Origin: Brasilonema sennae CENA114
GTDB taxonomy: Bacteria > Cyanobacteriota > Cyanobacteriia > Cyanobacteriales > Nostocaceae
DNA length: 64,000 bases
Direction of reading: 5' to 3'
NCBI RefSeq assembly: GCF_006968745.1
Contig: NZ_CP030118.1
Span: 1,872,654-1,936,653, forward strand
The position numbers were made by a program, and so were the translations under genes. The first letter of the stretch is position 1. Each line of letters opens with the position of its first letter. Below are positions 1-64,000 of this stretch, piece after piece. Below the pieces are notes generated by a model, which made no database searches, was not told where the DNA came from, and saw only the letters and a program-made list of their open reading frames with translations.

Positions 1-626
1 ACAAAGCGTCACAAATAGTAGGATACAAACGCTTTGTAGTCAGAGATTCGGCAATTAGCGCTTAACTGTCACGCCATTTACCGAACTCGGGGCAAACCCC
101 CGGTGGCTCCTCTACCCTACTGTTTGTAACGCTGTGGGGTAATTTTGTATTTTACAGCGATATCGTCAAACAAAAATCTTAAAAATTACCTCTATTTCTG
201 TTTTTGGACGTAATTAAAATTTAATGGTGATGTGCGCGTAATTAGTCCAAAATTAAAGGCTGACTAGTGCCGCACTCGTCCCAAGGGGTGCGCAAGGAAC
301 GCGAAATTCGCAAGCAGAAGAAATGGACTAGATCCCGCTGCGCTAACAAAATTCAAAAAGCTTATGCTCTAGGCTTTTCATTGATTTTGTAGGTCCGGAG
401 CGGTGAGACAGCGCGAATGACGGCTTTCCCGACAGAGGCGACTGCGTAAGCGCAAGCGCACGCCAAGGGCGTTCGCGCAGCGTCTCCGTAGGAGATACGC
501 GTAGCGTCTGGTGCAGGAGATACCCGGAGGGCTTGGGTGCAGGGTATGGGTGCGCTCAATGCGCCGTCATGTACTAGTAGGGCGAGTAATCTTATCAATG
601 ACTAACGAGTGGCGGATGACAAAAAA
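1..626. other. Gene-free left edge with GC-rich dispersed repeats
   Basis: I see no convincing gene here. From about 420 to 560 there is a GC-rich patch built of short palindromic units (GCGTAAGCGCAAGCGCACGC, GCGTCTCCGTAGGAGATACG) that recur at 18.6 kb and 62.9 kb. The 78-codon open frame across it is low-complexity and is explained by the repeat. A hairpin-like AAAAGCTTATG...GGCTTTT lies near 356-380, and a similar one lies near 39.91 kb. Confidence 0.6.
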
Positions 627-968
627 CTAAAAAACCCGGACAATGTAGGGATAGCGGAAGGGTTGATCTGGATCGGTAAGAACATGAAAAACCGCCCAAA
701 TTGTTAGTCCCCAATGGATGAGAAACCATAGACCTGCGAGTGGTAACAGCAAACCGAAGCTGACCCATATCAATGCTGTCACAATCGCTCCAAAAAGCCA
801 TACATTTAAATGAAAGTTAATGGATTCTTTAGCATTTTCCCTGACAACTGGGTCTTCAGACAAAAAGAGTATAGCTATGGGTAGACCGACAGACACAAAA
901 GTAGCGCTCAAGAAAATTGCACCATGACTCAGTGCTGACAAAATCTTTCGCTTATCTGGATCGTACAC
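627..968 (-). CDS. DUF4870 family small membrane protein
   Basis: A 113-residue protein with the layout of the DUF4870 (Tic20-like) family: a short cytosolic start (MYDPDKRKILSALSHGAIFL), three predicted hydrophobic segments (roughly 12-35, 52-72, 73-97) and a conserved middle motif ENAKESINFHLNVWLF. It starts with GTG at 966-968, preceded by AAGGAG eight bases upstream, which supports this start. Family members are membrane proteins of unknown function. It is divergent from prfC, with a repeat element in the shared spacer. The family assignment is firm; the function is not known. Confidence 0.85.
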   Translation of the reverse strand: MYDPDKRKILSALSHGAIFLSATFVSVGLPIAILFLSEDPVVRENAKESINFHLNVWLFGAIVTALIWVSFGLLLPLAGLWFLIHWGLTIWAVFHVLTDPDQPFRYPYIVRVF

Positions 969-1012
969 TGTTTTTTTCTCCTTCAGTTTGACTTGGTTAT
1001 TATATAACGACC

Positions 1013-1090
1013 ACTAGACCTATCCAAAAATGGCTATGAAACCAATACCCCGCGCTCGCACTAAAAATCGATTTTTGGATCGGTCTACTA
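1013..1090. repeat. Approx. 78-bp inverted-repeat element, copy 1
   Basis: The ends form an imperfect inverted repeat (left ACTAGACCTATCCAAAAAT; the reverse complement of the right end reads TAGTAGACCGATCCAAAAAT) around a centre containing GGCTATGAAACC and CTAAAAATCGA. A second copy lies at 24884-24960. It has no coding capacity and resembles a small non-autonomous (MITE-like) palindromic element in the DUF4870/prfC spacer. Confidence 0.7.
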
Positions 1091-1177
1091 CATAGGCGTT
1101 GTTGTCTTAAGATTAAAAGACTTACTAAAGTTGGAAAAAGTTAAGTTAAGTTAAGTTACAAGTAATCAAATAGCATT

Positions 1178-2809
1178 ATGTCTACTGAACTTGAGTCAGA
1201 ACTACACAAAGCAGTTGATAGCCGTCGCAACTTTGCAATTATTTCTCACCCAGATGCTGGGAAAACGACGCTGACAGAAAAGCTACTACTCTACGGAGGA
1301 GCAATTCATGAAGCTGGCGCAGTTAAGGCAAGACGGGCACAGCGTAAAGCAACCTCTGACTGGATGGCAATGGAACAGCAAAGAGGTATTTCGATTACCT
1401 CTACAGTATTGCAGTTTGACTATCAGGACTGTCAGATAAATTTGTTAGATACGCCGGGACACCAGGATTTTAGTGAAGATACCTATCGTACCTTGGCAGC
1501 GGCAGATAATGCTGTGATGCTTATTGACGTGGCGAAAGGTTTAGAACCCCAGACACGGAAGTTGTTTGAAGTGTGTAAGCTGCGCGGTATACCCATCTTC
1601 ACGTTTGTGAATAAGTTGGATCGTCCAGGAAGGGAACCTTTGGAATTGTTGGACGAAATTGAGCAGGAATTGGGCCTGGTAACTTATGCTGTGAATTGGC
1701 CCATTGGCATGGGCGATCGGTTCAAAGGTGTGTACGATCGCAAAGAACAACAAATACACCTGTTTGAAAGAAGCGCCCACGGAAGTCGCGAAGCTGTCGA
1801 TACAGTGGTTGACTTAGGCGATGCCAGAATAGAAGAACTTTTAGAACAAGATCTCTACTACCAACTCAAAAACGATATAGAACTTCTAGAAGGAGTGGGA
1901 CCCGAATTAGATTTGGAATTGGTTCATCAAGGCAAAATGACGCCCGTTTTCTTTGGTAGTGCCATGACCAACTTCGGGGTTGAGTTATTCTTGAAAGACT
2001 TTCTTGAGTATGCCCTCAAACCTGGTCCTCATAATAGCACGGTTGGCGAAGTTACACCTATATATCCAGAGTTTTCTGGGTTTGTCTTCAAACTTCAAGC
2101 AAACATGGATCCGAAACATCGCGATCGCGTCGCCTTTATCCGTGTTTGTACAGGCAAGTTTGAGAAAGATATGACAGTCAGTCATGCGCGCACTGGCAAA
2201 ACGATTCGCTTATCCCGTCCACAGAAATTATTTGCTCAAGAACGGGAATCCATAGATGTTGCTTACGCTGGTGATGTGATTGGTTTGAACAATCCTGGTG
2301 TGTTTGCGATCGGCGATACCATTTATACTGGTCAAAAGCTGGAATATGAGGGAATTCCTTATTTCTCGCCAGAGTTATTTGCAGTCTTACGTAACCCCAA
2401 CCCGTCTAAATTTAAGCAGTTTCAAAAAGGTGTTTCCGAATTGCGGGAAGAAGGGGCTGTGCAAATTATGTACTCAGTGGATGAAGCGAAACGCGATCCA
2501 ATTTTGGCTGCAGTCGGTCAGTTGCAATTTGAAGTGGTACAGTTCCGGTTGCAAAATGAGTATGGAGTGGAAACTCTGCTGGAATTGTTGCCTTACAGTG
2601 TCGCGCGTTGGGTTGAGGGCGGCTGGGAAGCCTTGAATAAAATCGGACGTGTCTTTAATACAACAACAGTAAAAGACAGCATGGGGCGTCCGGTGTTATT
2701 ATTCCGCAATGAATGGAATTGTAACCAATTACAGGAAGACCATCCAGAATTGAAATTGAGTAGTATTGCGCCTGTCGTTTCTGGACAACCGACAAATTCA
2801 AATAGTTAG
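1178..2809 (+). CDS. prfC: Peptide chain release factor 3 (RF3)
   Basis: RF3 is a translational GTPase that recycles release factors RF1/RF2 from the ribosome after termination. The 543-residue product has the family's length and motifs: G1 HPDAGKTT near residue 25, a switch region with [13 protein letters not shown]3 DTPGHQDF near 92, and G4 [10 protein letters not shown] near 146. Beyond these come the beta-barrel domain II and the C-terminal region ([16 protein letters not shown]). The start is ATG with no clear Shine-Dalgarno sequence; a TTAAG repeat precedes it. It is followed by strong hairpins, so it is probably monocistronic. A broken copy of its central 295 bp lies at 8053-8347. Confidence 0.97.
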
Positions 2810-2832
2810 TGGTTAGTGATTAACTAACCACT

Positions 2833-2979
2833 AACCCAACTCCCGTGTGAACCGAAGCTCAACACGGGAGTTGGGTTAATACGATTCGGTTAAGACTGAA
2901 GTTCAAACCTAAAATTCGCAGTTAAGCGAACAAATTGATGGTGTTTTTGATTCATGCATAACGCAACACCATTTTTTTT
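2833..2979 (+). terminator. Tandem hairpins downstream of prfC
   Basis: A perfect 16-bp stem (AACCCAACTCCCGTGT at 2833-2848 with its complement at 2862-2877) is followed by a second hairpin (ATGGTGTT at 2938, AACACCAT at 2965) ending in a run of eight T. The second is a textbook rho-independent terminator for plus-strand transcription from prfC and lies just beyond the stop codon of the convergent GMC oxidoreductase gene. Confidence 0.75.
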
Positions 2980-4597
2980 ATGAGGCTTTAAAGTAGTTAT
3001 ATTTCAAATGATCTGCTAAACGCAATGCTAATGCAACAATCATTAACGTAGAATTAGCAGTACCTGAAGTAGGAAATGTAGAGCTTCCCGCAACAAACAG
3101 ACCATTTACTTCATGAACCTGAGAATTTACATTCACAACACCTTCTTTCGGGTTAGCTGACATCCGCGTTGTTCCAGTGTGATGAGCTTTATCCTCAAAG
3201 TTTTGCGTCCAATTTTCTTCCTTGTCTAACCAACCAGAAAGATGCGGTGTAGGAAAGCCAATTCTTTGAAATTCTTGCGTAATCAATTGACTCATTCTTT
3301 GAGCAGTTTGTCGTTCTAACGAATTTACTTTCCAATTGACTTTGGCTAGTGGCATATTCAATCTATCTTTTTGGTTGCTAGAAAGAGTAATACGACTTTC
3401 TGGATCAGGTAACTGTTCTAGCATACAGTGAAGCTCAATACGTTCAAATTTGATGAGTGGAGGACGGCGCTTGACGTAACGGCGGTGAAAGCCTGAGCTT
3501 ATCTCCCTAAAATTAGACAATATGGTGAATATATCTTGAGTTGATTGCTTAATACACTCCCGTTTTCGTAGAGTACTTTTCAGTCGCCTGATTGCTGACC
3601 AAGAATCATTTGGTAGTGGATTGTATTCTTCTAGATAAGCATCACATCTCAATAGGTTTTCTTGCTCCTGAATTTTTGGACTTAGTGATAGTCCATGTAG
3701 ATAAACATGAGTTTGTTGTTTATCTTTTATTAAATAATGTCCAAATCGATTTCGTACACTGTAGGCAGATTGATGAGCAAAAGAACCAATGACACACAAA
3801 CTATGATCCATTAAAAATCTACCAACCACATCATTTTGATTCCCTATTCCATTAGGAATAATTCGGTTGGAGGCTAAAAGTAGTCGTGCATTTTCCATCC
3901 CGCCACAGGATAGCACTAAAGCTTTTGCTTTCACAAACGCACGCTTACCCTCTAAAGTTCTCACTTCAACTGATTCAAAGCAAGTCCCCAATTCATTTGT
4001 ATTAATATGGGTTACATTGGCATGCAAAAGAACTTCAATATTTGGACTATTGTCAATGAAGAAATCGCGTCCAAACCTTATTGGTTCTCCTCGTTCTTTA
4101 AGACTCTTACTGAATTGCCAGAATGTCGTATCTAAAAATTTTGAGTCCATATTAGGTGTAGCAGGCAAAACTTTAAACAACTCCCAAAGTCGATTATCAT
4201 AACAATTTGGTCCAAGTCCCAAAATTTTTCCTGCTCGTTCTAATAATGGTTCTAATTCCTCGTATTTAAGATCCCATCCCGAGTAGGGGATCCAAGATCG
4301 TTTTTGAAAATCAGTGGGATTAAAAGGGGCGCATCTACCTGTCCATGTATGTGAGGTTCCACCATAAAGCCGATTACGAGTATTGTCTTTTCGTGAAACT
4401 CCTACATTTTCGATTTTACATAAAGCTTCCGTATCACTCTCTTTCTCAAAGCCGCCGCTTTCTAGAATCCACACTTTGATCTTCGTCCCAGCAAACTCTT
4501 TTGCAATAGATAGACCAGCTGGTCCGCTACCCACTATACATAAATCTGTTTCAATGAAAAAATCATCATCAAACTGACTCAGATCAGAAAATCTCAT
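2978..4597 (-). CDS. GMC-family FAD-dependent oxidoreductase
   Basis: A 539-residue flavoprotein of the glucose-methanol-choline oxidoreductase family. The N-terminal Rossmann motif VGSGPAGLSIAKEF (about residues 22-35) binds the FAD ADP moiety. The centre has CGGMENARLLLASN, and the C-terminal FAD/active-site region has HHTGTTRMSANP followed by NGLFVAGSSTFPTSGTANST, where the family's catalytic His/Asn pair lies. No signal peptide is visible, so it is probably cytoplasmic. The substrate cannot be deduced. The start is ATG at 4597 with only a weak ribosome site. It converges on prfC, and its upstream side carries an IS relic. Confidence 0.9.
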   Translation of the reverse strand: MRFSDLSQFDDDFFIETDLCIVGSGPAGLSIAKEFAGTKIKVWILESGGFEKESDTEALCKIENVGVSRKDNTRNRLYGGTSHTWTGRCAPFNPTDFQKRSWIPYSGWDLKYEELEPLLERAGKILGLGPNCYDNRLWELFKVLPATPNMDSKFLDTTFWQFSKSLKERGEPIRFGRDFFIDNSPNIEVLLHANVTHINTNELGTCFESVEVRTLEGKRAFVKAKALVLSCGGMENARLLLASNRIIPNGIGNQNDVVGRFLMDHSLCVIGSFAHQSAYSVRNRFGHYLIKDKQQTHVYLHGLSLSPKIQEQENLLRCDAYLEEYNPLPNDSWSAIRRLKSTLRKRECIKQSTQDIFTILSNFREISSGFHRRYVKRRPPLIKFERIELHCMLEQLPDPESRITLSSNQKDRLNMPLAKVNWKVNSLERQTAQRMSQLITQEFQRIGFPTPHLSGWLDKEENWTQNFEDKAHHTGTTRMSANPKEGVVNVNSQVHEVNGLFVAGSSTFPTSGTANSTLMIVALALRLADHLKYNYFKAS

Positions 4598-4672
4598 ATT
4601 AATTTCTTGCTTACCCTGGTTTACGAAATTGAAAAAGCCAATGATCTGTAATGTCTATCAGCCAAGTTCTAA

Positions 4673-4864
4673 GAGGATGTTTGAAAAGTCATTAGGGAAA
4701 AAAGTCATGCCAATCGCCTCACCACAATACGCATCATGGCAATGTAGACAAATATTTCTACTGTTTGGCGGTAATAGGTTGTAGTCTTTGTTCAAACTCC
4801 GACACAGATTGAGCAAGCTTTTGGTACCCTCCACTACCCACTGTTTGGGTAATAAGACAAAAGA
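4673..4864 (-). pseudogene. C-terminal fragment of an IS5-family transposase
   Basis: One open frame of 64 codons runs out through the inverted repeat. It contains QWVVEGTKSLLNLCRSLNKD, which matches the conserved IS5-type block RWVVERTFAWLNRCRRLSKD near the transposase C-terminus, with the Arg of VVER replaced by Gly. Beyond PPNS the frame loses similarity. The neighbouring frame gives the expected continuation, so a frameshift is present. The N-terminal DDE region is absent. Confidence 0.7.
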
Positions 4865-5149
4865 CTTGAACCATTGCGCTCACAGCACCACCTATACAAT
4901 CCAGTGACAAGATTTATCACCCATTGCATAAAGGCATTGCTATCATAAGCCGCTATTTACCCAGATACTTACAACGGAAACATATAGCCTCTGTTTGCTC
5001 CTCTCAAGTGGCTGTTTGGCTCCCACTAGATTCGTTCAAACATTGCTCCAGTATGATTGACTCGTGAGTGTCTGGGTACTGTAGTGCGTATTTGCAGCTT
5101 ACAGCTTGAGAGTTTTTTTGACTCTGTAGCCGACTTTTCTAACATCCTC
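4673..5149. mobile_element. IS5-type insertion sequence relic (about 477 bp)
   Basis: The terminal inverted repeats are GAGGATGTTTGAAAAGTC (4673-4690) and, on the other strand, GAGGATGTTAGAAAAGTC (from 5132-5149), matching at 17 of 18 positions. The element is flanked by the 3-bp direct repeat TAA (4670-4672 and 5150-5152). The interior encodes only the C-terminal part of an IS5-like transposase on the minus strand. A 3-bp TNA duplication fits the IS1031-type branch of IS5. The length is about half that of an intact element, so it has been internally deleted and cannot move by itself. Confidence 0.8.
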
Positions 5150-5152
5150 TAA

Positions 5153-6149
5153 GTGGGCGAAATATTATCGAACGCACTCCATGATGAACCTAAATTGAAA
5201 TTCATGAACAAAGAAAGCGTTGATACAGAAAACATACCAACTGCTAGGATTACAAAAGATTTATTCAGATTTATTGTCAACTCCTTAACTAAATATTGTC
5301 GGCAGAAAATACCAAAAAGAATATAATCAAAAGATTTTTTTTATGATTATATTCTCCGGTAAATATTTAATTGAAAAGTTGTACGACCACTGTTTTTATT
5401 TAGAGATATCATGAATTTTCTGGGAAATCAATAGTTGGTATAAGATACTTACTTATCCCACTTATCTTACTTATCCTCTTTTTCCGTTTTTCAGTCAAAT
5501 ATACTTTAGTTAAAAAATAATGTCTGCTTGTTTTTTATTAATTATGTAAATGAGCGTTATTGATTTGTGGATATACATTTTAAAGCTTTCACTTTTAGTG
5601 TTACATAGTACTTTTTTTGGAATTGCTATAGGGTATTGCCGTGATTACTTCTTCAAGTTAGCTTCGTTCAAATACATTGTAAAGAAAAGTTACATGATTT
5701 GCTATTTTTCTTTCTTAATTTGCCAATCAATGCTATGGCAAAGTAAGTAAATTGCGCATGACAATAAAGTCATTAAAAAGAAGTCAGAATGGGCTGCGCC
5801 CCGCTGCACCAACAGCAATTCCTGAGTCAGAATCACTTCTGTTGGGGATGCGCGACCCCAACCGATTGTAGACAACGCTCTTATCCTAAGGGAGATCCTC
5901 CTACAGTACTGCCTCCCCTGTAGACGGTGGGGATTTAAACCCCATACTCATCCGCCCTTCCCGTTCAGCAGTCGCAGCCTACGGCTCGCTCCGCTAACAT
6001 GGGGGAAACCACGGCAGGTGGCGTCCAAGACTGCGACCCCCTCCCCTCACCTTCTGGCGGGCGTCTAAGCCTGTGAAACTCGCTTCCGAGCACTGGCTCC
6101 CCTTACATCCCTAGTTCTTGACACTAGAATCAACAAAAAGCTCTAATAA
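5153..6149. other. Gene-free AT-rich spacer downstream of ureC
   Basis: About 1 kb with no supported gene. A 12-bp perfect inverted repeat (AGAATATAATCA at 5318-5329 and its complement at 5344-5355) encloses a T-run. A 66-codon open frame at 5550-5750 has no recognisable features or ribosome site. From about 5780 to 6060 the DNA switches to GC-rich dispersed-repeat sequence with small palindromes, typical of this genome's intergenic repeats. Confidence 0.55.
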
Positions 6150-7883
6150 TTAGAACAAGAAATAACGTTGTGTCATAGGTAATGACGTAGCAGGTTCACA
6201 AGTTAACAACTTCCCATCTACCCTGACATGGAAAGTTTCTGGATCAACATCAATTTGTGGAGTAGCGTCGTTGAGTTTCAAATCTGCTTTTTTCAACTCA
6301 CGTGTTTTGGAAACTGCGACTGTTCGAGTTTTTAAACCAAGTTTTTCAGGTATACGCTGTTTCAAGGCTTCGTTGGAAACGAAAGTTATAGAAGTTTCAG
6401 CCATTGCACCGCCAAAGCTACCAAACATCGGACGCATATGAACTGGTTCCGGAGTGGAGATACTAGCGTTAGGATCGCCCATTTGTGAGTAAGCGATCAT
6501 TCCTCCTTTGATCACAGTCTCTGGTTTCACGCCAAAAAACGCTGGCTTCCACAAACACAAATCTGCTAGCTTCCCTTCTTCAACGGAACCTATATGATCT
6601 GCAACGCCATGAGCGATCGCAGGGTTGATGGTGTATTTGGCAATGTAGCGTTTTGCCCTAAAATTATCATGGGTTTCGTGAGGATGACCAGGAGAAGGTA
6701 ATAATCCCTTCTGTACTTTCATCTTATGGGCAGTTTGCCAGGTGCGAGTAATCACTTCCCCTACCCTTCCCATTGCTTGAGAATCGGAAGACATAATGCT
6801 GATAATCCCCATATCATGCAAAATGTCCTCAGCTGCAATTGTTTCCTTGCGAATTCTCGATTCGGCAAATTTGACATCTTCACGAATGTTTTTATCGAGG
6901 TGATGGCACACCATCAACATATCGAGATGTTCGTCAAAAGTATTGATAGTATAGGGACGAGTGGGATTAGTAGAAGCAGGCAAAACATTAGCTAGACTAC
7001 AGACTTTCAGAATATCAGGCGCGTGACCACCACCTGCACCTTCCGTATGGAAGGTGTGAATAACACGGTTTTTAAAAGCAGCAATAGTATTTTCCACAAA
7101 TCCTGCTTCATTCAGAGAGTCAGTGTGAATTGCGACTTGTACATCGTACTCATCTGCAACCGAAAGACAAGTATCAATCGCATTCGCGGTGGTTCCCCAA
7201 TCTTCGTGCAGCTTTAAACCCATGACTCCCGCAGCAACTTGCTCTATCAATCCTTCAGGTTTGCTAGTATTACCTTTGCCCAAGAAACCAATGTTGACAG
7301 GGAAAGCATCAGCCGCTTGTAGCATGCGGTAAATGTTCCAAGGACCAGGGGTACAAGTCGTGGCGAGAGTACCCGTGGCAGAACCAGTACCACCACCAAT
7401 TAAAGTTGTCGTACCAGAGGCGATCGCAGTTTCGATTTGCTGAGGACAGATAAAGTGAATGTGAGTATCAATCGCCCCAGCAGTCAGAATTTTGCCTTCT
7501 CCTGCGATCGCTTCCGTCCCAGGACCAATAATAATATCTATATTGTCTTGTGTGTAGGGATTACCTGCTTTACCAATTTTAAAAATCTTCCCGTCTTTAA
7601 TACCAATATCTGCTTTAATAATGCCTGACCAATCAAGAATCAAGGCGTTGGTGATCACCACATCTACTGCACCATCAGCATTTGAAATGGGGGATTGTCC
7701 CATACCATCCCGAATCACCTTACCACCACCGAATTTAACCTCTTCCCCGTAAAGCGTACCACCATAGGTTGTGTAGTCTTGTTCCACTTCAATGAACAAA
7801 TCCGTATCAGCAAGACGGATGCGATCGCCAATCGTAGGACCAAAAGTATTGGTATATTCCCGTCGGTTCATAAAATAACTCAT
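6150..7883 (-). CDS. ureC: Urease subunit alpha (UreC)
   Basis: The catalytic subunit of nickel urease, which hydrolyses urea to ammonia and carbamate. All active-site elements are visible: DTHIHF with the two nickel-binding His, the GLKLHEDWG lysine that is carbamylated, the His in [27 protein letters not shown], the mobile flap [22 protein letters not shown] and the metal-binding Asp in SSDSQAMGR. The start chosen is the ATG of [16 protein letters not shown] (577 residues), because homologues begin there; 30 extra in-frame upstream codons are unlike the family. It is separated from the other ure genes by more than 10 kb of inserted DNA and must have its own promoter or have lost co-transcription. 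Confidence 0.95.
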
Positions 7884-8687
7884 GTTTAATATCTTTGTAG
7901 TATCCCAAGAGTAATCACTTTGTATAAAGTAAACCGTAGGGTGCGCTAAGGCTTTGCTATAGCGCACCGCCATATAACATCGTGCGCTATAGCGCTTTAA
8001 TCATGTTTTTCGTGACAAATCATATCAAAATATGCGCCAAACACAACGGCAAAAACGATTTAGAACTCCTAGAAGGAGTCGGATCTGAATAGATTTGGAA
8101 TTGGTTCATCAAGGCAAAATGACGCCCGTTTTCTTTGGTAGTGCCATTACCAACTTCGGGGTTGAGTTATTCTTAAAATATTTTCTTGAGTATACGCTCA
8201 AACCTGGTCCTTATAGTACCACAGTTGGTGAAGTGACTCCTATATATCCAGAGTTTTCTGGATTTGTCTTCAAATTTCAAGCAAACATAGACCCGAAATA
8301 TCGCGATCACGTCGCCTTTATCCGTGTTTGTACAGGCAAATTTGATTATTGACGGCAAACAGCAGTTTGCCAAGTTGAATGATTGTTTTGTGTCCTTAGT
8401 AAGTTATGATACTGCCTAGCCGAGTGAGTTTAGCAATAATGCGGAAATATTTTTGAGATAAGGAGGTTACCGAGTATGTGTTGATTATGCTCTCGAAATA
8501 TAACTAATACCAATTCTGTATGAGGCTGCGCTCTATTTCTCCACAGGGTGAAGGGGCTATACAAACAAAGCCTGCCTCCGCAGGCTAAAGATTTAGCGCA
8601 TCTTCAGAAAGAAACAATATAACCCAAGTAGGTCTCAATAATTGATTTGAACTGTACAGATTATTTGAGTTTTTAGGAGATAATTTG
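7884..8687. other. Spacer between ureC and the defence operon
   Basis: It contains a palindromic patch around 7938-8000 (GCGCTATAGCG repeated), the prfC fragment described separately, and a short perfect hairpin AGCCTGC-loop-GCAGGCT near 8568-8585. It must also carry the divergent promoters for ureC and the methyltransferase, but no clear -35/-10 pair could be fixed. Confidence 0.5.
8053..8347 (+). pseudogene. Fragment of a second prfC copy
   Basis: This 295-bp stretch aligns with positions 1869-2163 of prfC at roughly 90 percent nucleotide identity by eye, in the same orientation. Similarity stops abruptly at both ends. A one-base deletion turns the parental GAATTAGAT into GAATAGAT and introduces a stop, so the remaining 85-codon frame ([20 protein letters not shown] and onward) is not an independent gene. 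It encodes only the middle of RF3, without the GTPase domain. It marks the left edge of the DNA inserted between ureC and ureF. Confidence 0.9.
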
Positions 8688-9893
8688 ATGGCGCTGAAAG
8701 CCTTAGACCTATTTTGTGGAATGGGTGGTTTATCTTGGGGATTAAAGGGAACAGGAGTTATCGAACCATTATGGGCAGTAGATAATTCTGAGCCTGCACT
8801 TGCTCTTTACAAGCGTAACTTACCCAATACTCAAGTATTAAATCTTGACCTTTCTAAACTTTCAAATATCAAAATTTTATTTGAAAAAATTCAATTTCAT
8901 GGTGGAGTTGATTTAGTTGTTGGTGGTAGTCCATGCCGAGGCTTCACACAAATTCGTAATGGTCAGGATACAGATTCAGATCCACATAATCGGCTAGCAA
9001 TCAAGTTTGCTGATATTATACGTGAGTTAAACCCGCTTGCCTTTATTTACGAAAATGTACCTCAGCTAGAAAATTCTAGAGTGTTTCAGCGATTTCTGGG
9101 CAGATTGAAAGGACGAAATAGCTATCGAGTAGCCCATGCAGTAGTAGAAGCAGCAAATTTTGGAAATCCTTCTCGACGAACCAGATTGTTTGTATTGGGT
9201 ATTCGATGTAATGTGGGGCGGGTTCCAATTATTCCAAAAGGATTGGATATTCCTCATTATCATTTTTGGTGGCAAAGAGATGAGCAGAACGGGAAAATAG
9301 TTTACTATCCAAAGCTTGAGGAACCTTGGCTTGCGCGTTTGGTTGATCCAAATGACCTGCAATTAGTCAATGTAGAGCAGGCAATATCAGATCTGCCAAT
9401 ATTGGAAACTAAAACTCCTGGCAATAATTGCTTTTACTCAACTCCTCCTCAAAGTGCCTATCAAAAATGGGCAAGACAGCATTTGCAGGAAACTGATGGT
9501 CATGCAGTTCCACGTATATTACCAGAGACCAGAATGCGATTGAAAGCGGTGATTCCTGGGGGTAACTGGAGAGATTTACCTGAACCCTTAACTTATAAAA
9601 TCCCTAGTGATTCAACCAGTGGTAAGCTGAGGCGCAAGCACTACAGTGCTTACCGTCGGCTGCTTCCAGAAGGTCACAGTCCTACAGTGCAAGGTCATGC
9701 AGATTTTGCTTACCATTATCAGTATGAAAGAACCCTTACCCCTCGTGAGTTGGCTCGATTAATGGGCTTTACAGACGATTTTCGGTTGGGACACGAGTAC
9801 TGTTCAGTCGTCCAAGCAATTGGTAATGCTGTACCTCCTATACTGGCGAAGGCGATTGCTGAATCATTGATTAGACAGCTAGACGATTGTTAA
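8688..9893 (+). CDS. drmMII: DNA (cytosine-5) methyltransferase, DISARM DrmMII type
   Basis: A C5-cytosine DNA methyltransferase that transfers methyl from S-adenosylmethionine to cytosine. The motifs are in order: I (DLFCGMGG, about residue 7), IV (GGSPCRGF, catalytic Cys near 83), VI (YENVPQLE, near 121), VIII (RRTRLFVLGI) and the C-terminal IX-X region (SPTVQGHADF, ELARLMGF, GNAVPP). The target-recognition region between VIII and IX is single and about 130 residues. ATG at 8688 follows AGGAGA at 8675-8680; the TTG just before is less likely. In class 2 DISARM this enzyme marks self DNA. Here it precedes drmE by 228 bp. A stand-alone orphan methyltransferase is less likely given the next three genes. 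Confidence 0.9.
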   Translation: MALKALDLFCGMGGLSWGLKGTGVIEPLWAVDNSEPALALYKRNLPNTQVLNLDLSKLSNIKILFEKIQFHGGVDLVVGGSPCRGFTQIRNGQDTDSDPHNRLAIKFADIIRELNPLAFIYENVPQLENSRVFQRFLGRLKGRNSYRVAHAVVEAANFGNPSRRTRLFVLGIRCNVGRVPIIPKGLDIPHYHFWWQRDEQNGKIVYYPKLEEPWLARLVDPNDLQLVNVEQAISDLPILETKTPGNNCFYSTPPQSAYQKWARQHLQETDGHAVPRILPETRMRLKAVIPGGNWRDLPEPLTYKIPSDSTSGKLRRKHYSAYRRLLPEGHSPTVQGHADFAYHYQYERTLTPRELARLMGFTDDFRLGHEYCSVVQAIGNAVPPILAKAIAESLIRQLDDC

Positions 9894-10121
9894 CCAACTG
9901 GGTTACTAAAATTGACATTCAGTTGCAGAACTACTTTGTGAAAATTTTGTAAATTTAATCGCTCGAAGAAAAGTAAGGCTGAAGCAGCCCAGATTAAGTA
10001 AATTCTTAATTGTATGACTGCAATCAGTTAATTTAATTAGTGAATTTTTAAAGTACCTCTGGTAAATACCTAGAAAAGGTGGATATCTTGTATTTAGTAA
10101 GCTATAAACAGGATAGAGTGT

Positions 10122-12677
10122 ATGCCAGCAGAGCCATCACTACCAGATGCTGTTCATATAGCTTTTGGTCTCGATGTAACAGGTATTTCGTCGGTAACAC
10201 CATCCTTGGCAACAACCTTTCAGGAAAACTTCAGTTATAGATACCAACAGCAAGAAACAGCAGATCAACCCAAAGACGATGATCCAAATGAAGCTCAAGC
10301 CTGTGTAACTTTAGTTAGACAGAGTTTGACAGAAGAACCGTGGGGAGAGATTTTCAGAGGGAGTTTTAATTCAGAAGTAAGACACCAAGTGTTTGAACGA
10401 ATACTTGGATGCTTAAAGAGAAATAGTAACTCAATACAAATACATACACTAGAGAAAGACTTAACTTATTTATCTGCTCTAAGTATTTCTAAAAAACGTC
10501 AATTATTTATTAGTTTTCCTGTTTCTCCAGTTTCTCTAGGTATACTTTTAGTTATCTATTATGCACATCTTTTTAGAGAAGAAAGAGATATTTCTCATAC
10601 TCATCATGCAATATCAGCTAAAGATTTTGTTATTTGGATTCGACCTCAAGATAATGGTAAAGTCTCCAATTTAAGGACAACAAGGGCATTTAATCTCATA
10701 GAAAGAGAAGATACTCATTGCGCTCTAAGTGAGAAAATTGCTTGTTTACCTGCTTATAAATTTGAGGAATCATCCCAAAGTCAACGCCTAAGAGTTGTTA
10801 TGGTGCGATCGCTTTCAGAAGCTGTTGAATTATTTAAGGAGTCTCAATATTGCTCTCTAGTTGTAATTGATGACCCATCAGGACAAACTTACCCATCTCC
10901 ATCTAGCTATGGAACTGAAGCGTTTAAGTTAGCGAGCCTTTGTAGACAAAAACAAATTCCTATGGTGGGTATTGTTCCTCCTTGGGCAATGAGAGATATT
11001 GAATACCGCGAAAAAAATCACCCCTGGGGAATTTTACTTTGGCCTGTAGACTTCTTCGCTCTACGTTCTTATCCAGCAGATAGGGGTCTTTTTGCTAACG
11101 GCGGAACACTTCACCCTATTGAGGAGAGTTATTTACTGCTAGAAAGAAAACGCCTGTCTTTAAAAGAGGCGCAAGTAACTATTAAAAGTTTTAACTTTAA
11201 TACGGAAGATGAAGAAAAAATCTCAGAATTATTTCAAGAATCGTCAGCTTTACTAATCGATTTGGCAAAGCAACCTCAATTGAGGATAGTTGGAGTAACA
11301 GGATGGGAAATATGGCGACATCTCTCTGCTCCAGTGTTACCCTTTTATTTACTATGGGGAAAGTTTATTGAAAGTAAGCTTAAGCATTTACAAAATACTG
11401 TGAGTAAATCCAAAGATGACAAGGCACTAACTTTATATAACCTTCTAAGCTCTCTTGCGCTCAGGCTACAAAGACTCAATTCTAACCCCTTTATAGAAAT
11501 TATTAAAGCATCTGATGTAGACACTATCGTTGCAGTGGAAGATGCAGAAAGAGCTAATGCCTTAGAAAAGTTTTTAGGAGAATACTCCGGTTATTCTATA
11601 CCTCAAATTTTACCACTCAGCGAAATTCGAGGATTTGGTGGAAAAAAACTTATAGTTATTGGTCAGCCAAAGGCTTGTTACCGTGATATACTCCAAACTA
11701 CTTTCTTCCGGCATATAGATGTTTTAATGTGGTCAGTATTATCTGAACGTGCCGAGCGGTGGTGGAGCAATCTGGAAGTTGATGCTAGAGAATTGCACCG
11801 TAAAACTTGGCAGATATTAACTGAAAAAACACAAGTAGGACGTTATGGTTTTAGTTCGGAATATACATCAGTTCAAGTAGTTAATACAGGAACGGCAAAG
11901 TTAACTAAGAATATTAATATATCTGAACTAGAAGAAAGTTTCAGTAACTTGAGTGGAAGTGTTCTAGACACAGGTTTAAAAAATTATCTTTCAAATAATT
12001 TGGAGTCCCATTATCTAGTTGAGTTTGAACGTGGATTAAAAATCAGGGTAGCACCTGGTAGTGATTTTTTGGTGTTATCAGGTAAAAAAGCTCAGGTTGT
12101 TGCTGTCAGAGAAATAACTGCTGAAACAAAAGTTATTTTATTTGATGGCATGACCCGTGATGAGTTGTTTGCTCAAAAGGCTGGTTTATTGGAAGATACC
12201 AAAGTTAACTATCTTTATCGCATACAGTTAGATGCATGGCGCGAGCTAGTAAAGCAGCAGGTTAAAAAGTTAAATGTGCGAACTGTATGCCGAGAAATTC
12301 TGCGTGAAACGGGTATACCTATTGGAGAAGAAACGATCCAGTATTACTGGATAAATGGTGATGACCTCCTCAGTTTACCTCGTGAACAAGAGCATTTCTT
12401 TTGGTTTTTACCACCTCTGGCTCGTTCAGGGTTTGAAGAATTTTGGCTAAAGGCTAATGACCTGAGAATTAAGCGTAGACAACTTGGTCAAGTTATATCT
12501 GCTTGTGCTCAAGAGGGATGGAAGGAGAGGAAATCAGACGAAATTGTCTTTCAATACGAGCAAGTTTTTATAACTGTTGGTGAATTGCGAGATGCCATGT
12601 TGGTGTTAAAAGTAAAGTCTAAACCTCAAATGATTCGTCAAAAACCTGAGTATCCAATAAATCGACTTTTTAGATAA
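10122..12677 (+). CDS. drmE: DrmE-like DISARM protein
   Basis: An 851-residue protein with no domain that I can name with certainty. Its place between a C5-methyltransferase and drmA-drmB, on the same strand with 16 bp to drmA, and its length fit DrmE, the class 2 DISARM protein of unknown function. Hydrophobic strands ending in acidic residues (SLVVIDDPSG, IPMVGIVPPWA) suggest alpha/beta domains. The C-terminal half is rich in basic and acidic residues, and there is no signal peptide or membrane segment. I assigned it mainly from context, so the operon role is better supported than any biochemical activity. Confidence 0.7.
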   Translation: MPAEPSLPDAVHIAFGLDVTGISSVTPSLATTFQENFSYRYQQQETADQPKDDDPNEAQACVTLVRQSLTEEPWGEIFRGSFNSEVRHQVFERILGCLKRNSNSIQIHTLEKDLTYLSALSISKKRQLFISFPVSPVSLGILLVIYYAHLFREERDISHTHHAISAKDFVIWIRPQDNGKVSNLRTTRAFNLIEREDTHCALSEKIACLPAYKFEESSQSQRLRVVMVRSLSEAVELFKESQYCSLVVIDDPSGQTYPSPSSYGTEAFKLASLCRQKQIPMVGIVPPWAMRDIEYREKNHPWGILLWPVDFFALRSYPADRGLFANGGTLHPIEESYLLLERKRLSLKEAQVTIKSFNFNTEDEEKISELFQESSALLIDLAKQPQLRIVGVTGWEIWRHLSAPVLPFYLLWGKFIESKLKHLQNTVSKSKDDKALTLYNLLSSLALRLQRLNSNPFIEIIKASDVDTIVAVEDAERANALEKFLGEYSGYSIPQILPLSEIRGFGGKKLIVIGQPKACYRDILQTTFFRHIDVLMWSVLSERAERWWSNLEVDARELHRKTWQILTEKTQVGRYGFSSEYTSVQVVNTGTAKLTKNINISELEESFSNLSGSVLDTGLKNYLSNNLESHYLVEFERGLKIRVAPGSDFLVLSGKKAQVVAVREITAETKVILFDGMTRDELFAQKAGLLEDTKVNYLYRIQLDAWRELVKQQVKKLNVRTVCREILRETGIPIGEETIQYYWINGDDLLSLPREQEHFFWFLPPLARSGFEEFWLKANDLRIKRRQLGQVISACAQEGWKERKSDEIVFQYEQVFITVGELRDAMLVLKVKSKPQMIRQKPEYPINRLFR

Positions 12678-12693
12678 GGTGCAGGAGTAATTT

Positions 12694-15600
12694 ATGAAGC
12701 CAGAAGATATTCTCAGTGATACAGGTTTGAATGTATCTGATTCTCAAAGACAAGAACAACATTTGCAATTTGTTGAAAATTTTTATCGGCGTATACATGG
12801 TCACATAACAGGAATATCTGACCATCGGAGTGTTATTACAGGCTCAACTGAACCTCGACGTTTGATGCCAACTGGTTATCTCTCAGCATTACCAGCAGTT
12901 TCATCAGTAAGTAGCCAACAACAGAATACTTTCCGTCCTAGTAATTGTGGTTTAGTAATTAACTTAGCTACAGATTGGGAGCAAAAGCAGTTACCTATAG
13001 AGTTAAAAATTCGCTTTAGTGTTTTCCTGCCTAAACTTGATTTAAGTAAAGCTGCGGATCGGTCATTAAGACCAATGTGGCAACGCTTTGATATAAGTGC
13101 TTCTATCAGTTCTATCATTCAGGATTTATTCGGCGATGGTTCTCCTACTCTTACTAAACTCAATCAGGATATTACAGACCAACTCATAAAGATAATTGAA
13201 ATACATCAAGCAGATTCACAATCTTGGCTACTAGGACTTAATCCAATAATTGATGATTTAACCGGATCCGAATTTATCTTAGATCAAGATAAAAATTATA
13301 AAGAATTACAAGCTGAACTACGTAAGCGAATTACTAACAAAAAAAATAAAGGTAAAAATGACAAGACTACTGCTGACAGTGATATTCCGTTAGGTCAAGT
13401 TTCTCCTGTTAATTTCAAGGTTACAGTTGAAGCACAAAAACGAACTTTAGGAGGACAAACGAGACTACGTCTATTTTTGAGAAATAAGAGTGACCAGATA
13501 GCTATTTTTGGCGATCCCAGAGATACAGGTTTATTTGGAGCTTGCCTGGAAATTAAATTACCACAAGAAATGTGGCAGCCGATAGAACTATCTCGATTTA
13601 AAATATCTTACCAAGTGGACTCAACCGTTCCTGCTCAAGGAATTAACTGTACACCACAATTTGATGAGAATCAGGGCTTTGTTCGTATCTGGACTGAGTT
13701 TTTACCCATTTATTGGCAAAAGAGACTTTATACTGCTGGTATTAAAGCTCCTTTTAAATATTTGGCGATCAATGATGGAGATGCTGACCTTCAAATACTC
13801 CAATCCATTTTGCTAAAAATGGGAGAATATCGAGATAATTGGCAAGCATTAATTAATCAAAAACATCCACAAACAGGGGGAAATCAGGATAACGCTGAAG
13901 CTCAAGCCGATTTAGATAATTTTAAGCAAGAAATTCAGCGCTTTGAGTTAGGTATTCAGGTTTTATCAAATCCAAAATATGCCATGCTTCGACGGGCTTT
14001 TAATTTGATGAATCAGACATTTGTCGAGATTGATGAAAAGCGCAAGCAACGTAAAAAAGCAATTTATGAGAACTGGCGACCTTTTCAAATTGTTTACATT
14101 GTTTCTAATCTTGTAGCACTAGCAGCACGAAAATGGACTGGAGATTTCACCAAAAATCCCTTGGCACAGATTGACCATGCTGCCGTGGTTCATTTCCCAA
14201 CTGGCGGTGGTAAATCTGAAGCTGTGATGGGAATCATCCTTACTCAAGCATTTTTTGACCGCCTGCGGAGTCGGGATTGGGGCGTAGTCGCTTGGTTGCG
14301 CTATCCCCTACGCTTGCTCACTTACCAGCAATTGCAACGTTTTCTGGATACTCTTGTTGTTGCAGATGAAGTCAGAAAACAGCAACCCGATTTAGCCAAT
14401 ACTGCTGAGTTCACAGTAGGTTATTACGGCGGTCGAGATAACAGTCCAAATTCTCTGAAGTCTGTTCCCGATGAACTCGGAAAATACATAGGACAGGCTA
14501 AAAAGGAAATGCAAGATGCAGGTATAACAAAGCTTCCTAAATACTTAAGTTTGGCGGATGTAGGACAATACGTTCCCGGCTCAATCCAGCAGTATCGCAT
14601 GGTAATGCGCTGCCCCTACTGCGGATTAGAGGAAGTTCACACTTTTATCGATCCACAAACAAAAGAACTTCGGCATCGTTGCGGTTCTCTAAATAAACCT
14701 TTACCTCAAAATGCTTGTGGTCGGGAAATTCCACTCTACATTGTTGATGAAGATATTTACAGCCGACTGCCAACTCTACTGGTAGGAACTCTTGACAAAA
14801 TTGCCAATATAACATTTCGTCCTGCTAGCCGCACTTTGTTTGGTGGTGTCTCAGATATATGTTCTGTACATGGTTTTGTAGCGAATAACACTTGTCACAA
14901 ACAGGATTCGGTTGGTGGATGTACTCGACGAGAATTGAAACATCTCTCCAGCGCACCTGTTGATCCTGGCATCCCTCTGATTTTTCAGGACGAATTACAC
15001 TTACTACGCGAAGAATTAGGAACTTTTGATGGTCACTACGAAGCTTTGATTGATTCTATTCACGAAGAACGGGGGGCAATACGTCCAAAGGTTTTGGCTG
15101 CAACTGCTACCATTGAGGGGGCAGAGCAACAAACTAGACATCTTTACTGGCGAGAACTTTCTCAATTTCCAGTGCGAGGACCTGCTGAGGGACGTAGTTT
15201 CTATGCAAACCAGCATAGCCGATATGTAACTAGAGGCTTTGTGGGGTTACGTCCTACAGCGGCTAATCCCCTTGATGCAGCAATGGCTTTAATTTCAGCC
15301 CTACGGACTGAGTTAGAAATTATTCGCAACAATCCTGCAAAATATAAGGTTGAGTATGGACTTAGTTCTTTAACTGATGAGGAATTTCTAAAATTAGTAG
15401 ATGAGCATGACCTTTGCTGTACTTATGTAAACTCGAAAAATGATGGTTCTGATATTCGACGCTCCATTAATGAACAAGTAAAGGCTGAATTGCGAGATCA
15501 ATTTGGAGAAAGCCAAGCCAATGCTATGCTTCCAGAAGCAATTACTCTTTCTGGAGATGATGGGATTGAGGTGGTTAAAGAAGTCTTAAAACGGATGGAG

Positions 15601-16320
15601 ACACGGCAAAAAGATTTGAATCCAAATAGCTCAGAACGGCTAAGAGATGTGGTAGCAACCAGTTTGATTTCTCACGGGGTTGATATTGACCGACTTAATT
15701 TAATGTTGTTTTACGGATGGCCCAGTACAACAGCGGAATACATTCAGGCATCAAGTCGTGCTGGCAGAACTGTTCCAGGTTTAGTATTCATATTATTTCG
15801 ACCGCAACGCGCTCGTGAACGAGCTATTTTTGACTATTTTGTGAAAGCGCACGAATACTTAGATCAGATGGTGGAAGCTGTCCCCATTGACCGCTTTGCT
15901 CACAATGCTCTTTATCGAACAGCTTTTGGTTTACTGCTTGGACGCTTGCTTCATATTGATGGTCCTGCGGCGCGAGGAGGAAATCAGGTGATTGACTTAG
16001 CAGGAATAGATAAACTTGATAAATTGCGCGAGCTAATTCATGGTCTCGGAAAAGGGGGTTCGCCTATTGATATTAATACTGTTGTCGGTAAAATTCCTAA
16101 TACTATTAACCCCGATCTTTTGCCAGAGGGAGAGGTTTTTAATATACCCTTGAAGTTAGTTGCTGCTGCTTTTTTGTCTCAAATAGAACGCATTGTACAA
16201 GATCCAAATGAAAGTAATCTTGTTACCAATGGTTTGACAAAAGATGATATCGCTGACGATTTCCGTCTGCTATTATCTCTTCGGGATGTCGATACAGGTA
16301 TTCGGATTACTGGGTACTAA
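12694..16320 (+). CDS. drmA: DISARM helicase DrmA
   Basis: A 1208-residue SF2-type helicase/ATPase. Visible motifs are Walker A FPTGGGKSEA (about 502-511), a Walker B/DExH box QDELHLL (about 765-771), motif III LAATATIEG (about 798), motif V TSLISHGVDIDRLN (about 989) and motif VI QASSRAGRT (about 1018). Between Walker A and DExH there is a Cys cluster (CPYCG and a later Cys pair) that may bind zinc. The long N-terminal 450 residues are outside the helicase core. In published DISARM work DrmA and DrmB form a DNA-binding complex. ATG at 12694 follows GGAG at good spacing, 16 bp after drmE, so the two are probably co-transcribed. Confidence 0.88.
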   Translation: MKPEDILSDTGLNVSDSQRQEQHLQFVENFYRRIHGHITGISDHRSVITGSTEPRRLMPTGYLSALPAVSSVSSQQQNTFRPSNCGLVINLATDWEQKQLPIELKIRFSVFLPKLDLSKAADRSLRPMWQRFDISASISSIIQDLFGDGSPTLTKLNQDITDQLIKIIEIHQADSQSWLLGLNPIIDDLTGSEFILDQDKNYKELQAELRKRITNKKNKGKNDKTTADSDIPLGQVSPVNFKVTVEAQKRTLGGQTRLRLFLRNKSDQIAIFGDPRDTGLFGACLEIKLPQEMWQPIELSRFKISYQVDSTVPAQGINCTPQFDENQGFVRIWTEFLPIYWQKRLYTAGIKAPFKYLAINDGDADLQILQSILLKMGEYRDNWQALINQKHPQTGGNQDNAEAQADLDNFKQEIQRFELGIQVLSNPKYAMLRRAFNLMNQTFVEIDEKRKQRKKAIYENWRPFQIVYIVSNLVALAARKWTGDFTKNPLAQIDHAAVVHFPTGGGKSEAVMGIILTQAFFDRLRSRDWGVVAWLRYPLRLLTYQQLQRFLDTLVVADEVRKQQPDLANTAEFTVGYYGGRDNSPNSLKSVPDELGKYIGQAKKEMQDAGITKLPKYLSLADVGQYVPGSIQQYRMVMRCPYCGLEEVHTFIDPQTKELRHRCGSLNKPLPQNACGREIPLYIVDEDIYSRLPTLLVGTLDKIANITFRPASRTLFGGVSDICSVHGFVANNTCHKQDSVGGCTRRELKHLSSAPVDPGIPLIFQDELHLLREELGTFDGHYEALIDSIHEERGAIRPKVLAATATIEGAEQQTRHLYWRELSQFPVRGPAEGRSFYANQHSRYVTRGFVGLRPTAANPLDAAMALISALRTELEIIRNNPAKYKVEYGLSSLTDEEFLKLVDEHDLCCTYVNSKNDGSDIRRSINEQVKAELRDQFGESQANAMLPEAITLSGDDGIEVVKEVLKRMETRQKDLNPNSSERLRDVVATSLISHGVDIDRLNLMLFYGWPSTTAEYIQASSRAGRTVPGLVFILFRPQRARERAIFDYFVKAHEYLDQMVEAVPIDRFAHNALYRTAFGLLLGRLLHIDGPAARGGNQVIDLAGIDKLDKLRELIHGLGKGGSPIDINTVVGKIPNTINPDLLPEGEVFNIPLKLVAAAFLSQIERIVQDPNESNLVTNGLTKDDIADDFRLLLSLRDVDTGIRITGY

Positions 16321-16344
16321 TTATTAAAATTGGGGAATAAATAT

Positions 16345-18390
16345 ATGAGTCAGCCAGCATATAGCCGTTCTAAAGGTCAAGTATTGCGTCGATATGAACC
16401 AGGAAGTGTTGCGACAATTCCTGCCGGAACTATTCAAGTTTATAGACATTTTGCCAGAAAAGTAGACGAACTTAGCAGAAAATTACAAGATGCTGTGCGC
16501 CAAGAACTTTATCGTTGGGAGCATAAAGATGCTCAAATGACGGCATTTGAAAACTACACTGCAGAATGTGTTTTTGTTATCACCCAATCAGTTAATGGTA
16601 AAAGATTAGAAGTTCGAGAGTGTGCCAACTGCGGAGCTATTCGTTACATAAAGCAATGGAGAGGAGACCCAGATGCACCCTGCCATCGTTGTAATCATCC
16701 AACCCTAAATGAAATACCCTTTGTTTTTGCTCATACTGATGGCACGATGATTCAGTTAACTCCCAGAATTTGTCCGCATCACGGTACAGATTATTTAGTA
16801 TTGGAAAGGGGCTACCTAAAGCGATGGCGGTGTAAGGTTGACGGCTGTAGTCATGCAGAAACAATAGTCCTTCCTTTACCTAAAAATTCTATCATGAAGC
16901 GTTCTGAGGTCGTGAATTCTATAGAGGGAAAAACAGGTAAGCCGCCTAGCCAAATGATGTCTTTGACGAACGTTTCTGATAATAAGCTTCAGGTAGTTCA
17001 TTCGCTTTCTCGAATTAATCCTACTCCAAATGTTGAGAAGTTTCTTGGCTATTCTGAATCTCTTCAAATCCTTTTAGCTATACATCTAGATTATTTTAAG
17101 CATCAGTGTAAAAATATTTCTGAATTAACAGAAATTATTCGGGTTCTTGGTCAAGGCAGTCAGGAAGACCAAAAAGAATTAGAGCAACTACTGAAAACCC
17201 TGCAATTGAGCGGCTTGGATGAGGTACAAATTAAAAAAATTCTAGCTAACAGAAAACAAGTTAAAGAGAGCGAGGCTGGTGGACCAATTGTTGCTGACTT
17301 AAGAAAAGCTTTAACGCAACTTTCGCCCAATACCCTACAACTATTAGGAGATGCTAAGACAGAAAAAGAAACACGCGATCGCAGAGAAAATATAACAGCT
17401 GCTCAGGAGAATGCTCGTACCCTTAGAGAACAGCTCGGTGACTATGCTGTGTTGCTAGATTTACAGGCTGAAAACCTTGATGAGGCTGTAACACATTTAG
17501 CTGGGATTAACTCCCCATTCTATGCCAATTTGTCAGCGGCAGGTTCTTTAATGCGTAAGAGCTTGGGCATAAATCAGGTGATGGTCATTAAAGACTTGCC
17601 TGTCTTGCATCTTGCCTACGGATATACTCGCTTATCTCACCAACCGGAAGCCTCTGTATTGTGGGCATTTGACCGCAAGAACTTTGATTTGGCAGGCGAG
17701 GAACCAAAAGGAAATTGGATTCCCATGCCAGTTTACAAACTTAAAACTGAAGCCCTTTTGTTCCAATTCGATGCCAAACGGATTGTTAGATGGCTCCATG
17801 CCAATAATTTAGCTCCCGCTCCAACTAGTATTAGCGAACCAACACTCTGGCTATTAGAGCACCACAGTCGGATTACTAGCCGTAGTGGTCCCGCATTTAA
17901 CGATACTTTGCCTCCAGATTTTCTAATTCCCTGGTTAGTAAGTTCGGCGCTACACAGTGCTAATCATCTTTTAATTAAAGCGATCGCTGACCAAAGTAGC
18001 TTCGGTGAAACTGCTCTTTCTGAACATTTACTTTTTAGTCTGAACCAAACAATAATTTTTGTAAATCGCTTGCAAGAATTTTCTCTTGGCGGACTGAAAA
18101 CCTTTTTTGAGCAGCGTTTGGATCAAGCATTTCAAAGCCTTTTGCAAGAAAGAGGCGACTGTATGTTTGACCCCTACTGTGAAGAGTCTTTGGGAGGAGC
18201 TTGTAATGGATGTTTGCATTTACCAGAGGTCGTTTGTCGCCTATTTAATAATGCTCTCAGCCGTATATTACTTTACGGTGGTGAAATTAGCACAAATATG
18301 GAGGGCGTTGAAAGAACTCTCTGGAATAGTCTATCCTCCCTAGTTGAGAGTGATCAATTTATTGGTTTGTGGGATAGCAGTGTAGATTAG
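16345..18390 (+). CDS. drmB: DISARM protein DrmB (DUF1998)
   Basis: A 681-residue protein with N-terminal zinc-finger-like Cys pairs (CANCG at about 95, CHRCNH at about 114, CPHHG, then CKVDGC) and a C-terminal DUF1998 region with CEESLGGACNGCLHLPEVVC followed by NNALSRILL. DUF1998 is the defining domain of DrmB, which partners DrmA. I chose ATG at 16345, preceded by GGGGA, over an in-frame TTG five codons earlier. It starts 24 bp after drmA. No gene for the phospholipase-D-like DrmC follows: the next 370 bp are repeat DNA and then ureF on the other strand. Confidence 0.87.
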   Translation: MSQPAYSRSKGQVLRRYEPGSVATIPAGTIQVYRHFARKVDELSRKLQDAVRQELYRWEHKDAQMTAFENYTAECVFVITQSVNGKRLEVRECANCGAIRYIKQWRGDPDAPCHRCNHPTLNEIPFVFAHTDGTMIQLTPRICPHHGTDYLVLERGYLKRWRCKVDGCSHAETIVLPLPKNSIMKRSEVVNSIEGKTGKPPSQMMSLTNVSDNKLQVVHSLSRINPTPNVEKFLGYSESLQILLAIHLDYFKHQCKNISELTEIIRVLGQGSQEDQKELEQLLKTLQLSGLDEVQIKKILANRKQVKESEAGGPIVADLRKALTQLSPNTLQLLGDAKTEKETRDRRENITAAQENARTLREQLGDYAVLLDLQAENLDEAVTHLAGINSPFYANLSAAGSLMRKSLGINQVMVIKDLPVLHLAYGYTRLSHQPEASVLWAFDRKNFDLAGEEPKGNWIPMPVYKLKTEALLFQFDAKRIVRWLHANNLAPAPTSISEPTLWLLEHHSRITSRSGPAFNDTLPPDFLIPWLVSSALHSANHLLIKAIADQSSFGETALSEHLLFSLNQTIIFVNRLQEFSLGGLKTFFEQRLDQAFQSLLQERGDCMFDPYCEESLGGACNGCLHLPEVVCRLFNNALSRILLYGGEISTNMEGVERTLWNSLSSLVESDQFIGLWDSSVD

Positions 18391-18763
18391 CAGTACTCAT
18401 CAGCTCGCTGTGGGCAGGTAGGGAGTCACTTGTCTCCTCAAGGGAAGGGTTTTTACCTTCATTCAAGGGTCAGTTATGAGATTTTGGGTTGTTTACCCAC
18501 GTTCTCACCTTGGGCTATAATGCTGTTTTCACAAGGTTATTACCCCTACTATTGTTCAATTCCTCCTTTAGATTGTGATTTGTTGATTATAGGACTTACG
18601 CAAAAACTCTTTTAAACCCTCTTAACTATGCGCTAAGGCGCACGCTACGCGAACGTGACGGACACTCTCCTCAACGGGGGGAACCCCCGCACGGAGGTGT
18701 CCTCCTCTTTGCGTCCTTTGCTGTTCATTTCTTGATTATTTTGCCTAAGCCCTGTAAGAACAA
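18391..18763. other. Repeat-bearing spacer between drmB and ureF
   Basis: No gene is supported. A GC-rich palindromic repeat (GCGCTAAGGCGCACGCTACG, then AACGGGGGGAACCCCCGC and neighbours) occupies about 18625-18715 and matches repeat types seen near 0.45 kb and 62.9 kb. It marks the right edge of the DISARM insertion. A drmC gene is absent on both strands. Confidence 0.6.
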
Positions 18764-19468
18764 TTAACTAGCAAATAATCTCTGAGCGAGTTTTTGATGC
18801 CGCATTTGGGCGATATCTATAGTAGGAGTACAAGACCACATTTGCTCCAGACTCATTGATGCAGCAGTGTGGTAGGCTGTCTCAATCTCTGGTGCTAGCT
18901 GAAGCAAAACTCGTTGTGCTTGCAGATGTCCCACAACACTCAAACGGATAGCAGCCCCCAACAACCCAGTGACGAAGCTATGCAAAAAACCCAGCACTGT
19001 ATCCTGTTCACTCAAAAGAGCTGCTCTACCAACTACAGCAAAGACAACTGGATGTAAGCAATTAATTTTACCAATAGCCGCATCTTGATTTAAAATGTCT
19101 AATTGAGAATCTTGCCAAGTTGAACTGGCAACCATGAGCAAGGCGCGTCCGCTTTTGCGCTGGGTTTCGCGCGTTTTCTCAACTAAGGTTTGAGCAAATA
19201 ATCGAGCATCTGCGGTTCGTACTGCTTCCAAGTCAGCGATCGCACTTCCTCGGTAGGCGTGGATCAATGCTACTGTATCTGTAACTCCTACCTTATTACG
19301 TAATAATAGCCGCAAAAAAGTTTGCAAGTCTTCTGAACCACGGAGTTGATTTTCTTGGACTAAGGATTCTAAGCCGTGAGATAAAGTAAAAGAGCCAGAG
19401 GGGAAGAAAGAATCAGACAACTGCATTAAGGTGAGTTGTTGGGCGAACACGGATGCAGGTAAACTCAT
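18764..19468 (-). CDS. ureF: Urease accessory protein UreF
   Basis: UreF is the activating partner in the UreD-UreF-UreG complex that loads nickel into apo-urease. The 234-residue, mostly helical protein has the family's start [24 protein letters not shown] pattern (shown in shortened form here: [10 protein letters not shown] then SHGLE) and the conserved [17 protein letters not shown] segment near residue 170. Its start codon overlaps the ureE stop by 4 bp, which suggests translational coupling. It is the last gene of the G-D-E-F run. ureC, which would be expected nearby, lies beyond the DISARM genes. Confidence 0.92.
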
Positions 19469-19989
19469 GAGCCGTGATCGTGATGACTGTGTGGAGAAAA
19501 GTCGAGATGTTGTTGGGGCGATCGCAGTTCAAAGTCAATCTCTAACCCAGGAATCTGAAAATCCCGAACGGTTGATTCCATAACTTCTACATCTGCTGCT
19601 AATTGAACGTAGAGCTTACCATCTTGCACAATAATAGGCCAATGGTGATTACCCAAGACATGACCGAGATGAATTAATTCAATCGGATGCTCAGTAACTG
19701 GCTTAGTAAAACTAAGTACCATGACCTTTTGCTCTTGCAGATGAACAAGTAGTAATTTACCTTCTTCCGTTTCTAAAACATCTCCTTCCCGCAGTGCCCA
19801 ATCTCGACTTTTCACAATTCCTACAGCCGCACCAGTGGTAGTGTGAGCGTGAATTCGACCTTTACGGCTATCAGTTTGACTGATATGAACTTCCAAGCAA
19901 AGTGCTGAAAAACGAGCTTTTTCTATCCGTTCAGATAAGCTGACATTTTCTTTTGAATTGCCCAGGTAAATTTCTGCTAATTCAGTCAT
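19465..19989 (-). CDS. ureE: Urease accessory protein UreE
   Basis: UreE is the nickel metallochaperone that delivers Ni2+ to the urease activation complex. The 174-residue protein has the two-domain UreE layout: an N-terminal beta domain containing [11 protein letters not shown] and LREGDVLE, and a C-terminal metal-binding domain with [10 protein letters not shown]. It ends in a short His-rich tail ([10 protein letters not shown]) that fits nickel binding. It overlaps ureD by 4 bp and ureF by 4 bp. The product is longer at the N-terminus than a minimal UreE (about 150 residues). Confidence 0.93.
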
Positions 19990-20834
19990 AAATCATTGGG
20001 TAAAAGAGGTTGATCAATAGAGCGACGCACGCAGTTTAAAGCGTTTTTTAAAAACTTTTTGAGTTCATGAGTCCCACTCGCCATAGCTCTAATCAGCAAA
20101 CCTTTGTTTCTTGGTAATATTGAGCTTGCGACAGTCAAACCTGAGCAGTTAGCTGCTTCGAAATTTTCTACATTTTTACTTACAAATTCGAGATTTATCT
20201 CAGGTAAAACAACAATTATATTACCAATCATAGGTGAAGAAGCAAATAGATTAGTCTTAGTAAAAAGATTTTCTTTTCCTTCTAAGCGCATCGCATCAGT
20301 AAACCATAGCTCTCCACAAGTAGAACTCACTTGCAAGCGACTAAAATAGTGATTAAATTGGTACAATTCTCCTCTAGCAAGCCTTCCAGGTAAAATCATT
20401 TCACTCAAAAATAATCTTCCAGTTGGATGAATCTTGATATTTATACTTTGCTCCAAAGTCGCATCAGTAAAGAAAATTAACGGTTCTGGTACAAATTCTA
20501 ACGTTGCGCCTTCCCCAATTTCAATTTCATAATTGGTTGTCGCTTTTGAGCCTGCTATAGGCATCGAATGAACTTTAGTTGCAGCTTGTTCCGTAAGATA
20601 AACGCTAGTATGATCTGCGAGTTGCAAAGATACATTCAACTCATCTTGTGCGAGTAAACCTGGAGATGTGCTCATAACATAGAGATAAGCACGCTGAAAA
20701 TCAGCATCATCGAGATAAAATACCGGAGATACCCTCAAAGGATAAGCTGTGTATTGATGGCTGAGAATAGTTTGACCAAAGCGATTACACTTGAGCCCTA
20801 ACTCCAAGTTATAGCGCTTCTCATCTGCGTCCAT
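19986..20834 (-). CDS. ureD: Urease accessory protein UreD (UreH)
   Basis: UreD is the scaffold that docks on apo-urease and recruits UreF and UreG for nickel insertion. The 282-residue protein shows the family pattern: QAATKVHSMP after a beta-rich N-terminal part, GATLEFVPEPLIFF near residue 129, then LPGRLARGE near 167. Its end overlaps ureE by 4 bp and its start overlaps ureG by 14 bp, indicating one transcript. Nothing in the sequence suggests damage, so the accessory set looks functional despite the split locus. Confidence 0.92.
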   Translation of the reverse strand: MDADEKRYNLELGLKCNRFGQTILSHQYTAYPLRVSPVFYLDDADFQRAYLYVMSTSPGLLAQDELNVSLQLADHTSVYLTEQAATKVHSMPIAGSKATTNYEIEIGEGATLEFVPEPLIFFTDATLEQSINIKIHPTGRLFLSEMILPGRLARGELYQFNHYFSRLQVSSTCGELWFTDAMRLEGKENLFTKTNLFASSPMIGNIIVVLPEINLEFVSKNVENFEAANCSGLTVASSILPRNKGLLIRAMASGTHELKKFLKNALNCVRRSIDQPLLPNDL

Positions 20835-21498
20835 CTACTTCGGCGTCCATGTGCAGTTCCTCAATTTTTTGATGTATTACAGAAGCACTGCGAAACAGAA
20901 CTGTCTCCAGAATAAAATCGATTATCTCGTCTAATCCTTCTCCCGTCTTGCAATTAGTATATGCAATAGGTTTACCTCGACGGTATACCGGGGCTTCTTT
21001 CCGGATTAACTCCAAATCAGCACCAACATAAGGAGCAATATCAATTTTATTAACCACTGCTAAATCAGCTTGTACAAAGCCAGGACCATTTTTGCGAGGG
21101 ATATCATCTCCCGCACCTACATCAATCACAAAAATATACGAATCCACCAAATCATAGCTAAAAGTGGAGGCAAGATTATCACCACCACTTTCAATCAAGA
21201 TTAAGTCTAATTCAGGAATGAGTAACTCAAAATCCTTTACTGCTAAAAGATTCATACTCGGATCTTCCCGAATTGCTGTGTGCGGACAGCTACCCGTTTC
21301 TACTCCGACAATCCGTTCTGGAGGTAAAAATCCGCGACTTTTGAGTCGATCTGCATCTTCCGTAGTTAGTAAGTCATTAGTGACAACTGCTACTTCAATG
21401 CCCTGATTCATCAATGTTGGGACTATAGACTCTATTAGAGCTGTTTTTCCGCTTCCTACTGGTCCCCCAATCCCCAGTCGAGCTGCTGACTTTAGCAT
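20821..21498 (-). CDS. ureG: Urease accessory GTPase UreG
   Basis: UreG is the SIMIBI-class GTPase whose GTP hydrolysis drives nickel transfer to urease. Visible are the P-loop GPVGSGKTALIES (about 12-24), the nickel-binding Cys-Pro-His in GSCPHTAIRED (about 71), the Walker B-like LILIESGGDNLAS and the G4 motif VNKIDIAPYVGA. At 225 residues it is a little longer than most UreG (about 200). It is the first gene of the minus-strand G-D-E-F operon. The plus-strand beta-propeller gene diverges from it across 266 bp, where the operon promoter should lie. Confidence 0.94.
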   Translation of the reverse strand: MLKSAARLGIGGPVGSGKTALIESIVPTLMNQGIEVAVVTNDLLTTEDADRLKSRGFLPPERIVGVETGSCPHTAIREDPSMNLLAVKDFELLIPELDLILIESGGDNLASTFSYDLVDSYIFVIDVGAGDDIPRKNGPGFVQADLAVVNKIDIAPYVGADLELIRKEAPVYRRGKPIAYTNCKTGEGLDEIIDFILETVLFRSASVIHQKIEELHMDAEVDGRR

Positions 21499-21764
21499 AG
21501 CTAATCTATCCTGCTTGAACTCTTGGAGACTGCTAGTATAATCAGACCCTAGCTATCTTCACTATTCTACAGTAGTCGTTACATACAAACGCAGCTATAA
21601 GAGTCCTGCTTAAAATGATGGACACTTATCCTCATGCTTAGGACTGAGTTCAGGGTTGAACGAATTCACTACAGTAGATTAAGAAGTAGGTGCTGAAGGA
21701 GTGAGCCATTTAGTGCAACAGATGCTCATAGTGGCAGCACCGATGAGGTTTGGAGGTTCAAACA

Positions 21765-22778
21765 ATGGATAATACTCTACAGCAAATAGTCGAGCAGGTT
21801 GAGCCGACTTCGCACAAGCAAACAGATACAGATTTTGCCAATGCCTCTGCGACGATACACAAACCCGTAATAATAGCAGGAACATCTGATGGCTTGCTGT
21901 TTCTCGATTCCAGGCAATATGTTGAACTTGAAGGTCATTCCATCACTGCTCTTGCCTCAAGTCCAGATGGGTTGTGGGTTATAGTTGATCGCAACTCGGT
22001 ATGGCATCGTAACCTAGAAGGCGAGTGGCATCAAATAACTTCAATTGATGATTTAAAGCTAAATTGCATCCTGCCTTACAATGACTCAGTTCTAGTCGGA
22101 ACATCACAAGCTCATCTCATCCGCATTGCAGACGGAAACACGAATCGCATCAATTGCTTTGAGACGGCTGAGGGACGAGATGAATGGTATACGCCGTGGG
22201 GTGGTCCTCCAGATGTTCGTTCGATGGCTATAGGTCAATCTGGTGAACTCTACGTGAATGTGCACGTTGGAGGCATTTTGCGCTCCGATGACCAGGGAAA
22301 GTCATGGCAACCTACCATCGACTTTCATGCAGATGTCCATGAGGTGCTGACTGTTCCATCTCATCGAGATCTTGTGCTAGCGGCTACAGCCCAGGGGCTG
22401 GCTGTGAGTAAAGATAGAGGGAATTCTTGGAGGTTTTCACACGAAAACCTACATGCTGCTTACGCACGAGCCATAGCTGTGTGTGAAGAAACCATTTTGA
22501 TGACTGCTTCTACTGGTCCAAGTGGTCACAAAGCAGCCATCTATCGACACCCACTCGACAAGCCAGGAGCCTTCGAGAAATGTGAGCGAGGGCTGCCGGA
22601 GTGGTTCAATAACAATATCAACACGGGAACTCTTTCTACGTCAGGGAATTTAGCTGCTTTCGGAACCACTGACGGTCAGGTCTTTTTCTCGGATGATGCT
22701 GGCAGTACGTGGAAGCAAGTTGCAGCGGATTTGGCTTCAATCTGCTGTCTGAATCTTATGGCGACTTCCAAGAAATAA
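21765..22778 (+). CDS. BNR/Asp-box beta-propeller protein
   Basis: A 337-residue protein made of beta-propeller blades. Three Asp-box motifs of the sialidase/BNR type are clear: RSDDQGKSW (about 180), VSKDRGNSW (about 219) and FSDDAGSTW (about 316). Similar proteins are WD40/YVTN/BNR-like and serve as binding scaffolds or glycan-related enzymes; the catalytic residues of true sialidases are not evident. No signal peptide is visible, so the location is uncertain. ATG at 21765 with GGAGG eight bases upstream is better than the TTG five codons earlier. It sits on the opposite strand between ureG and ureB and so interrupts the urease gene order. Confidence 0.75.
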   Translation: MDNTLQQIVEQVEPTSHKQTDTDFANASATIHKPVIIAGTSDGLLFLDSRQYVELEGHSITALASSPDGLWVIVDRNSVWHRNLEGEWHQITSIDDLKLNCILPYNDSVLVGTSQAHLIRIADGNTNRINCFETAEGRDEWYTPWGGPPDVRSMAIGQSGELYVNVHVGGILRSDDQGKSWQPTIDFHADVHEVLTVPSHRDLVLAATAQGLAVSKDRGNSWRFSHENLHAAYARAIAVCEETILMTASTGPSGHKAAIYRHPLDKPGAFEKCERGLPEWFNNNINTGTLSTSGNLAAFGTTDGQVFFSDDAGSTWKQVAADLASICCLNLMATSKK

Positions 22779-22793
22779 ATTACAGCACAATAG

Positions 22794-22813
22794 GGGCGCT
22801 CTTACTTGCGCCC
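22794..22813. terminator. Short hairpin between convergent genes
   Basis: A GGGCGC stem pairs with GCGCCC across an 8-base loop, between the stop codons of the beta-propeller gene and the converging ureB. There is no strong T-run, so termination is only possible, not certain. Confidence 0.35.
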
Positions 22814-22828
22814 TTGCTCGTTCTAAAA

Positions 22829-23455
22829 TCATTTTTTCTGTTTCTCTAAAGACCCATTCACTAATCCATTAAAACCATAGATTTCACGGCTACCACCGAA
22901 TGGGACTAACTCAACTTCTCTTTCATCTCCTGGTTCAAATCTAATTGCTGTCCCCGCTGGAATATTTAAGCGCTTACCGTAAGCTTTACTGCGCTCAAAT
23001 TGTAGACCTTTTTTGTCTTGACTGCCATCATTAACTTCATAAAAGTGGAAATGAGAACCAACTTGAATTGGGCGATCGCCTTGATTACTAACTCTAATTT
23101 TGGTAATCTCTCGCCCACCATTGAGTTCGATTGGTTCTGATTTAGTAATTATTATCTGTCCTGGAGTCATTGCTATTTTTTCGACTTTAATCGAGGAAGC
23201 CTCGTTGTTAAAGTTTTTACCCTCAATCTTAACATTTCTCAGGTCACCGACATTACTAGTAAAGATTTTACTCCTACCCCTAAATTCCTCGTCTTCGTAT
23301 ATCGTGACTTTCATGCCTGCTGGCACTGTTAAGGAACTGAGCTTATTGTCACCAATTCCCAAATCGTAAATCTTATACTCCCCTTCTCCCAGTTCCTTGT
23401 GATTTCCCTTGTAGTTAGGAGCTTCATAAATCACTACTTTGTTACTTGTATACAT
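22829..23455 (-). CDS. ureB: Beta-gamma-crystallin domain fused to urease subunit beta (UreB)
   Basis: A 208-residue two-domain protein. Residues 1-95 form a microbial beta-gamma-crystallin domain: Greek-key strands [11 protein letters not shown] and [11 protein letters not shown], each half ending in the family's calcium-binding signature (DNKLSS at 36-41 and NNEASS at 83-88). Residues 96-208 are a complete UreB, beginning MTPGQIII where normal UreB begins, with the conserved [32 protein letters not shown] and YGFNGLVNG. The whole is in one uninterrupted frame. An AAGGG lies upstream of the distal start, and no ribosome site precedes Met96. Normal UreB is about 100-110 residues, so the N-terminal domain is extra. 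ureA lies 58 bp upstream. Confidence 0.9.
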
Positions 23456-23513
23456 TTATAATTGCCCTTACTCTCAACTCATAATCTAAAATTCTGCATC
23501 TTTTCGGGAGATT

Positions 23514-23819
23514 TTAGTCTTGAATGGGATTATGTACTGTTACTAATTTTGTTCCATCAGGAAAGGTTGCTTCTACTTGCACTTCATGGATCATTTCTGG
23601 TATTCCATCCATAACATCATCCCTTTTCAATAACTTTCCTCCCTCACTCATTAATTGACTCACAGTTTTTCCTTCTCTTGCGCCTTCTAAAATAGCAGCA
23701 GATATATACGCGACGGCTTCGGGGTAATTTAGCTTTAACCCCTTGTCTTTACGTCTTTGTGCTACTAGAGCCGCTGTAAAAATGAGCAGTTTATCTTTTT
23801 CTTGAGGTGATAGTTGCAT
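23514..23819 (-). CDS. ureA: Urease subunit gamma (UreA)
   Basis: A 101-residue structural subunit of the UreABC holoenzyme. The family pattern is complete: [20 protein letters not shown], then [45 protein letters not shown] and VTVHNPI at the end. It is the first gene of the urease locus and is followed after 58 bp by the ureB fusion. The upstream 1.7 kb has no gene, and the promoter must lie close to 23830-23900. The GTA and TAC triplets there are seven, not eight, bases apart, so I do not call an NtcA site. Confidence 0.96.
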
Positions 23820-24121
23820 AAAAGTTTTCCTTTAATGACATTTGTAGTTTGTATTTACTTTACTCAATTCTCTTCTCTTTTCAAAAATTTTATGAGTATT
23901 ATTTGCAGTAGTAATTTTTGTTTCAGCGTTGAGAAAAATAGTATTTAAAAAATTTTCAGCGGAAGTAAACATTCTTTCTGAAATTAAGATATACTCGTCT
24001 AATTAACCAATTTTACCCCAGTGGGGGATACGATGATAACTGTCCCATTAGTCATTGGGAGGCACTGCGTTGGGGAGGACAGTGCCGTGGGCGGGTTTCC
24101 CGACTTGAGGCACCTGTCCGT

Positions 24122-24164
24122 TGAGCCAGTACTTGATGAGGGTCTCCCGACCTAGGTATCTGGG
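24122..24164. repeat. Dispersed repeat shared with 62.83 kb
   Basis: The stretch beginning TGAGCCAGTACTTGATGAGG and ending CCTAGGTATCTGG is repeated at 62829-62870 with about one difference in 42 bases. Flanking GC-rich palindromic sequence (CCCGAC repeats) is similar but less exact. The same orientation is seen in both places. Confidence 0.75.
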
Positions 24165-24883
24165 GCGTCCGGGTTCCCCGACAGTCACGCATGTGCCGTT
24201 CATTAGTATTACTTTTCACTTTGAACAAACGGATGAAAAAACTGTTTTCCGTGGAATAAGTTAAATTAATGAAAAAACGAAAAAACCGAGTCATCCCCTG
24301 GCGCTTCTCCCACCACTCGCCCTCGTCGCAAAGCGTGTCCGCAGGACAAGCGAGCATACTTTGAATTCCCGAAAGAATGGGAGACTTACGCCGAACTTGT
24401 CAAATATACAGCGAGTTAGATCCTTAAGCATCGTTGGAGGCAGGGTTATCCGGAATTAAGCAACAAGATTTCCAAAGTGCGATACGCACAAACTAAAGCC
24501 TCGGGCTTATCGCCATCCTAGAACCACTAACCCAAAGAGTTGGTTACAGTAACATTTCTTTACAAGCGCAAATTGGGTTAATTGTAGCTTATGCAAAAAG
24601 CGCTAACATCCCAAGGACGACCGCTTTATGCGAAACTCTCACTCAAAGTTAAAATTCTGAAGTACAACAGTGTGCAAATCACACTTTAAAGAGATTGACA
24701 TTTTTTTGACAATGATATAAAAGTTACTAATTTAGAGCCTTTGGAGCAAGACACGAGATCCAAACTCTGCAAACTCATAGCGGTACAAGCATCTACGGTC
24801 CTCATTCCATTTGGTCTACTGTTTAAGCCGTTGCAACGGAGGCGGTTGGAGCATACATTTTGTTAAAAAGTTAGTCATTAGTC

Positions 24884-24960
24884 ACTAGACCTCTCCAAAA
24901 ATGGCTATGAAACCTTTACAACGCTTGCACTAAAAATCGATTTTTGGAGAGATCTACTAG
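24884..24960. repeat. Approx. 77-bp inverted-repeat element, copy 2
   Basis: This is the second copy of the element at 1013-1090. Ends ACTAGACCTCTCCAAAAAT and ATTTTTGGAGAGATCTACTAG are complementary, and the centre again has GGCTATGAAACC and CTAAAAATCGA. It fits a small palindromic non-autonomous element. Confidence 0.7.
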
Positions 24961-25572
24961 TGATTTGACTTTTTACTGTACACTTAATAACTTCGCACGG
25001 CGATTTGTAAACAAAAGTTGCACAATTTTCAATAAAATGTTAAATTTCTTTATATTAACAGCAATAGCCGATATACCGTGGGTTCCAAGCTTGCTTATCT
25101 GTGCGGCAGCTTGCGATACATAGCATTTTTCTCCCCAACACAGCAGTTAATCAGCCAGTAACTGGCTGGTTTTTGTTTATTATGATATGAAACTGTAGAA
25201 AAAGTGTATTTGATGCTACTATGCAATTATGGTATTGCTATAAATGTCTAATATGAACTGGCTGCGTGTAAAATAGCGTGATAATGTAGGGAATGGTGTT
25301 TGATTCTTTGGAAAAATGAAGGGTTGAAGAACTTTCGAGTTATAAGCAGTACGCAGTAAAATTCCAAATTCTTAGAATAAAGGTGTCGTTAGAATTGTGC
25401 GCTTTTGTATTAAGCAAGCTTTATCCTGGTAAAAAACTGTATTGTATAGGTTAACAGTTCGCAGAAAAAAATTGGTTTATGGCAGAATTGCTCAACAGTA
25501 TTTATATAAAGCCACAGCCAAGCTACTGTTTTTTGCCTGGTCGTTTTCACTCAACTTGTGGAGGTTTAGTTC

Positions 25573-26076
25573 ATGTCGATTCGCCTATACATAGGTAATT
25601 TGCCCAAAGAAGAAATAGATCGTCAAGAGCTGCAGGCAGTTTTTGCAGCAGAAGGCGATGCTGTTACCACAAAACTGATTAAAGACCGAAAAACTGGCAA
25701 GTGTCGTGGTTTTGGTTTTCTTACAGTCAATAATGACGAACAAGCAGACCAAATTATTGAAAAGTACAACGGTCAGTTGTTCAAAGACACTGCGATCAAA
25801 CTCGAAAAAGCATTACCTCGTACCAAAGGAGAGGAAAATAACGAGGAGCAACCAACTAAAGTTATTACTCATCCTACAACTAATAACTCTAGTCCTACTC
25901 CAGCAAAAGAAAACAACCGTAGAGAAAAAAGCTCCAAGAAGTCTCGTCGTGGTGGCGGTGTTCGGGAAAACACACCAGCAACCGCTACTAGCGACGACGC
26001 GATTCGTCCAGATCCCAGGTGGGCTAATGAGTTGGAAAAGCTCAAGCAAATGCTTGCTGCACAAACGACGAGTTAA
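25573..26076 (+). CDS. RRM-domain RNA-binding protein
   Basis: A 167-residue protein with one N-terminal RNA-recognition motif (residues 3-80): RNP2 is LYIGNL and RNP1 is KCRGFGFLTV, with the aromatic residues that stack on RNA. After the RRM comes a disordered, charged tail (Asn/Glu/Lys/Arg-rich with KKSRRGGG) that ends in LEKLKQMLAAQ. Cyanobacterial Rbp proteins of this kind are RNA chaperones, often cold- or thylakoid-associated; which mRNAs this one binds is unknown. The start ATG follows GTGGAGG closely. The long AT-rich leader may be regulatory. Confidence 0.92.
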   Translation: MSIRLYIGNLPKEEIDRQELQAVFAAEGDAVTTKLIKDRKTGKCRGFGFLTVNNDEQADQIIEKYNGQLFKDTAIKLEKALPRTKGEENNEEQPTKVITHPTTNNSSPTPAKENNRREKSSKKSRRGGGVRENTPATATSDDAIRPDPRWANELEKLKQMLAAQTTS

Positions 26077-26146
26077 ACTTCAACCAGGAAAGATTAAAAA
26101 TTAAAAGTCAAGATTGTTGATTTTTAATTTTTAATCTAAATATCCC

Positions 26147-26539
26147 TTAGGTATTAATGGGAAGCTGTAACCATACTTGTAAGTGCGATCGCAACTCTTG
26201 GGCAAAATCTGATCGCTGGCTATACCTTTTTGTGCGAATAGGCTTGCGTTCTGGATCTAGCGTCCACCCATAGTCGCTACTCAGACGCAGCTTGTCTTGC
26301 CAATCTGAAATGGAAACGACAAGTCCAGATGCAGGGCTATTGTCTACACCTTGTACACGGAATACATAGTTGAAAGTATTTTGTTTACCAGGAGCGACAG
26401 TAGAGGGTTGCCCACATTCTACCAACAGTCGCGATCGCACTTGTTCGACAAGACCAGGTTTTACCAATTCTTCCAAAGTCCGAACCGCCAAAGTTAGGAC
26501 AAAGTAAAATTCTTCCACAGGAACAAATTCTAATTGCAT
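26147..26539 (-). CDS. Conserved cyanobacterial protein of unknown function
   Basis: A 130-residue acidic/neutral protein without signal peptide or membrane segment, converging on the RRM gene. It has balanced composition and cyanobacterial codon use (a HIP1-like GCGATCGC lies inside), with motifs such as FYFVLTLAVRTLEELVKPGLVEQV and DYGWTLDPERKPIRTKRYSQ (in part). I do not recognise a characterised family. The open frame is likely real because it is long for its AT content and has no repeat sequence. Confidence 0.6.
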   Translation of the reverse strand: MQLEFVPVEEFYFVLTLAVRTLEELVKPGLVEQVRSRLLVECGQPSTVAPGKQNTFNYVFRVQGVDNSPASGLVVSISDWQDKLRLSSDYGWTLDPERKPIRTKRYSQRSDFAQELRSHLQVWLQLPINT

Positions 26540-27196
26540 ATAGTATCTTTCAGAGTGTGCCGGAGACTGAAGTCTCGAATCATTTTGTCAGATTGCTTAT
26601 GTCGTCAATTAACTTACCATTTGTTGAGATATCCCTAGCTAGAAATTAACAGATGGTTGATTTTAACTTTTTGTCTTAAATTACGAAGTAAAAAATAAGA
26701 CATTGAGAGACGCATCGCTAAAAATTAGTATCATTAATAACTTTCAATTATCATTAACAGGTTTTTATAAGTCATATTTGTTCAATAAGATTCTTACCTT
26801 GGGAAGTTGTCCTTGGAAATTTCGTAGTCAATTAGGTAGATTTTATCAATCATAGAAAGTAACTTTTTCATGTGCAATAGTCTTTTTTTATACTTGTGAC
26901 CGAGAATTTTTTCGACGAAATAGTACGGTGATCTAGATGGATAAAACTCTATATATGTCAGGATCATTACAAAAGTTATGTTTTTTTATTAAGAAAATAA
27001 GATAAAAATATAGCCAAGCAATGATTCAAGTAAGTATAAATATTTACAAACATGAAAAATTACCTCTAGTAGCAGATGTATAAAAGTTTTGTGATCTTAA
27101 AATATAATAAAGATTAATTAAAATTTGCGAGAGGTAAAAGTCTAGTTGCATACGCAATTTGCCTAGTACCTCTTAACCAGAAGACACCAACAAACT
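26540..27196. other. AT-rich spacer upstream of the glycosyltransferase
   Basis: A 657-bp AT-rich region with no gene visible on either strand. It holds the divergent upstream regions of the 26.1-kb gene and of the glycosyltransferase. I could not fix promoter elements, and no strong hairpin was seen. Confidence 0.5.
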
Positions 27197-28504
27197 ATGA
27201 ACTCTAGAACTGAACAACGCGTCGCCCTAATTTCCGTACACGGTGATCCGGCTGTTGAGATTGGGAAAGAAGAGGCTGGAGGACAAAACGTTTACGTGCG
27301 CCAAGTAGGAGAAGCACTAGCCAAGCTTGGATGGCAAGTAGATATGTTTACTCGCAAAGTGAGTGCGCAACAAGAAACAATAGTTCAACATAGCCCAAAC
27401 TGTCGAACCATTCGCTTAGAAGCCGGCGCTGTTGAATTTGTACCGCGAGACGATTTGTTCGCAAACTTGCCAGAATTTGTAGAGAAATTTCTCCAATTCC
27501 AGCAAGAAAATGGCTTCGTATACTCTTTGGTTCATACAAACTACTGGCTTTCTAGTTGGGTAGGAATGCAGTTGAAGGAAAAACAAGGGAGCAAGCAGGT
27601 TCACACATACCACTCCCTAGGAGCAGTTAAGTACAACACGATTGATGTGATTCCTTTGGTTGCTGCAACCAGGCTAGCAGTAGAAAAACAGGTGTTAGAG
27701 ACAGCCGAACGAATCGTTGCAACAAGTCCGCAGGAAAAAGAACATATGCGATCGCTTGTTTCCACAGAAGGAACCATCGACATTATTCCCTGCGGTACAG
27801 ATATCGCACAGTTTGGTTGTATAGATCGACAAGCAGCAAGAGCTAAGTTGGGAATCGACCCAGAAGCGAAACTTGTCATGTATGTAGGGCGTTTTGATCC
27901 ACGCAAAGGCATAGAAACACTAGTGCGTGCTGTCGGACAGTCTCAATTGCGAGGACCTTCTTCAAAGCTGCAGTTAATGATTGCTGGTGGTAGCCGCCCA
28001 GGTCAAAGCGATGGAATCGAGCGCGATCGGATTGAGAGTATTGTCGCCGAATTAGGGATGAACGACTTTACGACTTTCCCCGGTCGTGTCGAGCAAGAAA
28101 TGCTGCCATATTACTACGCCGCTGCTGATGTTTGTGTTGTTCCCAGTCACTATGAACCTTTTGGACTAGTGGCTATTGAAGCAATGGCAAGTAAAACACC
28201 AGTTGTAGCTAGTGATGTCGGTGGACTTCAGTTTACAGTTATCTCTGAAGAAACTGGTTTACTTGCACCACCACAAGATGTCGCTGCTTTCTCTACTGCA
28301 ATTGATCGAATTCTGAGCAGTTCCCAATGGCGAGACGAGTTGGGTGAAGCTGCCAGAAAACGCGTAGAAACAAAGTTCAGTTGGGAAGGAGTTGCATCTG
28401 ATCTTGCTCAACTTTACACTCAATTGTTAGAGGATAAACCTGAAATAACACAACCGGAAATTTCCCCCGAAGACACACAAAAAGAAGCAATCTTGGCGAG
28501 TTAA
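27197..28504 (+). CDS. GT4-family glycosyltransferase
   Basis: A 435-residue retaining GT-B glycosyltransferase. The N-terminal domain begins VALISVHGDP, followed by EEAGGQNVYVRQV, the sugar-nucleotide-binding glycine motif seen in sucrose-phosphate-synthase-like and MshA-like enzymes. The C-terminal domain has GRFDPRKGIETLV (about 232) and the donor-binding EX7E motif in HYEPFGLVAIEAMASKTPVV (about 315). No signal peptide is present, so it acts in the cytoplasm or at the membrane surface. The acceptor and donor cannot be decided from sequence; sucrose-phosphate synthase would usually be longer. It is monocistronic. Confidence 0.88.
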   Translation: MNSRTEQRVALISVHGDPAVEIGKEEAGGQNVYVRQVGEALAKLGWQVDMFTRKVSAQQETIVQHSPNCRTIRLEAGAVEFVPRDDLFANLPEFVEKFLQFQQENGFVYSLVHTNYWLSSWVGMQLKEKQGSKQVHTYHSLGAVKYNTIDVIPLVAATRLAVEKQVLETAERIVATSPQEKEHMRSLVSTEGTIDIIPCGTDIAQFGCIDRQAARAKLGIDPEAKLVMYVGRFDPRKGIETLVRAVGQSQLRGPSSKLQLMIAGGSRPGQSDGIERDRIESIVAELGMNDFTTFPGRVEQEMLPYYYAAADVCVVPSHYEPFGLVAIEAMASKTPVVASDVGGLQFTVISEETGLLAPPQDVAAFSTAIDRILSSSQWRDELGEAARKRVETKFSWEGVASDLAQLYTQLLEDKPEITQPEISPEDTQKEAILAS

Positions 28505-29203
28505 TATCAAATGTAAGAAGTTAATTTTTAAAAACTAAACTTTTTATTGTTAATTTCTTACACTTCGACGAATATCGATTATCTCTACGTCGAGACACAA
28601 CTTGCGATCGTACATTTAAAATTTTTCACAATATTTGTTTCGGATAACAATACGGTTCCGTTCAAACAGTGAACAGTCAACAGGAACTGATAACTGATAA
28701 CTGTATTGTTTCGGCGCAGACTTCTTTATGAAGTCTTTTTATTTTTTATGCATTTTTATGCATTCCTAGTTATTCCATAATCTTCATATTACGACTTAAG
28801 CACCATCTGCCAGAAACCCTTCGGCTACGCTCAGGGCAAGCCCGGTTTCTTCGTTCGTCTTTGGTTGCGAAACAGACGATTTTTGGTATAAACCAGGTTT
28901 CTTTGCGTATTTTTATATATATAAAAAACTTATATAATCAGATTGTTTTCCGAGTATTTCCCTAGTTTGAAAAAGTGAAAATTTCATGTTCAGTAAAATT
29001 TTCTGTAAAGTCCGACTCTTTTTATCGCTATTTCAGGAAGCCATATCCTAACGTGTGGAGATAGAAATGACGAACAAAGAACTCAGATCTCAGCTTGGGA
29101 ATTCTTTCTTCACGCTGTTCAAGGTTTGAAAGTTATGGCTCGGGGTTTGGTCAAAATTACACAAAAAATTTCGTCAATTGAAGAATAAAACTAAGGAGAT
29201 ACC
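28505..29203. other. Spacer with hairpins and short repeats
   Basis: No gene is supported. A hairpin GTAAGAAGTTAA...TTAATTTCTTAC follows the glycosyltransferase stop. An inverted pair AACAATACGGTT / AACTGTATTGTT lies at about 28647-28710 and includes GATAACT repeats. Around 28810-28905 GGTTTCTT-type repeats occur, common in these genomes. The last 150 bp precede the PEP-CTERM gene. Confidence 0.55.
28718..28750 (+). terminator. Rho-independent terminator
   Basis: The stem AGACTTC pairs with GAAGTCT across a 5-base loop and is followed directly by TTTTATTTTTT. It reads on the plus strand, about 210 bp after the glycosyltransferase stop. Confidence 0.75.
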
Positions 29204-29965
29204 ATGCTTTCTATACGCAAATCTATCAATAACAGCAAATCACTGATTGTAGTAGGACTAGCCACGTTGGGTTTATTTTTGTTACCTAACTCTGCCAAAG
29301 CCCTGACAATCGTTGATAGAACAGGATTTACTGATACAGATTTTGAGAATCTACTCCGTAATGGGCAATTTTCTGAATCGTTTGTTACCGAAGGACGAAT
29401 TGGTAACAACAGTTTAGACACAACAGAACGTGAATTAGGAATAAATACACCAATAAGACCTAATGCTAATGGAGAATTAAGCGGTGGAAACCCTGTTGCT
29501 GCAGGTGAGTACGTCTGGGGTAATCGTCAAGGGGCAAACTTCTCCTTGGAATATACAGGAAGCACAATCAATTACACTGTCGGTGGTCAAACACTGACTA
29601 GCAATGCGTTTAGTGGCCCGGTGACTGATATCTTCCTGCGCACTTTTGCCAGCAATAATGGTAATGTCGCATTGACTAACCTGGCTTTTGACAACCAAGT
29701 ATTTGGCGGTTTGTCGTCTTCATCTATCAACAACAGCCAAGACACAGACTATATCCAACTCAGCAATATATCTTCTCCTTTCACCCTAACTGGTCAAGCC
29801 TTAATAGGTTGGACGGGTATAACACCCGCGCGTTCTCAAGTAGCATATCAAATTAAAGTTGGCAGTTCCTCAACCACGAAGAGTGTACCTGAACCAGGAA
29901 CAGTTGGTGCCATCTTCTTAGCGACAGTGGCAGGTATAGCTTATGGCAGAAGAAAAAAAGTGTAG
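29204..29965 (+). CDS. PEP-CTERM sorted exported protein
   Basis: A 253-residue exported protein. It has an N-terminal signal peptide (hydrophobic SLIVVGLATLGLFLLP, cleavage likely after AKA near residue 34) and ends with the classical PEP-CTERM signal: SVPEPG, a hydrophobic helix and a basic RRKK tail. PEP-CTERM proteins are processed by exosortase and go to the cell surface or matrix. The mature part is Asn/Gly/Ser/Thr-rich, as in this group, and gives no enzyme motif. ATG follows AAGGAG with good spacing. The tnpB end lies only 60 bp downstream. Confidence 0.9.
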   Translation: MLSIRKSINNSKSLIVVGLATLGLFLLPNSAKALTIVDRTGFTDTDFENLLRNGQFSESFVTEGRIGNNSLDTTERELGINTPIRPNANGELSGGNPVAAGEYVWGNRQGANFSLEYTGSTINYTVGGQTLTSNAFSGPVTDIFLRTFASNNGNVALTNLAFDNQVFGGLSSSSINNSQDTDYIQLSNISSPFTLTGQALIGWTGITPARSQVAYQIKVGSSSTTKSVPEPGTVGAIFLATVAGIAYGRRKKV

Positions 29966-30025
29966 GACGTAGTAATTTAGACTTTTATTTCACGCTGATT
30001 TACCCTACAGTTTAATCCCCTCCCC

Positions 30026-31138
30026 TTAATAAGCTACGCTGTACACACAAGTCATCGAATGTCCACAACTTTTGCAGTTGTAAGTTCTTTCTTTTAGCGG
30101 CATATCCTGAATATGTCGACAATTTGAACAGGTTTTACTTGATGGGAACCAACGGTCAGCAATGATTATTTCACTACCAAACTTTTTAGCTTTATATTCC
30201 AACTGGCGTTTAAACTCATGGAAACCACAATCAGCAATTACTTGAGCTAATTTATGGTTAGCTAGCATTCCGGAAACATTTAGATCTTCTACTACTATTT
30301 TTGCGTGGTTTTTGCATAAGAAAGTAGTGAGTCCACTTGCCGTCTTGGCGGCTTCCGTCACGATGGCAAAGTGGCGAACCCGAAGGGTGATTTGGTGAAG
30401 AGTATTCTTCCTGAGATTGGCTACCCTAGCATGATGTTTAGCTAGTTGAGTTTTGGCTTTATGTCTGTTGTTATATCCTTTAACTTTTCTCGAAAATTTT
30501 CTAGACAGTCTTCCGAGTTTTTCTAAGTTAGTTTTATAGTGTTTGGGATTAGGAAAAACCACACCAGTAGACAGTGTAGCCAATTCCTTGACATCTAAAT
30601 CAACTCCCACAACACCCTGCTGTTTGGTGCTTGGTTCATGTTCCTGCTGATAAGTGAAAGCAATAAACCAACTGTCAGCAGTTCGCGATATTGTGATTGA
30701 TTTACATGTGGTATATGGTAAACCTTCATAAGTTTTAACGCATCCAATAGTGGGAAGTTTTATTGACTTACCACCAACAGGAATAGGTTTGCCACTTGCA
30801 TCAATAGTAAAAGAATCGTGATGACCCTTCTTTTTGAAATTAGGATAGCTACCAATGCCCGTAAAGAATCTGGAGAAAGCGTCACCTAAGTTATCAAAAG
30901 CATATTGAGTTATTTTTTGACAAATGCCTTTTTCTTTAATCCACTCAAACTCAGGTTTTACGTGGTTGTTAAAGAACTTTTTAAGAATGTATTTGTTAGG
31001 CTTTAACCCATCTTTAAACAAGCTATTCCAAGTTGCCAAACCCCAGTTGTAAGTAAATCTAGCTATTCCAGCATGTTTACTCATTATTATTTCTTGAGTT
31101 TTACTTAGTTTTAACTTTGTCTTGATGGATAAAAGCAT
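30026..31138 (-). CDS. tnpB: TnpB-type RNA-guided nuclease, C-terminally damaged
   Basis: A TnpB of the IS200/IS605 (IS1341-type) group, 370 residues. RuvC-I Asp is in VVGVDLDVKE (D180) and RuvC-II Glu in VVEDLNVSGM (E284). The zinc finger Cys pairs are C337/C340 and C355/C358. The expected third catalytic Asp (DRDxNAA just after CGH) is missing: the protein runs CGHSMTCVYSVAY and stops. A 20-residue segment (about 252-271) is an in-frame palindromic repeat insertion not found in the family's KNHAKIVVED region. Intact TnpB uses an omega-RNA encoded at the 3' end; that end is lost here, 60 bp from a PEP-CTERM gene. I expect it to be inactive. Confidence 0.9.
   Translation of the reverse strand: MLLSIKTKLKLSKTQEIIMSKHAGIARFTYNWGLATWNSLFKDGLKPNKYILKKFFNNHVKPEFEWIKEKGICQKITQYAFDNLGDAFSRFFTGIGSYPNFKKKGHHDSFTIDASGKPIPVGGKSIKLPTIGCVKTYEGLPYTTCKSITISRTADSWFIAFTYQQEHEPSTKQQGVVGVDLDVKELATLSTGVVFPNPKHYKTNLEKLGRLSRKFSRKVKGYNNRHKAKTQLAKHHARVANLRKNTLHQITLRVRHFAIVTEAAKTASGLTTFLCKNHAKIVVEDLNVSGMLANHKLAQVIADCGFHEFKRQLEYKAKKFGSEIIIADRWFPSSKTCSNCRHIQDMPLKERTYNCKSCGHSMTCVYSVAY
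30328..30388. repeat. Palindromic repeat inserted in frame in tnpB
   Basis: About 60 bp (a multiple of three) with the core CGTCTTGGCGG..TCCGTCACGATGG and end GGCGAACCCGAAGGG, flanked by complementary arms CCACTTGCC and GGCAAAGTGG. The same core is inside the NRPS gene at 63272-63363 on the opposite coding orientation. Removing it restores the usual TnpB order (HQIT then TFLCKNHAK). Confidence 0.8.
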
Positions 31139-31186
31139 TGTTTCGACTCTTTATGGTCTGCTAGTATTAGTATATCAATAGTAGCA

Positions 31187-31366
31187 ATGACTTTTAAAAA
31201 GAAACATAAACTAGGTTTCACCAGTGATCGCCCGTTCGATAAAGACCCTGTATGCTTTAAGGTATTGCCAGGAGTTAAGGACAAGCTAAAAGCCGTTCCT
31301 GACTGGCAAGAAAGGCTTAGAGGATTTGTCGATGAGCTAATTAAAGGTGTAGATCATTGTCAATAG
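31187..31366 (+). CDS. Small TnpB-adjacent protein of unknown function
   Basis: A 59-codon open frame from ATG at 31187 to TAG at 31366. The product begins MTFKKKHKLGFTSDRPFDKD and contains VPDWQERLRGFVDELIKG: a basic start, then two predicted helices. It diverges from tnpB with only 48 bp between start codons, so both probably share a promoter region. Similar short basic proteins occur in cyanobacteria as far as I recall, but I cannot name a function. A regulator or antitoxin-like partner of the element is a guess from location only. Confidence 0.55.
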   Translation: MTFKKKHKLGFTSDRPFDKDPVCFKVLPGVKDKLKAVPDWQERLRGFVDELIKGVDHCQ

Positions 31367-31648
31367 AAGTGTAGGCTTGTCTACGTTCTTGGCGGCTTAG
31401 GACAAGCTCCAAATCCAATCTGCTTAAGTATTCCAAGAGCTACACAATTGAATCTGTAAACATTACAACGTTTTGTCAAAAAATCTTACAAACAAGTTTT
31501 AGTATCGTACAAACCTGATATTGGTACTCAAGAGCTACAATTTTACTCCTTCGAGATTATTTTTCATTGGCATAACTGCAAACCAGATCGTAGGGCTACA
31601 GCAATGGTGTGCCCCCCAGAGCCAATCCCATCATCCAAAACTTGTAAA

Positions 31649-34267
31649 ATGCTGACAATCAAACTGGTGCATCATACCCTCAAATTCCTCACCTTAGGCG
31701 TAGCAACCATAGCAACTCTTGCGCCTATCACCAGCGCTGTTGCGCAACAAGTGACTCCTGATGGAACTGTATCCACCACAGTTACCACTCCTGATGGCAA
31801 AAACTTTAACATCAATGATGGTACAACAAGAGGAGGAAACCTTTTTCACAGCTTCAAAGAATTTTCTGTTCCCACAGGCGGTTCGGCTAACTTTAACAAT
31901 GCAGCCAATATACAAAACATTATCAACCGAGTCACGGGTGGTTCTATTTCTAATATTGATGGTTTGATAAAAGCAAATGGCGCAGCTAACGTGTTCTTAC
32001 TCAATCCAGCAAGGATTATCTTTGGACCAAATGCCAGTTTGAATATTGGTGGTTCATTTTTAGGAACTACAGCGCACAGTTTCCTATTTGACAATGGATT
32101 TGAGTTTAGCGCCACCAATCCCCAAGCACCGCCACTGTTAACGATAAATGTTCCGATTGGGTTGGGATTTCGGAATAATCCTGGAAACATTCAGGTACGA
32201 GGATCAGGGCACGGAGTTAACTATGATAATCTTGCTAAGCCAGGTGAGCGTAACCAATTTGACTCGAACGTTACAGGATTGCAAGTCGAACCCGGAAAAA
32301 CCTTAGCACTCGTAGGAGGGAATGTCTCTGTTGAGGGTGGTGTACTCAGGTCAAAAGGAGGACGTATTGAAATCGGCAGTTTTGATAGCAATCAAATTGT
32401 AAATCTCGTCCCAGCACAATCTGAAGGTTTTTCACTAGCTTATCAAGGCACGCCCAGTTTTCGAGACATTGAGTTTTCTGGTCAAGCGTTTGCTAATGTC
32501 ACTGGAGATGGCAGTGGTTCTATTGCGATCAAAGGTAAGAATATCAATTTAAAATCTGAATCAGTTCTATTAGCTGATACACTTGGCCAGAAAAATGGAG
32601 GAGAAATTAGCATTGTTGGTGAGTCTATAGGTTTCAATCGCTCCAGCGTCTACAGTAACACCTTCGGTTCCGGGAATGGCGGACAAATAAAACTGGATGC
32701 GAACAACATTAAGTTTGAGAATGGCAGTCTCAGCATTCAGACAGATAACAAGGGTAAAGCTGGAGACATCAACATTCGTGCAAATTCTTTGGGAACTGAA
32801 GGCGGATCTGGCCTTGTGAGCTTAACGACAGAAAAAAGCACTGGTAATGCTGGAGATATCAACGTTACTGTCAATGGTCCGATAGCTATCGCCTATACAG
32901 GTATACTAACCGACTCATCTGGTACGGGTAATGCTGGCAAAATCAACATTAATGCAAATTCTTTGCAGATTGAAGAGTCGTATGTCTCTAGCGAAGTTGT
33001 AAACACAGGTCTTGCCGGAGAAATCAACTTAACGAGCGCAAACTCTCTTACGAGTAACAGCACAGTTATAAGTACTAATACTTATAGCAGAGGTGACGCT
33101 GGAAAAATCAATATTACTGCAGGTTCTTTTCGGTTTGAAGATGGAATTGTTAGTAGCCAAACGGAGAAAGATAGCACAGGTAAGGCTGGAGAAATCAACA
33201 TTAATGTCGCAGGTTCTTTGGAATTACCGAACAAAGCAGGTATATCTACAAGCACTTCTGGCACTGGTGACGCTGGAAAAATTAATATCAATGCAAATTC
33301 TTTTCTACTGGAACGCTCAAGAGTCGTTAGCAGTACACAAGGAAGTGGCACAGGTAAGGCTGGAGAAATCAACATTACTGTCGCAGATCTATTTAAGATT
33401 AACGCAACAGGTGTGAACACGAACACCGACAGCAGTGGTAATGCTGGAGACTTGAAAGTGCGAGCAAAAACCTTAGTTCTTGACGGAACGGCATTGGAAG
33501 TTAATAGTACTGGTAATAGTAATGCTGGTAATTTGGAGATTGTGGCTGACACCATTAAGCTTGATAACAGTCAGCTTAACGCCAACACGAGTGGGGGACG
33601 AGGCGACATTATCGTGAATTCTGGTGACTTAATCTTGCGCCACAACAGCAAGATCGCCACTAATGCTACAGGCACGGCTAATGGAGGCAACATTGAGATT
33701 AAAACTGACAACTTAGTTGCTCTGGAAAATAGCGACATCACAGCTAATGCCCAACAAGGTTATGGAGGCAAGGTAAGCATTACAACTAAAGGTAGTAGAT
33801 TTCTTTCTCCAGACAGCGATATCACCGCTTTTTCTGAAGCTGGTCTACAATTCAGTGGCACAGTGCAATTCAACACACCTGATATTGAACCCACCCGTGG
33901 GTTATTTGAGTTATCAGAAACTGTGCTCGACCCTGCACAGCAGATAGCCCTAAATCCCTGTATCAAAGGTTTTGGCAGTACTTTCACCATCACAGGACGT
34001 GGCGGATTGCCATCTGACCCCAATAAAATCCTCACTAATGACAATGTGCGCGTTGATTTAGTTGAACCTGTTCCCAGTACGGTAAGTTCAACAAGTACAA
34101 CACAAAAGAAACCATCTCAACAGCCAACTGTCAAAAAGATAATACCTGCTCAAGGTTGGATATATAACGAAAAAGGTCAGGTGGTGCTGGTAGCTTATGA
34201 TCCTACCAAAACTCGCCCACAACGCTCCTCACCAGCACCAATTAGTAGTTGTGCTGCAACGAGATAA
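31649..34267 (+). CDS. Two-partner-secretion exoprotein (filamentous haemagglutinin N-terminal domain)
   Basis: A large exported beta-helix protein of the TpsA type (872 residues from ATG 31649, 887 if from 31604). A signal peptide (LKFLTLGVATIATLAPITSAVA) is followed by the haemagglutination/TPS domain: GGNLFHSFKEFSVPTG, NIINRVTGGSISNIDGLI, NVFLLNPARIIFGPNASL and SFLGTTAHSFLF (each quoted in part). The rest is a long series of imperfect parallel beta-helix repeats of the type GNAGDINI..ANSL. Cys-containing residues occur only near the end (NPCIKGFGS). It would be secreted by a TpsB/Omp85 pore and act at the surface or outside; no partner gene lies nearby. Confidence 0.9.
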   Translation: MLTIKLVHHTLKFLTLGVATIATLAPITSAVAQQVTPDGTVSTTVTTPDGKNFNINDGTTRGGNLFHSFKEFSVPTGGSANFNNAANIQNIINRVTGGSISNIDGLIKANGAANVFLLNPARIIFGPNASLNIGGSFLGTTAHSFLFDNGFEFSATNPQAPPLLTINVPIGLGFRNNPGNIQVRGSGHGVNYDNLAKPGERNQFDSNVTGLQVEPGKTLALVGGNVSVEGGVLRSKGGRIEIGSFDSNQIVNLVPAQSEGFSLAYQGTPSFRDIEFSGQAFANVTGDGSGSIAIKGKNINLKSESVLLADTLGQKNGGEISIVGESIGFNRSSVYSNTFGSGNGGQIKLDANNIKFENGSLSIQTDNKGKAGDINIRANSLGTEGGSGLVSLTTEKSTGNAGDINVTVNGPIAIAYTGILTDSSGTGNAGKININANSLQIEESYVSSEVVNTGLAGEINLTSANSLTSNSTVISTNTYSRGDAGKINITAGSFRFEDGIVSSQTEKDSTGKAGEININVAGSLELPNKAGISTSTSGTGDAGKININANSFLLERSRVVSSTQGSGTGKAGEINITVADLFKINATGVNTNTDSSGNAGDLKVRAKTLVLDGTALEVNSTGNSNAGNLEIVADTIKLDNSQLNANTSGGRGDIIVNSGDLILRHNSKIATNATGTANGGNIEIKTDNLVALENSDITANAQQGYGGKVSITTKGSRFLSPDSDITAFSEAGLQFSGTVQFNTPDIEPTRGLFELSETVLDPAQQIALNPCIKGFGSTFTITGRGGLPSDPNKILTNDNVRVDLVEPVPSTVSSTSTTQKKPSQQPTVKKIIPAQGWIYNEKGQVVLVAYDPTKTRPQRSSPAPISSCAATR

Positions 34268-34275
34268 AACTTTAA

Positions 34276-34303
34276 CAGTTATCAGTTATCAGTTATCAGT
34301 TAT
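34276..34303 (+). repeat. Heptamer tandem repeat (CAGTTAT)x4
   Basis: Four perfect tandem copies of CAGTTAT lie 9 bp after the exoprotein stop codon. Such short tandemly repeated heptamers (STRR type) are typical of filamentous cyanobacteria; related GATAACT units occur at 28.69 kb. Confidence 0.85.
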
Positions 34304-34411
34304 CAATTGTTCACTGTTCACAGTTGCCTGTTAAGAAGTATCTTGTTGTTCACGAATGATTTAAGATTGCTATACTGACAATCGATACCTAAATAACAGC
34401 GACTAACCGTT

Positions 34412-36148
34412 GTGCAAACATTTGACTTTACAACTCTTACCGCTGTTTGTAGCGACATCCGCGCTCACTGGCTACCATCGCGCGTAGAGCAGGTTTATCA
34501 ACGCAACAGCTACACAATTGCCGTAGCACTCCGCACCCTGAAGCAGCGGGGTTGGCTGGAAATTTCTTGGCATCCGCAAGCAGCACGCCTTCACATCGGT
34601 GAACCACCACCAAGAACACCAGATACTTTTACCTTTAGCCAACAACTAGTGCACCAGTTGGGCAGTTTGGCGTTGGTGGGGCTTGAGGCGATTGCTCCTT
34701 GGGAACGTGTAGTTGATTTGCAATTTGCCCGTCGTCCAGGGGAAAGCGCCCTGTATCACCTGTACGTCGAAATCATGGGCAAGTACAGCAATGTTATTCT
34801 CACCGATGCCAATAACAGCATTATCACCGTTGCCCATCAAGTCAAACAACAACAATCTAGTGTCCGTCCAATTCTGACAGGACAGCCTTATGAAACACCA
34901 CCCAGTCTCACCGCTGCTACACCCAGCTTAAGTGAATCTCAAGAACGTTGGCAAGAACGAGTTAGCTTAGTACCAGGAGCTATCAAGCGTCAGTTGCTCA
35001 AAACCCATCGCGGTGTTTCTCCTTCACTGATACAATCAATGCTGATGGTATCAGAAATCAACCCAGAGAGTTCGACACAGACCCTCAAACTTGATGACTG
35101 GCAACGGCTGTTTGATCATTGGCAAGAATGGCTGCAAAAGGTCGAAAGCGAGAAGTTTGAACCTGGTTGGACACAAGAAGGTTACACCGTGGTTGGTTGG
35201 GGTGTCCACAAAAGTGCCAAAGATATCCAAGAGTTACTCAACCGTTACTACACAGATCAGCTCAATCAACAAATATTTTCCCAACTGCGCCATCAATTGA
35301 GTCAAAAACTGAATAATCTTTTGGAGAAATTACGAGTGAAAGCTGCTACTTTTAAGCAACGCTTGCAGCAGTCAGAAAAAGCAGATGAATATCGACAAAA
35401 TGCTGATTTGTTGATGGCGCATCTCCATGAATGGCAAGTGGGAATGACAGAAATTGTTATCCCTGATTTTGAAACTAGCGAACCAGTAAAAATAGCTTTA
35501 CAGCCAGATAAAAATGCCGTCCAAAATGCCCAAAATCTCTACAAGCAGCATCAAAAACTTAAACGCGCTCGTATTGCCGTAGAACCATTATTGGCAGAAG
35601 TCAATGCTGAAATTGAGTATTTGGAGCAAGTGGAAGCGGCTATTTCGCAGATAGAAAATTACAACACAGCAGAAGATTTACAAGCTCTTGAAGAAATCCG
35701 TGAGGAACTTATTCAACAGCGGTATTTTGAAGACTCAGAATATCGCCGTCGCAGTCCAACGGAAGCTGCTAGCATTAACTTTTATCATTATCGCACTCCC
35801 AGTGGTTTTGAAGTTTTAATTGGTCGGAATAACCGCCAGAATGACCAATTAAGCTTTCGTGTGGCAAACGATTACGATTTATGGTTCCATGCTCAAGAGA
35901 TTCCAGGTAGCCACGTGTTACTACGTCTGGAAGCAGGTCGTGTCCCAGAAGAAGCTGATTTGCAATATGTTGCTAACTTAACAGCATACTACAGTCGTGG
36001 TCGTCAAAGTGAACAGGTTCCAGTTGTTTACACTCAGCCAAAATATGTTTATAAACCCAAAGGAGCGAAACCGGGAATTGCTATCTACAAGCAGGAGCGT
36101 ATCATTTGGGGACAACCGCAGTCGTTAGTGCTCAATCCTAAGTCGTGA
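34412..36148 (+). CDS. NFACT-family ribosome quality-control protein (RqcH-like)
   Basis: A 578-residue protein of the NFACT/fibronectin-binding-A family. It opens with MQTFDFTTLTAVCSDIRAHW and GSRVEQVYQ-like sequence, has HLYVEIMGKYSNVILTD (about 120), a central coiled-coil (about 290-440, rich in Gln/Glu/Lys) and the C-terminal NFACT-R domain: YRTPSGFEVLIGRNNRQND and DLWFHAQEIPGSHVLLR. In Bacillus the homologue RqcH adds Ala tails to stalled nascent chains on 50S subunits; a similar role is inferred here. Start is GTG at 34412. Confidence 0.88.
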   Translation: MQTFDFTTLTAVCSDIRAHWLPSRVEQVYQRNSYTIAVALRTLKQRGWLEISWHPQAARLHIGEPPPRTPDTFTFSQQLVHQLGSLALVGLEAIAPWERVVDLQFARRPGESALYHLYVEIMGKYSNVILTDANNSIITVAHQVKQQQSSVRPILTGQPYETPPSLTAATPSLSESQERWQERVSLVPGAIKRQLLKTHRGVSPSLIQSMLMVSEINPESSTQTLKLDDWQRLFDHWQEWLQKVESEKFEPGWTQEGYTVVGWGVHKSAKDIQELLNRYYTDQLNQQIFSQLRHQLSQKLNNLLEKLRVKAATFKQRLQQSEKADEYRQNADLLMAHLHEWQVGMTEIVIPDFETSEPVKIALQPDKNAVQNAQNLYKQHQKLKRARIAVEPLLAEVNAEIEYLEQVEAAISQIENYNTAEDLQALEEIREELIQQRYFEDSEYRRRSPTEAASINFYHYRTPSGFEVLIGRNNRQNDQLSFRVANDYDLWFHAQEIPGSHVLLRLEAGRVPEEADLQYVANLTAYYSRGRQSEQVPVVYTQPKYVYKPKGAKPGIAIYKQERIIWGQPQSLVLNPKS

Positions 36149-36475
36149 GTTGCGATTATATTTGTTGTTCAAAATACAAAAAAAATTATTTAAATTTTGA
36201 TTTTTAATTCAAAATTTAAACAATTTTCCCCCTACATACCATATTTAGAATTTTTATTAAAGATGGAAACTTATTTTCTTCCTAAATATCTTTTTTTGAT
36301 AAATGTCATAAAAAATTTGTACTGACTGTTACAATATTGTTAAGAAAAGTATCCCGTTGCGTTTTGGGAACGCGCGACTTGGGGTTAACTGTTTTGAGAA
36401 GACAACACAAATTAAGATGTTTAAATAGACCAGCTGTGGTAGGCTGGTCTTTTTGTACTGCTTAATTTGCGCTTT
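36149..36475. other. AT-rich spacer between convergent genes
   Basis: About 330 bp, very AT-rich in the first half. It holds no gene; its only clear structure is the terminator at 36427-36455. Confidence 0.55.
36427..36455 (+). terminator. Rho-independent terminator
   Basis: The 8-bp stem AGACCAGC/GCTGGTCT is followed by TTTTT on the plus strand and sits just before the stop of the convergent porin gene. It probably ends read-through from the NFACT gene. Confidence 0.75.
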
Positions 36476-38110
36476 TCAAAAACTGAAGGTGGTTCTAAGT
36501 GCACCAATCACAACACCATCGTTGTTACTGTTATGATCTGGCGCTGTCAGCCAAATGACTCCTGGAGTAATAGTGATATTGTCAGTCACCTTGTATTGGT
36601 AGAACGCTTCTAGGTGATATGAAGTATCTCTGTCTTTGGAAATTTCATTAATACTAGAGCCTGTGACTTTCGGCTCCATACCAAAGATGATACCTGCTAA
36701 GTTTCCTTTTTTACCAAGATCGGGAAATCCTAAAGTTACAGCCCAGTTCCAAATATCAAGCTCACCACGGTCAATTCTTCCTCCTTCGGTAGATAAGTTA
36801 CGAGCGTTGGTGTATCCAACCCAACCACCCAAGACAAATTTCTCACTCAGACCAAGGGATGCTTGTATACCGTAGGAATCGCTGGAAAATGGCACATTCA
36901 CTGGCTCAGGTTCTCCAGGCACATCAGGGGGAGCAGCTAACTCTGACTTAAAGAAAGATATAGGATTTGCCCGCTGGCTACCAGTGCCCAATTCCTGATT
37001 ATAGGCGTTGATGTAGGTTAAGCCAATAGTAAAGCGCTCACTGGGTTTAAAAGTGAGCTGTGCAAGAGCACCATATGGACCTTTGAACAATCCATTATCA
37101 GAAGATGGATCATTGGGTGAACTTCCTAAATACCCCAAACTGAGTGATAACGCCTCACCAAACTGCTGAGTAACTCCCAGTCCCGCACCATCCATTTGGT
37201 AATAAATTGGGTTTCGTGTGCCAAAGCTCGACAAAGCACCAAATGCGCCGTCCCCATCAAAAATGTTGACTGTATTGGTGAGATCATCTGCTGCACCCGC
37301 ATTGGCAATTGCAATAACCTGTGTACTTTTGGTAAGAGGGAATTTGTACCACAGTGCATCAATAAGAGCATCAGTTGTGCCGTCTTCATCGGCAAAGAAC
37401 AGGCTGCCCTCTGGTGTTCCAATATTAGGGTTGAGAATATTATTAGTCTGTATCCGAGTAAAGAGTGTATCTTCGCCTGTGAAGCTGGTGACAAACTCCA
37501 CACGCGCGCGCGCCCCTAAGGTTGTGTGATTGTTTTTGACATCTACATCGTTAACTCTATCGCCTCCCAAGACATCAGTGATTGCAGCAACCACTTGTCC
37601 CTGTAACTTCGTCGTAGTAGAAAATTGATTTGCCTCTAATTCAGCAGCTTTTGCTTCCAGAGTATCCACACGACCTCGCAGTGTCGCCAGTTCTGCTGCA
37701 AATTCTTCTTGTAGTCTTTGTAATGTCGCTAAATCTTGTTTATTTACCAAATCTGCTGTGGCGGTGGCTATGAGTTCGTTGACTCGGTTGAGACAAGCAT
37801 TCAACCCAGCTGCGAATTCATATCGCGTCATCGCCCGATTTCCGCGATAAGTTCCATTCGGGTATCCAGCAATACAGCCATAGCGCTCCACTAAAGATTG
37901 CAGTGCTTGAAAAGCCCAATCAGTGGGTTGTACATCTGATAGCTGAGACACCGAAGTGACTTGTGCCGTTGTCTTGTTTTGGGTGGTATTCTCAGCTTGT
38001 TTGATTTCTAAATTAGCTGGTGTTTCCCCCGCAACAGCAGTGGTACTCATCGCTAACATTGCCCCCAAAACTGCTGGACTAGCCAGCAAAGATTTCCACA
38101 AGTTTGTCAT
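36476..38110 (-). CDS. Cyanobacterial SLH/OprB-type porin (iron-uptake porin family)
   Basis: An outer-membrane porin of 544 residues. A signal peptide (MTNLWKSLLASPAVLGAMLA, cleavage near AVAGE) is followed by an SLH domain (DVQPTDWAFQALQSLVERYG, NGTYRGNRAMTRYEFAAGLN). A coiled-coil segment comes next (about 145-175), then an OprB-like beta-barrel ending in Phe (RTTFSF), as outer-membrane assembly requires. ATG at 38110, with GAGGAAA just upstream, is better than the in-frame start eight codons earlier. Family members are annotated as iron-uptake porins. A Fur/Zur-like box at 38402-38420, about 290 bp upstream, suggests metal control. Confidence 0.9.
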   Translation of the reverse strand: MTNLWKSLLASPAVLGAMLAMSTTAVAGETPANLEIKQAENTTQNKTTAQVTSVSQLSDVQPTDWAFQALQSLVERYGCIAGYPNGTYRGNRAMTRYEFAAGLNACLNRVNELIATATADLVNKQDLATLQRLQEEFAAELATLRGRVDTLEAKAAELEANQFSTTTKLQGQVVAAITDVLGGDRVNDVDVKNNHTTLGARARVEFVTSFTGEDTLFTRIQTNNILNPNIGTPEGSLFFADEDGTTDALIDALWYKFPLTKSTQVIAIANAGAADDLTNTVNIFDGDGAFGALSSFGTRNPIYYQMDGAGLGVTQQFGEALSLSLGYLGSSPNDPSSDNGLFKGPYGALAQLTFKPSERFTIGLTYINAYNQELGTGSQRANPISFFKSELAAPPDVPGEPEPVNVPFSSDSYGIQASLGLSEKFVLGGWVGYTNARNLSTEGGRIDRGELDIWNWAVTLGFPDLGKKGNLAGIIFGMEPKVTGSSINEISKDRDTSYHLEAFYQYKVTDNITITPGVIWLTAPDHNSNNDGVVIGALRTTFSF

Positions 38111-38401
38111 TTTTTTCCTCACACCAATTCTCAATTACTAGCCACATTCTGCTTTCTTAAAATTCATTTTTTATAGAAAGTAGTTTCATTAATTTATCAG
38201 TAATCAGCAAATTGTTTAACAACAAATTTAAAAATTTATCATTAAATCTGCATATAATATATGTGAAAGTAAAACTCCTGCACAGCAAGCCATTAGAAGT
38301 CATTCGGAATCAATCTATACTTTTGTTCAGCCTAAGTACATACAGTATTACTCTTAAGAAAATTTCTTTTTAAGAAGAACATGTAATTACAAGTATACAA
38401 T

Positions 38402-38420
38402 AATAATGATAATCGTTATT
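38402..38420. promoter_or_regulatory. Fur/Zur-like operator
   Basis: AATAATGATAATCGTTATT matches the 19-bp Fur consensus GATAATGATAATCATTATC at 16 positions and is nearly palindromic. It also matches the cyanobacterial Zur-type TGATAATNATTATCA at 13 of 15. It lies in the porin upstream region. Which regulator binds cannot be decided by eye. Confidence 0.65.
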
Positions 38421-39235
38421 ATATATTTGAGCAAACAAAACTTAAACACAGCAAAACAGACAGTTTTCAGTAAGGACAAAACAGTGATCTGGACTGACAC
38501 CAGATGCAGAAGAAAATGTAAAATTTTAGTACAATAGAATACAAAAATTGACAGTGTTACAGGTTTGCCATGACATCCATATGGTGAGTCGCCATTGTGA
38601 TATGCGTAGCGTCAAGCAAGCGCGCTTATCGCCCTTTGAGCGGTTCCCTTTGGGAGCATCGCTTGGGGCAATGCAAACTCTGTTTGCACTGGTGTTGCAC
38701 CAAGTCGCACTTTCACCCCAAAACCTTTTAGCAATCTACAGTCCTGCCTTCGGTCACTATCAACATCATCACTAATTGACACTTTTACACCTAGGATGAC
38801 ATGGCAAGCTTTCTGAGTCAGCCTACCACTGATGAGTTTCCCTGTCGCCTTTTGTGATATTGGTATTACAGCAGCTCTATCTCTACCTGAAGTGTTATGG
38901 CTTTTGCGGATCTGTCAATTGCCGAGATAGCCACTGACTACAGTGTTCTTGTGGAAAAGGTGTTGTCTATGTGTGACGAACTTTTAATTGCCTACAAAAA
39001 CCCTAAGACCCCTTTGGCTAGCTTAGGATGCAAAGGCAATTATTTCCCAAATTCTGTCTGAACCACACTTAGAAGGTACTAGCAACACAAGTTATGAAAC
39101 CGAAGTGACTTGAGTTGCTTATAGCTCGTGCCTAATAGCGAAGAATATTAACACTCAGCAATTAGCCATGAGCACGAATGAGGTTGAGCATTGTCATTTT
39201 AGCTGTGTTGAGCATCAAAATCGTTAAGGGGAAAA
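38421..39235. other. Repeat-containing spacer upstream of psbV
   Basis: No gene is supported. About 38590-38720 contains GC-rich dispersed repeats (CGCTTATCGCCC, GGTTCCCTTTGGGA, GCAATGCAAACTCTGTTTGC), and a 75-codon open frame across them is repeat-derived. The last 300 bp form the psbV upstream region without a clear promoter. Confidence 0.5.
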
Positions 39236-39727
39236 ATGTTTAGAAAATTGTTTGGCATTTTTGCGGCTACTATTTTGCTGACCTTTCAATTCGTTGTCGG
39301 TAGCGCCTCCGCAGTGCAACTAGATAAAACGACCCGCACCGTGACATTAAATGAGGGTGGCGAGACTACTGTCGTTAGCCTTAAACAACTCAAAGAAGGC
39401 AAACGCTTATTTAACAACACTTGCTCCCAGTGTCATCCTGGAGGTATTACCAAGACAAACCAAAACATAGGACTCGATCCTGAAACACTCGCCCTAGCTA
39501 CACCAAACCGTAACAACGTTGAAGGTTTGGTGGACTACCTGAAAAATCCTACCACCTTTGACGGGGAAGAGGAAATTTCTGAATTACACCCCAGCACCAA
39601 GAGCGCAGATATTTTCACAGAAATGAGAAATCTGACCGATGATGACCTAGAGGCGATCGCTGGTTATATTCTCGTGCAACCGAAGGTTGACCCTATACGA
39701 TGGGGAGGCGGTAAAATTTATTACTAA
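39236..39727 (+). CDS. psbV: Photosystem II cytochrome c-550 (PsbV)
   Basis: An extrinsic lumenal subunit of photosystem II that stabilises the oxygen-evolving Mn cluster. The 163-residue precursor has a signal peptide (mature start near VQLDKTTRTV, residue 27) and one c-type haem site CSQCH (C63, C66, H67), with the second axial His in SELHPSTKS (H118). The C-terminal PIRWGGGKIYY is typical. ATG is preceded by AAGGGGAAAA. It lies upstream of plastocyanin and cytochrome c6 genes, an arrangement also known in Nostoc-type genomes for psbV and petE. Confidence 0.97.
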   Translation: MFRKLFGIFAATILLTFQFVVGSASAVQLDKTTRTVTLNEGGETTVVSLKQLKEGKRLFNNTCSQCHPGGITKTNQNIGLDPETLALATPNRNNVEGLVDYLKNPTTFDGEEEISELHPSTKSADIFTEMRNLTDDDLEAIAGYILVQPKVDPIRWGGGKIYY

Positions 39728-39755
39728 AACGACTAGCTTGATTTAGTTATTAGTG

Positions 39756-39797
39756 AGCCAGGGCTGTACCGAGGTTTTCCTCGTGCCGGCTCTGGCT
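39756..39797 (+). terminator. Large hairpin after psbV
   Basis: A 19-bp imperfect stem (AGCCAGGGCTGTACCGAGG with CCTCGTGCCGGCTCTGGCT, 15 Watson-Crick matches plus wobble pairs) has a TTTT loop. It has no T-run afterwards, so it may stabilise the psbV mRNA end rather than terminate by itself. Confidence 0.6.
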
Positions 39798-40356
39798 CTG
39801 CTGTTGAATCCTTAGAAACTCTATAATTAGGGACTAATAATTAGTCACTCGTACATCTAGAAAAAAAGCACACACATTTTCATCGCTACGCGTCTACAGA
39901 ATCATTGAAAAGCTTATGACCTAAGCTTTTTGGATTCAGTTGCAAGAGCGTGTCCACAGGACATATTTTGAATTCTGCGTCAGTACAAGCGTACGAATTA
40001 GGCGTTAGAGCAAGCGTGGCTCACGCCACTTGATCCACTTGGGACGACGAGCGCTGTACTACCGACTAACGACTACAAACTATTTTTAATGAAGTTTATT
40101 AACAGTTATAACACTTAGGAAAATAGTTGGAGTCAGTGAACTGGAATTGAGGAGAAAAAGAGTTTTTGGAACTTAGTACTTAAGACTGATGAATGATATA
40201 CATCTTTGTGTTTTTAGTCAAGTTGTCATTGCTGATGAGAATAGTATGATTCGCCAATATTAAAAAAAACTTTGCATCTACGACAGATTGTCATATTTAG
40301 GCTTAAATTTATCTAAAATGGATAAGGAAGATAAAACCTGCTGTTAGGAGAAAGCT
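39798..40356. other. Spacer upstream of plastocyanin gene
   Basis: About 560 bp without a gene. It includes repeat-like pieces (AAAGCTTATGACCTAAGCTTTT and GCGTGTCCACAGGACA near 39908-39970, similar to 24.32-24.35 kb) and the petE promoter region, where I cannot fix -35/-10 elements. Confidence 0.5.
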
Positions 40357-40776
40357 ATGAAAATGATCGCGTCAAGCTTACGGCGCTTTGGTATAGCATT
40401 GTTAACAACTTTTTTCGTTGTTAGTAGCTTAGTTGTTTTTGCTCCCAGTGCTTCAGCGGAAACATATACTGTTAAACTGGGTAGTGATAAAGGAATGTTG
40501 GTATTTCAGCCAAAGCAATTGACGGTTAAACCAGGCGACACAATTGAATGGCTCAACAACAAAGTTCCTCCTCATAATGTTGTGTTTGATCCAGCCAAAA
40601 ATCCTGCCAAGAGTAAGGAAGTTGCTAAAGATTTGTCTCATAAGAAGTTGCTCATGAGTCCTGGTCAAAAAACAACAACAACTATCCCAACAGACGCAGC
40701 TCCGGGTGACTACACTTTCTACTGCGAACCTCACCGTGGCGCAGGTATGGTTGGCAAAGTCACTGTCGAAGGCTAG
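40357..40776 (+). CDS. petE: Plastocyanin
   Basis: A copper electron carrier between cytochrome b6f and photosystem I in the thylakoid lumen. The 139-residue precursor has a signal peptide ending near SASA (residue 34). The type 1 copper ligands are all present: H73 (PPHNVVF), C123 and H126 (YCEPHRGAGM) and M131. ATG follows GGAGAAAGCT. It is one of two alternative carriers here, with cytochrome c6 next; in many cyanobacteria copper decides which is used, though I see no operator to prove it in this strain. Confidence 0.97.
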   Translation: MKMIASSLRRFGIALLTTFFVVSSLVVFAPSASAETYTVKLGSDKGMLVFQPKQLTVKPGDTIEWLNNKVPPHNVVFDPAKNPAKSKEVAKDLSHKKLLMSPGQKTTTTIPTDAAPGDYTFYCEPHRGAGMVGKVTVEG

Positions 40777-41138
40777 ATTTAAGCTGTTGACAGAAAAACT
40801 TCATCGTGAGCAAAAAGAGCGAATTACGCTTTTAGATCACAGACCCTAATGTTGATATGTTTACATGAAGGGTTATCAGTGGTGACAAGTTTTATCCTCG
40901 TCCAAAAGTTGATGGCAACAAAGAGAGATAAACTCGTCACCACTAATTTTGAGAAAATTTGTATCTAAAGAAACAACTTACCTCGTTAGTCACAAACAAT
41001 TTACAAGATTACGGCGTAGTGGCACTTGGAAGTTAGCAACTGTATCAAAGAGTAGTTCCTTTAAGACTTCTGGCAGCCTTACAATAGTGACTGGAGACTG
41101 TTTTTGAGTCGCTGGAGGCTAGTTGCAAGGAGAATCTC
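40777..41138. other. Spacer between petE and petJ
   Basis: About 360 bp without a gene. A small hairpin AAAAGAGCG-loop-CGCTTTT lies at about 40809-40833 soon after petE and may act as a weak terminator. The rest is the petJ upstream region. Confidence 0.5.
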
Positions 41139-41522
41139 TTGAGAATAGTTTTATTTATAGCTTTATTGGCGATCAGCCTTTGGGCCGCTCCCTGTTGGAG
41201 GATCGCCTTGTTCCAATTTACATTTATTGATTCAGCACTTGCAGCCGAAATAACCTACGGTGCCAAAATCTTTAAAGCTAACTGCTCTTCTTGTCATATA
41301 GGTGGTGGTAACATCCTGATTAGCGAAAAAACTTTGAAAAAGGAAGCTTTATCAAAGTACCTGGAGGATTATGATGCAGACTCAATCCAAGCGATTATCT
41401 ACCAGGTGCAAAATGGCAAGAATGCTATGCCCGCATTCAAGAGTAAGTTAAGTGAACAGGACATTATAGACGTAGCTGCTTACATTGTCGAAAAAGCAGA
41501 ACAAAACTGGCAAGATAGCTAA
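41139..41522 (+). CDS. petJ: Cytochrome c6
   Basis: A soluble c-type cytochrome, the iron alternative to plastocyanin. The 127-residue precursor has a signal peptide ending at LAA (about residue 36). The haem site is CSSCH (C49, C52, H53), and the second axial ligand is the Met in KNAMPAF (M97). The C-terminal helix is DIIDVAAYIVEKAEQNW. The start is TTG, supported by a strong AAGGAGA six bases upstream and by the signal peptide; no ATG start is near. A clear terminator follows. At this divergence a c6-like paralogue (c6B/c6C) cannot be fully excluded. Confidence 0.88.
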   Translation: MRIVLFIALLAISLWAAPCWRIALFQFTFIDSALAAEITYGAKIFKANCSSCHIGGGNILISEKTLKKEALSKYLEDYDADSIQAIIYQVQNGKNAMPAFKSKLSEQDIIDVAAYIVEKAEQNWQDS

Positions 41523-41533
41523 AAATACAATAC

Positions 41534-41570
41534 AAAAAAAAACCCTCTCGAACACTAGAGGGTTTTTTAT
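41534..41570. terminator. Bidirectional rho-independent terminator
   Basis: The stem AACCCTCT/AGAGGGTT has an 8-base loop, flanked by an A-run on the left and TTTTTT on the right. It can terminate both petJ (plus) and the converging TonB-like gene (minus). Confidence 0.85.
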
Positions 41571-41615
41571 TAATAGGAAGCAAGATAAGGAACTTTAGTT
41601 GAGTGATTACTATTT

Positions 41616-43583
41616 TTATTTTTCCTGATTGCCGCCTTGTCTTGTATCTCTAATTTGACGCAACTGTTGTAGTAATTTTTGACTATTTTGACCAGAAGCA
41701 GAAGCTTGATTGCTAGTGACTTCTTGCTCAGAAGTTTGTTTAAGATTAGCTTGTGGTGACGACGTACTTTGTCTGATAACAACCCGTTGCTGTGATGGCT
41801 GTGATGTTTGTTGTTGTTTATCAGTTTGTAAAGAAGATGCAGACTGTCTGACAACAACTTGTTGCTGTGATGTTTGTTGTTGTTTATCAGTTTGTAAAGA
41901 AGATGCAGACTGTCTGACAACAACCTGTTGCTGTGATGTTTGTTTTTCTTGATTAGTTTGTGGTGCAGGCGTATTCTGCATCACAACCACCCGTCGCCGT
42001 CGTGAAGTTTGTTGTTCAAGATTTGCTTGCGGTGCAGACTGAGTTTGGTTTTGGGATAGTTGTTGGTTCGTTGATGATGAACTAGAGCCCTGAGGCAGGT
42101 TAACTTTTTGCGGTTGTTTAGATGGTTGTAAATTAACCCTGTCGGGACGCAAACCCTGAGTCATCTCGATTTTTTGTGGTTCTTTGGATGGTAGTAAGGT
42201 GACTGGTACTGAGCGCAAACGTTGAATTAAGCTGCGTTGTGCTGCGCTAGTTGCTGGTTGTGTTTGATTGACTCGAGATGAGGTTGACAGTTCTGATGCA
42301 GGAATTTTAGAAATATTGCTGTTAGGTTTGAACGAAATGTTAAATGGGTAAAGCTTGGGCTTGCCATTTGCCTGTACAGGATTTTTTTGGAAATATTCTC
42401 TGAGATATTGCCTAGCAGATGTTTTCAACTCAGGTGAAACAGTATTATTTCGGAAATCTATTGACTCCACTTGACCTTCACGATTGACTACCAAATCACC
42501 TTCAACGTTGCCCTGTTGTGCTGTTTTGCCATTAACTGTTTCAGCTATGGGCTGTTTGGTTTCTAAGTTAGGATATTGCTGTTTAGCTTCTGCCAAACGT
42601 TGTGGAAAGGTTTTAGGTGTTGACGGTGTTGACAACGACCTGGCAATTGCTAGTGGGGGTAACTCAGGAGCTTGCAAATTTGAACCTTGCTGCAATTGCG
42701 GGAGGTTTTGCCCTGCTAAAGCGATGTTGTTATTTCCAACTTGTGGAGATTGTACAACAGGGGTTACCAGCGGCTGATTATTCCCACCCTGTAAAACTTC
42801 GCTCCCCGACTGAGTAGTTTGTGTAACAGTGCTTACATCACCAGAGGGAGGCATCTGGTCAGGGGAAACAGGAGCAGAGGTGTTAAGGAGTTCCTGTTCC
42901 TGAGCTATGTTAGCTGCCTGTATTGGAGGTACATTGTAAGGAGTTCTAGAAGATGCCAGTGGCTTAGCTTCTCCTAATTGTACCTTTTCTTCTGGATAAC
43001 GAGGCAATGGTTTGACTTTCGCACTTAACGATGGGTCAGGTTCTACATAACGAGGCAATGGTTTGACTTTCGCACTTAACGATGGGTCAGGTTCTACATA
43101 ACGGGGCAATGGTTTGACTTTCGCACTTAACGATGGATCAGGTTGCAAATCTTTCTTGGAAAGAATTGGCAAAGACTGACTTTTCGGTAACGAAGCAATA
43201 GCTATATTATTCGTTTTGCTAGGCAGGGGGGGTAATATCAGAGGAGTAGAAGACCTTGATGGTGGTAGAGGCGGTAATGATGGGATTGATTGATTGGCAA
43301 ACTTTGGCGAAGGAACTTGTGGTAGTAATGCGGGTGCTGGCGGTTGTAAAGAGAGTTGTGGTACGCCTGGTTGTGGTAGACGGTTTTTTTCGGATTGACT
43401 TAATTCAACAAGTCCAACACTGCTTTTTAATGATGGTTCTTGCTTAGGTTTAGAAGAATTCATTGGCACTATCGGCAGGAGAAAGGCGATAGCACTGTGA
43501 ATGCCAAGAGATGCTAGGACTGCTATCCCAGTCGGCTGGCTTAAGAATTCGGGTATATTTTTCAGGACGGAGACGTAGGACAT
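41616..43583 (-). CDS. TonB-like proline-rich protein with internal repeats
   Basis: A 655-residue protein anchored by one N-terminal membrane helix (about 17-40). It is followed by a long Pro/Ser-rich stretch with three 17-residue repeats (EPDPSLSAKVKPLPRYV, about 147-197), then a TonB-C-like domain (about 330-425; GDLVVNREGQVESIDFRNNT). Beyond it comes a Gln/Ser-rich tail (430-655) with 22-residue repeats containing TSQQQVVVRQSASSLQTDKQ. TonB links inner-membrane proton energy to outer-membrane transporters through its periplasmic C-terminus; here the domain is internal, so the role is uncertain. No ExbB/ExbD gene is nearby. Confidence 0.75.
   Translation of the reverse strand: MSYVSVLKNIPEFLSQPTGIAVLASLGIHSAIAFLLPIVPMNSSKPKQEPSLKSSVGLVELSQSEKNRLPQPGVPQLSLQPPAPALLPQVPSPKFANQSIPSLPPLPPSRSSTPLILPPLPSKTNNIAIASLPKSQSLPILSKKDLQPDPSLSAKVKPLPRYVEPDPSLSAKVKPLPRYVEPDPSLSAKVKPLPRYPEEKVQLGEAKPLASSRTPYNVPPIQAANIAQEQELLNTSAPVSPDQMPPSGDVSTVTQTTQSGSEVLQGGNNQPLVTPVVQSPQVGNNNIALAGQNLPQLQQGSNLQAPELPPLAIARSLSTPSTPKTFPQRLAEAKQQYPNLETKQPIAETVNGKTAQQGNVEGDLVVNREGQVESIDFRNNTVSPELKTSARQYLREYFQKNPVQANGKPKLYPFNISFKPNSNISKIPASELSTSSRVNQTQPATSAAQRSLIQRLRSVPVTLLPSKEPQKIEMTQGLRPDRVNLQPSKQPQKVNLPQGSSSSSTNQQLSQNQTQSAPQANLEQQTSRRRRVVVMQNTPAPQTNQEKQTSQQQVVVRQSASSLQTDKQQQTSQQQVVVRQSASSLQTDKQQQTSQPSQQRVVIRQSTSSPQANLKQTSEQEVTSNQASASGQNSQKLLQQLRQIRDTRQGGNQEK
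41815..41946 (-). repeat. 66-bp tandem duplication in the TonB-like gene
   Basis: Two nearly identical 66-bp units (period exact, starting at 41815 and 41881) encode the 22-residue repeat of the Gln-rich tail. The differences are few, so the duplication is recent. Confidence 0.85.
42993..43145 (-). repeat. Three 51-bp tandem repeats in the TonB-like gene
   Basis: Three 51-bp units encode the 17-residue repeat containing DPSLSAKVKPLPRY. Units differ at only a few bases, again pointing to recent expansion or gene conversion. Confidence 0.85.
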
Positions 43584-43902
43584 AGCTTTTATCGTTCACT
43601 CGACTCAGTTGCAGTTATCTAGCAATCTATTACTTTGCTATTATCGTTCACTCGACTTAGTTGCAGTTATTTAGCAGTCTTATCTTTAGAGGTAACATGT
43701 AACATATAGTATAGTAGTAGAACGGAAGCGCCCCTCTTCAAATAATAGCTTTCTATTTGAAATTGAAAACACCGAACAACACCAATTTTTTAACTTGTTA
43801 TTTTTTCAAAAATGACGGATATTTTATTCAAAAGTTGCACTCGCTAACATTCTGCTTCCAAAATGATGCTTTTTCATCTCTAATCTTTATCCAATATCAA
43901 AA
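43584..43902. other. Upstream region with a direct repeat
   Basis: Two direct copies of a 36-bp sequence beginning TTATCGTTCACTCGACT lie at 43589-43624 and 43641-43676 (spacing 52 bp; 2 differences) immediately upstream of the TonB-like gene. No gene is present. The remaining part leads into the hydrolase gene on the plus strand. Confidence 0.7.
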
Positions 43903-44598
43903 ATGCCTTTACCGACAGTTATTTTGCCGGGATATCTAGAAAGCGGAGTCGCTTACCGCTCACTAGAACAATCTTTGCAGGAATTGGGTTTTCCTGCTGT
44001 GACTGTAGCACTGCGACGGCGTGACTGGATACCCACTCTTGGCGGAAGATCTGTGACACCTATTTTGCAGCAACTCCATGCGACGGTCAACCAGATGTTA
44101 CAGCGATGCAATACCTCTCAAATTAACTTGATTGGTCACTCAGCTGGAGGTTGGCTCTCTCGGATTTACTTGGGAGAAAAACCTTACTCAGGACGTGGTG
44201 AGGTCACTTCATCTGTATGGCAAGCTCACCCTCTAGTTGCAACTCTGATTACATTGGGTACACCTCATATCAGCCAAGAACGCTGGACACGCTGGAATTT
44301 GGATTTTGTTAATCAAAACTATCCTGGAGCATTTTACAAAAATATTCGCTACGTTTGTGTAGCTGGAAAAACTATCTTTGGGCAAAGGCGTAGGGGTAGT
44401 TGGTTAGCTTACAGTAGCTATCAGTTAACTTGCGGCAAAGGTAACACGTGGGGTGACGGAATTATACCCATTGAAGCGGCTCATCTTCAAGGTGCCCAAA
44501 ACATTGTTATAGAAGGAGTCAGGCATTCTCCTAAAAGCTCTGGATTGTGGTACGGTTCACCAGAACCATTGAAAAATTGGGTTCAATACTTAGTATAA
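43903..44598 (+). CDS. Alpha/beta-hydrolase, lipase-like
   Basis: A 231-residue alpha/beta-hydrolase. LPTVILPGYLESG forms the oxyanion region, and GHSAGGWLSR (about 81) is the nucleophile elbow with Ser in G-H-S-A-G. Later acidic and His residues in WGDGIIPIEAAHL and GVRHSPKS complete a probable triad (Asp near 189, His near 208). It resembles the lipase/PGAP1-like hydrolases of cyanobacteria and plants. The substrate (lipid ester?) is unknown, and no signal peptide is present. Confidence 0.82.
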   Translation: MPLPTVILPGYLESGVAYRSLEQSLQELGFPAVTVALRRRDWIPTLGGRSVTPILQQLHATVNQMLQRCNTSQINLIGHSAGGWLSRIYLGEKPYSGRGEVTSSVWQAHPLVATLITLGTPHISQERWTRWNLDFVNQNYPGAFYKNIRYVCVAGKTIFGQRRRGSWLAYSSYQLTCGKGNTWGDGIIPIEAAHLQGAQNIVIEGVRHSPKSSGLWYGSPEPLKNWVQYLV

Positions 44599-44694
44599 AA
44601 TATTAATAATAATTCTTTTCAAAAACTAACTATTCTTAATAATTCTTAGTTACACTCGTAATATAAGTAAAGATAATTAAGGAAGTGCTTAGCC

Positions 44695-45351
44695 ATGGAC
44701 AACACACAGTCAGATGTGGTTCTGCGGCGAATCACAACAATATTATCGGTAGTCATCATCACTTTAACCCTGGTTGGTGCTACCACCGGAATTTTGTTGT
44801 CCTTTTACTATGAACCAGCAGCAGGTCGAGCTTACCAGTCATTGAAAATTATTGACACAGAAGTTCCATACGGGTGGTTGTTCCACAAAGCGCACCAGAT
44901 AACTGGTAACGCGGTTGTTGTTATTGCTCTGATCCAAGTTGTGATCATGTTTGTCAGCAGACAATTTCGCAAGAGTTGGCTGACTGCTTGGATCAGTGGA
45001 ATTTTCTTTACCCTAAGTGCGATTGGATTGGGTTGGACAGCGATGATCCTCTCTTGGGACCAAGAAGGATTTTGGCGTTTTAACATCGAACTGGGAACCA
45101 TAGAAGCTATTCCTTTGGTTGGTTCAATACTGCGAGATATTTTGACTGGTGGTGGAGCAATTAGTACCGTCACTGTCCAGCACCTTTACACAATACATAG
45201 TTATCTGATTTCGGTTACTGCCATAGTTCTATCTGTTGTGCATTTATTGAGCGTACTGTGGCTAGAATTGCAATTGAAAAAAATGTATTCAGAAGGAACG
45301 CTCCCACAGACAGATAAAGTACAGCAGCAACCAGCCAATGCTCAGGGATAA
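44695..45351 (+). CDS. Cytochrome b6-like membrane protein with one haem ligand replaced
   Basis: A 218-residue membrane protein homologous to the N-terminal (b6) part of cytochrome b. It has four predicted helices and aligns with PetB: FYYEPAAGRAYQSL matches FYYRPTVTEAFAS, and TEVPYGWLFHKAHQ matches TEVNFGWLIRSVHR. Of the four haem-ligand His of b6, three remain (H67, H168, H183, the last two 15 apart as in b6), but the second of the first helix pair is Gln81. The Cys that holds haem c_n in b6 is also absent. So it is a paralogue, not PetB. ATG follows AAGGAAGTG. Its partner and role are unknown. Confidence 0.8.
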   Translation: MDNTQSDVVLRRITTILSVVIITLTLVGATTGILLSFYYEPAAGRAYQSLKIIDTEVPYGWLFHKAHQITGNAVVVIALIQVVIMFVSRQFRKSWLTAWISGIFFTLSAIGLGWTAMILSWDQEGFWRFNIELGTIEAIPLVGSILRDILTGGGAISTVTVQHLYTIHSYLISVTAIVLSVVHLLSVLWLELQLKKMYSEGTLPQTDKVQQQPANAQG

Positions 45352-45357
45352 TAAATT

Positions 45358-47280
45358 TTAAGGTGTGCGAGCATCGCTACGAGAAAGTTGAGAGAGTTTT
45401 GCCAACGGTATTTCTTCAACCTTCGGTAATTTTTCAAGGGCGAGGCGAGTAGATTGGCTAGCACCCGACAAGCGTTTTAATAATTGTGGTCTGGGATCGT
45501 GTAAGAGGTAGATAATGCGATCGCCAACTTCCCACTCTTGCGCTGCAGGCATAACTTGAAGATGTTGTTCTCGTTCTACCAATAGCGGTATCAACTCGCC
45601 AGCTCTAATTAACGCCATCAAATGCTCTTGTTGAAGGTCAAAACTAGATTCATTAAGCGTCGTTGTCCCCAACTTGACCTGTCCGTCATTCACATAATCA
45701 TTCCAGGTTTTAATTGGTAAATCTGGAATCAAAGCCTGACTAACCGTATTCTCATTCGTAGAGATTGTTGCTTGTGGATCGCGAGGGAAAACAGCCAAGA
45801 CACGTGGCGGATTAAACTCTTCTGCTGCACGTTGTGCTAACACAAAATTAACCTCACCATTACTAGTCATTGCTAAGAAAGTTCCCATTTCGCCAAGTCC
45901 TGCTTCTTCCAATACACCAGTATCCAAGGCACTGCTGGAGATAACTCTTAGATTTTGTGCTTGGGCTTGTTCACTGCGTTGTGCGTCAGTGTCAATCATC
46001 ACCACTGGTTCTCCCCATTCTTGGAACAACCGAGCAATTAATAAACTCAAGGGGTTACAACCGACAATCACCGCCCCTATGGCGTCTTTTGAGGTAATTT
46101 CCAGACATTTGGCAAACCAAGCAGCCGTTAACCCTTGACAGAACACAGTCATGATAATTGTGAGAAACACCAAAGCTTTGATAGCCTCACCACCGTTAAT
46201 TCCACGCTCAGTCAGTAAAATTGCAAACAAAGAAGCAACGGAGGCAGAAACTATTCCGCGTGGGGCAACCCAACTTAAAAACAATTTCTGTCGCCAGTTA
46301 AATTCACTGTTCCAAGTACAAAAGAGGATATTTATCGGGCGAACGATAAACATCAAAACTAGCACCGTGAACACACCACCCCAACCCAAAGCAAAGACAC
46401 TCGCAATTGATAAGTCAGCAGCAAGCAAAATGAACAACACCGAAACGCTGAGAATAGTCAGCTGACCTTTGAAACGCCGCAACAATCGTTCTTCTGGCAC
46501 TGAAGAAGCTCCAAAAACAACTCCTGCAACGACAACTGTCATTAATCCCGACTCGCTGCGAATCATTTGCGATAAAGCAAATAAGCCCCATAATCCCGCC
46601 AGAACAACCAGGTTTTTGAGTTCAAACGACAGAAAATTGGCACGTTTGGAAATTAAGGACATTAGCCAGCCACCGGCTGCACCAATCACGCCACCAACAC
46701 CTAAGCGCAGCGTGAGACTGCTCATTGCCGTCATAAAGTCGGTATGGTCGTTTAATATGGTGTTGAGCACCACAACGGCGAGGATAGCTCCTACTGGGTC
46801 AATAAGAACGCCTTCCCCTTCCAAAAGCGTTGCAACCTGCCGATCCACATTAATTTGTTTGAGCAAAGGACTAACAACAGTTGGTCCTGTAACCACAACT
46901 AAGGAAGCGTAGAGAAAAGCAATTGGCCAAGGGAATTCACCCAGCCAGTGCACTGCCATACTACCCCCAAGCAGCGTGATCATCGTTCCCAAGGTGACAA
47001 GCAGTTGCAGGCTAGTGGAAACTTTGCTTAACTCTTCGAGATCAAGGCTTAGTCCGCCTTCAAACAGAATAATTGCTGTTGCCAAAGCGACGATAACTTC
47101 TAGCCCAGTGCCTAGCATATGAGGGTCTAACAGCCCAAAGCCATCAGAGCCAAGCAGGATGCCAAACATCAGCAAAAAGACGATACTGGGTACCCGAAGG
47201 GATGCAGCCAGTACTTGAGCGCTAATACCTGCAAACACGGCAATCACGATTTGCAGGGTGATTTCAAAAGATGCTTCCAT
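45358..47280 (-). CDS. Na+/H+ (cation:proton) antiporter with RCK domain
   Basis: A 640-residue CPA1-type antiporter. About 12 predicted transmembrane helices (residues 5-385) contain the ion-binding region GPTVVSPLL and GVLIDPVGAILAVVV; the Asp here (near 156) is at the family's essential position. After the membrane part comes a TrkA-N/RCK domain (GAVIVGCNPLSLLIARLF, about 397) that may sense nucleotides or ions, then a TrkA-C-like end. It acts in the plasma or thylakoid membrane for Na+ or K+/H+ exchange. It converges on the cytochrome b6-like gene with a 6-bp gap. Confidence 0.9.
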   Translation of the reverse strand: MEASFEITLQIVIAVFAGISAQVLAASLRVPSIVFLLMFGILLGSDGFGLLDPHMLGTGLEVIVALATAIILFEGGLSLDLEELSKVSTSLQLLVTLGTMITLLGGSMAVHWLGEFPWPIAFLYASLVVVTGPTVVSPLLKQINVDRQVATLLEGEGVLIDPVGAILAVVVLNTILNDHTDFMTAMSSLTLRLGVGGVIGAAGGWLMSLISKRANFLSFELKNLVVLAGLWGLFALSQMIRSESGLMTVVVAGVVFGASSVPEERLLRRFKGQLTILSVSVLFILLAADLSIASVFALGWGGVFTVLVLMFIVRPINILFCTWNSEFNWRQKLFLSWVAPRGIVSASVASLFAILLTERGINGGEAIKALVFLTIIMTVFCQGLTAAWFAKCLEITSKDAIGAVIVGCNPLSLLIARLFQEWGEPVVMIDTDAQRSEQAQAQNLRVISSSALDTGVLEEAGLGEMGTFLAMTSNGEVNFVLAQRAAEEFNPPRVLAVFPRDPQATISTNENTVSQALIPDLPIKTWNDYVNDGQVKLGTTTLNESSFDLQQEHLMALIRAGELIPLLVEREQHLQVMPAAQEWEVGDRIIYLLHDPRPQLLKRLSGASQSTRLALEKLPKVEEIPLAKLSQLSRSDARTP

Positions 47281-47612
47281 GCTGTAGATTTTGACCGAGA
47301 TATTTCAAAATCTTTTGTAAAGAATAGTAAATCTTAATTCTACTGCGTGCAACATCACACCGAGAGTTTCTCACCAAATCGATTTATCGTTTCATGTTTA
47401 GTTACTAAGTATACATTTTTTATGTTGTTGTGAACCAGGAGTGATGATTGCCTGTGACTATACTCTGAGTTATCCATTCTTCTTCTTCTTAAGTATTTTT
47501 GCTGAAAAACAGTTAGAGTGTCCCTATTTCTCATTTTCCTAGAAAGTTTTTTTCAAAAAGCTGTTGACATCAGTAAAAAAAATAGTTATAGTATTTAAAG
47601 TGTTGAACTAGC
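47281..47612. other. Spacer upstream of antiporter and tRNA-Glu
   Basis: About 330 bp without a gene, AT-rich. Its right end holds the tRNA promoter; no repeat was seen. Confidence 0.5.
47564..47592 (+). promoter_or_regulatory. Sigma-70-type promoter of tRNA-Glu
   Basis: TTGACA (47564-47569) and TATAGT (47587-47592) are separated by 17 bp, an almost perfect consensus promoter. Transcription would start near 47599, about 14 bp before the tRNA. Confidence 0.8.
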
Positions 47613-47685
47613 GCCCCCATCGTCTAGAGGCCTAGGACACCTCCCTTTCACGGAGGCGACGGGGATTCGAATTCCCCTGGGGGTA
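47613..47685 (+). tRNA. trnE-UUC: tRNA-Glu (anticodon UUC)
   Basis: The 73-nt cloverleaf folds completely: acceptor GCCCCCA with TGGGGGT, D arm, anticodon stem CCTCC/GGAGG with loop CTTTCAC (anticodon TTC) and T arm GGGGATTCGAATTCCCC. CCA is not encoded. In cyanobacteria the same tRNA also feeds tetrapyrrole (chlorophyll) synthesis by glutamyl-tRNA reductase. A long palindromic terminator follows. Confidence 0.97.
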
Positions 47686-47690
47686 TTGTA

Positions 47691-47742
47691 AATAAAGAGA
47701 GAGGTAGAAAATACTCGAGTATTTTCTACCTCTCTCTTTATT
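47691..47742. terminator. Perfect 52-bp palindrome (bidirectional terminator)
   Basis: The 26-bp arm AATAAAGAGAGAGGTAGAAA followed by ATACTC is repeated exactly as its reverse complement with no loop, centred between 47716 and 47717. It lies between tRNA-Glu and the stop codon of the converging SRPBCC gene. The A-rich and T-rich ends allow termination in both directions. Confidence 0.85.
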
Positions 47743-48332
47743 TATGCTTCTAACACTCGTTGGCGAATGGCAAGAAGGTTCAACTGCATATCATCGCTTA
47801 TACGACGTTCGATGATTGCGATTGGCATAGTACGTTTAGGCCAAACCTTCACGGTGTAGTAAAGATATGTCCCCATATATTCACTAAAGGAGTAAGGCTC
47901 TAATAGCCAGCTACCAGAGAAGTCTTTGAAATCTCCTTCTACCATACGGAAATTAATTTCCTTGGGAAAAGATTCTTCTAAGTCCAGAACAACACGCGCA
48001 CAAAAGTTAAAGCTCAGAAACCGCTGAGCGCCGATTTGTTCTAAACGAATACCTCCTTGAGGATGCTCAAGGAGGCGACTTTTTGTCAGATTGGGGATGA
48101 AGTCAGCTAAAGCTTCATAATCTGTGAGTACTTTCCAGACTTGTTCTACTGGCTGGGAAATTTGAAGCGAAGCCGTGATTTGTCGCTGTCGTTCTGCTAT
48201 TCTCTCGATTTCGACGTCTACAGCTTGTAAATCATCTGTTTGAGTCGCTCCATTTCGTTCTAGATCGATGTCGTCGCTAATAACAGACAAATCCAGTCCC
48301 TCTTGTATGTTGTGTTCTTCAGTCACTTTCAC
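47742..48332 (-). CDS. SRPBCC (polyketide-cyclase/START-like) protein
   Basis: A 196-residue protein. After an acidic N-terminal 45 residues it has a SRPBCC helix-grip fold: ERQRQITASLQISQPVEQVWKVL (in part), LTDYEALADFIPNL, a long beta-sheet region with FSGSWLLEPYS, and a C-terminal helix. Such proteins bind hydrophobic ligands, and many are called cyclase/dehydrase. Its start lies 3 bp after the histidine-kinase stop codon, so the two are probably one transcript and may work in one signalling route. The ligand is not known. Confidence 0.85.
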   Translation of the reverse strand: MKVTEEHNIQEGLDLSVISDDIDLERNGATQTDDLQAVDVEIERIAERQRQITASLQISQPVEQVWKVLTDYEALADFIPNLTKSRLLEHPQGGIRLEQIGAQRFLSFNFCARVVLDLEESFPKEINFRMVEGDFKDFSGSWLLEPYSFSEYMGTYLYYTVKVWPKRTMPIAIIERRISDDMQLNLLAIRQRVLEA

Positions 48333-48335
48333 AAG

Positions 48336-50417
48336 TTATGAGTCGTTTTTATCAGAAAATTGGGGCAGTGTCAGGGTAAAGCAGATTGTACTGAAGCTAG
48401 AATCCTCTATGGGCGTACTTTCCACTGTAATTGTCCCATTGAGATGTTGAACTAAAGACTTGACCAGAGCAAGTCCCAAGCCTGCTCCTGGAGTCCATCT
48501 CCCTTTCCCCCGACGAAACCTGTCAAATATGTAACTAGCTTCTTCTTCTGAGATGCCACGTCCGATGTTGTTCACTTGAATTATAACTTGGTCAACCTCT
48601 TGATTGACTTGATGGGTGACTTGCAAATGGACAACAGTGTCATGTTCTGAGTATTTGCTAGCATTTGTTAATAACTCCTGCAAAATACGGTCAAAACTTT
48701 CTCTTTCGGTTTGCACTGTGAGTGGCGAATCTGGGAAATCTAGGGAAAGGCTTATGCCCTTATCTGCTAGTTTAGCCTCAAAAGTGGCAGACAAATCACG
48801 AATTCTTGTATTTAAATCAGTCGTCTCTAACTGCGGACGTTCATTATGAGTGGCTAATTCTTGGAGTTTTAATAAATCATTAATTAAATGAATCTCATCC
48901 GTGCAATCTTGCTCGATCATATGGGCGTATTTGGTTTGACGCTCGTTTAATTGCCCCATTTGACGTAAGTTACGGATAGCCACACTAATCCTTGTTAGTG
49001 GATGACGCAAGCGATCGCTAATATTGCTTAAAAATTCATCCTTCAAATCATTAAGCTTTTGTAATTGTTCAGTCTGTTGACGCTTCACTTCGTAAAGTCT
49101 TGCTTGAACTTCCAAACTACGTTGCAGTTGTGCTGTACGTTCATCTACCAATGTTTGTACTTGGCGTAGTGTCTGTGTTTGAATTATGGCATTGCTGAGT
49201 TGAGCACAGACCATTTGTACTATATTTAATTCTGTTGCTTGCCAATCGCGAGCAACTGCTTGCTGTAACACTAAAAATCCTAATACTTTACCTTGAATTT
49301 CTAATGGCATTAATAGCACTACAGGCAGCGCTTCTATAGCAAATACTGGGTTAACTGTTAAAGTATCTTTTAAATCTGTATCATCAATAATTAATGGATT
49401 TCCAGAGTTCACGAAGGCACGCTGGCATAGACCACAGTCCCTCAGAGAAAAGGAAATTTGTGAAATATCTAACTGATTTATTAGGGGAGTTTCGGTCGTT
49501 CCATTCCACTGGGCCACAACAGAGGCTTTTGCTTGCGGAATTTGTTGTTGTCGTCGATTTCTAAACAACGGATCGGTATACTTGAGCAGTATAAGCAGAC
49601 CACGATCTGCTTCGAGAGCCTCAGCTGTGGAAGCAAGGGCCAGCCGAAGCATTTGATTGATCTCCAGATTGGTGCGACTTATAATAGTTAGTCGCTTGAT
49701 TAAGCTTTGATGCTGTACACAAGTTCGCAGGTACTGATTTTGATCAGCAATCTGCTGTGCTTGTGCGACTTGAGAAAATGCGATCGCGCAAGACGACTCC
49801 ACAGCTTTTAAGAGCTGTTTTTGTGATTCCCGCCAAACGTATGGCTGCGATTTAATGAGACTAATCACACCGTTATTTTTACCACCAAATCGAGTGGGTA
49901 TTGCTAAAACGGCCTTGATTGTTGGTGGCAAAGATTGACGTCCAATTGCCAAACATTTTTGAATTGTTGGAATATCCTCAATGGTGAATCTTTCAGACGC
50001 ACATTCGATGACTGCTACGTCTAAGTGCTGTTCGGTTGAAAACATTTCATCTTCTGCACCAGACAACTCTAAGTTCTCTTCGGCACACCAGCTAGCAGTT
50101 ATTGTCTCACTCGATACTTCTGATGATACTGTCACTAAGCTACAACCATCGACTTGAAAGGCAACTCCTATGACTTTGGCAAGATCTTGCAGCATCCTTG
50201 TCGGAGTCGAGCTATTGGCAATTATTTTGTTAATTTTGTTTACTAACTGGTAGACAGGTTCTTCCTGATGCGGCATCAGCTTAACCGAGTATTGTTTGTG
50301 TAGATTTACTTCATCTAAGCACTTGGACGGTGAGAAAGGTTTGTTCATTCTTGCCACACTCTTGAATATTGACCCCATTTTCTTCGTAAGCAACCTCTCG
50401 GAACATGATTCACCCAA
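48336..50417 (-). CDS. GAF-domain histidine-kinase-like protein with altered catalytic residues
   Basis: A 693-residue protein: N-terminal GAF-like sensor domain (about 60-215), second GAF (about 245-420), a short coiled-coil (430-460), then a HisKA/HATPase region. The phosphoacceptor box normally reads S-H-E-L-R; here it is ISDRLRHPLTRI, with Asp468 in place of His. The N box is LLTNASKYS. The ATP-lid motif DxGxG is NNIGRGI, with Asn617 in place of Asp; the F box FDRFRRGKG and the G2 motif GAGLGLAL are normal. So autophosphorylation is doubtful and it may act as a scaffold. The start is uncertain. It precedes the SRPBCC gene. Confidence 0.8.
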   Translation of the reverse strand: MGESCSERLLTKKMGSIFKSVARMNKPFSPSKCLDEVNLHKQYSVKLMPHQEEPVYQLVNKINKIIANSSTPTRMLQDLAKVIGVAFQVDGCSLVTVSSEVSSETITASWCAEENLELSGAEDEMFSTEQHLDVAVIECASERFTIEDIPTIQKCLAIGRQSLPPTIKAVLAIPTRFGGKNNGVISLIKSQPYVWRESQKQLLKAVESSCAIAFSQVAQAQQIADQNQYLRTCVQHQSLIKRLTIISRTNLEINQMLRLALASTAEALEADRGLLILLKYTDPLFRNRRQQQIPQAKASVVAQWNGTTETPLINQLDISQISFSLRDCGLCQRAFVNSGNPLIIDDTDLKDTLTVNPVFAIEALPVVLLMPLEIQGKVLGFLVLQQAVARDWQATELNIVQMVCAQLSNAIIQTQTLRQVQTLVDERTAQLQRSLEVQARLYEVKRQQTEQLQKLNDLKDEFLSNISDRLRHPLTRISVAIRNLRQMGQLNERQTKYAHMIEQDCTDEIHLINDLLKLQELATHNERPQLETTDLNTRIRDLSATFEAKLADKGISLSLDFPDSPLTVQTERESFDRILQELLTNASKYSEHDTVVHLQVTHQVNQEVDQVIIQVNNIGRGISEEEASYIFDRFRRGKGRWTPGAGLGLALVKSLVQHLNGTITVESTPIEDSSFSTICFTLTLPQFSDKNDS

Positions 50418-51079
50418 AGCTTGTGCTACCTGTTATAGCCCCTTTCTATTGGAGATGGTCAAATCCTTTGTGAGAAATTTTCTTTATGTGTAAAAAATAT
50501 TAAAAATTAATCAAGACACTGTTGTCAAAGAATTTCGGGTATGTTCGTCTTCAATAATTAGCCAACCTAGACTTAGAATATCCTGCCAGCCTCCATATAC
50601 AAACCGTAATTTCTCTGGTTTTGAGGCTAAAACTCTGTAAAATATATCCGCGTTAACACTGATATATCTCTAACACGAAGGTATTTTTCTTTATCGTTAT
50701 GGATTTGGTGAATGGGTTGAACCCTGGTAGTTGAGGTAGAAGAAAATCCTATCACCAAAAAGTTTCAGGGAAAGTGTGTGACTCACTTTTAGAAAAAACC
50801 AAAATTTTTTTAGGTGTTTATAGTCTTACTCATAATTGTTTACAAAATTTTACTTTTGACTCAGCTTTAGGGTTTTGATACCTCAGTGTTGTTGAAACTC
50901 CTGCGATCGAAACAGCCTCAGTCTTTTGCAAGGCATCCAAATCTATTGGATCAAAGAGTCTAATAATTTGATATCTTAAACTATTAAATTTAGTGATAAA
51001 TAAAGAGAAAACAAAATTTTGAATGCAGCCCGTTGGAGTATCACATAGAACAACTGAGCTGCATTCAGTTGAAAAAAGT
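50418..51079. other. AT-rich spacer upstream of kinase-like gene
   Basis: 660 bp between the kinase-like gene and the RHH gene, AT-rich, with no gene seen on either strand and no strong repeat. The upstream promoter of the kinase-SRPBCC operon should be here. Confidence 0.5.
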
Positions 51080-51415
51080 TTAACCAGCTAAACTCTCGAC
51101 ACTCAGAGGAACCATATCCCCATTTCTTGTCAGTCCTAGTAACATTGGTTGTTTTGGTTGAATGAGTTGACCTGTTAGTACACAGCGTTCTTCTTGTTGT
51201 GCTGTTGCGGCTATGCTAGCCCGAATATCGGCTCGCGAAAATCGCGGCTTCCACTCACCTGATTTTTGCTGCACATAATTCCAGAGGATGTCTCGAATCA
51301 GAGCTTGATATCCCTGATTTCCAGCTAATTCTTTGAGTTTATCTTTCAATTCCCGTTCTAGACGGATGCTGGTGACTTCCATATCGGTGGTTGGTGTGCG
51401 AGCTATTGTATGCAT
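51080..51415 (-). CDS. Small ribbon-helix-helix-like protein
   Basis: A 111-residue cyanobacterial protein. The N-terminal half looks like a ribbon-helix-helix (CopG/MetJ-type) DNA-binding fold: strand EVTSIRLERE followed by helices LKDKLKELAG and YQALIRDILWNYVQQ. The C-terminal half (about 60-111) includes RADIRASIAATAQQEERCVLT and is unrecognised. A DNA-binding or regulatory role is likely but untested. The ATG follows AAGGAG. It diverges from the next small gene by 70 bp. Confidence 0.7.
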   Translation of the reverse strand: MHTIARTPTTDMEVTSIRLERELKDKLKELAGNQGYQALIRDILWNYVQQKSGEWKPRFSRADIRASIAATAQQEERCVLTGQLIQPKQPMLLGLTRNGDMVPLSVESLAG

Positions 51416-51485
51416 CAGTTTTTCTCCTTAAAGTATGGACAGGATAGTAATACAAGTGTAGTATGTTTAAAGGAATGTTCAATAG

Positions 51486-51734
51486 GTGAAATTTTCTGTG
51501 AAATCCGTTTACCCCATCTCTACTTCCTTGCGTGTTGTCAACTGCCGATTTAGTTGGGAATCAGCCGCTGTGGGAGTGGAGTATTTATTTATGGGAGACG
51601 GTGCACAGAATAAATGGCAAATCACACAAGGCAATTATGATTCTCAATATGTCAGCATTCGTGTACTGAATGCAGTAGCAAAACTAGAACGACGAAGCGG
51701 GAGGTACAAGCAACAGGATGCTGTACCGATATAG
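51486..51734 (+). CDS. Possible small protein, unknown
   Basis: An 82-codon frame beginning with GTG (MKFSVKSVYP) in the spacer between the RHH gene and the truncated HNH gene. It has no recognisable domain and only a weak ribosome site, but it is followed by a clear terminator at 51763-51800, which suggests that something is transcribed. I give it low confidence. Confidence 0.3.
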   Translation: MKFSVKSVYPISTSLRVVNCRFSWESAAVGVEYLFMGDGAQNKWQITQGNYDSQYVSIRVLNAVAKLERRSGRYKQQDAVPI

Positions 51735-51762
51735 AAGCACCAAGACTTAAAGGTCAAATTCT

Positions 51763-51800
51763 AACCCCCGCTTCCACTCAATAAGAAGCGGGGGTTTGTT
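51763..51800 (+). terminator. Rho-independent terminator
   Basis: A perfect 12-bp stem (AACCCCCGCTTC with GAAGCGGGGGTT) has a 10-base loop and is followed by TGTTTATA. It overlaps the leader of the next small gene, so it may also act as an attenuator. Confidence 0.8.
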
Positions 51801-51816
51801 TATAAGGAGTCAAGCT

Positions 51817-52026
51817 GTGACAAGCGCGATGCAAGTTTTAGAACAATCCGTGGTGGTGTTTTCTCAAAATGATATGCCACTGTATCGGGTTAATATCGAG
51901 CAAGCGATTGTATTGTTAGTAACATGTAAAGCTGATCCACTATATTTTTCTAGCCAAAGCGGATCGGAAGTTCACTCACCCAGCTCAAGCAAACCTGGAA
52001 TAACAGGAGAGCATAAGCAATGCTGA
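51817..52026 (+). pseudogene. Truncated HNH endonuclease N-terminus
   Basis: GTG at 51817 with AAGGAG seven bases upstream opens a 69-codon frame whose product, MTSAMQVLEQSVVVFSQNDM and then RVNIEQAIVLLVTCKADPL, matches the N-terminus of the abundant cyanobacterial HNH endonuclease family (typically VFSQNYLPxxRVNIKRAIVLLVTGQAE). It then diverges after EVHSPS into a short unrelated tail and stops; the HNH core (Cys pairs and His-Asn-His) is entirely absent. It overlaps the next gene by 7 bp. I treat it as a remnant, although the good ribosome site may keep it translated. Confidence 0.65.
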
Positions 52027-52436
52027 AATTAACATACACTGAAACGAGTTTTTGTTTAGAGTGTTTAGTTCAATCGTTGGAAGAATGGGTGCAAGCGCGA
52101 GTGATTTTGGCACTGCGAGTGGGTCAATCTCTATGTGTTGAACCCAGCACTGCTTCCTTTTTACTTCCTGTTAATTTGCCAGGAGTAGAAATACTTAAAG
52201 CTCTTGTCAATAGAGAGAACAGTGAAATTATCGCTCTTGTCAATTGTGATCACGAGTGTGTGGAAGTGACTCTGCGAGGTTATTGGCTATCAAATAGTTC
52301 TCAGGATGGTGATGGCATTTTTATCACCGCGAGCAGCGATTCATCTTATGGTGAACACTCTGCTTCACCTACTGAGTTTTTCCTCCACAAACTTTGGCAA
52401 GAAGCTCAACACAGAGCCTCTGTGATGAGCGAATAA
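52020..52436 (+). CDS. Conserved cyanobacterial protein, unknown
   Basis: A 138-residue protein (MLKLTYTETSFCLECLVQSL at its start) with an alternating hydrophobic pattern, LEEWVQARVILALRVGQSL and PTEFFLHKLWQEAQHRAS. No motif is recognised. AGGAGA lies nine bases before ATG and the gene overlaps the HNH remnant, so they were probably co-transcribed, and its function may be linked to that family. It is cytosolic. A strong hairpin terminator follows. Confidence 0.6.
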   Translation: MLKLTYTETSFCLECLVQSLEEWVQARVILALRVGQSLCVEPSTASFLLPVNLPGVEILKALVNRENSEIIALVNCDHECVEVTLRGYWLSNSSQDGDGIFITASSDSSYGEHSASPTEFFLHKLWQEAQHRASVMSE

Positions 52437-52440
52437 TGAG

Positions 52441-52495
52441 TTGTTGGCTTTCAGTCTGGTTGCTGAAAGCTGACAACTGTCATTGTTCTTTTTTT
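52441..52495 (+). terminator. Rho-independent terminator
   Basis: The 14-bp stem TTGTTGGCTTTCAG pairs with CTGAAAGCTGACAA (two wobbles) and is followed at 52489 by a run of seven T. It ends the gene upstream. Confidence 0.75.
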
Positions 52496-52716
52496 ATGCC
52501 TATAGCTCACTTCTACAAGTAAAATCGAATCAGTCAGAGCGTGTCTTTGATAACAAATAGATGAAAGAAAGAGGTTTTCAATGTGTTAAAAAATATTCAA
52601 TTTGTATGAATATTTTTATTCTAATTTTGAAAAAAATCTGGAGAAATTGAGGTTCCCTCATCATTGAATGCGAATTTATGTATAAGCTATTCCGTTGATA
52701 GTAAAGATTTTGTGCC

Positions 52717-53094
52717 ATGAGCAGACGTTTTCTTCCTCCTCTTTCTCCAGATGATTTGCCTCCTACTCGGATGACACAACTTGATGAGTTATTACGAAGA
52801 CAATTAGAAGATGTTATCTACAAACACTTTTTCAAAGCTTGTAGTTCAATGATTCGAGCTTTATTGTCTAATTGTCACTGGTATTTTCAAATAAAGGGTG
52901 GTACTTTAATACTGATCATTGTTAACTATGACATGGAAAGTTACTGGCATATAGCAAATGCTATCCCTCAAATGGTTAACAAATTAAAGCTATTTTCAAA
53001 CACTGCAAAAATCCGTTTCTGTCCTCCATCTAAAGAGGGTATACCTTGGGAAATTGCGGTAGATGAAATATCGGATGAAAACGATGTGTCTTAG
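52717..53094 (+). CDS. Conserved cyanobacterial protein, unknown
   Basis: A 125-residue protein that begins MSRRFLPPLSPDDLPPTRMT, followed by a helical segment with LDELLRRQLEDVIYKHF and beta-rich TLILIIVNYDMESYW. It lacks signal peptide and membrane helices and has no catalytic motif I can name. The start ATG is the natural one, and the frame is free of repeat DNA. The downstream 690 bp are repeat-rich, so it is probably the end of a unit. Confidence 0.55.
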   Translation: MSRRFLPPLSPDDLPPTRMTQLDELLRRQLEDVIYKHFFKACSSMIRALLSNCHWYFQIKGGTLILIIVNYDMESYWHIANAIPQMVNKLKLFSNTAKIRFCPPSKEGIPWEIAVDEISDENDVS

Positions 53095-53780
53095 CACATG
53101 GTTACGAATGCTTCGCGCCAAAAGACCTGTTTGCAGGACTTACGGCGAACGCGAGTGCGTGCGCTTTGTGCTCAGCCGTGTCGAAGGGATAGAAAATACC
53201 CGTAAGGATCAAGGCGTTTGTTTCAAAAACGCCTTCCCTGCTCCCAAGGAGCAGAGCTATCATTTCACAGAGTCTTTGGCCAAGACATGCTGAGGAATTG
53301 TGCAAAGCGCACTTCCCTGACTGGCGATTGGGCGATCCTTATGTAAGGATGTAAGGATTAGTATTGCTTTCTAGATAAAATGATTAATCAATTGATACAT
53401 ATATAGGATGGTTCCGCAGATTTTTGCGAAGCTTCGTACAGTTTATGTTAAGCGTTAAGCGCGATGCACTGAGCGTGGTCGTTGTGTTCCCAACCTCAAC
53501 TAGTAACTTCATAAACAAAACCGAATTCCTATATCATCTATATTTTCAGCTGGTAGTAGCAAATACAAGTAAGTTAGTGTTAAATTGTGCTAAAACTGCG
53601 AAAAAGTCAAACAATCCTAAGCTAAATATTCACAAGCAAACTAGTAAATGCTGTGCCAATAAAAATAAGTTGTCAACTCAAAGGGAAAACAGCGGGACAG
53701 AGATTTATTTTTACAAGGATTGACACTTGGTAGGATCATACCAAGACAATCTCATTATTACCAATAAAATTGGTAAAAGT
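53095..53780. other. Repeat-rich spacer
   Basis: No gene is supported. About 53095-53340 is GC-rich repeat DNA (GGACTTACGGCGAACGCGAG, CTCCCAAGGAG, GGCGATTGGGCGATCC), and the two open frames across it are repeat-derived. A 99-codon frame at 53424-53723 has no ribosome site and biased composition; I reject it as a gene. The last 60 bp lead into the RHH-TOBE gene. Confidence 0.55.
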
Positions 53781-54218
53781 ATGCCAAGAAAAGAACAAGG
53801 ATGGATTACTTTTCAAACCTCAGAGGAGGAGCGAAAAATTTTAGAAGAGTTTTCAAAGCAGTCTCAGCGCACTAAAACAGAAATTTTGCGCGAATTGGTG
53901 CGTGGTCTCAACAAGGAGTCTGCGCAACAGCCATCACTACCAACTCAACGGTATGAAACAGAGGAGGCTTGGACTTCTAGGATAGAAGTTTTTGCTCGCA
54001 AAAAACCACTCAAAGTCAGCTCCCGCAATATTCTTAAAGGAATTATTAAACGAGTTGTTACAGGAGCAGTTAACACTGAAGTCACCCTGGAGATCGTTCA
54101 CAAAGTTGAACTCACCTCAATTATTACAAGAGTGTCAGCTGATGAACTCGGTTTGTCTGAGGGTACAGAAGCTTACGCAGTGATCAAGTCCAACGATATT
54201 GTTATTGCTAGGGATTGA
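53781..54218 (+). CDS. RHH-TOBE (Mop-type) fusion regulator
   Basis: A 145-residue two-domain protein. The N-terminal part (MPRKEQGWITFQTSEEERKI then LRTKTEILRELV-like sequence) looks like a ribbon-helix-helix DNA-binding fold. The C-terminal part (about 77-145) is a TOBE/Mop domain: SSRNILKGIIKRVVTGAVNT, HKVELTSIITRVSADELGL, GTEAYAVIKSNDIVIA. Mop domains bind molybdate or related oxyanions in ModE, ModC and storage proteins. A DNA-binding oxyanion sensor is the obvious inference. The start at 53781 is the Met of MPRKEQ; the longer frame upstream has no ribosome site. No mod genes are nearby. Confidence 0.75.
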   Translation: MPRKEQGWITFQTSEEERKILEEFSKQSQRTKTEILRELVRGLNKESAQQPSLPTQRYETEEAWTSRIEVFARKKPLKVSSRNILKGIIKRVVTGAVNTEVTLEIVHKVELTSIITRVSADELGLSEGTEAYAVIKSNDIVIARD

Positions 54219-54269
54219 CATTTTCCCCCGCTAACCTTATTGCCCGTCAGTGACAAAATTATACAAAAG

Positions 54270-54320
54270 CCCTCACTCCTGAATCCTCTCCCAACTTGGA
54301 AAAGGATTTAGGGGTGAGGG
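54270..54320. terminator. Hairpin between convergent genes
   Basis: An 18-bp imperfect stem (CCCTCACTCCTGAATCCT with AGGATTTAGGGGTGAGGG, 16 matches) lies between the RHH-TOBE and DUF427 genes. It could terminate both directions, and the sequence type is a common cyanobacterial intergenic repeat. Confidence 0.6.
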
Positions 54321-54345
54321 TAGTTTTAGAAGTATTAAATTTTTA

Positions 54346-54630
54346 CTAAGCTTCGACTTTCACGCCTCTCCAGAAAGCGACATAACCTTCAATTTGCTTA
54401 GCCTTCTCCTTTGCTTCAGGATAGTACCAAGCAGCGTCCTTGTTGAGTTGTCCATCAACTTCAATACTGTAGTAACTGGCCAGACCTTTCCAAGGACAAG
54501 TTGTGTGGGTGTTACTTTCCTTAAAGTACTGCTTGTTAACTGAGTCGGGGGGAAAGTAATGATTGTTTTCCACAACTACGGTGTTATCGCTTTCGGCTAA
54601 CACAGTACCATTCCAGATTGCTTTTGCCAT
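54346..54630 (-). CDS. DUF427 protein
   Basis: A 94-residue DUF427 protein with the family's conserved CPWKGLASYYSIEVDG, TVVVENNHYFPPDSV and a C-terminal GYVAFWRGVKVE. The fold is small beta-rich; the biochemical role is not established for the family. The short length equals the standard domain and no partner is visible. Start is ATG at 54630. Confidence 0.9.
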   Translation of the reverse strand: MAKAIWNGTVLAESDNTVVVENNHYFPPDSVNKQYFKESNTHTTCPWKGLASYYSIEVDGQLNKDAAWYYPEAKEKAKQIEGYVAFWRGVKVEA

Positions 54631-54882
54631 AGATCACAAGTGCTTATCACGCTACACATAACATTATGATTCTTCTGGTGAGCATCTTGCCCACGCATCA
54701 AATGGCTACACTAAGGAAATTTTTATCAACAAAATCATCTAATTTTACATTAAAATTAGATGATTTTTAGATCACTTGTCAATTGCTGTAGGTACTGGGA
54801 GCAAAAATAATTGTCAGTAAAAGCAGCCTCACTGCATATTAGCAGCTGAGGTCACTGATAATTATCAGGAGGTATTTTATTT

Positions 54883-55608
54883 ATGCGTTCAGAGTGTTAT
54901 TTTCTTGATGTTCAAGAGCCAGATGGCAATAAGTACACCATTAAGCTAGAACAAGACTGCCTTACCGTAGGGCGCAGTAATGGCAATGATATAGTGCTTC
55001 CTAACCCAGATAAGACAATTTCACGAGACCATTGTGTCCTAAAATGTGAGGCCAATTGCTGGTGTGTAATAGATGAGTCAAGTGCGAATGGAACTTTCGT
55101 ACAGCAATGGAATGATGATACTCGAATTGACGTACGTCAGTATGGTCGATTACAGCTGAACAATGGAGATGTCATCCTCATTCTTGGCAAGAAATTGTTG
55201 GAGGGAGAAGAACCTGTTTTTTGGAGGCTGACTTTTCGGGATTCTGACAAAACTGAGGGAATTTCCGGTTACCAGCTTTCCGCGTACATAGACTACTGTC
55301 TAAGTCAACAAAAGCTTTTTTTAGTTAATGGTAGTGAGCGAGAAGAGATTCACCTAACTCGAAATGAACGTAATCTCATTCACTATATGGCAGAACGCAA
55401 TCAGGCAAATAACAATCAGCCTGTTGTGTGTGAGTATCAAGAGTTGATAACAGCAATTTGGGGAGATTCGTTTGGTCACACAAATAATGAAGTCACACAC
55501 CTTATTTGGGTTATCCGTCAAAAAGTCGAATCAGATTCTGGGGAACCTGAGTTTCTCATAACGGAGAAGGCAAGAGGTTACAGCTTGAAGGTTAAACTGA
55601 TTGCGTGA
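54883..55608 (+). CDS. FHA domain-winged-helix transcription regulator
   Basis: A 241-residue protein with an N-terminal FHA domain: LTVGRSNGNDIVLP (GR 30-31), SRDHCVLK (47-54), SSANGTF (67-72), the phosphothreonine-binding core. A C-terminal OmpR-type winged helix follows (about 150-240; LTRNERNLIHYMA, TNNEVTHLIWVIRQKVE, FLITEKARGYSLKV). FHA binds phosphothreonine, so it is a probable reader of a Ser/Thr kinase, and the DNA-binding end could make it a phospho-controlled transcription factor (compare mycobacterial EmbR, whose domains are in the opposite order). It is followed by the kinase gene. AGGAGG precedes the ATG. Confidence 0.9.
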   Translation: MRSECYFLDVQEPDGNKYTIKLEQDCLTVGRSNGNDIVLPNPDKTISRDHCVLKCEANCWCVIDESSANGTFVQQWNDDTRIDVRQYGRLQLNNGDVILILGKKLLEGEEPVFWRLTFRDSDKTEGISGYQLSAYIDYCLSQQKLFLVNGSEREEIHLTRNERNLIHYMAERNQANNNQPVVCEYQELITAIWGDSFGHTNNEVTHLIWVIRQKVESDSGEPEFLITEKARGYSLKVKLIA

Positions 55609-55631
55609 GTCAATAACTCATTTAGCATTGA

Positions 55632-55665
55632 AGCCAAATACCAGGTGTGGCATTTGGCTCCTTTA
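55632..55665 (+). terminator. Hairpin after the FHA gene
   Basis: AGCCAAAT pairs with ATTTGGCT across 12 bases and is followed by CCTTTATT. It is a weak terminator between the FHA and kinase genes, so the two might be transcribed separately. Confidence 0.55.
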
Positions 55666-55738
55666 TTAATTTCACAACCTTAAATTTATCTTAACCACAA
55701 ACAATAGCCTATCCCCTATAAATAGATTTACCGCTCTC

Positions 55739-57256
55739 ATGTGGTATGAGCGATCGCCAATTGAAGCTGCTAACCCAATATCTTCAATCAAACCTGGGAC
55801 AGGCATTATGGTTCGAGAGTATCCTAGCTCCAATAACAATGGTAAGTCAAGTGACCCGACTAACAAAATTGCACAACACGAAATACAACAGAGATTAGAT
55901 AAACAAGCGCAAGACCAGGAGAACATAATGAATTGCTGGCAGCAAGGTTATCAATTACAAACAGGTCGATACATTATCCAAGAAACTTTGGGAGAAGGAG
56001 GCTTTGGTGTTGTCTACCGCGCTAGAGATACACAATTAGATAGAGATGTTGTCATTAAAACTCTCAATAAAAAACTGCAACAAGACGAGCGCTTTGAGAG
56101 ATTACAGGAAGATCTTCATAAGGAAGCAAAACGGCTAAGCAACTTCAATCATCGTAATATTGTGCAAATTTACGATATTCTTCATGAACAGGGGCGGCTG
56201 TACATAGTCATGGAATACATCAGGGGTGAAACTCTTGCCCGTCGGTTGGAACGACAAGGGATTCTGGAACAACAGGAAGCCTTAGATTATATCCGTCAAA
56301 TCAGTGAGGCTCTTGAGGTAGTTCATAAAAATGAATTGGCGCATCGCGACGTAAAGCCAGGCAACATTATAATTCGAGATAGCACAAGAGAAGCTGTATT
56401 AATTGATTTTGGAATTGCCCGTGAATTTCATCTTCAAAGACATACTGCATATTCTTCTGAAGGTTATGCACCTCCTGAGCAGTATATAGAAAACGCGCCT
56501 AAGAAGTCTTATACAGATGTTTATGCATTGGCAGCAACTCTATACACTCTATTAACTAGAAAGGTACCTTCATCAGCTAGAGACAGAGAATATCAACTAA
56601 AGGAACATAACGAAGATTCACTAATTTCTCCCCTACAGATAAACTCAAGAATTAGTCTCGCTGTTAATCAAGCAATTATTCAAGGGATGGAACTGAAATC
56701 AGAGAATCGTCCTCAGTCTATACAAGAATGGTTATATTTACTTTCTACTTCTGAAGAAGAAAGTGAGCACGGTTTAGCGGTATCGAAAAATGAAATAGCG
56801 CCTATCCACACAACTAAAACAGCTACGATAAACACAAGTAATGCTTGGAATTTTCGACAAGTTGAACATAGCCCAACACTCCCTGAAAATGAAACAAGTT
56901 CTTTGGAATTCTTGGGCAGGGCAGCTCTTATGGGAGTTGCTATCTGGTTGCTAGCAATCAGTATCGTCAAGCTGATAGAAAATTCTGAAATTAGATTTTT
57001 GTTCAGCTTAATCTTTTGTATGGCTTTAATCTTTCTTGCTCAGTATCGTCTACCATCTCATGAACAAAGGGGTTATATCTTTATTAGTTCTGTCATACCA
57101 ACTTTACTAGTTTTCCTTGCCGTAATATTCCAAATTCTTCCAGGAGTAGGGCTGAACACTCTGACACAATTACCAATAATTTGTGCGTTGCTAACTATTC
57201 TTACTGGAGCTTTGGCGTTTATTATAATGACTTTTTTTAAGTATTTTCATGAGTGA
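55739..57256 (+). CDS. Membrane Ser/Thr protein kinase (PknB-type)
   Basis: A 505-residue Hanks-type kinase. The kinase domain (about 79-335) has the glycine loop GEGGFG (85-90), VIK with Lys107, HRDVKPGN (D204, K206, N209), DFG 223-225 and YAPPEQY. After an Asn/Thr-rich linker, about four hydrophobic helices occupy residues 390-503. So the kinase is cytoplasmic and anchored by its C-terminus. The start is uncertain: ATG 55739 gives 505 residues, while ATG 55928 (64th codon, just after CAGGAGAACATA) has the better ribosome site. The stop overlaps the next start by 8 bp, which indicates one operon. Confidence 0.9.
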   Translation: MWYERSPIEAANPISSIKPGTGIMVREYPSSNNNGKSSDPTNKIAQHEIQQRLDKQAQDQENIMNCWQQGYQLQTGRYIIQETLGEGGFGVVYRARDTQLDRDVVIKTLNKKLQQDERFERLQEDLHKEAKRLSNFNHRNIVQIYDILHEQGRLYIVMEYIRGETLARRLERQGILEQQEALDYIRQISEALEVVHKNELAHRDVKPGNIIIRDSTREAVLIDFGIAREFHLQRHTAYSSEGYAPPEQYIENAPKKSYTDVYALAATLYTLLTRKVPSSARDREYQLKEHNEDSLISPLQINSRISLAVNQAIIQGMELKSENRPQSIQEWLYLLSTSEEESEHGLAVSKNEIAPIHTTKTATINTSNAWNFRQVEHSPTLPENETSSLEFLGRAALMGVAIWLLAISIVKLIENSEIRFLFSLIFCMALIFLAQYRLPSHEQRGYIFISSVIPTLLVFLAVIFQILPGVGLNTLTQLPIICALLTILTGALAFIIMTFFKYFHE

Positions 57257-58385
57257 AAGTATGAGAAACCGTAATACAAAAAATAGAAATCTGCTGTTAT
57301 ATGGAATTATGGCTTCGTGCCTGACACTATTTATTTTTGTCTTGTTATTTATTCAACTTAAGGGAAAGTCAAGAGAACCTAAAATTTATCCGACAGCACC
57401 CACACCTACTCCTTCGCCCACAACTACTCCTATTAAAAAAAATAGCTGTCGCCCCGATGAAATTGAACAGGTAAATGTTTCACCAATACAAATAGTTCCC
57501 TTTGCAGGCTCAACAACTTTCGCACCACTTAATAAGCTAGAAGCTCCACTGAATGAGCCAGAAATTATTGCGATTATAAAGAGAGCCCATCCTCAATTTC
57601 CACTGCAATACATTGATCCCGCAAAATATGGTGAAACGCCTGGATCTGGTACAGGGATAAAATGGCTGATAAGAGGCACGCACAATTTAAGTTTTGCCCA
57701 GTCTTCACGACCTCTAAGCGATCAAGAAGTTCAAGATGCTAAAGATAGGAATATAAAACTAAAACAACAAGAGATTGCTTACGACCTCGTTGCAATCTAT
57801 ATCAATCCTCAATTGATTAAGCAAGGTTTGAAGGGTTTAACCTTGGCTCAGGTACGGGATATTTTCACGGGAAGAATTACGAACTGGAAAGATGTGGGAG
57901 GTCCTTACCTCAAAATTGCTCCTTTTAGACGTAACTCTGCGGATAGCGGTACAGTAAAGTTCTTCAAGGAGAATGTAATGAACAACCAAGAATTTGGCTC
58001 AAATGTTGCTTCGGTTGGACAAAAAGGAAAGCCCGAAAAGGAAATTACAACACTAGCCATACGCAAAGTTGCCAGCACTGTTGGTAGTATCAGTTTTGCT
58101 ACAGCCTCGGAAGTTATCAACCAAGATACGATACGCATTCTCCCGATTGCCAAGGAAGATACACCAAAAAATATTGTCTCTCCCTGTACTGATGAAAGTT
58201 GTAAAGCTGTAGATACAAATGTCATTGCCAACCAAGTCTACCCAGAACAACTGACTAGAAAGTTATTCGTAGTTATCAAGCAGGATGGTGGACAAGATGA
58301 GAATGCGGGTCAAGCCTATGCCAATATGCTAAAAAGCTGTGAGGGTCAAGAATTGGTAAGACAAGCAGGGTTTGTCCCTCTCTAA
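57249..58385 (+). CDS. Membrane-anchored PstS-like substrate-binding protein
   Basis: A 378-residue protein with one N-terminal membrane helix (about 14-37) and a Pro/Thr-rich linker (PTAPTPTPSPTTTPIKK). The PBP-like domain (about 75-378) is of the PstS/phosphate-binding superfamily: FAGSTTFAPL, YGETPGSGTGIKWL, FAQSSRPLSDQE, DIFTGRITNWKDVGGP and RRNSADSGTVKFF. Unlike PstS, it is not in an ABC cassette; it follows and overlaps the kinase gene by 8 bp. A sensory role, feeding a ligand signal to the kinase, is an inference. A C-terminal Cys pair (CTDESC) may form a disulphide. Confidence 0.88.
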   Translation: MSESMRNRNTKNRNLLLYGIMASCLTLFIFVLLFIQLKGKSREPKIYPTAPTPTPSPTTTPIKKNSCRPDEIEQVNVSPIQIVPFAGSTTFAPLNKLEAPLNEPEIIAIIKRAHPQFPLQYIDPAKYGETPGSGTGIKWLIRGTHNLSFAQSSRPLSDQEVQDAKDRNIKLKQQEIAYDLVAIYINPQLIKQGLKGLTLAQVRDIFTGRITNWKDVGGPYLKIAPFRRNSADSGTVKFFKENVMNNQEFGSNVASVGQKGKPEKEITTLAIRKVASTVGSISFATASEVINQDTIRILPIAKEDTPKNIVSPCTDESCKAVDTNVIANQVYPEQLTRKLFVVIKQDGGQDENAGQAYANMLKSCEGQELVRQAGFVPL

Positions 58386-58506
58386 AATGAATCATAGCTG
58401 TTTGGCATTAGGACAAACGTATCTGTGACTACTTTTGACCTTTTCTTGCCTGCAATTGACTATCATGTAAAGCAGGCACAATGCCTCCTTTGCAACACAG
58501 TCACTT

Positions 58507-60657
58507 ATGTCACAAAATCCCAATTTAGAACAAGCGCTGAAATATTACTTTGGCTACGATAGCTTTCGCCTCGAACAGCGACAAATCATAGAACAAGCGC
58601 TCCAAAATCGGGATTTAATGATTGTGATGCCGACTGGTGGCGGAAAGTCGCTGTGTTTTCAACTACCAGCACTACTCAAAAAAGGTTTAACCGTGGTGGT
58701 GTCACCGCTGATCGCCTTGATGCAAGACCAAGTGGAAGCACTGCGAGATAATGGAATTGCCGCAACATTTCTTAATAGCAGTCTGAATAGTTATAAAGTG
58801 CGATCGCGCGAAGAATACATCCTCAGTGGTAAAGTCAAACTGTTGTACGTCGCTCCAGAACGCCTACTAAGTGAAAGATTTCTTCCCTTTCTTGATTTAG
58901 TACATCACCAAGTTGGCATTTCAGCCTTTGCGATTGACGAAGCACACTGCGTTTCTGAGTGGGGACACGACTTTCGTCCAGAATATCGCCAATTGAAATC
59001 AGTACGAAAACGCTACCCAGATATTCCCGTCCTTGCGTTGACTGCGACAGCAACTGAGCGTGTCCGTGCTGATATTATCCAACAACTTGGGTTAAAGCAA
59101 CCAAGCATCCATCTCGCTAGCTTCAACCGCACAAACCTTTACTACGAAGTCCGTTCTAAAACGAAGTATGCTTACGCCCAATTGTTGGAACTCATTCGGG
59201 AAACACAAGGTTCAGCAATTGTCTATTGCTTGACGCGCAAAAAAGTTGATGAACTGACTCTGAAGCTGCAACACGATAAGATTTCAGTCTTGCCTTATCA
59301 TGCTGGATTAACTGATGAAGAACGCACCAAAAATCAAACTCGATTTATTCGAGATGATGTGCGTGTTATGGTGGCAACAATTGCCTTTGGTATGGGAATT
59401 AACAAACCAGATGTCCGGCTAGTCATTCACTTTGATATCTCCCGTAATCTGGAAAGTTACTATCAGGAATCAGGTAGAGCCGGCAGAGATGGAGAACTAT
59501 CTCGCTGTACACTCTTCTACAGTTACGGTGATGTCAAAACAATTGAATTTCTCATCAACCAAAAACCAGACCCTCAAGAACAGTTGATTTCCAAACATCA
59601 ACTGCGGCAGATGATAGACTACACAGAAGGAACCGACTGCCGACGGACAATTCAGTTAGGATATTTTGGGGAACGTTTTTCTGGTGATTGTGGTAACTGT
59701 GACAACTGTCGTTATCCCAAACCAGTAGAAGACTGGACAATTGAAGCCATGAAATTTCTATCTTGTGTGGCTCGATGTAAAGAAAGATTTGGCATGGGTC
59801 ATATTATAGATGTTTTGCGAGGAGCAAAAACCCAGAAAATCACTCAATACGAACACGACAAACTTTCCACCTACAGTATTGGTAAAGATAAAACTACAGA
59901 TGAGTGGCGAATGCTGGGGCGTTCTCTGTTGCATCAAGGCTTACTAGAACAAACAGCTGACGGTTATGCTGTCCTGAAACTTAACGCCTTAAGTTGGGAA
60001 GTGATGCGGCGACAGCGAACAGTTTCTATTGCAGTTCCTGTAGTACAAAAGCTCGCCTGGGACGAAGGAAATGAAAAAGCCGCTGAGATGGAATTACTGT
60101 TACAAAGGTTGCGTGCTTTACGTAAACAAATTGCTGATACGCAGTCTGTCCCACCATACGTCATCTTCGCTGATTCTACCCTAAAATTAATGGTGCAGGT
60201 GCAACCCCAAACCTTACATGAATTCAGTAAACTTTCTGGTGTAGTCAGTCATAAAGTTTCTAGCTATGGAGAAAAATTTATTGCAGAAATTCGCGCCTAC
60301 CGTCAAGAGCAAGGTTTACTAGAAGAAAATTCCACACCTTTTTTCGGCTTACCTTCAGAAACTGAATTATTGACTTTACAGTTACACCAACAAGGTCTTA
60401 GCGTGACAGAAATTGCCGTCAAACGCAATCTTCGCCCTACAACAATCATTCGTCACCTTTCCGATTTAATAGAGAAAAATCAGTCAGTAGATTTTAATTT
60501 GTTAGTTCCTGTAGAAAAGCAGCAGAAAATTTTGCAAGTCTTAGAAATTCTTGGTGATATTTCCCTAACACCCATTAAAGAATATCTAGGTGATAACTAT
60601 AGTTTTGATGAAATTCGCTTGGTAAGAGGAAAATGGCGACGGGAAAGTCAAAAATAA
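58507..60657 (+). CDS. recQ: ATP-dependent DNA helicase RecQ
   Basis: A 716-residue RecQ-family 3'-5' helicase acting in recombination and fork repair. TGGGKS is at 43-48, DEAH at 144-147, [10 protein letters not shown] follows, and the Arg finger is in [13 protein letters not shown]. The zinc cluster is CRRTIQ...CGNCDNC, followed by the RQC winged helix, HRDC ([16 protein letters not shown], about 553) and a C-terminal helix-turn-helix ([19 protein letters not shown], about 636). It is longer than E. coli RecQ (609) because of that extra C-terminal domain. No SOS box was seen. It lies between the kinase group and the permease and is probably monocistronic. Confidence 0.96.
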
Positions 60658-60794
60658 TAGGCGTGTTATTTTTCAATATATCAGTATAAATCCGTATACC
60701 TTATTCTTATCTTTATAAGAATCTTTACGTTTCTTTTGCCCAAGTACTTATCAAATCTGGGTACAATTGCGTATAATCAAGTAAGTAACAGGAT

Positions 60795-62252
60795 ATGCTC
60801 AAGCAAATATTTACGGGTTTTGCTGATTATGGAAGTGTCAACGAGAGTTATCTCAGGCAGAGACAACTCAGAGGAAATACGGGTTTTTGGCTGTTATGGA
60901 GCTATGGAGTCGGCGTTGTCATATCAGGTAATTTCACTGGGTGGAACTCTGGTTTGATAGCAGGCGGCTTTTGGGGGATGACAATTGCTACCCTGCTAAT
61001 GGCAATCATGTATATATGCCTAACTTACAGTCTGTCTGAAATGTCAGCGATGCTCCCGCATACGGGAGGGCTTTACTCCTTCACGCGCACTGCGTTTGGT
61101 CCGTTTTGGGGCTATATATGCGGTGTAGCCATGATTGTTGAGAACGTACTAGCTCCAGTTGTCGCTGTGATTGCTGTCACCAGCTACTTGAAACCGTTAA
61201 TTCCTGGTGTACCAGCTTATCTTGTTTGGGTGGTGATCTACGCTATCTTCACAGCGATTAATATCTGGGGAATGAAACAGACTTTCAATGTGGGTTATGT
61301 GATCACGCTCATTGCGCTGATAATCTTAACAGTATTCTATGTATTAATACTGGCATTGGGCGTTTTCAAAATGAACCTTCTTTTTAATGTTCCTGCTAAT
61401 ACAGGGCAATTGGCAACGTGGTTGCCCAAAGGTGTGTCAGGGATTTTCGCCGCAATTCCTTATGCTATCTGGTTCTACCTGGCGATCGAGCAACTTCCAC
61501 TAGCTGCTGAAGAAAGCCGTAACGCGTCTGACGAGATTCCTCGTTCTCTGATAGCAGCCATGTTCACTCTGGTTGTGCTTTCAGGATTTACCTTGGTATT
61601 GAACTCCGGTGTAGGCAATGGTGCTGTTGCTGTTGGTCAATCAAGCGCTCCATTGGGATATGGGTTAGAAGCTTATTTTGGTAAAGGTCCGGTTACTACC
61701 TTTTCCACAGCAGTCTTAATGTCTTGTGGCTTGCTCGCTAGTTTCCATTTTACTATCTACGCCTACGGACGAACATTCTTCTCTCTTGCTCGTGCTGGGT
61801 ATATCCCGCGCTGGCTAGCAGTTACTGGCAAAAGTTATACCCCTTACAGATCATTACTTTTGGGTACAGTAGTTGGATTAATTTGTGCAGTTACTATTGA
61901 TGTTTTAGGAGGTGAAGTCAAAGATGTCATGTTGAATATGGCGGTTTTTGGGGCATTAATCATCTATATTTTGGTGCTATTGAGCTATATCAAGCTCAAG
62001 AGTACTCATCCCGATTTACCAAGACCGTATCAAAGTCCACTAGGGATTTGGGGTGCGGCTGTTGGTGCTTTACTGGCAATTGTTGCTTTACTTGCTTGTT
62101 TGTCTGTACCCGCATACCGGCCTGGTGCTTGGGGTGTTGCTATCTTCACAGTCATAGCAATTCTCTACTTTTTGTTCTACAGCAAAAATCACTTGGTTGC
62201 TCAGGCTCCTGAAGAAAAGGCAGCACTCATAATCATGAAGCAGCGGGTTTAA
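60795..62252 (+). CDS. APC-family amino-acid/ethanolamine-type permease
   Basis: A 485-residue transporter of the amino acid-polyamine-organocation superfamily with about 12 predicted helices. It resembles ethanolamine permeases: the helix 1 region has GVGVVISGNFTGWN, and then come LSEMSAMLPHTGGLYSF and FYLAIEQLPLAAEESRN. Proton- or sodium-coupled uptake is usual for the family. The substrate is not certain: ethanolamine, amino acid or amine are possible. Start at 60795 is ATG with an AGGA upstream. No ethanolamine lyase genes are in the window. Confidence 0.85.
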   Translation: MLKQIFTGFADYGSVNESYLRQRQLRGNTGFWLLWSYGVGVVISGNFTGWNSGLIAGGFWGMTIATLLMAIMYICLTYSLSEMSAMLPHTGGLYSFTRTAFGPFWGYICGVAMIVENVLAPVVAVIAVTSYLKPLIPGVPAYLVWVVIYAIFTAINIWGMKQTFNVGYVITLIALIILTVFYVLILALGVFKMNLLFNVPANTGQLATWLPKGVSGIFAAIPYAIWFYLAIEQLPLAAEESRNASDEIPRSLIAAMFTLVVLSGFTLVLNSGVGNGAVAVGQSSAPLGYGLEAYFGKGPVTTFSTAVLMSCGLLASFHFTIYAYGRTFFSLARAGYIPRWLAVTGKSYTPYRSLLLGTVVGLICAVTIDVLGGEVKDVMLNMAVFGALIIYILVLLSYIKLKSTHPDLPRPYQSPLGIWGAAVGALLAIVALLACLSVPAYRPGAWGVAIFTVIAILYFLFYSKNHLVAQAPEEKAALIIMKQRV

Positions 62253-62628
62253 GAGTTATCAATTGTCACTTTGAGTTATCAGCTATAGCAGTCCTAAATA
62301 ATTCAGAAAAAATCTTTTTGTGTCTTCCCTACATTTGCTTTGTGGTAGCCTGCGGTCAGCCCGGCCCGTTACAAAGCGACACCCTACATTTAACGCATCT
62401 ACCATTTAAAAAAACTTAAAACTCAAATTGGATTGCAATATCAGTTTTCTTGGTTAGATAACGGTTTGAATATCAGTTTATAGTGCTTGATGAATTACGT
62501 AATGACTCATTGGTAATAGATATAAATTTCAAAATCAATTAAGCTTTTTGAATTAGGAATTTTGAATTTAAGCGATTTGCCTGAGTCATAACCTGTTTAA
62601 TCTTTGCTCAACACTCCTAGGGTGTTAG

Positions 62629-63000
62629 CAATACGGTTCGGATAAGATCCCCCCGCCTGCGGCGACCCCCTTAAAAAGGGGGTAAAAGAGGGTTATAAGC
62701 CCCGTTTTTAAGGGGAGCCAGCGCGTTAGGGAGCCACTGCCCTTCGGGTTCGCAGTCGCCTAGGTCGGGAGACCCTCCTGCAGCGCTGTCTCACCGTGCG
62801 CGGGTTCCCCGCGTTGAGGCATGTGGCGTGAGCCAGTACTTGATGAGGGTTTCCCGACCTAGGTATCTGGCGTTCGGGTCTCCCGACTTGTAAGCGCAAG
62901 GCGCACGCTACGCGAACGCGCAGCGTCTCCGCAGGAGTTAGCGTCTGGGGTGGGTTGGGGGATCTTCCCTTGAGAAAAACAAGCTAACCGAACCGTATTA
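62629..63000. mobile_element. 372-bp non-autonomous element with 10-bp target duplication
   Basis: The element starts CAATACGGTTCGG and ends CCGAACCGTATTA, so its ends are 12-bp inverted repeats. It is flanked by the direct repeat AGGGTGTTAG (62619-62628 and 63001-63010). The inside has no open frame of note but contains palindromic repeats, including the unit shared with 24122-24164. A target-site duplication is good evidence for insertion by a transposase acting in trans; the 10-bp length is unusual and cannot identify the family. Confidence 0.75.
62829..62870. repeat. Dispersed repeat shared with 24.12 kb
   Basis: This is the second copy of the 42-bp unit beginning GAGCCAGTACTTGATGAGGG. 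It lies inside the 372-bp element, whereas the 24.12-kb copy has no such ends, so this unit was probably already in the donor site or was moved separately. Confidence 0.7.
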
Positions 63001-63079
63001 AGGGTGTTAGGGCAAGATTTTCATATCTTTGTACAGCCAATCTTTGATATGAGTCACACAAAATAAAGGAGGATTTCTC

Positions 63080-64000
63080 ATGACTAGTTTGGTTAGCAAT
63101 CTAGTACAGCAACCTTTAGACTTGTCAGTTTTGACCACACCAGAATCGCATTTGTTGCTTAAAGAGTGGAATCAAACTCAAGCACATTTTCCAAAGAATT
63201 TATGTATTCATCAGTGGATTGAATTACAAGTAAAGGTCACTCCTGATAAAGTCGCAGTCATTTTTGAAGAAGCGCGCAGCGCAGTGAGGCCAGCCCCCGT
63301 CTTGGCGGTCTCCGTCACGATGGGGGACTGGCGAACCCGGAGGGCTTCTCGCAGAGTAGACGAACAGCTGACTTACAGGGAACTGAACCGCCGCGCAAAT
63401 AAACTAGCTCATTATTTGCGGAGTTTGAATGTAGGACCAGAAGTATTGGTGGGAATTTGCTTAGAATGCTCAACAAATCTTTTGATTGGGCTTTTAGGTA
63501 TTCTCAAAGCTGGTGGAGCATATGTGCCATTAGATCCTGCATATCCCCAAGAGCGCTTGGAATGGATTTTAGAAGATTCACAGATCAAGGTGCTATTAAC
63601 CCAACAGAATCTACTTGAGCAGCTGCCACAACATCAAGCGCAAGTCGTTTGCATTGACACTGACGAAGAAATAATTGCGGTAGCAAGCGAGGAAAACCCT
63701 AAAACACAAGTAACTCCTGAAAATTTGGCTTACATACTGTATACTTCTGGCTCTACTGGTAAACCCAAAGGCGTACAAATTGAGCATCGATCTGTTGTCA
63801 ATTTCTTAAATTCGATGCGTAAAGAGCCAGGACTGACACAGGAAGATGTACTCCTGGCGGTGACAACTATCTGCTTTGATATTGCTGGACTCGAACTTTA
63901 CTTACCATTGATTGTAGGCGCTCGGATTGTATTAGCGAGCCGTGAAGTTGCGAGTTCTGGAGAACAGCTAAGCAAGCTTCTCGCAAAATCTGGCGCTACA
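63080..64000 (+). CDS. Nonribosomal peptide synthetase, adenylation domain (partial)
   Basis: The 5' 307 codons of an NRPS, open to the window end. It has no condensation domain before the first adenylation domain, so it may be an initiation module. Motifs seen are A2 LKAGGAYVPLDP (about 157), A3 LYTSGSTGKPKGV (about 224) and A4 FDIAGLELYLPL (about 267), with Asp and Ile at the first two specificity positions. Residues about 65-94 are an inserted repeat (no homology to A domains), yet the frame is kept. ATG 63080 follows AAAGGAGG at 63065-63072. The substrate cannot be read from so little of the pocket. Confidence 0.92.
   Translation, partial: MTSLVSNLVQQPLDLSVLTTPESHLLLKEWNQTQAHFPKNLCIHQWIELQVKVTPDKVAVIFEEARSAVRPAPVLAVSVTMGDWRTRRASRRVDEQLTYRELNRRANKLAHYLRSLNVGPEVLVGICLECSTNLLIGLLGILKAGGAYVPLDPAYPQERLEWILEDSQIKVLLTQQNLLEQLPQHQAQVVCIDTDEEIIAVASEENPKTQVTPENLAYILYTSGSTGKPKGVQIEHRSVVNFLNSMRKEPGLTQEDVLLAVTTICFDIAGLELYLPLIVGARIVLASREVASSGEQLSKLLAKSGAT
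63272..63363. repeat. Palindromic repeat inserted in frame in the NRPS gene
   Basis: About 90 bp, a multiple of three, with complementary arms GCCAGCCCCC and GGGGGACTGGC and the core GTCTTGGCGGTCTCCGTCAC seen also at 30328-30388. Before and after it the sequence reads as a normal A domain (AVIFEE then QLTYRELNRRAN), so the repeat inserted between residues 64 and 95. Confidence 0.8.

Follow-up and report, generated by a model that had tools for sequence, protein, structure and literature searches.

Urease is among the best studied metalloenzymes, and none of its subunits is, to our knowledge, on record with a foreign folded domain attached. Bacterial urease beta subunits (UreB; PF00699, NF009682), as in Klebsiella (2kau) and Sporosarcina (1ubp), consist of the UreB domain and are encoded between ureA and the accessory genes. 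In Yersinia enterocolitica (4z42, 6yl3), UreB carries a natural N-terminal extension of 20-30 disordered residues, which is placed outside the dodecameric holoenzyme, at the split between the UreA and UreB chains (PMC7547064). Extra sequence at the N-terminus of the beta part is likewise found in Helicobacter pylori UreA (gamma-beta) and in plant single-chain urease; the fusion partner is in both cases another urease subunit. Microbial beta-gamma-crystallins such as Protein S, hahellin, clostrillin and the Flavobacterium domain 3hzb contain two Greek-key motifs and have been studied as stand-alone proteins or within other proteins. The gene order ureABGDEFC was already known from Cyanothece PCC 7822, in a review of whose operon a crystallin domain is not mentioned (PMC6737895).

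The locus analysed here lies in a window of 64,000 nucleotides from Brasilonema sennae CENA114 (GCF_006968745.1, contig NZ_CP030118.1, positions 1,872,654 to 1,936,653) and encodes a UreB with a crystallin domain at its N-terminus, in operons of the same gene order as that of Cyanothece. The subunit shares with bacterial UreB the complete UreB domain, the location between ureA and the accessory genes and a conserved Glu for the contact to UreD, and differs by an additional folded N-terminal domain of 95 residues and, in most fused copies, by a small insert after FYEVN. It is set apart from the Yersinia protein by the folded rather than disordered nature of the extension, from the H. pylori and plant enzymes by a partner foreign to urease, and from the studied microbial crystallins, with which it shares the two Greek-key motifs, the predicted fold and the signature positions, by being part of a urease subunit. 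No published crystallin-urease fusion was found in the literature searched, which covered few subscription journals, in keeping with the original prediction, made from the DNA sequence, in which the fusion was not known to have been described. Both parts are ordinary members of known families, and it is their combination that appears to be new.

Domain architecture of the fused subunit

The fusion gene cry-ureB (208 aa) was located at 22829-23455 as one uninterrupted frame joining crystallin domain and UreB, just as originally described, and was found to lie on the minus strand. The crystallin domain comprises residues 1-95 (23171-23455, minus strand) and was assigned by Pfam, by profile comparison with PDB chains and by the predicted fold. 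Pfam Crystall (PF00030) matched residues 49-93 with an E-value of 1.1e-8, exceeding the gathering score, and profile searches against PDB chains retrieved Protein S as the best match, together with lens gamma-crystallins, hahellin and clostrillin. Residues 96-208 with the stop codon (22829-23170, minus strand) were assigned to UreB by family profiles, PDB-chain profiles and predicted fold. The match to Urease_beta (PF00699) spanned residues 98-201 (E 2.1e-41) and covered family positions 1-97 of 98, the NCBIfam model for urease subunit beta (NF009682) matched residues 96-205 (E 4.5e-44) with 148.7 bits, compared with an equivalog cut-off of 129, and the solved chains retrieved were UreB of Sporosarcina, Klebsiella and Yersinia. 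The UreB half, taken as complete in the original prediction, is therefore matched over its whole length above curated cut-offs.

A structure model of the fusion was predicted from 36 sequences. The crystallin domain was modelled with confidence and the UreB core with fair confidence, with low confidence at residues 98-113 and at the C-terminus; at a pTM of 0.47 and a pLDDT below 50 for residues 98-113, the mutual orientation of the two domains is undefined. Foldseek searches with the model retrieved the crystallin and the UreB families, both at a probability of 1.00. For the crystallin half, this probability was reached with the Flavobacterium crystallin domain 3hzb, Protein S (1nps) and clostrillin, at TM scores, normalised to the target, of 0.73-0.83. 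By PF00030 and Foldseek, residues 1-95 thus show two Greek-key motifs in a single domain of the crystallin fold. Because ten genomes encode the same architecture, the fusion is neither a product of chance nor of a sequencing error at the junction, an alternative raised with the original prediction. On these matches, the region 22829-23455 almost certainly encodes a true in-frame crystallin-UreB fusion.

Translation start

The codon of Met96 (23168-23170, minus strand) corresponds to the ancestral UreB start, and Met is retained at this junction in eight of the ten fused genomes. This would be compatible with there being no fusion in practice, with UreB starting at Met96 and the crystallin part being separate or untranslated, and a separate gene start at this codon had been named at the outset as the observation that would overturn the fusion. 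The relatives argue against it. In two genomes of the Amazonocrinis group (G397 and G398), AAT or ACT takes the place of this codon, so that Asn or Thr replaces Met96. Neither ATG nor GTG nor TTG is found near the old UreB start, within 40 codons before it or 45 after it, and UreB can therefore be made in these two genomes only within the fusion. No stop interrupts the frame in any of the ten genomes. A ribosome-binding-like element (AAGGG, 23465-23469, minus strand) precedes the fusion ATG, and a purine-rich AAGG-type element is similarly placed in most relatives, whereas none was seen before Met96 in the genomes that keep Met. A separate UreB start at Met96 was rejected on the basis of the relatives with AAT or ACT, and two separate products can hardly be upheld as an explanation of the locus. 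An additional minor short product from Met96 may be formed in the eight genomes that keep Met.

Urease operon

The gene cry-ureB is encoded together with ureA, ureC and the accessory genes, all on the minus strand. Genes for the urease gamma subunit ureA (23514-23819), ureG (20821-21498), ureD (19986-20834) and ureE (19465-19989) were assigned by family profiles, and ureF (18764-19468) by its position and its recurrence in the operon of all relatives. The only copy of ureC in the genome, encoding the catalytic alpha subunit with the nickel-site motifs in place, was located at 6150-7973. In relatives the order is ureA, cry-ureB, ureG, ureD, ureE, ureF, ureC; in the window, an inserted island separates ureC from the other genes.

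This DISARM-like island (8685-18390, plus strand) lies between ureF and ureC and codes for a DNA cytosine methylase, a protein of 851 aa for which PADLOC gave no match, DrmA and DrmB. It looks inserted into the urease operon, since the gap between ureF and ureC in relatives measures only about 0.3-1.1 kb. An inverted BNR/sortilin-like gene (342 aa, 21750-22778, plus strand) is located between cry-ureB and ureG; it is present within the genus and absent from the fused operons examined outside it. In G392 and G393 (loci L071 and L072), which belong to this genus too, the urease locus is of another, standard type and its UreB is normal; the type of urease operon therefore varies within the genus.

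Distribution of the fusion

The fusion was found in ten genomes: five of Brasilonema/Scytonema, two of the genus Amazonocrinis, Anabaena azotica, Cyanocohniella and one metagenome-assembled genome (MAG). Scytonema tolypothrichoides and Amazonocrinis nigriterrae are among the fused taxa. Within the genus of B. sennae, the genome of the window and four others of seven are fused, with 93-94% identity, and four further fused genomes occur elsewhere in the family, in which the fusion is carried by 9 of 218 genomes. The tenth is the MAG, labelled Microcoleus, from another family of the order; its fusion lies on a single contig of 5.7 kb, which could be mis-binned. Samples of the order (391 genomes) and the class (390 genomes) yielded three fusions and the fusion of the window only, respectively. 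When 84,980 species genomes were scanned by pattern, eight loci were returned, each of them a fusion already found; the pattern picks up only close relatives of this crystallin domain, and independent fusions in distant phyla would be missed. In the genome of the window and in seven other fused genomes, a second, normal UreB was sought elsewhere and none was present, which leaves the fused subunit as their sole UreB.

Probable gain and loss of the crystallin domain

Using the distinctive UreD of the window as a marker, the operon type was traced in 212 genomes of the family, of which 19 carry it, nine fused and ten unfused. Operon trees were rooted with standard UreABC as the outgroup. The fused operons and those of the genus g72, which have the same operon type and no crystallin domain, formed one group, with a support of 97 for UreC, 98 for UreA+UreC and only 53 for UreA+B+C, and the unfused Nostocaceae operons were sister to this group. 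Inside it, g72 tended to nest beside G569 (80-87), and in a tree of UreB only it lay among the fused copies, with 83 for a group with G569 and G853. An exclusive group of fused operons was rejected on a multi-gene alignment (AU p 0.003). In first trees, where g72 served as the outgroup, the fusion had been read as ancestral and lost in the unfused Nostocaceae; this was withdrawn, as the standard UreABC outgroup places g72 inside the fused group.

The phylogeny suggests a history of one gain of the fusion and one later loss in g72. UreB of most g72 genomes (L104-L109) has an N-terminus of the form MYKxN...PLVPGQII, resembling the fused N-terminus minus the crystallin domain, while the fused proteins begin with MYTSN or similar and resume at PGQII. 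The g72 extension may hence be a stub left by deletion. Such a loss would imply that the crystallin domain is dispensable for urease assembly as such. In unfused copies of the same operon type (L111-L115, L117-L120 and L161), about 20 residues are inserted in UreB after FYEVN; the insert of most fused copies is short at the site where these have a long one.

The operon comparison bears on a possible role in maturation, in which the domain would recruit or position the UreD-UreF-UreG complex, or shield the apo-enzyme, during nickel loading. The fusion is always accompanied by its own accessory genes in one operon, as such a role would have it; in the unfused operons of the same type, however, the accessory genes are equally linked and no crystallin domain is present, which indicates that no accessory protein depends on it. 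An aid to maturation is accordingly rated as unlikely.

Calcium motifs

Protein S-like NNxxSS motifs bind calcium in other proteins, and the structure of Protein S, whose motifs are similar to those of the window, was solved with calcium (1prr). Two calcium-type signatures are present in the fused domain, DNKLSS at residues 36-41 (23333-23350, minus strand) and NNEASS at residues 83-88 (23192-23209, minus strand), both as originally predicted. When scored for the consensus N/D-N/D-x-x-S/T-S in both motifs, the window and six of the ten fused proteins fit, while four depart from it in at least one motif, the deviating forms being DKKLSS (two genomes), HNQLSS, VNQASS and NNEACS. The Asp at position 2 is missing from motif 1 in all ten fused domains and from motif 2 in nine. 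By comparison, each motif reads ND-xx-S/T-S in 16 of the 18 stand-alone relatives from cyanobacteria; the ten fused domains being one lineage, this contrast counts once and not ten times. The calcium motifs of the fusion are thus weaker than those of its stand-alone cyanobacterial relatives.

A calcium-responsive urease, in which Ca2+ bound to the crystallin domain would tune stability, assembly or activity and thereby link urea use to calcium signals, would agree with the fit of both motifs in the window and in six of the ten proteins, with the similar motifs of the best PDB profile match, Protein S, and with the calcium transients that occur in Anabaena (PMC7065334). It is opposed by the systematic loss of the position-2 Asp relative to stand-alone proteins, by the broken motifs in four of the ten domains and by the published affinities (4-100 μM; PMC3551895), which lie mostly above the cytosolic concentrations in cyanobacteria of about 0.2 μM at rest and up to 4 μM in transients (PMC7065334). 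The idea, put forward with the original prediction, that the domain ties urease to calcium is consequently not borne out, as the signatures are not preferentially conserved, and a calcium-tuned enzyme is regarded as improbable. That Ca2+ acting through this domain sets the stability, assembly or activity of urease, and thereby connects the use of urea nitrogen with calcium signals in cyanobacteria that form heterocysts, is considered slightly more improbable still.

Selection on the crystallin half

Pairwise dN/dS of the crystallin half was mostly 0.05-0.25, similar to that of the UreB half, values that are noisy for the closest pairs (0.63 in one pair with few changes) and for which dS is near saturation between genera. 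In nine genomes with 68-94% identity, 49 of 95 positions of the crystallin half are invariant. Judged by these ratios, both halves are under purifying selection.

A neutral passenger, which would have become fixed in one lineage by chance, be tolerated without a function of its own and be constrained only to fold and not to disturb the enzyme, would account for the narrow distribution, the apparent loss in g72 and the drift of the calcium motifs. The low dN/dS and the invariant positions suggest, on the other hand, that more than foldability is maintained, and the ten species that have retained the domain belong to at least four or five genera. A passenger of this kind is conceivable, and on balance rather unlikely.

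Expected placement on the enzyme and probable role

Fused UreB ends in a short C-terminus resembling that of the trimeric Klebsiella enzyme; the helix and loops associated with dodecamers are missing from it, so that a trimer is expected. In plant urease, about 30 residues lie between the gamma-like and the beta part at the same join; together with the external position of the Yersinia extension, this indicates room for a crystallin domain. The expected assembly is thus a (UreABC)3 trimer with three crystallin domains on its outer face, at the break between the UreA and UreB chains. The Glu of RFEPG (E174) is equated with Glu177 of H. pylori UreA, which contacts UreD (PMC10121161), and because this residue is invariant, normal maturation of the fused urease is plausible.

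As the most likely role, and tentatively, the domain is proposed to be an appendage, structural, stabilising or docking in nature, to a urease trimer that is otherwise normal. Stabilisation, or the attachment that was also considered in the original prediction, may be its function. In a cyanobacterial ureABGDEFC operon, the N-terminus of UreB would have acquired the crystallin domain in a single event, and the domain would have stayed a constitutive component ever since; the enzyme would be an ordinary (UreABC)3 trimer bearing three outer crystallin domains. The domain would form a compact module on the surface by which the trimer is stabilised or kept soluble, or is docked to other copies of itself or to a partner; where calcium is still bound, its effect would not go beyond firming the domain, and catalysis would not be switched by it. 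This appendage is favoured by the occurrence of the fusion in ten genomes, the replacement of Met96 in G397 and G398, its status as sole UreB, the conserved operon, the low dN/dS, the room at the N-terminus of UreB, the short C-terminus, the invariant Glu and calcium ligands that are less well kept than in stand-alone relatives. Against it stands g72, which has the same operon and appears to have lost the domain, indicating that the domain is not generally needed; the undefined domain orientation in the model and the calcium binding of Protein S-like NNxxSS motifs in other proteins also count against it.

With one apparent gain and one apparent loss, nature offers closely related operons that have the domain and others that lack it, and the role of the appendage in stability, oligomer state, maturation or calcium response can be tested on such pairs. 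The fused urease is also unusual in that a crystallin domain forms part of a defined enzyme complex.
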